A stretch of DNA of 32,020 nt, taken from Candidatus Gastranaerophilales bacterium (lineage in GTDB: Bacteria > Cyanobacteriota > Vampirovibrionia > Gastranaerophilales > Gastranaerophilaceae). The notes under the pieces were generated by a model. The model did not search any database. It had not been told where the DNA came from and saw only the letters and a program-made list of their open reading frames with translations. The position numbers and the translations under genes were made by a program. This document shows positions 1-32,020 of the stretch, piece by piece (the stretch's first letter is position 1; each line of letters starts with the position of its first letter). The stretch is from positions 1-32,020 of the forward strand of contig CALUPJ010000029.1 in the NCBI GenBank assembly GCA_944322555.1, given 5' to 3'.

Positions 1-380
1 GCATAATTAACGACAGCTATAACGCTAACCCCGAGTCTATGCGGGCTTTTATAGATACTATTTTAGAGTTATATAATAATTATGTAATTATTCTTGGAGA
101 TATGGGTGAACTTGGTGCAGACGAAGAATTTTACCACAAAGAACTGGGTAAATATATAAATTTGCATAAAAATCTTTCAAAAGAGGCCTTGGTTATTTCA
201 ATAGGAGTTTTATCCCGAAATATAACCGATGAAATCACTAATTGCAATGTTGAACATTTTAACAACATTAGTGATGCCGGGGCTTATATTAAGGGAAATG
301 TAAGTTATGAAAGAACATTATTTCTTAAAGCATCACGCAGTATGCATTTTGAAGAAATTATAACCGTTCTTGCCGGATAA
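1..380 (+). CDS. murF: MurF C-terminal part (UDP-MurNAc-tripeptide--D-Ala-D-Ala ligase)
   Basis: This is the 3' end of a gene whose start lies outside the window; the frame is open from the first bases. MurF adds the D-Ala-D-Ala dipeptide to the UDP-MurNAc-tripeptide in the cytoplasm, the last soluble step of peptidoglycan precursor synthesis. The visible part opens with IINDSYNANPESM, the conserved Mur-ligase stretch at the start of the C-terminal domain. It continues with ILGDMGELG and ends with LKASRSMHFEEII, which matches the family's usual K-(G/A)-S-R-x-M-x-x-E-x-(I/V) ending. The ATP-binding P-loop would be upstream and cannot be checked. The Met at base 39 is internal and not a start. 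The family call is secure; whether the whole gene is intact is unknown. Confidence 0.9.
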   Translation, partial: IINDSYNANPESMRAFIDTILELYNNYVIILGDMGELGADEEFYHKELGKYINLHKNLSKEALVISIGVLSRNITDEITNCNVEHFNNISDAGAYIKGNVSYERTLFLKASRSMHFEEIITVLAG

Positions 381-387
381 CCGGTAA
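370..387 (+). terminator. weak hairpin over the murF stop codon
   Basis: TTGCCGG (370-376) pairs with CCGGTAA (381-387), including one G-U pair, around an ATAA loop that holds the stop codon. Only a short T4 run follows (391-394), so an intrinsic terminator is possible but weak. Confidence 0.35.
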
Positions 388-448
388 GGCTTTTGCAGTT
401 TGAATAGTATATAGAAAAATGTGAAATGAATATGTTACTTTCTCCTAC

Positions 449-563
449 CATGCCAACATCGTTACAAAACTTAATCCGATATTAATTCCATGCAAACATG
501 GTCATTACATGGGTTTTCATGTTTAAATCCGCTCAAACCATGTATTAATGCATTTTTAGCATG
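449..563. repeat. cluster of seven CATG motifs in the murF-orf71 gap
   Basis: CATG occurs at 449, 489, 497, 508, 518, 539 and 560. Two pairs form palindromes: CCATG-N4-CATGG (488-501) and ACATG-N6-CATGT (507-522). The last five start 11, 10, 21 and 21 bases apart, close to whole turns of the DNA helix. About 0.5 such tetramers would be expected by chance in this length. The stretch has no convincing ORF. A multi-site operator or a decayed repeat are both possible, and I recognise no known binding motif. Confidence 0.45.
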
Positions 564-633
564 CCTGCAATCTGTCTGGCAGAATAGTTACGGGGGTTAA
601 AAACATTTTAAAAAAACTTAACAATTAGCCTTT

Positions 634-667
634 TATGGGTTGTAAATGGATTCTTAACCCATATAAT
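634..667 (+). promoter_or_regulatory. promoter of orf71 with an overlapping dyad
   Basis: TTGTAA (640-645), a 16-base spacer and a perfect TATAAT (662-667) make a good sigma-70-type promoter, with transcription starting near 674. A perfect 8-bp inverted repeat, TATGGGTT (634-641) and AACCCATA (656-663), covers both promoter boxes with arms 22 bases apart. It could be a repressor site. Confidence 0.55.
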
Positions 668-678
668 AAAAATATGGC

Positions 679-738
679 TTAAGGATTTGGGGAATATCCT
701 TAAAAATTACAGACAGATAATAATTTTTACTTTGGAGG
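679..738 (+). promoter_or_regulatory. structured 5' leader of orf71
   Basis: Two perfect stems lie between the promoter and the start codon. TTAAGGAT (679-686) pairs with ATCCTTAA (696-703) around a 9-base loop. TAAAAATTA (701-709) pairs with TAATTTTTA (721-729) around an 11-base loop. The stems share bases 701-703, so they compete in part. The second ends four bases before the ribosome binding site GGAGG (734-738). This could tune translation, but no known riboswitch class is recognisable. Confidence 0.4.
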
Positions 739-743
739 AATAA

Positions 744-959
744 GTGTTTAAGAGTCGTGATATGGGAAGAGCTATAGCCGTAAAGAGGTGGACTCCGACG
801 GCGTTAGAATGTTATAAGAGAGGGTGTGTGTGTGAAGGTTGTTTTTACAGCGATTTCTTTAGTGCAACTGCACAAAAATGCCAGATGAAAGCTGCCGTAC
901 TGGAGCTTGTGAGAACTATCGGCGCGCCTAATGTAGATATTCCGCAAATTTTAGACTGA
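744..959 (+). CDS. small Cys-rich conserved hypothetical protein
   Basis: The gene encodes 71 residues and starts at GTG 744, five bases after a strong GGAGG. Five cysteines at residues 23, 28, 30, 33 and 46 form C-x4-C-x-C-x2-C-x12-C, inside the stretch ECYKRGCVCEGCFY, followed by QKCQMKAAVLELVR. The spacing suggests a zinc or iron-sulfur site, but the metal cannot be named from sequence. I recall similar short proteins in anaerobic gut bacteria with the same W-T-P and K-C-Q-M-K words, without a known role. There is no signal peptide, so it should be cytoplasmic. It has its own promoter and a structured leader, and is not in an operon with murF or raiA. Confidence 0.75.
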   Translation: MFKSRDMGRAIAVKRWTPTALECYKRGCVCEGCFYSDFFSATAQKCQMKAAVLELVRTIGAPNVDIPQILD

Positions 960-988
960 TACTTCCTGATTTTTTTGTCCCTTCCCAC

Positions 989-1017
989 TTTAAAAATAGT
1001 CAGAAATGTTGTACAAT
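989..1017 (+). promoter_or_regulatory. promoter of raiA
   Basis: A TACAAT -10 box (1012-1017) lies 17 bases after a weak TTTAAA (989-994). It leaves a leader of about 20 bases with AGGAGG at 1034-1039. Confidence 0.5.
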
Positions 1018-1044
1018 GGAAGGGTAACACATTAGGAGGTGTAA

Positions 1045-1407
1045 ATGCATATACATGTAAATGGTAAAAACATTGAGATTACAGATGCTATCAAAGCTTA
1101 TGTAAAAGAAAAAATCGGGAAAGTTGCAACTCATTATGACCAAATTACAGGCATTGATGTAATTCTTTCTGTAATCAAAAATCCTGCCGCAACGGGTAAA
1201 CATGTCGCAGAAGTTTCCTGTAAGATGAATACGGGTGTAGTTCACTGCGAGGAAGCTGCCGAGTCAATGTATGCAAGTATTGATTTACTGGCAGATAAAC
1301 TTTCACGACAGGTTAAGAAGTTTAAAGACAAAGCATTGGCATCTGGCGGTAAGGAAACTATCAGAAATGCTGAATTAAAAGAGCCCGAAGAGGTTGTAGA
1401 AAGCTAA
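1045..1407 (+). CDS. raiA: ribosome hibernation factor, short HPF/RaiA type
   Basis: This 120-residue protein matches the RaiA/HPF family, which binds the decoding and tRNA sites of the 30S subunit and keeps idle ribosomes inactive in stationary phase or stress. Diagnostic features are the opening [26 protein letters not shown] and the basic final helix around [11 protein letters not shown]. It lacks the extra C-terminal dimerisation domain of long HPF, so it is the short form. A charged tail rich in E and K follows the domain. The start is fixed by AGGAGG (1034-1039), five bases before ATG. A glycosyltransferase follows after seven bases, so the three genes to 2793 are probably cotranscribed. 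Confidence 0.9.
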
Positions 1408-1414
1408 CACGGGA

Positions 1415-2209
1415 ATGATTAACAATAAAAAAATTGTAGTTATTATGCCTGCTTATAACGCAGAGAAAACGTTAGAAAAAACATACAATGAGATTTATCA
1501 AAATTTCGTCGACGAGATTATTCTTGTCGACGATTTCTCTTCTGATGAAACTAAAGAAATCGCCAAAAGGCTGGATATAACAACCATAGTTCATGAAAAG
1601 AATAAAGGTTACGGCGGAAATCAAAAATCCTGTTATCGTGCAGCATTAAAAGCCGGAGCGGACATTGTTATAATGCTCCACCCTGATTACCAGTATACTC
1701 CCAAGCTTATTCCGGCCATTGCTTCTATGATGGCTTTTGAAGAGTATGACGCGGTAATTGCCTCAAGAATGCTCGGCAATTCTGCTTTAAAAGGCGGAAT
1801 GCCTTTGTATAAGCTTATATCCAACAGATTTTTAACGGAATTTGAGAATATGTTACTCGGAGAAAAATTATCTGAATATCATACGGGCTTTCGCGGGTTT
1901 ACAAAAAAAGTACTTGAAACTCTTCCGCTGGAAGATTGCAGCGACGATTTTATTTTTGATAATCAAATGCTGGCGCTCATTCTCTATAACGGGTTTAAGA
2001 TTGGTGAAATTTCTTGTCCGACAAAGTATTTTGCGGAGGCTTCTTCCATAAATTTTGTCCGTTCCTGCAAATACGGTCTGGAAGTATTGCTGGTAAGTAT
2101 TAAATACCGACTTGCAAAACTTGGTTTTAAGGTGAAATTATTCAATAATGGCGGGAAAATATTGGATTTGGAAAAAGAGCTTATTTATTATAACAGAAGG
2201 GATTTATGA
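1415..2209 (+). CDS. family 2 glycosyltransferase
   Basis: The protein has 264 residues and a GT-A fold typical of GT2 enzymes that move a sugar from a nucleotide donor to a lipid or glycan acceptor. The N-terminus [14 protein letters not shown] and [12 protein letters not shown] hold the donor-binding Asp pair. [10 protein letters not shown] sits where the D-x-D-like metal site is expected. EYHTGFRGF and [11 protein letters not shown] resemble the polyprenyl-phosphate (DPM1/GtrB-like) subgroup. It lacks the C-terminal membrane helices of GtrB. The acceptor cannot be named from context. Its stop overlaps the rdgB start by four bases (ATGA), so translation is probably coupled. Confidence 0.85.
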
Positions 2210-2793
2210 AAATAGTACTTGCATCTTCAAATGAACATAAAGTTCAGGAAATAAATGATATTGTACGTGGAAGCGGAATAGAATTTATACTTCCGCCTGC
2301 CGGATTTAACCCCGTGGAGGACGGTGAAAGTTTTGAAGAAAATTCTTTAATAAAGGCACGGGAAGCCTGGAAGCTTTCCAAAACTTGGACTCTTGCGGAT
2401 GATTCAGGTTTATGTATTGATACTCTTGATGGAAGACCCGGAATTCATTCGGCAAGATATGCTTCCACCCCGCAAAAACGTATTGAACGTGTTCTTGGGG
2501 AAATGAAAGGGAAATCGGACAGAAATGCCCATTTTTCCTGCTGTATGACATTGATTAGTCCCGAAGGTGATACGGCATTTTCATACACAGGTATATGCGA
2601 AGGAACTATTACGGACGCTCCGCGCGGTACAAACGGTTTCGGATATGATCCGATATTTTTGCTAAAAGATTCTTCAAGAACAATGGCAGAACTAAGCGAA
2701 GATGAGAAAAACATGGTTTCTCACCGTTCAATTGCATTAAGAGCGGTATTAAACTATCTTATTAACGAAGTTCATTCGGCTGAAAACGCGTAA
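2206..2793 (+). CDS. rdgB: non-canonical purine NTP pyrophosphatase (RdgB/HAM1)
   Basis: This 195-residue enzyme hydrolyses ITP, dITP and XTP to the monophosphate, which keeps deaminated purines out of DNA and RNA. Family landmarks are present in order: [10 protein letters not shown] (substrate-binding N-terminus), [20 protein letters not shown] with the catalytic Asp pair, [10 protein letters not shown] and SHRSIAL. The length is normal. The ATG at 2206 lies inside the stop of the glycosyltransferase gene and follows an AAGGG ribosome site. Its last 32 bases overlap the 3' end of the convergent gene on the other strand. Confidence 0.95.
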
Positions 2794-3193
2794 AATTGTT
2801 CAAATAATTTCCTATGGGAAGCATTGTGTCTGTTCTGTCAAACATTTCCTGCGGGCCCATGCGTGCTCTTTCCTGAGCTTCAATTTTAGCGTTATAATCA
2901 CTGTTTTCCTGATATTGTTTAACTTTTAACTGCTGGTAGCAGCTGAGTTTGTCATCATTTGATTCTATAGCTCGGCATTCTTTAATGCCGTTTTCAAAAT
3001 CAACACGTCTCTGATACCAGTACGAAGCTGTTTCGTTGAGTTTTCCCAGTCCCTTAGGCTCCTCCACATCAGCAAAAGCCGGCGGAGCAAAATCAACCCA
3101 CTGCGGTTCTGTAAGCCCGTCCAGAGTTACTACTTCATCCGCGGTTACGCAGAGAGGTACAAGTAAGGCTATTAATACCAGAATCTTTTTCAT
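2762..3193 (-). CDS. exported protein with a paired-Cys motif
   Basis: The 143-residue product begins with a signal peptide (MKK followed by a hydrophobic run to about residue 18, cleaved near VTA-DE), so it should be periplasmic. The segment ECRAIESNDDKLSCYQQL holds C73 and C85. It resembles the C-x2-I-x3-D-x-(R/K)-L-x-C-Y motif found in many periplasmic proteins of Gram-negative bacteria, where the two Cys may form a disulfide. I recognise no enzyme domain. The ribosome site AAGGA lies eight bases before ATG. An extended -10 (TGTTATAAT on the minus strand, 3213-3221) lies 19 bases upstream of the start. The 3' end overlaps rdgB by 32 bases. Confidence 0.75.
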   Translation of the reverse strand: MKKILVLIALLVPLCVTADEVVTLDGLTEPQWVDFAPPAFADVEEPKGLGKLNETASYWYQRRVDFENGIKECRAIESNDDKLSCYQQLKVKQYQENSDYNAKIEAQERARMGPQEMFDRTDTMLPIGNYLNNFTRFQPNELR

Positions 3194-3250
3194 AAAAACC
3201 GTCCTTTTTAAAATTATAACATTTTATACGTATTATAATCAAGATTGTAA

Positions 3251-4567
3251 TTAATGCGATTTTTTCCAGTTCTTAATTTTTTCAAGTTTATCCTTATATT
3301 TAGCCTCAAGTCCTTGTTCTGTCGGAATATAATATTCTTTTCCTGCAAGAGAATCAGGCAGACACTGCATATTTGTCAATTTCTCCTGTGTATCGTGTGC
3401 ATATTGATATCCTTTGCCGTAATCCAATTCTTTCATAAGCTTAGTGGGCGCGTTCCTGATTACCAGCGGCACCGGTTCGGCAAGTTCTTTTATTGCATCT
3501 CTTTTTGCCGTTTCATAAGCCATATATAGAGCATTGGATTTGGGAGCAAGCGACATATATATAACAGCTTGCGTCAAGTGCACCGAGCATTCCGGCATTC
3601 CGATAAAATGGCAGGCATGGTATGCTGCAACAGCTATTTCAAGAGCATGCGGATCCGCAAGTCCTACATCTTCACTTGCAAATCGTGTTATGCGTCTTGC
3701 AACATAAATAGGATCTTCACCGGCTTCCAGCATTCTGGCAAGCCAATAAACTGCGGCATCAGGATCGGAATTGCGCATTGATTTATGAAGTGCTGATATA
3801 ATGTTGTAATGCTCTTCTCCGTTTTTATCATAGAGCAATGATTTTTTAGAAATACACTGCTCCAGAGTTTCATCGGTTACCGTAATTGTTCCGTTTTTAT
3901 CAACATTGCCGTTTAAGACAATCATTTCCAGAGTTGAAAGTGCATTTCTTGCATCACCGTTAGCAAATTTTGCAACAATTTCCAACTGTTCATCCGTTAT
4001 ATTTACAATTTGATTCCCAAAACCGCGGCTGTCAGTTATTGCCCTTTTCAGGAGAGTTACCAAATCTTCTGTTTTTAATCCCTGAAGCACAAAGACTTTG
4101 CATCTTGATAACAATGCTCCGTTCACTTCAAAGGAGGGGTTTTCAGTTGTTGCGCCGATTAATATTATGCTTCCTTTTTCAACAAAAGGCAGAAATGCAT
4201 CCTGCTGGGCTTTATTAAAGCGGTGAATTTCATCAACAAAAACAATAGTCTTTGCACCAAGCTTACGTGCCTGCTCCGCTTGTGTCATAACGGCTTTAAT
4301 TTCTTTAATTCCGCTTGTTACGGCAGAAAAGTTAATAAATTCTGAATTTGTTCTGCTTGCTATAATACTTGCCAGAGTGGTTTTACCTACTCCGGGAGGA
4401 CCCCAGAAGATAAGTGATGAAATTTTATCTTCTTCAATGAGTTTACGTAAAATTTTTCCTTCACCGATTAGATGTCTTTGTCCGACAAATTCATCTAAAT
4501 TTCTCGGTCTTAAACGCGAAGCCAGAGGCTGATTGTTCTCATTATCAAAAAGCGTTCTTTGTTCCAT
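3251..4567 (-). CDS. rarA: RarA/MgsA, replication-associated AAA+ ATPase
   Basis: This 438-residue AAA+ protein belongs to the RarA/MgsA/WRNIP1 family, which acts at stalled replication forks together with SSB. Walker A is GPPGVGKTT (56-64) and Walker B is [10 protein letters not shown] (about 108-116). Sensor 1 is GATTENPSF and the arginine finger lies in LLSRCKVF. The C-terminal half carries the family's tetramerisation region, with [27 protein letters not shown]. Length and order are normal. GGGAT serves as ribosome site a few bases before ATG. A TAAAAT -10 box preceded by TGC (minus strand, 4600-4608) lies 32 bases upstream of the start. The next gene downstream starts 57 bases on, with its own promoter. 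Confidence 0.95.
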
Positions 4568-4632
4568 TTCATCCCTTGTCTTAAAAATAATCCAATATCA
4601 TTTTAGCATATTTTCAACAGATTAAAACTACC

Positions 4633-4659
4633 AATATAAAAGGGTGCATCTAAGCACCC
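4633..4659 (-). terminator. intrinsic terminator after grcA
   Basis: On the minus strand GGGTGC (4659-4654) pairs with GCACCC (4647-4642) around a six-base loop and is followed by TTTTATATT. It lies 69 bases beyond the grcA stop and is the clearest intrinsic terminator in the window. The rest of 4568-4727 holds the rarA leader and nothing else I can support. Confidence 0.75.
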
Positions 4660-4727
4660 GAAGACATTGTGTGATTATAATGGTTCAAGAGAAATTTTAT
4701 CGATTGGAACTCCTCATCATAATTTTA

Positions 4728-4970
4728 TTAACCTGCCAAAGAACTGTGGAATGTTCTTGAAATCACATCATCCTGCTGTTCTTTTGTCAGTTTAATGAAA
4801 TTTACCGCATATCCTGAAACTCTTACTGTAAGCTGCGGATATTTTTCAGGGTGTTTTTGTGCATCAAGAAGAGTATCTCTGTTGAATACATTAACATTCA
4901 AATGATGCCCCCCTTTTTCTACATATCCGTCCAGCAGATTGATTAAATTTTCTTCTTGTTGAGTTGTCAT
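4728..4970 (-). CDS. grcA: minimal autonomous glycyl-radical protein (GrcA-like)
   Basis: The 80 residues correspond to the C-terminal glycyl-radical domain of pyruvate formate-lyase. In Escherichia coli, GrcA (YfiD) replaces that domain when oxygen has cleaved the enzyme at its glycine radical. The diagnostic blocks are [24 protein letters not shown] and RVSGYAVNF, where G53 would carry the radical installed by the PFL-activating radical-SAM enzyme. The first 20 residues are unrelated linker, so the protein is shorter than GrcA (about 127 residues). The ATG at 4970 follows AAAGGAG at good distance; a longer in-frame ORF to 5030 is unlikely. No pflB or pflA lies in the window. It implies anaerobic pyruvate metabolism. 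Confidence 0.88.
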
Positions 4971-5006
4971 ATTTATCTCCTTTGGTTTCTGTTTTATTAC
5001 ATTTTT

Positions 5007-5049
5007 ATTATAAATCATTTTAAACAACATTTCTGTTGTTTATACAACA
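5007..5049. promoter_or_regulatory. grcA promoter with a three-half-site operator
   Basis: ACAACA (5024-5029), TGTTGT (5034-5039) and ACAACA (5044-5049) alternate in orientation with exactly four bases between them, so half-sites begin every 10 bases on one face of the helix. The second and third make the palindrome TGTTGT-TTAT-ACAACA. The cluster covers the -35 zone of grcA, whose TATAAT -10 lies at 5012-5007 on the minus strand. It also lies upstream of the divergent gene at 5121. I do not recognise the regulator. Confidence 0.55.
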
Positions 5050-5120
5050 ATATGAAATTGTAAAATTTATATCTTTTATTTAAGTCAAAACTATGTTAAA
5101 ATCTAACTGTTGAGGTGAAA

Positions 5121-5906
5121 ATGAAAAAAATTTTAATATTACTGTCTTTAATTTTTACCGCTCCGGTTTTTGCGGCTGATATGAGATTTGTACAGGTTAG
5201 TGATATAAATTTCAGTGAAAGTCAGAAAATAGAAATACTGGAAAAATTTGTAGATGAGATTAACAGTCAGAAGAATATTGAGTTTGTTGTTTTTACCGGA
5301 GATAATCTTAACAGACCTGTCAAAACTGATTTAGAAGCATTTTTGAAAGAGGTTAAAAAGTTAAATTGCCCGTTTTATATTGTTATAGGGGATCATGATG
5401 TTAACAAACACAAGGATTTAAGTAAAATACAATATATAAAGACAATTAAAAAGAAAATCAGGAAATATAAACCGGAAGCTCCGAATTATGTATTTGAAAA
5501 AGATGGTGTCATATTTATAGTTGTCGACGGCTCCAAAGATGTAATCCCCGGAACAAACGGGTTTTATAAAGAGGAGACTCTCAAATGGCTTGAGGTGGAA
5601 TTGAGTCTTTTTTCCGATAAAAATGTTATAATATTTCAGCATTTTCCGTTGATTCCGCCTTCTGAAAGAGAAGCTTATTATACTTTTAAGCCGGAAAATT
5701 ATTTGCAGCTTCTGAACAATCATCAAAATGTAAAGGCTGTAATTTCGGGACACTTTGGAGTTAACAGGGAGCAGGATGTTAACGGAGTTTTGCATATTTC
5801 AACAGCACCGCTGCCACAGTACCGCGTTATTGATATTTTGGATTACGATACCCCGAATCCGACAATCTGGGCGCAGTTAAAAAAATTAAATATTAATAAA
5901 CCTTAA
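5121..5906 (+). CDS. exported calcineurin-like phosphoesterase with degenerate metal site
   Basis: The 261-residue product starts with a signal peptide (MKK, hydrophobic to about residue 18, VFA-AD). The remainder has the order of metallophosphoesterase motifs, but several ligands are changed. VSDIN (D28 kept, the usual His is N30) replaces D-x-H. GDN (60-62) is present. GDHD (90-93) replaces GNHD. FQHFPLIPP keeps one His. SGHFG replaces GHxH, so the last His is lost. The fold call is good, but activity on phosphoesters is doubtful. The start is ATG 5121, after the ribosome site GAGG; a GTG six bases upstream lies within that site. A TAAAAT -10 box lies at 5097-5102. The 3' end overlaps the convergent gene by 21 bases. 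Confidence 0.8.
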   Translation: MKKILILLSLIFTAPVFAADMRFVQVSDINFSESQKIEILEKFVDEINSQKNIEFVVFTGDNLNRPVKTDLEAFLKEVKKLNCPFYIVIGDHDVNKHKDLSKIQYIKTIKKKIRKYKPEAPNYVFEKDGVIFIVVDGSKDVIPGTNGFYKEETLKWLEVELSLFSDKNVIIFQHFPLIPPSEREAYYTFKPENYLQLLNNHQNVKAVISGHFGVNREQDVNGVLHISTAPLPQYRVIDILDYDTPNPTIWAQLKKLNINKP

Positions 5907-6248
5907 AAATTCTTTGAAGAAACCTTTAATTCCTTTTTGCCAGGGTTTTGCCATCCCTTTGTAATATTCTTCGTAATCCGCAATAATATTCCGCGGGAGT
6001 TCTTTGCCTTCAACAAGAGTCTGAGCAATAAATTCCAGATAATCATCCTGTTCTTCTCTGTATTCAAAATTCTTGTATCTCAAATCTTCGTCCGCTTCAT
6101 AATGTATTAGCGCGTGATAAGCACATTCAATGCTCTTATCTTTTGTTTCGGGGAAAAGAGAAATAGCTTCTCTTACGCTTTTACGTTCGGTAAGGACTGC
6201 CAGAACAAGCCGTCCCGTAAGTTTTCTGTTGTTCTTTAAATCTTCCAT
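5886..6248 (-). CDS. hypothetical protein, 120 aa
   Basis: I do not recognise the family. The protein is soluble, charged and probably mostly helical, with no signal peptide or membrane segment. Notable words are RKLTGRLVLAVLTERKSVREA and AYHALIHYEADEDLRY near the middle. It starts two bases after the stop of the upstream lipoprotein gene, so the two are almost certainly one transcript and may work together. No strong ribosome site is seen, which fits translational coupling. Its 3' end overlaps the convergent gene by 21 bases. Confidence 0.7.
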   Translation of the reverse strand: MEDLKNNRKLTGRLVLAVLTERKSVREAISLFPETKDKSIECAYHALIHYEADEDLRYKNFEYREEQDDYLEFIAQTLVEGKELPRNIIADYEEYYKGMAKPWQKGIKGFFKEFLRFINI

Positions 6249-6250
6249 AA

Positions 6251-6493
6251 TCAGTAGGGATCTTCTATTTTAAAATCAAAATTCAAAGCCTTAGGGCCGA
6301 AATATGCATCGTATTTTAATTTAGGGCCTTCAGACAAATCTACCGTACCTCCCGGCTTTTCTTCCTGAGTCTGAATATATTTCCCCAGACGTCTCGGAGC
6401 ATTCACCATGGGTTCATCCTTTTTTATATTACAGGCTGAAACCAGAACGCTTACAAAAGAGAGTAGCAGTATAAAACAGCAAATCTTCCTCAT
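6251..6493 (-). CDS. small lipoprotein, 80 aa
   Basis: The product has a type II signal peptide: MRK, a hydrophobic stretch and the lipobox LVSA-C with Cys21 as the lipidated residue. The mature part of about 60 residues is proline- and lysine-rich and unstructured-looking, with KYDAYFGPKALNFDF near the end. It should be anchored to a membrane facing the periplasm. Its function is unknown. There is no Shine-Dalgarno: an extended -10, TGTTATAAT (minus strand 6508-6500), lies six bases before ATG, so the mRNA is predicted to be leaderless. The gene for a 120-residue partner follows after two bases. Confidence 0.72.
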   Translation of the reverse strand: MRKICCFILLLSFVSVLVSACNIKKDEPMVNAPRRLGKYIQTQEEKPGGTVDLSEGPKLKYDAYFGPKALNFDFKIEDPY

Positions 6494-6499
6494 ACTTAT

Positions 6500-6508
6500 A
6501 TTATAACA
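6500..6508 (-). promoter_or_regulatory. extended -10 promoter giving a leaderless start (lipoprotein)
   Basis: TG-T-TATAAT on the minus strand ends six bases (6499-6494) before the ATG at 6493. The initiating base should therefore be at or next to the A of the start codon. Confidence 0.6.
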
Positions 6509-6569
6509 TTTTTCATCCGGCTTTTATCCTGCCAAAGAATGATTATTTTATAAGACAGGATGAAAAATG
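6507..6569. repeat. perfect 12-bp inverted repeat at the end of the ABC ATPase gene
   Basis: CATTTTTCATCC (6507-6518) and GGATGAAAAATG (6558-6569) are exact reverse complements with 39 bases between. One arm lies in the last codons of the ATPase gene; the other adjoins the lipoprotein promoter. There is no T-run after it, so it is not a typical terminator. Confidence 0.6.
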
Positions 6570-7490
6570 ATATATTTCTTTTTCTTTGAGTACAGGTTCT
6601 TCAGCATCACATATGCCGGGTTTAAAGAAATCGCATCTCGGGTGAAATTTGCAGCCGGCTATAGGTTCTTGTATACTCGGCGGAGCGCCTTCAATTGTTT
6701 TTAGCTTTAGTGCCGGATTTTTGGAAGGAAGCGAATTTAAAAGAGCTATTGAATAAGGATGAAGAGGATTTTTGAAAAATTTGCCGGCGGGCGCTTCTTC
6801 AACAATATGTCCCGCATACATTACGGATATATAATCCGCATAATTGCTTACGAGAGCTAAATCATGAGAAATAAGAAGTATTGTTGTTCCAAAATCTTTT
6901 TTTATTTCCGCCATTAAATCCATAATTTGTTTTTGTATGGTAACGTCAAGTGCTGTTGTAGGTTCGTCTGCTATTATCAATTCCGCATTGCAAGCCAGAG
7001 CCATTGCAATTATTATTCTTTGTTTCATACCGCCTGAGAATTCATGCGGATAAAAATTAAGCTTTCTGTCGATATCTGAAATTTTTACTAAATCCAAAAC
7101 TTCTTTTGCTTTTCGAAGAGCTTGTCTTTCGCTCACTTTTTTATGTGCACGGATAGCTTCAACAAGCTGGTTTCCGACGGTATAAAGAGGATTAAGAGAA
7201 GTCATGGGATCCTGAGGAATAAGGGCGATATTATTTCCACGCAGGTTACGCATTTCTCTGTCGGTATAATTCAATAAATTCTCACCTTTAAAATAAATTT
7301 CTCCGCTTTTGACGGCAGCGGATTTCGGGAGCAGTCTCAGAACAGACATTGCGGTGATACTCTTTCCGCACCCTGATTCGCCGACAAGTGCATGCATTAC
7401 TCCGCGGTTCAGCGTCAGGTTTACATCATAAAGTGCCTGATATTCATTGAAAAACAAGTTCAGATTTTTTATTTCTAAAATTTTTTCCAT
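6543..7490 (-). CDS. OppD/DppD-type ABC transporter ATP-binding protein
   Basis: This 315-residue ATPase belongs to the peptide/nickel (Opp/Dpp) branch of ABC importers. Walker A is GESGCGKS (37-44), the Q-loop lies in [13 protein letters not shown], the signature is FSGGMKQR, Walker B is LIIADEPT and the switch His lies in LLISHD. The C-terminal oligopeptide-transporter extension is present, with [13 protein letters not shown] and four Cys ([19 protein letters not shown]) in the arrangement that binds a [4Fe-4S] cluster in some DppD proteins. No permease, binding protein or second ATPase lies nearby, so it either serves subunits encoded elsewhere or is an orphan. No ribosome site is seen: TAAAAT (minus strand 7502-7497) ends six bases before ATG. 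Confidence 0.9.
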
Positions 7491-7496
7491 AAAACC

Positions 7497-7502
7497 ATTT
7501 TA
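7497..7502 (-). promoter_or_regulatory. -10 box giving a leaderless start (ABC ATPase)
   Basis: TAAAAT on the minus strand lies six bases before the ATG at 7490, with no Shine-Dalgarno between. The 86-base gap to rpe therefore probably holds a separate promoter and not an operon linker. Confidence 0.5.
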
Positions 7503-7576
7503 AAGCCTATCTATAAAAAATAAAATAAGCAGATAAGATGATTGCATATTAAAATTGCATAATAAACTGCTGTATT

Positions 7577-8218
7577 TTAACGCAAACTTTTTACGGCGAG
7601 TTCATAATCTTTATGCCCGAAGATATAACTTCCGGCCACAAGAGAATCCGCTCCGAGTGAAGTGCATATTTTGGAAGTAATATTATTTATACCGCCGTCT
7701 ACCTGTATTATTAAATTTTCAGGTGCATTTTCTCTGATTACCGGAATTTTCATTGCACAATCATGCATAAATTCCTGACCGCCAAAACCGGGTTCCACTG
7801 TCATAATAAGAACCAAATCTACTTTGTCCAAAAACGGAATAATCTCTCTCGCATCCGTTTTGGGTTTAATAGAAATTCCTGAACGCTTTCCTGCATCTTT
7901 AATCCGGGAAATAATATCACTGACACTATCCGCACAAGCTTCATAATGAAATGTCAGGATATCAGAACCTGCTTCCGCAAAAGGTTTAATATACTCTTTG
8001 GGATTTTCAATCATAAGGTGAGTATCAAGAATCAGATCCGTGACTTTTCTTAAAGACTTTACAACAGGCACGCCGATTGTAATATTCGGTACAAAATGCC
8101 CATCCATAACATCTATATGTATCCACTCTGCTCCGGCGTTTTTAACAGCCTTAACTTCTTTTTCAAGATTTGCAAAATCCGCCGATAAAATGGAGGGTGA
8201 AATTATTGTTCTGTTCAT
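7577..8218 (-). CDS. rpe: ribulose-phosphate 3-epimerase
   Basis: The 213-residue enzyme interconverts ribulose-5-phosphate and xylulose-5-phosphate in the pentose phosphate pathway. The beta/alpha-barrel motifs are complete: ISPSILSADFANL, HIDVMDGHFVPN (metal-binding His and Asp), DTHLMIENP, LIMTVEPGFGGQ and QVDGGIN, followed by a phosphate-binding GADSLVAGSYIF. Length is normal. The start has no Shine-Dalgarno. A TG-T-TAGAAT extended -10 (minus strand 8234-8226) ends seven bases before ATG. The gene diverges from an unknown ORF with only 58 bases between the two start codons. Confidence 0.95.
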   Translation of the reverse strand: MNRTIISPSILSADFANLEKEVKAVKNAGAEWIHIDVMDGHFVPNITIGVPVVKSLRKVTDLILDTHLMIENPKEYIKPFAEAGSDILTFHYEACADSVSDIISRIKDAGKRSGISIKPKTDAREIIPFLDKVDLVLIMTVEPGFGGQEFMHDCAMKIPVIRENAPENLIIQVDGGINNITSKICTSLGADSLVAGSYIFGHKDYELAVKSLR

Positions 8219-8225
8219 AATTCTT

Positions 8226-8269
8226 ATTCTAACACATATATTGTCATTTTGATGTAATTATAATATAAT
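8226..8269. promoter_or_regulatory. divergent promoters of rpe and orf118
   Basis: On the plus strand TTGTCA (8241-8246), a 17-base spacer and TATAAT (8264-8269) give a near-consensus promoter whose -10 ends seven bases before ATG 8277. On the minus strand an extended -10 TAGAAT (8231-8226) ends seven bases before ATG 8218. Both transcripts should start at their start codons. Confidence 0.65.
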
Positions 8270-8276
8270 TTAGTAT

Positions 8277-8633
8277 ATGGAAGATTTAACGGTATTTAAA
8301 GATTATTTAATAAAATTACAAAAAATGATTAAGTATAATACGGATTTTAATTTGGGTGACTCTAAGCTCATTAAAAAATCTAAGATTGATGATTTGTTTT
8401 GTTGTGTGATAGCATCAATGCCGGATGTTTATAAAAAATATCTAAGAACCGATTATGATAAAAGATTTTCTTCTATTAATACATTTAGACTGCTTGACAT
8501 AGAATTGAAGCATAAATTCTTTCTGAATCCGAGTTTTTACATAATCAAACAAAGCCAATGTGAAAAACTTATTAGTGCTGTATTTGAGAGTTTTGAAAAT
8601 GATATAAAAAGAATGCTTAATTCTAATCAATAG
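8277..8633 (+). CDS. hypothetical protein, 118 aa
   Basis: I do not recognise the family. The product is lysine-rich, predicted soluble and probably helical, with two adjacent Cys (FCCVIASMPDVYKKYL) and LLDIELKHKFFLNPSFYIIKQ in the second half. It has no Shine-Dalgarno. A strong promoter (TTGTCA-17-TATAAT) ends seven bases before the ATG, which supports the start and predicts a leaderless mRNA. recG starts 51 bases downstream with its own -10 box. Confidence 0.65.
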   Translation: MEDLTVFKDYLIKLQKMIKYNTDFNLGDSKLIKKSKIDDLFCCVIASMPDVYKKYLRTDYDKRFSSINTFRLLDIELKHKFFLNPSFYIIKQSQCEKLISAVFESFENDIKRMLNSNQ

Positions 8634-8672
8634 GTTTAAGAATATCTTAAATTAATATTCAGGCATTTGTTG

Positions 8673-8678
8673 TATAAT
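8673..8678 (+). promoter_or_regulatory. -10 box giving a leaderless start (recG)
   Basis: A perfect TATAAT lies six bases before ATG 8685 with no Shine-Dalgarno. The -35 region is AT-rich and unclear. Confidence 0.5.
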
Positions 8679-8684
8679 CAATTT

Positions 8685-11048
8685 ATGGATAATCTTGAAC
8701 AGATTAAAAAGGCTGTAGAAATTGAGGTTAAATATAAGTATATCAATATTAACGGTAAGACAAGAAGCTTTTCGTCGTTTATCTGTTCTGAATTAAAACG
8801 TGAGATTAAAAATTCCAAAAATCCTAAATGGCGTGTTTTGCTGGAACATTTTGAGCATTATCCCATGGATACGCTGCCGCAGCGTAAAAAATCGTTGGAA
8901 AGACTTGTTAATGTTATAAAGTCAGAAACAAGCTCAGTGAATGATGCAAAACGCGATAAAACAGTTACATTAAAATCCGACGTTATGTATCTTAAAGGTG
9001 TAGGGCCTAAGATTGCATACATCTTAAATAAATTAGGAATTTATACCGTTTCAGATTTACTGTATTATTTTCCCCGCAAGCATGTTGATTATTCAACGAG
9101 AACACGAATAAGAGATTTAGAACCGGGAGAAACAACTACAATTTTCGGCACAATAAAGAGTGTGGAAGCTTTTACTACTAAAAAAAATCTCGGAGTGGTA
9201 AAAATTCGTATAAACGACGGTACCGGAAGTATAAATTTGAACTTCTTTTCATCAAAAACCAATAAATATACTCTTGAAAGAATGAAAGCGCAATTTCCGA
9301 AAGGTTCGGGCATAATGGTTTCAGGTACAGTAAAACTTAACAGTTATGACGGAATGCTTACACTTGATAAACCTGCATATTCAATTATGGAGGATGATAT
9401 ACTAAATCCTGCAAATGTTAATCTGGCAAGGATTGTTCCTATTTATCCTTTGAGTGAAAATCTTAATATAAAAACTCTGCGAAAAGCAATTTTTAATACT
9501 GTGCAGCTTTTTAAAAACGATATAGAAACAGTTCTGCCGCCGGAAATAATAACCAAATATAACTTGCTGGAAAAAAGAGATGCAATAGAAAATATTCATT
9601 TCCCTAAAGACAAAGAAACTCTTGACAGAGCACGTTATTCACTTGTTTTTGAAGAATTTTTCCTCATTCAGCTTAAACTTGCGCTAATAAGAGAAGAAAA
9701 TAACAAACATCTTTTATCTGTTCCGCTGGAAGTAAAAAGAGACGGACTTGTCATGCAGTTTATTAAAAGCCTGCCGTTTGAATTGACTTCAGCGCAAAAA
9801 CGGGCAGTGAATGAGATTTTAAATGATTTAAATTCGACAAAACCAATGCAAAGACTGCTTCAGGGAGATGTCGGAAGCGGTAAAACCGTTGTTGCAGCAA
9901 TAATGCTTCTTGCGGGAATTGAAAACGGATATCAGGCCGCAATAATGGCTCCGACGGAAATTCTTGCACAACAGCATTACAATAATCTGGTTAAATGGCT
10001 TACCCCTCTCGGGCTTAAAGCGGAATTGCTTATCGGAAGTATAGGGAAAAAACAGCGCAAAGAAGCCGAAATAAATCTTCGTAACGGACAGGCTAATATT
10101 GCGGTGGGCACCCACGCGCTTATTCAGGAAGGAGTTGAATTTGCAAATCTCGGAGCCGTAGTAATAGATGAACAACATAGATTTGGAGTAAAACAAAGAC
10201 TTGCGCTGCGGAAAAAATCCCAAAATCCGCAGGTTCTTACAATGACCGCTACTCCTATACCGAGAACGCTCGCTATTACATTGAACGGAGATTTGGATTT
10301 GACAATTATAGACGAACTTCCGAAAGGCAGAAAGCCGATTATAACAACAATGACGAACTCCAGACGTCAAATTGCATCATTAATCAGAAAAGAAGTTGAA
10401 GCGGGACGGCAGGCATATATTGTTTATCCGCTTATTGATGAGTCCGAGACACTTTCTGCAAAAGCCGCAACAATAGAAAAAGAAAAATGGCAGAACGAAG
10501 TTTTTCCTGAATTTAAAGTCGGACTTTTGCACGGAAAACTAAAAAACGATGAAAAAGACGCAGTTATGGAAAAGTTTAAAAACAAAGAATTTGACATACT
10601 TGTTTCTACAACGGTTGTAGAAGTCGGAGTCGATGTACCCAATGCAACTGTTATTGTTATAGAAAATGCGGAAAGGTTTGGTCTTTCGCAGCTGCATCAG
10701 CTTCGCGGACGTGTGGGCCGAAGCGATCTACAATCATACTGTATACTTTCATCTTCTGCAAAATCACCTGAAACCCGGGCAAGGCTGGATATTATGACAC
10801 AAACTAATGACGGTTTTGTGATTGCGGAAAAAGATTTACAAATAAGAGGACCGGGAGAATTTTTAGGAACAAGACAAAGCGGATTGCCGGATATGATTAT
10901 TGCGGATATTGTAAATGATGCCCAAATTCTTGAACTGGCTAGAAGTGAGGCCGTTAACTTTGTTAAAAACCGTAATATTGATGACTATCCTCTTTTAAAA
11001 GATGCTAAAGGACTTAATTTGGAAAGTGATATATTTGGCGCCGGATAA
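8685..11048 (+). CDS. recG: ATP-dependent DNA helicase RecG
   Basis: The 787-residue protein is a RecG branch-migration helicase that remodels stalled forks and Holliday junctions. In order it has an N-terminal extension of about 105 residues, a helix-hairpin-helix-like YLKGVGPKIAYILNKLGI, the OB-fold wedge domain (TTTIFGTIKSVEAF), Walker A GDVGSGKT, Walker B DEQHRFG, TATPIPRT, VVEVGVDVPNA and QLRGRVGRSD. The C-terminal RecG block GEFLGTRQSGLPD is intact. The extension makes it longer than E. coli RecG (693 residues); cyanobacterial RecG proteins also carry N-terminal extensions. I chose ATG 8685. A TTG 18 bases upstream is in frame but lies just before the -10 box. Confidence 0.95.
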   Translation: MDNLEQIKKAVEIEVKYKYININGKTRSFSSFICSELKREIKNSKNPKWRVLLEHFEHYPMDTLPQRKKSLERLVNVIKSETSSVNDAKRDKTVTLKSDVMYLKGVGPKIAYILNKLGIYTVSDLLYYFPRKHVDYSTRTRIRDLEPGETTTIFGTIKSVEAFTTKKNLGVVKIRINDGTGSINLNFFSSKTNKYTLERMKAQFPKGSGIMVSGTVKLNSYDGMLTLDKPAYSIMEDDILNPANVNLARIVPIYPLSENLNIKTLRKAIFNTVQLFKNDIETVLPPEIITKYNLLEKRDAIENIHFPKDKETLDRARYSLVFEEFFLIQLKLALIREENNKHLLSVPLEVKRDGLVMQFIKSLPFELTSAQKRAVNEILNDLNSTKPMQRLLQGDVGSGKTVVAAIMLLAGIENGYQAAIMAPTEILAQQHYNNLVKWLTPLGLKAELLIGSIGKKQRKEAEINLRNGQANIAVGTHALIQEGVEFANLGAVVIDEQHRFGVKQRLALRKKSQNPQVLTMTATPIPRTLAITLNGDLDLTIIDELPKGRKPIITTMTNSRRQIASLIRKEVEAGRQAYIVYPLIDESETLSAKAATIEKEKWQNEVFPEFKVGLLHGKLKNDEKDAVMEKFKNKEFDILVSTTVVEVGVDVPNATVIVIENAERFGLSQLHQLRGRVGRSDLQSYCILSSSAKSPETRARLDIMTQTNDGFVIAEKDLQIRGPGEFLGTRQSGLPDMIIADIVNDAQILELARSEAVNFVKNRNIDDYPLLKDAKGLNLESDIFGAG

Positions 11049-11075
11049 TTTTAAAAATTATTTTTTGTCTCAAAT

Positions 11076-11103
11076 TTTACATTTTTACTTTTAGATTTAT
11101 AAT
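11076..11103 (+). promoter_or_regulatory. promoter of adk
   Basis: TTTACA (11076-11081), a 16-base spacer and TATAAT (11098-11103) precede a leader of about 20 bases with AAGGAG at 11115-11120. Confidence 0.65.
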
Positions 11104-11129
11104 TGTATATAAAGAAGGAGACGGGTACT

Positions 11130-11795
11130 ATGACTAAAAAAGAATTGATTTTTCTCGGACCGCCGGCTTGCGGCAAAGGCACTCAGACAAATAAACTTTC
11201 AGAATTTCTGGGATTTCCGCATGTCGATACCGGCTCGCTTTTGAGGGCAGAAATTGCAAACGGGTCGGAAGAAGGAAAATTTGCAAAAACTTTTATTGAT
11301 AAAGGACAACTTGTTCCGGCAGAACTTGTGGGCAGGATTATAGCTAAAAAACTTGCCGGTGATGATTGCAAAAACGGATATGTTCTTGATGGATACCCGA
11401 GAAGCCTTGAGCAGGCGCAAATGCTTGAAGATATTAACAAAAATGTGGATAAAGAGCCCGGGGAAGTAATTTTCAAAGCTATTTATTTTGATATTGATAC
11501 ACAAATTCTTATTGACAGGATTGTTGCCCGCCAATCTTGTCCTAAATGCGGAGAAATTTATAACAAAAAATTTAAGCCTTCAAAAATAGAAAATATTTGT
11601 GATAAATGCGGTACGGAACTTAAGACAAGAGCCGATGACAATGAAGAAACCGCAAAGGCAAGATTTGATACGTATTTTAGAGAGACTGCACCTCTTATTG
11701 AATTTTATGAAAAAAAAGGTGTTCTATACAAGATTGATGCGAACGGTTCTATAGACGAAGTGTGGGAAAGACTCCTGAAGGCTGTTAATGCATAA
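11130..11795 (+). CDS. adk: adenylate kinase with a zinc-type lid
   Basis: The 221-residue enzyme catalyses 2 ADP to ATP plus AMP. The P-loop is GPPACGKGT (10-18), followed by the AMP-binding DTGSLLR, the DGYPRSLEQA block with its catalytic Arg, and IVARQ. The long LID domain carries CPKC and CDKC, a four-Cys zinc site typical of Gram-positive and some other bacterial enzymes. The start is ATG 11130, nine bases after AAGGAG. An in-frame upstream ATA/GTA region is leader. The Crp/Fnr gene follows after 17 bases and may be cotranscribed. Confidence 0.95.
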   Translation: MTKKELIFLGPPACGKGTQTNKLSEFLGFPHVDTGSLLRAEIANGSEEGKFAKTFIDKGQLVPAELVGRIIAKKLAGDDCKNGYVLDGYPRSLEQAQMLEDINKNVDKEPGEVIFKAIYFDIDTQILIDRIVARQSCPKCGEIYNKKFKPSKIENICDKCGTELKTRADDNEETAKARFDTYFRETAPLIEFYEKKGVLYKIDANGSIDEVWERLLKAVNA

Positions 11796-11812
11796 AATTT
11801 AAGACTAAAATT

Positions 11813-12484
11813 ATGGAAAAATTGGAAAAGTATTATAATCAAATCAAAAATTCTCCGGTATTTTTCGGTATGAATGATGAAGAGCTCAAGGGGCTTTTGG
11901 AATGTTTTCATGCAAGAATCCGTAAATACGATAAAGAGGAAATGATTATAAGGCAGGGCGATATAATTTCTAATATATATCTTATTCTTGAAGGTGCCGT
12001 AAATATAGAAAAAGACTCATACTGGGGACGAAGAATTATCATTTCAAGATTAGGCAAAAATGATAACCTGGCTCTTTCTTTTGTCGGATCTAAAAATGTT
12101 GAATCAAGTGTTGATGCAGTTGCTGTTGAAAATACTCCGGTTCTTATTTTAAGTTATGAAAAATGTACTTCTATGTGCCAAAATGCTTGCACAAGGCACA
12201 AAGTTTTGATTAATAATCTTTTTCAAATTCTTTCCAAAGAAAATATTGAGCTTATTCAAAAAATTGAAAATGTTTCGCAAAAAACTATTCGTGACAAGTT
12301 ATTAACCTTTCTTTCCAATGAAGCACAGAAAAATCGCTCAAACAGTTTTGATATAAATTTTAACCGGCAGGATTTGGCAGACTATTTGAATGTTGACAGG
12401 AGTGCAATGAGTTTTGAGCTTTCAAAACTCCAAAAAGAAGGTTTAATTAAATATAATAAAAATCATTTTGAATTGTTGGCTTAA
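11813..12484 (+). CDS. Crp/Fnr-family transcriptional regulator
   Basis: The 223-residue protein has an N-terminal cyclic-nucleotide-binding-like beta-roll (IIRQGDIISNIYLILEGAVNIEK, residues about 40-75). A dimerisation helix follows, and then a C-terminal winged helix-turn-helix with FNRQDLADYLNVDRSAMSFELSKLQKEGLI. The cysteines CTSMCQNAC lie before the helix; this spacing is common in non-Fnr members, so an oxygen-sensing [4Fe-4S] cluster should not be assumed. The residues that bind cAMP in E. coli Crp are not obvious. No clear Shine-Dalgarno is seen. It lies 17 bases after adk and 88 bases before a sensor kinase gene. Targets are unknown. Confidence 0.9.
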   Translation: MEKLEKYYNQIKNSPVFFGMNDEELKGLLECFHARIRKYDKEEMIIRQGDIISNIYLILEGAVNIEKDSYWGRRIIISRLGKNDNLALSFVGSKNVESSVDAVAVENTPVLILSYEKCTSMCQNACTRHKVLINNLFQILSKENIELIQKIENVSQKTIRDKLLTFLSNEAQKNRSNSFDINFNRQDLADYLNVDRSAMSFELSKLQKEGLIKYNKNHFELLA

Positions 12485-12501
12485 TATGCGGTTTAAAACT
12501 A

Positions 12502-12529
12502 AATAAATGAAACCGGGTTTGCATTTATT
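12502..12529. other. long hairpin between the Crp/Fnr gene and the sensor kinase
   Basis: AATAAATG plus AAACC (12502-12514) pairs with GGTTT plus CATTTATT (12516-12529) with one bulged G, giving 13 pairs and almost no loop. No T-run follows. It may be a Rho-type pause site, an RNA-stability element or a protein-binding dyad. Confidence 0.55.
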
Positions 12530-12572
12530 AACAGATTAATACAACTTGGCAAATTTATGTTATTATCATATT

Positions 12573-14585
12573 ATGACCAAGTTTTTGCTGATTAGTGAGG
12601 ATAGCGAAAAAGAAAGTATCGTAAAGGAAGTTTTTCCGGTTGACGAAGTTATTGTCTCCTGTGAACAAACTTTGATTTTTGATATTCTAAAGGTAGAAGA
12701 ACCCGATATTGTTATTGTTGACGGAGATATTGAGAGTTTGGATTTAAAACCTCTCTGCAGGAAAATTAAACAATATCCGGTTGTTATATTGCTCATAATC
12801 GGTGAAAAAGAACATAATAAAGACATTATGCATAATGCTAATCTGTTTCTTAAAACCCCTGTTGATAAAAATTTGCTTATGGCAACCGTGGATTCCGGCT
12901 TAAAAACACGGCTTTCTCTTTTGAAAATGACAAAATCAAATCAGGAACTTGCCCGCAGCCTGTATCAACTCAATGTTCTTTATAATACAAGTTCCCAGCT
13001 CGCAGGAACGCTTGATAAAGACAAGCTTATAAAAATTATGATTGAAGGCATTGAAAAATCTCTGAATTTTGAGCTTTCCTGCACGCTTCTATTTCGTTCC
13101 GAACGCGAACCGGTTTTGATTATTAATTCACTCTACAAAATTTCGGACAGACTGTTGGAAGCTCTGAAATTAAGAGCAATTTTAAGCTACAAATCCCTGC
13201 TTTCAGACCCTCCCATGGATATAAAGATAGGGAATTTGAAGATTGAAAAAAATATCAAGCATAATATACAGGAATATGATTTTTCAATATTAAGATTTGA
13301 TAATATGTTTGCACCGATTAGTTTGAATGATGAATTCTTCGGTTTTACGGAAATATATAGAGAAAAACCATTTTCTACGGAAGATGCAACATGTTTTCAA
13401 ACACTTGTACAGCAGGTTACAATACCGCTGCAGAGCGCATCATTTACACAGGAATTAAAAGCAACCAACAGAAAGCTGGCAAAACTTGAGCGGCTCAAGT
13501 CGGAATTTATTTCTATAGTATCCCATGAGTTAAGAACACCGCTTACGGCAATTAAAAACGCTATGGATATTATATTAAGCGGAAAAGCCGGTGAAATGAG
13601 CGAAAATATTGAAAAATTCGTATCTATGGGTAAACGTAATGCAATAAGACTTTCCGGTATAATTAATGACCTTCTTGACATTTCCAAGATTGAAGCGGGT
13701 AAAATGGATTTCAAATTTGAACTTATACATATAGGGCCCGTAATAGAATACGTGAAAAATAACCTGTCTGAAGTTGCAAAAGAAAAAAACCTTACCATAA
13801 AATATATTCCCTCTGATGATGATGTGGAAGTCTATGCGGATTCTAACAGGCTGGAACAGGTTTTAACAAATCTTGTATCAAATGCAATAAAATTTACTCC
13901 CGATGCAGGAGAAATAGAAATAACATCGAAGGTTGTCAATGCAAGAGAACTTCAATATGACCATTGTTTTGAAGAGGATATAAAAAGGCTTCAGGGAAAT
14001 TATCTTCAAGTTTGTGTAGAAGACCACGGTATCGGAATTGAGCGCAAAGATTTAAATCATGTATTCGACAAGTTTGCCCAGATAGAAAATTCTCTTTCGA
14101 GAAAAGTCGGCGGTTCGGGGCTTGGGCTTCCGATTGCGAGACAGCTTATGGAATCCCACAACGGAGCGATTTGGTGTGACAGCGAAATTAACAAAGGTTC
14201 TCGTTTTTATTTTGTAATACCGATTGCTAATGATAAGAGTAATTTCACAATGATTAGAAAACAACTTGTACAAAAGGCACGTTCTAACGGTACTACAATA
14301 GCCGTAATTAAAATTAAATCAACAAACGAAGTTATTGAGAATTTGCTAAAAGAAAATAATTTATTAAATAAGACTTATATGACTAATTCGCTTATCGAAA
14401 AAGAAGGGGCAATGACCTCTCTTTCCATAATTTTAATGGATGGAGACAAGCCCTCCGCAGAATTTTTGAAAAAGAAAATTGACTCCGTAGTTGAACAAAA
14501 TAAGAGCTTGTACGGAGAATGTGATATAATGTATTCATACGAGATTGAAGGAGATACACATGAAAAAGATACTTATAGTGGATGA
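12573..14585 (+). CDS. soluble sensor histidine kinase (receiver-like, GAF, HisKA, HATPase)
   Basis: The 670-residue kinase has no membrane segment. A receiver-like domain fills about residues 1-115, with D50 in VIVDGD and K in FLKTPVD. A GAF-like region (about 140-300) follows, then HisKA with FISIVSHELRTPL (phospho-acceptor H318), and a HATPase domain with NLVSNAIKFTP (N437), VEDHGIGIERKD and GGSGLGLPIA. A C-terminal extension of about 115 residues after FYFVIPIA is unidentified; TTIAVIKIKS faintly recalls a degenerate GGDEF start. ATG 12573 is preferred. A TATTAT box lies six bases before it, and no ribosome site is present. The last 26 bases overlap the receiver gene. Confidence 0.88.
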   Translation: MTKFLLISEDSEKESIVKEVFPVDEVIVSCEQTLIFDILKVEEPDIVIVDGDIESLDLKPLCRKIKQYPVVILLIIGEKEHNKDIMHNANLFLKTPVDKNLLMATVDSGLKTRLSLLKMTKSNQELARSLYQLNVLYNTSSQLAGTLDKDKLIKIMIEGIEKSLNFELSCTLLFRSEREPVLIINSLYKISDRLLEALKLRAILSYKSLLSDPPMDIKIGNLKIEKNIKHNIQEYDFSILRFDNMFAPISLNDEFFGFTEIYREKPFSTEDATCFQTLVQQVTIPLQSASFTQELKATNRKLAKLERLKSEFISIVSHELRTPLTAIKNAMDIILSGKAGEMSENIEKFVSMGKRNAIRLSGIINDLLDISKIEAGKMDFKFELIHIGPVIEYVKNNLSEVAKEKNLTIKYIPSDDDVEVYADSNRLEQVLTNLVSNAIKFTPDAGEIEITSKVVNARELQYDHCFEEDIKRLQGNYLQVCVEDHGIGIERKDLNHVFDKFAQIENSLSRKVGGSGLGLPIARQLMESHNGAIWCDSEINKGSRFYFVIPIANDKSNFTMIRKQLVQKARSNGTTIAVIKIKSTNEVIENLLKENNLLNKTYMTNSLIEKEGAMTSLSIILMDGDKPSAEFLKKKIDSVVEQNKSLYGECDIMYSYEIEGDTHEKDTYSG

Positions 14586-14937
14586 CGAGCAGGACATCGT
14601 AGAGAGCCTCAAGTTCGTTTTGGAAGTTTCGGGCTTTGTGTGTTATACGGCATATAACGGCGAGGATGGGTTAAAACTCGCAAAAGAGATTATGCCGGAT
14701 TTGATTATTCTTGACGTTATGATGCCGAAAATCAACGGATATAAGATAAGCAGGCTCCTTAAGTATGACAGCAAATATAAAGATATTCCGATTATTATGG
14801 TAACGGCACGTTCCCAGCTTGAGGATAAAATGATCGGCGAAGAAACAGGTGTTAACGAATATATTACAAAACCTTTTGAGCTGGATGAAATAGTTAAAAA
14901 AGTTCAGGATTATCTCGGAAAAGAACAGGAAGGCTAA
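14560..14937 (+). CDS. CheY-like single-domain response regulator
   Basis: The 125-residue protein is a lone receiver domain: acidic triad start KILIVDDEQD, phospho-acceptor D52 in LIILDVMMP, the switch Thr in IIMVTARSQ and the conserved Lys in ITKPFE. It has no output domain, so it signals by protein contact. AAGGAG (14548-14553) lies six bases before ATG 14560, inside the 3' end of the kinase gene. The overlap with the kinase and the 43-base gap to the ATPase-like gene indicate one transcript. It is the likely phosphate target of the kinase next door. Confidence 0.92.
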   Translation: MKKILIVDDEQDIVESLKFVLEVSGFVCYTAYNGEDGLKLAKEIMPDLIILDVMMPKINGYKISRLLKYDSKYKDIPIIMVTARSQLEDKMIGEETGVNEYITKPFELDEIVKKVQDYLGKEQEG

Positions 14938-14980
14938 ATAGTCATACTGATAATTAAGGGCGGTGCAGCGAAGGAAACAG

Positions 14981-16369
14981 ATGGAAACAATTACAAATAA
15001 AACATTGGAGAAACTTAAATATGAGCTCGTACGCGATGGAATTGTTACGTATGAGACACTTGAAAAAGCTGAAGAACTTGCCAATGTTCAGAGAATTAAT
15101 ATAGGGCAGGCATTAATTAATTCCGGCATTTTGGAAGAAAATACCCTGCTTAAGTTTTTGGAAAGCAAACTCCATATTCCGTACGTTAACCTTGAAGATT
15201 ATGAGCCTGATGAAAAGTGCTTTAAATTTATATCATTCGCGGATGCAAGAAGATACGGGATTATTCCGCTTTTTAAAATTGAAGATGTTCTGACTGTTGC
15301 AATGGCTGATCCTCTGGACTTATTTGCAATAGATAAAATTATTGAAACGGCGGAATGTTCAATAGAACCTGTTATTGCATCTGAAGCCGGCATAATGAAA
15401 AAAATTGATGAATATTATAAAGTTGCGGATACGGTAGACAGCATAACACTTACATCCGAAGAGGACGAAGATTTTGACTGGACGGAAGAGCTGCATAAAG
15501 AAGAAGCCGGAGAAGAACATATCCAGCGCGTTATAAGAGCAATTCTAAAACAAGCAATACTTGAAGATGTACATGAACTAAACTTTGAGCAGTCAGAAGA
15601 AGGACTTAGAGTTGTATTCAAGAAAAACGGAGAAATTTTTGATAAAGGAACCGTGCCGGCAATTTTAAATTCAGCATTTGTTTCTAAATTAAAAACTCTT
15701 TCCAATCTTGATGCTTCGGTTTGTGAAATCCCGCAGCTCGGTAAACTTTGTTTTAAAGTGGAAGACACTATGCTTATTGCTTCCGTATCATCTTTTCCGA
15801 CAATTATGGGCGAGAGAATTTCCCTAAAAATTTATAAACCGCCTTTAAAGCTTGAAAAAATTATAACAGATGAAAAACAAAGAAGTACGATAGCTCACGC
15901 TCTTGACAATCCGGGCATAATCCTTGTATGCGGTTCTCCGCTAAGCGGAAAAACTCACATTATATATTCACTGCTTATGGAAGCTGTAAAGTCCGGCAGA
16001 AATATTATGACAATTGAGTCTATTGCAAAGTATGAGCTGAAAGGTGTTAATCAGTGCGAACTAAACGAAAATATCGGATTTAACATGGACAAAGCTTTGA
16101 GATATGTGGAATTCCAGTCGCCTGATATTATTTATCTTGAGGGAGTAAAAACCCGTGATGCTTTTGAATTTTTGTCCGAACTTTATTACAGTGATAAAAT
16201 TGTACTTACCGAGTTTATGGCAAATAATATGACTGATTTAAGACAAAAGCTTGCTTTTGAAGATTTTCAGGCATTTAAATCGCTTATTTCATGTTTGATA
16301 TTTATTCATTCAAAAGACAGTATAGAAGTTTTTGATAAATCTACCTTGCAGAAATATCTCGGCGGGTAG
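14981..16369 (+). CDS. GspE/PilB-like ATPase with MshEN domain and degenerate catalytic motifs
   Basis: The 462-residue protein has an N-terminal MshEN/GspE-N domain (about 15-145), a family in which some members bind cyclic di-GMP. The rest resembles type II secretion and type IV pilus ATPases. Walker A is intact in form (G-S-P-L-S-G-K-T, 318-325). The Asp box reads TIESI where TIEDP is usual. The Walker B region reads DIIYLEGVKTRD in place of the usual VGEIRD. The His box reads LTEFMANNM and lacks His. The four-Cys zinc motif and part of the C-terminal region are missing. It may bind nucleotide but hydrolyse it poorly. AAGGA precedes ATG 14981 by five bases. It follows the CheY-like gene by 43 bases. 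Confidence 0.82.
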   Translation: METITNKTLEKLKYELVRDGIVTYETLEKAEELANVQRINIGQALINSGILEENTLLKFLESKLHIPYVNLEDYEPDEKCFKFISFADARRYGIIPLFKIEDVLTVAMADPLDLFAIDKIIETAECSIEPVIASEAGIMKKIDEYYKVADTVDSITLTSEEDEDFDWTEELHKEEAGEEHIQRVIRAILKQAILEDVHELNFEQSEEGLRVVFKKNGEIFDKGTVPAILNSAFVSKLKTLSNLDASVCEIPQLGKLCFKVEDTMLIASVSSFPTIMGERISLKIYKPPLKLEKIITDEKQRSTIAHALDNPGIILVCGSPLSGKTHIIYSLLMEAVKSGRNIMTIESIAKYELKGVNQCELNENIGFNMDKALRYVEFQSPDIIYLEGVKTRDAFEFLSELYYSDKIVLTEFMANNMTDLRQKLAFEDFQAFKSLISCLIFIHSKDSIEVFDKSTLQKYLGG

Positions 16370-16394
16370 TAAAATAGGGATAAGGAGAAAATTT

Positions 16395-16592
16395 ATGTAT
16401 CAAGTTTATATTGACAAACCTTCATATTTTGAACCTGATATGGCAGGAGAATTTAAGGATTTAGATAGTGCCGAAGCTTTTGCAAAAAAAGAGAAAGCGG
16501 CAGACAGCGAAGTATCATACGAAATAAAAGAAACAAACGGTTGCTTCAACAGCTATGGAGAGCTTATAGCAACGGTTGTAAAACGCGGCTAG
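16395..16592 (+). CDS. hypothetical protein, 65 aa
   Basis: A small acidic protein of 65 residues with no recognised domain. It opens with MYQVYIDKPSYF and ends with YGELIATVVKRG; it has no signal peptide or membrane segment. The start is set by AAGGAG (16382-16387), seven bases before ATG 16395; a longer upstream reading would overlap the ATPase-like gene in another frame. It lies 25 bases after that gene and is probably the last member of its transcript. Seven bases separate it from the convergent rimO. Confidence 0.7.
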   Translation: MYQVYIDKPSYFEPDMAGEFKDLDSAEAFAKKEKAADSEVSYEIKETNGCFNSYGELIATVVKRG

Positions 16593-16593
16593 A

Positions 16594-16612
16594 AGGAGTT
16601 TAAATTTCTCCT
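16594..16612. terminator. small hairpin at the orf65/rimO junction
   Basis: AGGAG (16594-16598) pairs with CTCCT (16608-16612) around TTTAAATTT. It is the only structure between these convergent genes and is weak for a terminator. Confidence 0.25.
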
Positions 16613-17892
16613 GTTAAATCATATTCGGTTGAACCGGTAATCTTTACCATTTCAATATCACCAGGAACAATGTGCTTATCGGTTTTAATACTTACAACAC
16701 CATCTATTTCCGGTGCATCATACTGTGTACGGGCAACAGCTTCACCGTTGTCGGAGAAACATTCAATGATGCATGGCAAAGTTTTACCGATAAAGGATTT
16801 ATTCCTTTTAACAGAAATTTCCTGCTGAATTTCCATAAGTTTTTTATATCTGGCTTTTGCGATTTTAGAACTTACTCTTCCCTGCATATTATAAGAAGGA
16901 GTTCCTTTTTCGCGCGAATATGTAAATACGCCCAGCCTATCAAATTTCATATCTTTGACGAATCTGCATAAATGGTTAAAATGTTCTTCCGTTTCACCGG
17001 GATAACCGACAATAAATGCAGTCCGTATTCCGACTCCGGGAATTCTTTTTCTAATATTTTCAATCATAGGACGATAATCGAAGGCAGGACGGTTCATCAT
17101 CTTCAGCATTTCAGGATGCGAATGCTGAAGCGGAATATCAACATACTTAACAACTTTATCCAGCCTTGCTATAGTATCTAGAAGTTCATCGTTCATCTGT
17201 GCGGGATAAGCATACATTACTCTAATCCAACCCAGATCGTCAATTTTATTCAACTCTTCAAGAAGCTGTGCAAGCATCGGTTTTTTATAAATATCTATTC
17301 CGTAACCGGTTGTGTCCTGTGCAACAAGAATAATTTCTGTAACACCCCTCTTAACCATTTTTTCAGCTTCTTGGACAATATTTTCAATTTTTCTTGAATG
17401 ATAGTTTCCTCTTAAATATGGAATAACACAATATCCGCATCTGTAATTACATCCGTCTGCAATTTTGATATAAGAACTTGCTCCCATTGTTATTTGCTGT
17501 CGTTCAATATTTTCCGGATAAATATACTCGGGGTTTTTATTTACCTCACAAATATATTTATCTTGTTTTAGTATATCAACAATCTTTGTAAAATCAGTAG
17601 TGCCAATTACAGCAGCTATTTCGGGGATTTCTTTTTTCAATTCTTCAGGATGTTTTTGAGAAAGACAGCCCGTTACAATAACTTTTTTGCCCTTATCAAC
17701 AAGCTCCAGAATTGAACGGATTGATTCTCTTTCCGCATCACAGATAAATGAACAGGTATTAACTATTACAGTATCTGTTTCATCTTCATTTAGTGTAATT
17801 TCATAGCCGTTTTCGGCAAGAAGGCCGAGTATTAGTTCGGAATCAACCAGATTTTTTGCACAACCGTGGCTTACAAGAGCAATCTTTTTCAT
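16600..17892 (-). CDS. rimO: ribosomal protein S12 methylthiotransferase RimO
   Basis: This 430-residue radical-SAM enzyme methylthiolates a conserved Asp of ribosomal protein S12. The N-terminal UPF0004 domain holds three Cys for the auxiliary [4Fe-4S] cluster (C11 in SHGCAKN, C47 in NTCSF, C76 in GCLS). The radical-SAM motif is C148-x3-C152-x2-C155 (GCNYRCGYCVIP). A C-terminal TRAM domain starts near residue 365. SHGCAKN and the overall length favour RimO over MiaB. No Shine-Dalgarno exists. TTTACA, 17 bases and TAAAAT (minus strand 17928-17900) end seven bases before the ATG, predicting a leaderless mRNA. Confidence 0.93.
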   Translation of the reverse strand: MKKIALVSHGCAKNLVDSELILGLLAENGYEITLNEDETDTVIVNTCSFICDAERESIRSILELVDKGKKVIVTGCLSQKHPEELKKEIPEIAAVIGTTDFTKIVDILKQDKYICEVNKNPEYIYPENIERQQITMGASSYIKIADGCNYRCGYCVIPYLRGNYHSRKIENIVQEAEKMVKRGVTEIILVAQDTTGYGIDIYKKPMLAQLLEELNKIDDLGWIRVMYAYPAQMNDELLDTIARLDKVVKYVDIPLQHSHPEMLKMMNRPAFDYRPMIENIRKRIPGVGIRTAFIVGYPGETEEHFNHLCRFVKDMKFDRLGVFTYSREKGTPSYNMQGRVSSKIAKARYKKLMEIQQEISVKRNKSFIGKTLPCIIECFSDNGEAVARTQYDAPEIDGVVSIKTDKHIVPGDIEMVKITGSTEYDLTGEI

Positions 17893-17899
17893 AGATTTT

Positions 17900-17928
17900 A
17901 TTTTAGCAAGTATGTAACTTTATGTAAA
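17900..17928 (-). promoter_or_regulatory. promoter giving a leaderless start (rimO)
   Basis: Reading the minus strand, TTTACA (17928-17923) and TAAAAT (17905-17900) are 17 bases apart, and the -10 ends seven bases before the start codon at 17892. Confidence 0.65.
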
Positions 17929-18008
17929 GATTTTTAGTATATAGCGCAAATTAGTATATTTTCTTTCTTTATAATAAATGCTAAAAAGTATGAAAGGCTG
18001 GTAAAAAT

Positions 18009-18434
18009 ATGGAAATTACGGGTATCCAAACTAATTATTTAACAAATTTGCGTGCAAAAAACAAGAATATGATGAAGGAAGCGGCACAATCCGCAGAAAC
18101 AAATACAAAAGATGTGTTATCAAACCCATTAGAAACTGTCGGGCGTTCACAGGTTCAATTTAAAAGCAGACTTGATTCGGAAAGTTTAAATCAGATGGCA
18201 GAAATTGTTGCAAAAATCGATTTAAAAGCTGCTGATATTTCTACCCTAAAGCAGGCACTATCGTCTGCGATGGAAAAACGTAATTTAGCAAATTTCAATG
18301 AAGTTCGAACAAAACTGGGGAATGACTTTGAAGGTTTACTTCAGTTTGTAGTAGAAACAACGGATGAAGCTGCCAGGATAAATCCCAAAGCTGATTTAGA
18401 TAAAATTAATACCGCTATCAGCCTTATTTTTTAA
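18009..18434 (+). CDS. hypothetical protein, 141 aa
   Basis: I do not recognise the family. The protein is soluble, rich in Lys, Asn and Ala, and looks helical throughout. It opens with MEITGIQTNYLTNLRAKN and has a middle block of alternating charged and small residues (AEIVAKIDLKAADISTLKQ), possibly a short coiled coil. A TATAAT lies about 30 bases upstream (17971-17976). AAAGG (17992-17996) is rather far from the ATG for a ribosome site, so the start is moderately sure. Its last 11 bases overlap the convergent membrane-protein gene. Confidence 0.65.
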   Translation: MEITGIQTNYLTNLRAKNKNMMKEAAQSAETNTKDVLSNPLETVGRSQVQFKSRLDSESLNQMAEIVAKIDLKAADISTLKQALSSAMEKRNLANFNEVRTKLGNDFEGLLQFVVETTDEAARINPKADLDKINTAISLIF

Positions 18435-18762
18435 AGATAAAAAATACCGCTAATATTATAAATATAAATCCGATTAAATAGTTCCATTTAAACTCTTCTT
18501 TAAGATACCATACGGAGAAGAATGCAAAAACGGTGAGTGTAATTACTTCCTGTATAGTTTTAAGCTGTACGGCATTATAGCAATTATATCCTATTCTGTT
18601 TGCCGGTACCTGAAAGCAATATTCAAAAAACGCTATTCCCCAGCTTGCCAGTACTACTATAACCAGCGGCAGACTTCTGAACCTAAGGTGTCCGTACCAG
18701 GCAAAGGTCATAAAAATATTTGAAATTAATAACAGGATTATTGGTGCAATATGTCTGAACAT
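18424..18762 (-). CDS. DUF486 (DMT superfamily) small membrane protein
   Basis: The 112-residue product has four predicted membrane helices (about 5-22, 31-50, 68-86, 92-110). It matches the DUF486 family of the drug/metabolite transporter superfamily: AWYGHLRF, ASWGIAFFEYCFQVPANRIGY and LKTIQEVITL are typical blocks. Substrate and direction of transport are unknown. It has no Shine-Dalgarno. TG-A-TACAAT (minus strand 18777-18769) ends six bases before ATG, so the transcript is predicted to be leaderless. It overlaps the convergent gene at 18424-18434. Confidence 0.85.
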   Translation of the reverse strand: MFRHIAPIILLLISNIFMTFAWYGHLRFRSLPLVIVVLASWGIAFFEYCFQVPANRIGYNCYNAVQLKTIQEVITLTVFAFFSVWYLKEEFKWNYLIGFIFIILAVFFIFKK

Positions 18763-18768
18763 AGCCTG

Positions 18769-18777
18769 ATTGTATCA
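18769..18777 (-). promoter_or_regulatory. extended -10 promoter giving a leaderless start (DUF486 gene)
   Basis: TG-A-TACAAT on the minus strand ends six bases before the ATG at 18762. The upstream -35 is poor, which fits an extended -10 promoter. The remaining bases to 18826 hold nothing else I recognise. Confidence 0.55.
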
Positions 18778-18826
18778 CAAAAAATAAATTCAGCATTCAT
18801 CCGGCGGAACTATCGTAACCTGTTTG

Positions 18827-19840
18827 TTAAATAATCTCTTTTCCTACAATCGGTGCAATTTGTTTAATTTGTTTATATAACAAATCATACTGCCAAGGAT
18901 AAAGTGATTGCGCTCCGTCGCATACAGCTCTGTCAGGATCGTAATGTACTTCAATAATTAAACCGTCGCATCCTGCTGCAACCGCTGCGCGTGACATTGG
19001 TTCAACTTTGTCTCTCAATCCCGTTGCATGGGAAGGATCAACAATAATCGGGAGGTGGCTCAATTTTTTTATAACGGGAATTGATGTTAAATCGAGTGTG
19101 TTTCTTGTATATTTTTCAAAAGTTCTTATACCGCGTTCACACAAAATTACCTGATTATTTCCGCCTGCCATAATATATTCCGCAGACATGAGCCATTCTT
19201 CATAAGTCGATGACAAACCTCTTTTCAAAATAACCGGTTTATGCGCATGTCCGAGTTCTTTTAACAGATTAAAATTCTGCATATTTCTGGCGCCTACCTG
19301 CAAAATATCCACGTATTTTTCAAACATTTCAAGCTGGGAAACTTCCATAATTTCGGATGTAACCGCCATACCATGGTTATCCGCTACGCTTCTGATAATT
19401 TTAAGTCCTTCTTCCCCGAGGCCCTGAAAAGCATACGGACTTGTGCGCGGCTTAAAAGCTCCGCCTCTTATGATTTTGACATTTGATTCTTCAAGCTCCT
19501 GTGCAGTTTCATCCATCTGGTCATAAGATTCAATTGTACAAGGTCCCGCAATAAGACCTGTATATTTATCTCCAAACTTTACTCCATTTACTTCCACAAC
19601 GGTATCTTTGCCCTGACAGGCACGGGCAGCAAGCTTATAATTTGTCGTAAGTCTGATAACCTCATCGACACCGTGTAAAAGTTCAAAATCCCTCTGGTCA
19701 ACTTCTTTTACGCCTATTGCATGTACAACCGTGCGTGCTTCTCCATGGGATACACGGGCTTCAAACCCTTTCGATTCGATAAACATTGCGACGCGCTGTA
19801 TGTCTTTTTCGCTTGCGTGGCTGTTCATTACAACTAGCAT
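18827..19840 (-). CDS. aroF: DAHP synthase, class I-beta with N-terminal regulatory domain
   Basis: The 337-residue enzyme condenses phosphoenolpyruvate and erythrose-4-phosphate to DAHP, the first step of the shikimate pathway. Residues 1-70 form the ferredoxin-like regulatory domain seen in Thermotoga-type enzymes ([17 protein letters not shown]), which can mediate aromatic amino-acid feedback. The barrel carries [45 protein letters not shown] and IVDPSHATG. The ATG at 19840 lies eight bases from GGAGG. Another ATG six bases upstream is only two bases from it, so 19840 is preferred. It diverges from the PFL-family gene. Confidence 0.93.
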
Positions 19841-19886
19841 ATTCATTACCTCCGGTATTCCGATTATACACAAAAAAGGAATTATG

Positions 19887-19895
19887 TGGTATACT
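19887..19895 (+). promoter_or_regulatory. extended -10 promoter of the PFL-family gene
   Basis: TG-G-TATACT ends 10 bases before ATG 19906. With a start site seven bases downstream, the leader would be only three or four bases long, and no Shine-Dalgarno is present. Confidence 0.5.
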
Positions 19896-19905
19896 TAGAG
19901 CAATT

Positions 19906-21273
19906 ATGACCGTTTTTGATGAAGATTTAATTCTTGAAACAATAAATATGATAAAGCTTCACAACTTTGACATAAGAACAGTGACGCTTACAATAAGTTT
20001 GCGAGACTGTCTGAGCGAAGATGTCAGCCGCGTCTGTGATAAAATCAGATTTAAATTGGACAAATATGCGGGAAATCTTGTTAAATATGCAAATGATATA
20101 GAAAATGATTATTCAATTCCGATAGTAAACAAGCGTATCGCCGTGACTCCGATATCTTTAATAGGAGAATCCTGTAAACACAAAGATTATATAAAAATTG
20201 CAAAAACACTTGATGAATCTGCCCAAAACCTCGGTATAGATTTTATAGGCGGTTATTCGGCTCTTGTAGAAAAAGGTTTCACACAGGGTGATTTGGGGCT
20301 GATAGAAGCAATTCCCGAAGCTCTGGCTTCTACAGAAAGGCTCTGCTCTTCGGTTAATGCGGCAAGTTCAAAAGCCGGTATAAATATGGATGCAGTTCTC
20401 AAAATGGCAGATACAATTAAACATTCGGCTGAACTGACTTCTGATAAAGACGGAATCGGTGCTGCAAAACTCGTAGTATTTTGTAATTCCGTCAGTGATA
20501 ATCCGTTTATGGCAGGAGCATATTGCGGATATGGAGAGCCTGAGTGTGCCTTAAACATAGGAGTTTCAGGGCCGGGAGTCGTAAGAGCTTCTATTGCGGA
20601 CTTGCATAAAGATGCTGATTTAGGAGTTCTGTCAAATAAAATTAAACAAACCGCATATAAAATTACGGCAGCCGGAGAGCTTGTCGGGCGCAAACTCGCA
20701 GATAAATTGAACATACCCTTCGGTATAATTGATTTGTCTCTTGCTCCCACGCCGGAAGTCGGAGACAGTGTTGCACAAATCTTTCAGGCAATGGGGCTTG
20801 AACATGCCGGAGCACACGGAACTACAGCGGCTCTTGCAATGCTTAATGATGCTGTTAAAAAAGGCGGTATTATGGCAAGTTCCTATGTCGGCGGGCTCTC
20901 AGGCGCGTTTATTCCGGTATCGGAAGATGCGGGAATGATTGAAGCCGCCGGAAAAGGATATTTAACTTTTGATAAGCTGGAAGCAATGACAAGTGTTTGT
21001 TCTGTCGGGCTTGATATGATTGCGGTGCCGGGAGATACTCCGGCTTCAGCAATAGCAGGTATGATTGCTGATGAAATGGCTATCGGCATGATTAATAAAA
21101 AAACAACAGCCGTCAGAATTATTCCGGCACCCGGTAAAAAAGCCGGTGATAAGGTTGTTTTCGGAGGGCTTTTGGGAGAAGCCCCGGTTATGAAAACCAA
21201 TAATCTTTCATCTGCGGCTTTTGTACAGAGAGGCGGACGCATTCCGGCTCCTATTCACAGTTTAAATAATTAA
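19906..21273 (+). CDS. PFL family protein (UPF0210/DUF711)
   Basis: The 455-residue product matches the UPF0210/DUF711 family, whose biochemical role is unknown; its database name refers to structural likeness to pyruvate formate-lyase. Typical blocks are [57 protein letters not shown] and [13 protein letters not shown], ending in [24 protein letters not shown]. Elsewhere it is often paired with a small ACT-domain protein (UPF0237); none is seen here. ATG 19906 matches the family start; an in-frame upstream extension would run through the promoter and the aroF start. A 107-residue gene follows after 11 bases. Confidence 0.92.
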
Positions 21274-21284
21274 GGACAGTAAAA

Positions 21285-21608
21285 ATGGCGACATTCAAAG
21301 ATATGGAAGACAGTTTAAAAAGTTTTGTTATACAGGAACAATCGGACGCTCACAACGTAAGAAGCGTTAATACCGCAAAATATAACAACATTAAAATATG
21401 GATGGATTTATCAAAATATGTACAACCGCACTTTTTTGTAAGAATATCTATTTCAGAGGCCGTTTTTGCACTTAATGACTGTTCTAAAATTAATGGCGGT
21501 CTTGGTTATGAAGAACGATTTATAATTAAATGGTTTGGGAGAATGGGAGTAAAAGAGAAGCTTCTTGAGCTCTGGAGCAATGCGGAAAAGAATAAAGAAG
21601 ACAGATAA
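21285..21608 (+). CDS. hypothetical protein, 107 aa
   Basis: I do not recognise the family. The product is soluble, with a middle block KIWMDLSKYVQPHFFVRISISEAVFAL and a C-terminal FIIKWFGRMGVKEKLLELW. AAGGA overlaps the stop codon of the PFL-family gene and lies eight bases before ATG 21285. The two are therefore one transcript and may act together. The HxlR gene follows after 39 bases with its own TAAAAT box (21621-21626). Confidence 0.7.
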   Translation: MATFKDMEDSLKSFVIQEQSDAHNVRSVNTAKYNNIKIWMDLSKYVQPHFFVRISISEAVFALNDCSKINGGLGYEERFIIKWFGRMGVKEKLLELWSNAEKNKEDR

Positions 21609-21647
21609 TTCTGAATATGTTAAAATAAAAATATTATTGAGGGAGTT

Positions 21648-21986
21648 ATGGAATATAAAGATTTGGCAGTTAATCCCGTAAGTGTTGTTTTACAGCTTGT
21701 GGGTGCGAAATGGAAAATCTTAATAATAAAAGAACTCTTAAAAAAAGAAATGAGATTTGTTGAATTGAAAAAAAATCTCGGCTGTACGGCAAAAGTCTTG
21801 ACGGCTTGTCTTAAGGAGATGGAGGAAGACGGACTCGTTATAAGAGAAGAGTATGATATTCTTCCGCCGAAAGTGGAATATTATTTAACAGATATCGGTT
21901 ATACTTTGAGACCTGTAATTGATGCAATGCAAAAATGGGGCAAGGAATACAAAAGATACAGAAAACTGTTGGAAAGGGTGAAATAA
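21648..21986 (+). CDS. HxlR-type transcriptional regulator
   Basis: This 112-residue winged-helix protein has the HxlR pattern: VSVVLQLVGAKWKILIIKELL (helix 1-2), a recognition helix around CTAKVLTACLKEMEEDGLV and the wing with YYLTDIGYTLRPVI. HxlR proteins are small DNA-binding regulators that often control neighbouring detoxification or aldehyde genes; some sense redox state through a Cys near the N-terminus. The only Cys pair here lies in the recognition region (GCTAKVLTAC). GAGGGAG precedes ATG 21648. Its TAA overlaps the ATG of the next gene by one base, so it probably regulates its own operon with that hydrolase. Confidence 0.9.
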   Translation: MEYKDLAVNPVSVVLQLVGAKWKILIIKELLKKEMRFVELKKNLGCTAKVLTACLKEMEEDGLVIREEYDILPPKVEYYLTDIGYTLRPVIDAMQKWGKEYKRYRKLLERVK

Positions 21987-22636
21987 TGGAAATCAGATAT
22001 TTAGGACACAGTGCATTTGAAATTGAAACAGAAGGAAAGAAGTTTTTAATAGATCCGTTTCTTGCGGCTGCACCTTTGTATAAAGCGGAAAACATAAGTG
22101 ATATCTTTGTAACACACGCTCACGGAGACCATTTAGGGAGTGCCGTTGAGATTTCAAAAGCTGCTAATGCTCCAATAACGGCAATCTATGAGCTTGCAAA
22201 TTATTGTGCGAAAAAAGGTGTTTTAACAAATGACATAGGTTTAGGCTCCTGGAGAGAATACAGCTGGGGGCGGGCTGTTGCTGTTCCGGCTTTTCATTCA
22301 AGTTCAACGCCTGATGGGATATACGGCGGATGTCCCTGCGGTTTTGTATTTGAATTAGAAGGCCGTACGCTCTATCATGCGGGTGATACATCTTTAAATA
22401 ACGAAATGAAAATGATAGGAGAGGTTTATCAACCGGATATTGCAATGCTTCCTGTCGGAGGCAAATATACAATGGATATAGAACATGCCGTGAAAGCAGC
22501 CGAGTGGTTAGGAGCAAGTGAAATTATTCCGATGCATTATAATACGTTTGATGCTATAAATGTTGACATTTCAGACTTTGAACGTCAGATAAGAGAAATC
22601 GGAAAGGTTCCCAGAGTTTTGAAAATATTTAACTAA
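21986..22636 (+). CDS. UPF0173 metal-dependent hydrolase (metallo-beta-lactamase fold)
   Basis: The 216-residue enzyme has the MBL fold of the UPF0173 family. Its opening MEIRYLGHSAFEIETEGKKF is typical, and metal ligands lie in THAHGDHLG, FHSSSTPDG, YHAGDTS and MHYNTFD. The physiological substrate is unknown. I place the start at ATG 21986, which shares its A with the last base of the HxlR stop codon and fits the family start; an upstream extension would run inside the HxlR gene. Its 3' end overlaps the convergent TPR gene by four bases. Confidence 0.92.
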   Translation: MEIRYLGHSAFEIETEGKKFLIDPFLAAAPLYKAENISDIFVTHAHGDHLGSAVEISKAANAPITAIYELANYCAKKGVLTNDIGLGSWREYSWGRAVAVPAFHSSSTPDGIYGGCPCGFVFELEGRTLYHAGDTSLNNEMKMIGEVYQPDIAMLPVGGKYTMDIEHAVKAAEWLGASEIIPMHYNTFDAINVDISDFERQIREIGKVPRVLKIFN

Positions 22637-24291
22637 CCTTCAACGGATGCGAGCAGGGCATTTATTTCCGAAATCAAATCGTCGTTATGAGTTTTGACAG
22701 CATTAACCATGGCTTTTTTTAATAAAGATTTTGCCTTATTCGGGCTGTTAAAATCTATCATTATTTGTGCTGCGGATTTATAGTTTATGGCAATTTCTTC
22801 AACCGAGTTTGATTTTTCGTAATTCTTAACAGCCTCCGCATAGTATTTAAGAGCTTTGTCATTTTTCTTAAATTGTACACACGCATCTGCCGTATTGGAA
22901 AGAACGTAACCTTTCATTGAACAATCTGTTGTCTGCTCGATAAGCTTACGCGCTACATCATAATATTCAAAAGCATTGTTGTCATATTTGTCTGTAAAAA
23001 TATTTGCCATTCTTGTCAGAGAATCAGATTGCCCGATTAAGTCGTCAGATTTTCCCGCATAGGAAATTGAAGTCAAATAGTGATTTAAAGCAGGTTCAAT
23101 TTCATTTACGTCATCGTATATCTGCGCCATTGAAAAATGTGCTCTTGATTTTACGTTGACGTCGGTTGTATATTGTAAAGATTTATTATAACTGTTTAAT
23201 GCCTGAACAAAATGGTCGTTATCATCATATATCTTGCCTATTTCAAGGCAAATTCTTGATTGCGTTTCATTATCTTTAAGTTCTGCGGCTCTTGTAAAAG
23301 CTTCTTTAAACATTTGCATGGCTTTCTGCGGATTATTGGAAAAAGCCTGTTTTTTAGCTTCCACAAATAAAGATTTCAGTTTTGTATCCTGCGGAATTAT
23401 AGTAATATTTGGTTTTTTTGAAATAGTTTGTTTTGCCTGTTCAAACTCTTCTTCAATAGTCAGTTCTTCCGGTTCAAACTCAATTATTTCCTTCGGTTGT
23501 ACGTGAGTTTCCGCGGAAGAAGAAAATGCATTTTGTTCCGTCTCAGCAGTGATTTCCGGTTTCGGTTCTGCCTGCTTTTCTTCCCTGTCAGGGAATTTGA
23601 CCAGAAAATTCGGATTTATCTCTTCTTCATTATAACTGTAATTTATTCTTTGAAGGAAAAGTGCATCAAGCCAGTTCTGTACAACTTTGGACTCTTTATT
23701 TAGAGTTTCGGAAATATATTTATCCAAAAGTGAAGCCGCAATTTTCAGATTGCTCTGAATAAGATTTACCTGCGGTTTTTCTTCTCTTACCAGCTGTTCA
23801 ACTATTTGCAGATAATTATTGACCTGTTCTTCTATATCTGCAGGAGTTGCAATTGCCTTTATTGTATTTCTGAAATCCTTCAAAATCTGTGCAATATTAA
23901 CCTTATTGCTTCTTTGATTTTTAGCAGCCTGAGGAGGTACAGCATTGTTTTGAGGTTCAATAGGCTGATACCCTGCTTGTACGGCCTGATATTGCATAGG
24001 ATTTACCTGATGCGGGTTATACATAACAGGCGGCGGGGTGTGAACCTGATACGTTTGTTTTTGAGGATAAGCATTATTTGCAGGGGAATAGACCGGCTGA
24101 CGGACAGCCCCCTGCGCCTGAATATCTTCCGCACGTCCACGTGCGATTACCTGACGGTGCTGTTGCTGCTGTTGGTCACGGGCATCACCGTTATGGCCGT
24201 CTTTATCAAGGCCTTCGTTTCCTGCATTATAATTGCCTGTTTCCCTCTGCGGATAGGGACGCGGGCGTATTGTGTTCATTGTATTAAACAA
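22633..24291 (-). CDS. TPR-repeat protein with a Gln/Pro-rich N-terminus
   Basis: The 552-residue protein has an unstructured N-terminal third rich in Q, N, P and Y, including a QQQQQ run near residue 40 and many QP/PQ pairs. A charged Glu-rich linker follows to about 300. The C-terminal half holds about six tetratricopeptide repeats (FVQALNSYNKSLQYT, EPALNHYLTSISYAG, DKALKYYAEAVKNYE). It has no signal peptide or membrane helix, so a cytoplasmic scaffold is likely. The partner is unknown. The start is TTG 24291, nine bases after AAGGA. ATG 24279 is possible but lies 21 bases away. It diverges from coaBC. Confidence 0.82.
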   Translation of the reverse strand: MFNTMNTIRPRPYPQRETGNYNAGNEGLDKDGHNGDARDQQQQQHRQVIARGRAEDIQAQGAVRQPVYSPANNAYPQKQTYQVHTPPPVMYNPHQVNPMQYQAVQAGYQPIEPQNNAVPPQAAKNQRSNKVNIAQILKDFRNTIKAIATPADIEEQVNNYLQIVEQLVREEKPQVNLIQSNLKIAASLLDKYISETLNKESKVVQNWLDALFLQRINYSYNEEEINPNFLVKFPDREEKQAEPKPEITAETEQNAFSSSAETHVQPKEIIEFEPEELTIEEEFEQAKQTISKKPNITIIPQDTKLKSLFVEAKKQAFSNNPQKAMQMFKEAFTRAAELKDNETQSRICLEIGKIYDDNDHFVQALNSYNKSLQYTTDVNVKSRAHFSMAQIYDDVNEIEPALNHYLTSISYAGKSDDLIGQSDSLTRMANIFTDKYDNNAFEYYDVARKLIEQTTDCSMKGYVLSNTADACVQFKKNDKALKYYAEAVKNYEKSNSVEEIAINYKSAAQIMIDFNSPNKAKSLLKKAMVNAVKTHNDDLISEINALLASVEG

Positions 24292-24312
24292 TATAAACCG
24301 TCCTTCCTTTAG

Positions 24313-24327
24313 TAATATCGGATATTA
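24313..24327. promoter_or_regulatory. 15-bp palindrome between the TPR gene and coaBC
   Basis: TAATATC and GATATTA flank a single central G, giving a perfect dyad upstream of the TPR gene. One more GATATTA half-site lies at 24373-24379, nearer coaBC. It could be a shared operator; the protein is not recognised. Confidence 0.4.
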
Positions 24328-24416
24328 TCTGCGGGTTCTTTACCGTTTTATATAAATTTCATACATTTGTACGATATTAGTTTAATCATGTTTTTTTAAA
24401 AGTCATGTTTTTGAGT

Positions 24417-24422
24417 TAAAAT
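24417..24422 (+). promoter_or_regulatory. -10 box giving a leaderless start (coaBC)
   Basis: TAAAAT ends six bases before ATG 24429 and no Shine-Dalgarno intervenes. The in-frame GTG at 24423 is unlikely as a start because it abuts the -10 box. Confidence 0.5.
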
Positions 24423-24428
24423 GTGTAT

Positions 24429-25592
24429 ATGTTAGAAAACAAAAATATTTTAATAGGGATAACAGGCGGAATAGCAGCATACAAAATATGCGAACTTGTA
24501 AGAATGTTTAAACGTGCCGGAGCAAATGTAAGAGTTGTGATGACTCCGAATGCGCAGCATCTTGTATCAAAACTCACATTACAAACGCTTTCCAATAATG
24601 AAGTTTATATCGAAAATTTTAAAATTGACGAATATAAGCCTGAACATATTGCGCTTACGGAATCGGATATTTTTATAATTGCACCTGCAACTGCCAACAC
24701 CATATCAAAGCTGGCAAACGGAATTTGTGATAATTTGCTTTTATCAACGGCCTGTGCTTTTAATAAACCTTTCTTAATAGCTCCTGCGATGAATAATAAT
24801 ATGTGGGAAAACCCTTTTATTCAAGAAAATTTATCAAAACTGAAAAATTCAGGTTTTCATATTCTTGAACCCGACAAAGGATTCCTTGCGTGCGGAACAA
24901 ACGGGAAAGGCCGGATGAGAGAAGTTGAAGATATTTTTGAAGCTACGGAAGATATTTTGGCGGGAAAACTTCACGGCAAAAGAATTTTGATTACTGCAGG
25001 AGGAACAAAAGAAAAAATCGATCCGGTAAGATATATTTCAAACGCTTCATCCGGTAAAATGGGAATTGCGCTTGCAGATAAAGCTTCCGAAATGGGAGCG
25101 GATGTTATTCTGGTTTCAACTTTTAAAATTGATAAAGGTTATAAAAATATTGTTGCTCCTACTGCTCTGGAAATGGAAAAAGCCGTGAAAGACAATCTTT
25201 CCAATCAGGACTGTGTAATTATGGCGGCTGCCGTAGCGGATTACAGGGTTAAACAACAATCTGAACAAAAGATAAAAAAAGAAAAGGAAGAAAGGCTGAC
25301 TCTTGAACTTGTCAAAAATCCGGATATATTGAAGGAGATTTCCGCTACCCGGGGAGTTACGGTTGTAGGGTTTTGCGCCGAGAGTGAGAATTTAATTGAA
25401 AATGCCAGAATAAAAATTCAAAATAAAGGATGTGACTTTCTGGTTGCAAATGATATTTCAAGAAAAGATATCGGATTTAACAGCGATGAAAATGAAGTTT
25501 ACATCATTGACAAATCTCTGAATATAAAGCATATTGAAAAAGATACCAAACAAAATATAGCTAAACGGATTTTGGAGGAAATTTTTGAATAA
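24429..25592 (+). CDS. coaBC: bifunctional CoaBC (phosphopantothenoylcysteine synthetase/decarboxylase)
   Basis: The 387-residue protein joins phosphopantothenate to cysteine (CoaB) and decarboxylates the product (CoaC) in coenzyme A synthesis. The FMN-dependent CoaC half (1 to about 180) shows ILIGITGGIAAYK, the active-site His in PEHIALTE, PAMNNNMW and the catalytic Cys in FLACGTNGKGRM. The CoaB half (about 185-387) shows ILITAGGTKEKIDPVRYISNASSGKMG, AAAVADYRVK with the following KIKK Lys, LVKNPDIL and NDISRKDIGF. All landmarks are present. Its last eight bases overlap the nif3-like gene, so they form an operon. Confidence 0.95.
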   Translation: MLENKNILIGITGGIAAYKICELVRMFKRAGANVRVVMTPNAQHLVSKLTLQTLSNNEVYIENFKIDEYKPEHIALTESDIFIIAPATANTISKLANGICDNLLLSTACAFNKPFLIAPAMNNNMWENPFIQENLSKLKNSGFHILEPDKGFLACGTNGKGRMREVEDIFEATEDILAGKLHGKRILITAGGTKEKIDPVRYISNASSGKMGIALADKASEMGADVILVSTFKIDKGYKNIVAPTALEMEKAVKDNLSNQDCVIMAAAVADYRVKQQSEQKIKKEKEERLTLELVKNPDILKEISATRGVTVVGFCAESENLIENARIKIQNKGCDFLVANDISRKDIGFNSDENEVYIIDKSLNIKHIEKDTKQNIAKRILEEIFE

Positions 25593-26346
25593 ATATGAGA
25601 TTGTCCGAAGAATTGAGGAGTTTGCGCCTTTAGAGACGCAAGAGGCTTGGGATGCAAGCGGCTGGGGGGTAGATGCAGGAGCAGAGGTAAATGAAATTAA
25701 GAGCTTTGACCGGACAACGCATTTAAATGATAAAAACACAAGGGTAAATGAGATTGAAACCTTTGACCGGACAACTAATTCGCATAATGAAATAAATAAA
25801 ATTCTTTATGCTCTGACGATAACGGATAGTGTTGTAAACCAGGCGCGGGAATTAGGTTGTGATATGATAATTTCGCATCATCCTTTATTTTACGTTCCAT
25901 TTAAGTATAAAGATATCAATATCTATTCTGCACATACTAATCTTGACAAAGCAGAAGGCGGAACAACGGATGTGTTAATTCGGGAATTGGGATTCAAGAA
26001 AAGCAGAAATGAAGGTTTTGTCCGAATTGTCGAACTTGATGAGCCGATTGAGGTTGAGGAACTAAAAACAAGACTTTTAAAGATTTCACCCGGGTTGAGA
26101 TATGTAAATAATTTGGGAGTAAAAACAATCAAAACAATCGGTTTCTGTGCGGGTTCGGGTTCCGAATTTATAGGCGGAACAGATGCATTTGTAACCGGAG
26201 ATGTTAAATTTCACACGGCACTTGATGCCAAATCAGTTATTTTTGATATCGGTCATTTTGAGAGCGAAATTTTTGCACCTGCTCTGTTAGAAAGAATAAC
26301 CGGAATAAAAGGAGTTATAGCAGATGAAAAGAGTCCTTTTATTTAG
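25585..26346 (+). CDS. Nif3-like dinuclear metal protein with an inserted repeat
   Basis: The 253-residue protein belongs to the Nif3/YbgI (GTP cyclohydrolase I type 2-like) family, ring-forming proteins with a two-metal site and unclear function. Metal ligands are seen in ISHHPLFY, AHTNLDKAEGG and the C-terminal GHFESE. Near the N-terminus the family's usual WDNxGLQVG reads WDASGWGVDAG. It is followed by a 38-residue insertion made of two 19-residue copies (V-N-E-I-x-x-F-D-R-T-T), before the expected KILYALTIT strand. The start is TTG 25585, five bases after GGAGGA; no in-frame ATG is near. It overlaps coaBC by eight bases and the next gene by 23. Confidence 0.88.
   Translation: MNKYEIVRRIEEFAPLETQEAWDASGWGVDAGAEVNEIKSFDRTTHLNDKNTRVNEIETFDRTTNSHNEINKILYALTITDSVVNQARELGCDMIISHHPLFYVPFKYKDINIYSAHTNLDKAEGGTTDVLIRELGFKKSRNEGFVRIVELDEPIEVEELKTRLLKISPGLRYVNNLGVKTIKTIGFCAGSGSEFIGGTDAFVTGDVKFHTALDAKSVIFDIGHFESEIFAPALLERITGIKGVIADEKSPFI
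25684..25797 (+). repeat. 57-bp in-frame tandem duplication inside the nif3-like gene
   Basis: Copy 1 (25684-25740) and copy 2 (25741-25797) have period 57 (19 codons). They share the cores GTAAATGA and CTTTGACCGGACAAC and diverge elsewhere, mostly near the 3' ends. Both copies stay open and encode VNEI(K/E)(S/T)FDRTT. The unit is absent from the usual Nif3 fold at this point. Confidence 0.85.
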
Positions 26347-26869
26347 TATATTTATTTTAACGACTCTGGGTGTATTTGCTTATGAGACTATTATAATAAA
26401 GTTTCCCGACAAAGAGTTATGGGTAAAAGGATATTATAAAAAAATCGGCAATGAGGCCATTTTGCAGTATGTACCGAACGGTCAGAGCAGCAATAATTGG
26501 ATACGCTCCGTAGTAGTGCATTCTTATAAGCATTCCGAGTTTCCGGTTAATGTTTTTTTGCACAACAGTTCTGCAAAACTCATGAAAGCAAACCCGACTG
26601 CAAGATATAAGACTCTAAGGCTTACCCAGAATGATGCAATTGTCGGAAGATGTACGGAAGATTACGGTAAAACAAAGGCCCAGTGTGAATTTTTCAGGGT
26701 TACAAGAGGGTATGAAGGTATTGTAACTATTCATTATATGAATAAAAATAAAGATGATTTTATGGCCCATTATAATCAGTGGTACAATATCATTAAAAAA
26801 GCAAAGCTTTATAACAGTTATTACAGAGACGAAAGAATTCTGGATAAAGCGGAATATTTTGAGCTATAA
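26324..26869 (+). CDS. exported hypothetical protein, 181 aa
   Basis: The product begins with a signal peptide (MKRVLLFSIFILTTLGVFA, probable cleavage before YE) and should be periplasmic. The mature part is basic and aromatic-rich, with two Cys (GRCTEDYG and AQCEFF) that may pair. I recognise no domain. ATG 26324 lies inside the 3' end of the nif3-like gene (23-base overlap), about nine bases after AGGAG, so it is the third gene of the coaBC transcript by position. Function is unknown. Confidence 0.75.
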   Translation: MKRVLLFSIFILTTLGVFAYETIIIKFPDKELWVKGYYKKIGNEAILQYVPNGQSSNNWIRSVVVHSYKHSEFPVNVFLHNSSAKLMKANPTARYKTLRLTQNDAIVGRCTEDYGKTKAQCEFFRVTRGYEGIVTIHYMNKNKDDFMAHYNQWYNIIKKAKLYNSYYRDERILDKAEYFEL

Positions 26870-26961
26870 CCGGTTTTACGGCAAAAAATAAATATAAAAT
26901 AATTTACCGTTTATTGTATAATTAAATCTAAATATTAATTAAGTTTTGTAAAAGGAATATT

Positions 26962-27594
26962 ATGCCGAGATATATAGCAATAACGGATATTCACGGGGAA
27001 TTGAAAAAACTTGAAAGTGTTTTATCGCAAATAGACATTCGTCCTGATGATGTGTTTGTTTTTATGGGAGATTATATTGACCGCGGGCCTGATTCAAAAG
27101 GAGTTGTTGACAGAATTATCAAGCAGGCGGAAACAAATAAATGTATTTACTTAATGGGCTCACATGAATACGCACTTTTGCATTCCCCAACGGATGATTA
27201 TTATAAATATCTTTTTGATAACTACGGCGGCCCTGCAACAATAAGAAGTTACGGCAGTTTTGATAATATTTTCAGAATACACGGGGATTTTTTCAGGAGC
27301 CTTAAATTTTATTATATGACTGGAAAATATCTTTTTGTGCATGCCGGAATAAACCCGGATTATCCGTTAGAAGAGCAGAATGAAACGGATTTGGTATATA
27401 TAAGAAGCAAATTTATTTATTCAAAACATAAACTTTCGCAAAAAATAATTTTCGGACATACGGAATTTGACGAACCCTATATTGATGAGGATAAGATTTG
27501 TATTGACCTTGGCTGCGGCAAATATCCGAATGCTCATTTGTGTGCGTTGATTTTGGATGAAAACGGCGGGGAAAAATTTGTCCGTTCAAAATAA
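26962..27594 (+). CDS. PPP-family serine/threonine-type phosphatase
   Basis: The 210-residue protein follows the bacterial PPP (calcineurin-like) pattern: ITDIHG (D9, H11), FMGDYIDRGPDS (D37, R41), MGSHE (66-69), FVHAGI and FGHTEF. The GNHE motif has Ser in place of the metal-bridging Asn, which may lower activity. It resembles bacterial protein phosphatases and symmetrical Ap4A hydrolases; no substrate can be named. AAAGGAA precedes ATG, and a TATAAT lies about 40 bases upstream. Two bases separate its stop from the convergent AsmA-like gene. Confidence 0.85.
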   Translation: MPRYIAITDIHGELKKLESVLSQIDIRPDDVFVFMGDYIDRGPDSKGVVDRIIKQAETNKCIYLMGSHEYALLHSPTDDYYKYLFDNYGGPATIRSYGSFDNIFRIHGDFFRSLKFYYMTGKYLFVHAGINPDYPLEEQNETDLVYIRSKFIYSKHKLSQKIIFGHTEFDEPYIDEDKICIDLGCGKYPNAHLCALILDENGGEKFVRSK

Positions 27595-27596
27595 AA

Positions 27597-30425
27597 TTAT
27601 CGGATTCTCTTCAGTGAAGAAAGGAAATTGAAGTTAATAACATCACCTTCAACTGTTGTTAGAAATACCTGTGCGTCTTTTTCTCCGACTTTTAATTCGG
27701 GTATTTGTGAAAGTTCCGAAGCATAATAATTAGCATCATTTCTTCCGCTGTGTGAAATTCTGTTTGCAAGACTGTTAAGTGAAATATTTCTTAAAAATCC
27801 AGCAAAACCTGTATCTTTATCTGAAAATTTTGTATAAATTCTTAAAGAAGCATCATTTGTCATCAAATCGTATCTGCCGACGATATACGTTGCAAGTTCG
27901 GATGCGGAAGATTTTATTCTCATAGGCATTATTACATTATCCTTAAGCTTCAATTCTCCGCCGATAACATCAAAACTGCCGTCCGGTATGCTTACCAAAT
28001 CCCCTATGGTTGTCGGACTTATCATTGCTATCGGGTTTCTGAATAAAGATGCTGCTTTGAGCAGATATTCCACATAACCGACTTTCTCTATGGTACCGTT
28101 TTGAATATCAAATTTTATATCACCGTTAAGTTTTAAACTCTCATCGGTATTTATTTCGATTAACCCTCTGGCTTTACCGGAAATCTCTCTTGGCAGTCCG
28201 AGGACAGCTCCTGCCATAACATCCGAATTGACATCTTTTATACCTAATCTTAAATAATACAGCTTTTTAATCAAATCCGCTCTGACTTTTAGTGTAGAAA
28301 TTCCTTCCGCTATATCAAATTTATTGGATTGAACTTCAAGAACTCCGTCTCTGTCCAGAGTTAAATTAGCATGCAAATTGCCGAAATTAACCTGCTTGTA
28401 TTTACCTTGACCTAAATGCAGCATGCACTTTTCGACAATTATTAAGCCTTTGGTAAATGTAGGAGCATTATCATCCCCGAGGTTTTCTTCGGTAATCTCT
28501 TCTGTCGGGCTGTCTGATTCCAATGCTTGTTTTGCAGGCTCTGTATTATGAGTATTAGAGTTATTAGCTGCAAGCATTCGCTCCAAATCTACATTGTCTA
28601 CGGTAAGATTAACACTTTTGACTATAATGGGAAGCCGCAAATCATTTACAATATAGCCGTTAAAATCATATTTGGTCCGTTTGAACCTTCCCTCTGCAAT
28701 TGCTCCGAGCTTGTCACCTTTAGCTCCGATTTTTGCACTTTTAATATACAATCTCTGCGCCGGAACAAATACTTTGTCAAAAGATATTACACCGGCCATT
28801 TTCGGGAACTCTCCGTTATTATCAATACTCAAATTCCCGGAAACAGTTCCTTTTCTAAAGATTTTCTGGCAGGCCAGGAAATTCAAAAACTCGCTCGGTA
28901 AAGGTCTCGGAATGTTCAGGCTTATGTCTAATAGCTTCATATTATCAGCCATATCAAGATTTCCCTTGATTGCAAGAACAGGCGTCATACCTTTTTGGAG
29001 TTTATCGGTTATATAATAATCAATCGTATTGATTTTTAAGATATTCTTAACAATACTCATATCCAGCTTAAAGAGCGTTTTATATTTCTCAAGAACCATT
29101 GACTGTTCTCCGAGCTTGAAGCCTTCGCCCTCGTTAAGCAAGAAGTACCATACAATATCGCAGGAACCGTTTTTTGAGGTTAAAGTCAGCCTTGAACCCG
29201 CATCTCCGACCAAATCTACGGGGGCCCCGAGAAGTTTGGAAACATAGTTTTTAAAGAAATCATCATTTACAAAAATGTCGGAGATGACTTTTGTATCACA
29301 GGTTTTCCAATAATCTTTGATTTCGCCGTCCATTTTGATACTGTTAAGTTGTTTATTATTGTAAAAGCCTTTAAAGTCTCTTAAAATAATATCTTTATTG
29401 CCTATTTCAATAATACCCCGGGTTATTTTAACAGGTAAATTTAACAAATCTTTTATCTTGAATTCGGATTCATTAACGTTAACATCTCCGCGGATATTAT
29501 TTTTTGTGAGATTTAGATTAAAATCAACACTGCCGTTTACGTCAACAATCGGAGCAAGAAGCTCTTTTCCGTTTGGCAAAATGATATTGGATGTAAGAAT
29601 ATTATATATATCTCTTGCGCTAAAGTTGCGGGATGCAATATTCAATTCCGCACCATGCTTTTTAGACGCAAAAATATCAATAATAACGGCTGATTTGTCA
29701 ATAGTAATCGGGAACTTGTCTACATGGAGCTCGCCTCCGCCCATATAAATACGGTTTTTATCATTTGCCGAAACCGAGATTTTATCATTGCCTTTTGCCA
29801 TTTCAAAATCAACATCAAAATGCAGAGGATAAATCGGAGCATTAGGATTTTCCAAAGACTTTTTGTTAATAAGATTTTTATGGTCTCTTGTTCTGTCTAA
29901 TACGATATTTTTAGCGTCAAATTTTATTGAAATATCGGAGTTGTTATAGGTAATAAGACATTTTTTTACACCCAGAAGGGCCGAAAAAATATCAACATTA
30001 ATCCCGGAAGATTTTGTCTCTTTTTTTTCTTCTTTTGCTGGGAATAGCGAAATTAATCCCGCTGTATCAATATATACATTTTCGGCAAGCACTTTTTTTA
30101 CGATAAGTTTTTGGGAGAAGATTTCACTGAAAGAAAATGCAGTATCTACACCGGTGATGTTTAAAAGTTCTTTATTATCTTTAGCCAGAGAAATTTTATC
30201 CAGCGTGAAAGCAATATCAGGATTAAGTCCTGTTGTAAGTCTCGGGTTCTCTATCGTCAAATCTGCGTGCATACTTTTTTTGACAATATTTTCAATTCTG
30301 TTTATGACTCCCCTGTTTGAAATCAGTGCGGGAATAACGGAAGTATAAGTTACTGTCGCTGCTGCTGCCAGTATGGCAGCAGAAAGTGCACACCCTGTTA
30401 TTATTCTTTTGACTCCGCTCTTCAT
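27597..30425 (-). CDS. AsmA-like/DUF3971-type envelope protein
   Basis: The 942-residue product has one N-terminal membrane helix (about residues 9-32) and then a long, mostly beta-strand periplasmic region. The N-terminal part (SNRGVINRIENIVKKSMHADLTIENPRLT) and the C-terminal region (GSFDVIGGELKLKDNVIMPMRIKSSASELATYIVGRYDL) resemble the AsmA/YhdP/TamB superfamily. These proteins are thought to bridge the periplasm and carry lipids to the outer membrane. A low-complexity Glu-rich segment lies near residues 625-645. It supports a two-membrane envelope. There is no Shine-Dalgarno. TG-G-TATAAT (minus strand 30440-30432) ends six bases before ATG, predicting a leaderless mRNA. Confidence 0.85.
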   Translation of the reverse strand: MKSGVKRIITGCALSAAILAAAATVTYTSVIPALISNRGVINRIENIVKKSMHADLTIENPRLTTGLNPDIAFTLDKISLAKDNKELLNITGVDTAFSFSEIFSQKLIVKKVLAENVYIDTAGLISLFPAKEEKKETKSSGINVDIFSALLGVKKCLITYNNSDISIKFDAKNIVLDRTRDHKNLINKKSLENPNAPIYPLHFDVDFEMAKGNDKISVSANDKNRIYMGGGELHVDKFPITIDKSAVIIDIFASKKHGAELNIASRNFSARDIYNILTSNIILPNGKELLAPIVDVNGSVDFNLNLTKNNIRGDVNVNESEFKIKDLLNLPVKITRGIIEIGNKDIILRDFKGFYNNKQLNSIKMDGEIKDYWKTCDTKVISDIFVNDDFFKNYVSKLLGAPVDLVGDAGSRLTLTSKNGSCDIVWYFLLNEGEGFKLGEQSMVLEKYKTLFKLDMSIVKNILKINTIDYYITDKLQKGMTPVLAIKGNLDMADNMKLLDISLNIPRPLPSEFLNFLACQKIFRKGTVSGNLSIDNNGEFPKMAGVISFDKVFVPAQRLYIKSAKIGAKGDKLGAIAEGRFKRTKYDFNGYIVNDLRLPIIVKSVNLTVDNVDLERMLAANNSNTHNTEPAKQALESDSPTEEITEENLGDDNAPTFTKGLIIVEKCMLHLGQGKYKQVNFGNLHANLTLDRDGVLEVQSNKFDIAEGISTLKVRADLIKKLYYLRLGIKDVNSDVMAGAVLGLPREISGKARGLIEINTDESLKLNGDIKFDIQNGTIEKVGYVEYLLKAASLFRNPIAMISPTTIGDLVSIPDGSFDVIGGELKLKDNVIMPMRIKSSASELATYIVGRYDLMTNDASLRIYTKFSDKDTGFAGFLRNISLNSLANRISHSGRNDANYYASELSQIPELKVGEKDAQVFLTTVEGDVINFNFLSSLKRIR

Positions 30426-30431
30426 AAGAGA

Positions 30432-30440
30432 ATTATACCA
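30432..30440 (-). promoter_or_regulatory. extended -10 promoter giving a leaderless start (AsmA-like gene)
   Basis: TG-G-TATAAT on the minus strand ends six bases (30431-30426) before the ATG at 30425. Confidence 0.6.
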
Positions 30441-30528
30441 TAAATATAATGATGAGTAAAAACAGGGTGTTTGAAATAATTAATTTTTTCTTAACTTTTT
30501 TAATTTTTATTTAAATTCGGGGTATAAA

Positions 30529-30534
30529 TATAAT
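30529..30534 (+). promoter_or_regulatory. -10 box of groESL
   Basis: TATAAT lies 24 bases before groES, followed by the ribosome site AGGAGG. The upstream 80 bases are AT-rich. No CIRCE inverted repeat (TTAGCACTC-N9-GAGTGCTAA) is present, so HrcA control is not supported here. Confidence 0.5.
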
Positions 30535-30558
30535 TGTAGAAGATAGGAGGATTATATT

Positions 30559-30846
30559 ATGGCATTAAAACCATTACAGGACAGAATAGTTATTAAAGTT
30601 ATTGAAGATACGGAACAAACTTCCGGTGGGATATTTATTCCCGACAGTGCAAAAGAAAAACCTCAAAAAGGTGAAGTAGTTGCGGTTGGAGAAGGCAAAG
30701 TAAATGATAAAGGCGAAAGAGAACCGATGGATGTAAAAGTCGGTGACATTATTCTTTATGCTAAATACGCAGGTACTGATATCAAGATGGACGGAGTCGA
30801 ATACAAAATTCTTTCTGTCAAGGATGCCTTAGCAATAGTTGAATAA
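30559..30846 (+). CDS. groES: co-chaperonin GroES
   Basis: The 95-residue protein caps the GroEL ring during protein folding. Family features are the start [11 protein letters not shown], the mobile loop [24 protein letters not shown] and [15 protein letters not shown]. Length is normal. AGGAGG lies a few bases before ATG. groEL follows after 18 bases, the usual operon. Confidence 0.97.
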
Positions 30847-30861
30847 GTGAAAGGAATATAG

Positions 30862-32020
<1,159 letters not shown>

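Follow-up and report, generated by a model that had tools for sequence, protein, structure and literature searches.

A soluble histidine kinase, a single-domain receiver and a catalytically degenerate PilB-like protein are encoded together in a Gastranaerophilales genome, and their gene order in relatives indicates that the three genes are kept together as a unit across the order. We consider it somewhat probable that they form one phosphorelay module, in which a signalling-only PilB would be switched by the receiver, would act mainly through its MshEN-fold domain and would not be tied to the pilus. The Gastranaerophilales are an order of gut bacteria, non-photosynthetic relatives of cyanobacteria. 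The window analysed here (32,020 nucleotides) is one entire contig (G000:C29) from a 1.79-Mb draft assembly (142 contigs, 92% complete), whose nearest relatives among public genomes are 'Candidatus Gastranaerophilales' and further gut metagenome genomes. The three plus-strand genes make one unit: the receiver gene shares 26 bases with the end of the kinase gene, and the PilB-like gene, referred to below as pseudo-PilB, starts 43 bases after the receiver. All three were found where a first-pass annotation of the sequence had placed them and, as it had said of secretion genes, no further secretion ATPase was found on the contig. A promoter scan gave a match count not above that of shuffles. The literature search found no paper on a kinase-receiver-pseudo-PilB cluster. 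The features of the locus are as follows.

12573-14585, plus strand: soluble histidine kinase, 670 aa (HisKA and HATPase_c Pfam matches; conserved partner)
13497-13700, plus strand: HisKA dimerisation/phosphoacceptor domain, with His318 (Pfam, 9e-16)
13839-14228, plus strand: HATPase_c domain (Pfam, 3.2e-27)
14560-14937, plus strand: stand-alone receiver, 125 aa, PhoB-like, without output domain (PF00072, 1.3e-28)
14981-16369, plus strand: PilB/GspE-family pseudo-ATPase, 462 aa (profiles, a clade with 100/100 support, AlphaFold model)
15011-15082, plus strand: MshEN motif I, residues 11-34 (R to K11, G to K13, L to E/D/Q31, Q to A/S34)
15098-15169, plus strand: MshEN motif II, residues 40-63 (R to N40, Q to K/R63; other positions kept)
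15932-15955, plus strand: Walker A, residues 318-325, GSPLSGKT (kept in 81/81 copies)
16016-16024, plus strand: former Asp box, ES for ED (alignment of 81 copies)
16118-16150, plus strand: former Walker B region, residues 380-390 (SPDIIYLEGVK for DPDIILVGEIR)
16178-16225, plus strand: former His box, residues 400-415, without the His (alignment of 81 copies)
16392-16592, plus strand: 66-aa ORF, outside the conserved module

The last of these had been counted, as a 65-residue protein, as the closing member of the set. The ORF is present and had no matches in Pfam and NCBIfam; it was ruled out as a fourth module gene, since no more than 4 of the 80 related loci contained it.

Both hallmarks of a two-component system were present, namely the phosphoacceptor His and ATP-lid motifs in the kinase and the Asp/Asp/Thr/Lys set in the receiver. 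The kinase consists of a divergent receiver-like N-terminal region, a GAF-like middle, HisKA, HATPase_c and a variable C-terminus, and gave no membrane-domain match. Its initial description as REC-GAF-HisKA-HATPase was confirmed by Pfam for the last two domains; the REC and GAF regions were assigned by alignment and inspection alone, because Pfam recognised neither at E ≤ 0.01. The catalytic core of the kinase is predicted to be intact, with H318, N433, N437, D484, G486/G488 and G514/516/518 each kept in 69/69 sequences. The same is predicted for the phosphorylation site of the receiver: D8, D9 and D52 were kept in all 70 sequences covering those positions, and T82 and K104 in 71/71. Receiver identity across the order ranged between 64 and 97%, and the receiver was better conserved than the kinase. 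The earlier description of a lone receiver gene overlapped by the kinase gene was accurate.

The distribution of pseudo-PilB was surveyed phylum-wide at E ≤ 1e-40, in 107 family genomes, 1 sister-family genome and 136 genomes outside the order. It was found in 106 of the 107 family genomes and in the sole sister-family genome, and in 0 of the 136 genomes outside the order at this threshold. Linkage was assessed at 76 informative loci, those in which the sequence reached 700 bases or more upstream of pseudo-PilB. The receiver lay directly upstream in 68 of these (median gap 41 bases), and the kinase was inside the fetched stretch in 68 as well. Six of the eight unlinked cases had kinase and receiver together elsewhere in the genome; in the remaining two genomes, both drafts without a completeness estimate, neither gene was found. 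Nearly all loci had the receiver, not the kinase, as the nearest partner of pseudo-PilB. The one family genome without pseudo-PilB (G160, 99% complete) was missing the kinase and the receiver too. Its congeners G170 and G236 keep ATPase and receiver, with the kinase confirmed in G170. Further conserved neighbours were absent, the next-commonest ORF family occurring at 16 of ~86 loci. A 151-aa ORF was seen between receiver and ATPase at about four loci (for example L033:7253-7708). The linkage of the ATPase with kinase and receiver claimed in the first-pass annotation was thus borne out in relatives, by the 68 loci and by the joint loss in G160, and only receiver and kinase recur beside the ATPase. 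Neither of the observations that it had named as contrary to a conserved pseudo-ATPase, catalytic homologues in pilus operons or a lack of linkage, appeared.

Pseudo-PilB belongs to the PilB/GspE family, as revealed by a PF00437 match (1.3e-29) and by the N1D-N2D-CTD arrangement in both sequence and fold. The MshEN domain, already recognised in the first-pass annotation, was recovered as PF05157 (4.8e-19). The profile search against PilB, PilT and GspE families gave the PilB model TIGR02538 as the best NCBIfam match, at 207 bits versus a cut-off of 676. AlphaFold modelling from close homologues only reached a pLDDT of 70, and from a deeper alignment 84; the core of the latter model matches PilB and GspE structures. 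In the tree, the pseudo-PilB copies formed one clade (support 100/100) on a long stem. True PilBs, with ~20% identity to pseudo-PilB, formed a separate clade. Neither pilC nor any other pilus gene accompanies pseudo-PilB; in relatives, the true PilB and PilC are found elsewhere.

Catalytic motifs were compared over 81 pseudo-PilB copies, with the PilB and PilT proteins of the same lineage as references. Walker A was invariant (G318, G323, K324 and T325 in 81/81), an indication that binding of nucleotide is of importance in the main family. The Asp-box Asp was replaced by Ser347 in 81/81 copies, so that the canonical IEDP reads IES, and the His-box His by K406, also in 81/81 (canonical TGHLVLSTxHTN). 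The 'GE' of Walker B was flipped to E387-G388 in all 81, leaving a Gly at the position of the catalytic Glu, and the Asp of its 'DP' was S, N or Q380; the canonical DPDxILVGEIRD appears as SPDIIYLEGVKT. Within N2D, PQDG[RT] was changed to PQLGK and F-R-[VI] to A-S-V. The two positions lost there, K255 and A267, are presumably arginine-finger sites, an assignment made from general knowledge. The four-Cys zinc motif and the C-terminal region are absent, the protein ending before that region. These catalytic changes were invariant or nearly so over the 81 copies. ATP hydrolysis in the PilB/GspE family is impossible without Asp box, catalytic Glu, His box and arginine fingers. Judged by its residues, pseudo-PilB lacks what ATP hydrolysis by the known mechanism needs. 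The pattern noted originally, with Walker A kept and the Asp-box Asp, His box and zinc motif lost, held in all 81 copies, but the loss of the two candidate arginine fingers had been missed.

Such motif losses, with Walker A wholly gone in a sister family, could also mean that a PilB pseudogene is decaying next to a two-component system with which it has nothing to do. However, dN/dS between relatives was ~0.01-0.1 (Nei-Gojobori), also within pilus-less genera; these values are rough, because synonymous sites were near or at saturation. Pseudo-PilB is under strong purifying selection. With a dN/dS well under 1 and a presence in 106 of 107 family genomes, the gene is not in decay, and this conservation, together with inheritance as a unit, refutes the pseudogene explanation, to which we give a negligible chance. 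A different role would be that of an ordinary MshEN-type c-di-GMP effector gated by the receiver, and the first-pass annotation had indeed proposed that the protein reads a second messenger. The c-di-GMP motif, RLGxx(L/V/I)(L/V/I)xxG(L/V/I)(L/V/I)xxxxLxxxLxxQ, occurs twice in such domains (Wang et al., PMC5013675). Both Arg and both Gln were replaced in all pseudo-PilB copies compared, as were the motif I Gly and one Leu, and the NCBIfam c-di-GMP motif model scored 23 bits, below its cut-off of 38. The broken motifs had been overlooked; with both Arg and both Gln lost, reading of c-di-GMP by pseudo-PilB is unlikely. In Xcc17 XpsE, loss of c-di-GMP binding was ascribed to motif changes of a similar sort (PMC5013675). 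The presence of the domain, the seven GGDEF matches in the window's genome and the report that perfect motif conservation may not be required for binding (PMC5013675) speak for an effector. Set against the replacements in every copy and the low motif score, they leave it very improbable.

Pilus genes bear directly on the proposal that the module acts on a pilus motor whose genes lie elsewhere. A full PilB of ~680 aa, adjoining PilC, is present in most family genomes, and most module-bearing genomes also have pili. Four genomes from two genera (G181, G239, G212 and G227; 97-99% complete) had no PilB, PilC or PilT. They gave zero T2SSF matches, and the pseudo-ATPase alone exceeded the T2SSE cut-off in them; this absence rests on metagenome-assembled genomes with an estimated completeness of at least 97%. 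Pilin N-methyl matches numbered 0 in three of the four and 2 in the fourth; the genomes with which they were compared had between 6 and 62. All four keep kinase and pseudo-ATPase, with the receiver beside the ATPase in every one of these loci. The converse case is G160, with PilB and PilC present and the module absent. Because four genomes without PilB, PilC and PilT keep the whole module, its target need not be the pilus motor, and the original proposal fails as a general rule; pilus-motor control may be one function in piliated members. If pseudo-PilB were generally a subunit or regulator of such a motor (in a mixed hexamer, as a decoy or as a competitor for the platform), with the receiver setting extension, the frequent PilB-PilC pairs, the retained PilB fold with its invariant Walker A and the already known receivers acting on PilB would all fit. 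The motor-less genomes that keep the module at low dN/dS, the reverse situation in G160 and the separate clade of the true PilBs do not, and we regard this explanation as unlikely. Less likely still is a reversed flow of information, in which pseudo-PilB would sense for or regulate the kinase and the receiver would be the output on an unlinked target. In its favour, the Dif kinase pathway of Myxococcus lies downstream of PilB (PMC5544727), and kinase sequences are less well conserved here than those of the receiver. Yet the ATPase lies nearest to the receiver in nearly all loci, and a sensory region is already present at the N-terminus of the kinase.

Several further observations were made on pilus genes and gene order. 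PilM (PF11104) was of no use as a pilus marker, because even genomes that have PilB and PilC gave no match above its cut-off. A loss of PilB in the window's genome was rejected as real biology, since five congeners have PilB and the draft is incomplete and fragmented. PilT matches on contigs C117 and C75 were dismissed as module partners, being ordinary PilT proteins in unrelated contexts; on C117 of the window's genome, 68 bases are shared between a PilT-like and a recO-like gene (L093:5417-7271). The pilin N-methyl matches of two family relatives, 62 in G112 and 30 in G088, form an unusually large pilin-like set for small genomes (1.7 and 1.9 Mb). Several genera encode an extra T2SSE protein of ~500 aa besides PilB and PilT (G228:C37:6104-6955, G224:C1:37752-38600). 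In G181, which has no pilus motor genes, the kinase gene is inverted relative to receiver and ATPase and is still adjacent (L156:5867-8923).

The sister-family copy (family f2, G191, L127:7747-8982) indicates which domain matters. There, the order kinase-receiver-ATPase is kept and Walker A is entirely lost. Identity to the window's pseudo-PilB was 53% for the N-terminal domain, 31% for N2D and 17% for the ATPase core. As only the N-terminal MshEN-fold domain stays alike, its sequence makes it the best candidate for a conserved contact, either with the receiver or with the target. The core would have acquired a role that keeps Walker A in the main family, because it is under selection there too; nucleotide binding is possible as a structural or sensory feature of this core. 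Genes resembling fliL, fliM and fliN were found on the opposite strand a few kb from the f2 cluster; flagellar-like genes were not a conserved neighbour at other loci.

In the phosphorelay module that we favour, the kinase would phosphorylate the receiver, as suggested by gene overlap and inheritance as a unit, and the receiver would bind pseudo-PilB. This contact, and neither ATP hydrolysis nor c-di-GMP, would set the conformation of pseudo-PilB, which would relay the signal to another protein by direct contact, chiefly via the MshEN-fold domain at its N-terminus. The signalling-only PilB would have arisen once, in the ancestor of the order, and would no longer be tied to a pilus. By analogy with Myxococcus PilB, our guess is that a cell-envelope or exopolysaccharide process is finally controlled. 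The old motor is probably now a signalling part, because its engine parts were lost and its conservation is strict even without pilus machinery. That a motor ATPase left the pilus and became the dedicated output of a kinase and receiver, reading neither ATP turnover nor c-di-GMP, we propose tentatively, giving it a little under an even chance.

Until now, the evidence that PilB can signal independently of pilus assembly has come by inference from laboratory mutants of a functional motor. In the Gastranaerophilales, evolution made the separation: a dead PilB that has a kinase and a receiver of its own is kept order-wide and survives pilus loss. For this reason, the PilB fold as a pure signalling device is directly testable with three small soluble proteins. 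If true, a receiver-gated pseudo-motor would be a new kind of response-regulator output. The case is also a warning for annotation, since pseudo-PilB passes the T2SSE cut-off and would be called a PilB/GspE ATPase in genomes unable to make a pilus.

Among known systems, the best sequence and structure match is TIGR02538 PilB (Geobacter 5tsg/5zfr/6olj), which shares N1D (MshEN), N2D, the core fold and Walker A. In contrast to it, pseudo-PilB is without Asp box, catalytic Glu position, His box, the two N2D positions and the zinc C-terminus, lies outside a pilus operon and stays far below the model cut-off. Another close system is Myxococcus xanthus PilB, a PilB fold that signals without hydrolysis or a pilus and is tied to a kinase/receiver pathway. 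There, the ATPase-dead K327A variant signals exopolysaccharide production without pilin, and the nucleotide-free form was the one that signalled: the Walker A mutant did, the Walker B Glu mutant did not (PMC5544727). The analogy is one of principle, not of detail, because pseudo-PilB keeps Walker A and loses the Glu position. Moreover, Myxococcus PilB is a working motor that moonlights, studied through laboratory mutants, whereas pseudo-PilB is a distinct paralogue, inactive by nature, whose gene lies beside those of its own kinase and receiver. Receivers acting on PilB are known as well. EmvR of Xanthomonas oryzae, a single-domain regulator with a partner kinase, binds PilB and reduces the ATPase activity of PilB, an effect that depends on the phosphorylation site of EmvR (PMC11973254); PixE is thought to bind PilB1 in Synechocystis, as cited in PMC7690835. 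A contact of this kind would be expected for the receiver described here. The target of EmvR and, as far as that citation goes, of PixE is an active motor; here it would be a dead paralogue, present also where no motor exists. Bd2402-type MshEN response regulators likewise join an MshEN domain to receiver function (PMC5013675), but Bd2402 binds c-di-GMP, whereas here the motif is broken and receiver and MshEN protein are separate genes. The parts, receivers that bind PilB and ATPase-dead PilB that signals, are thus already known, and their combination here is a new variant.
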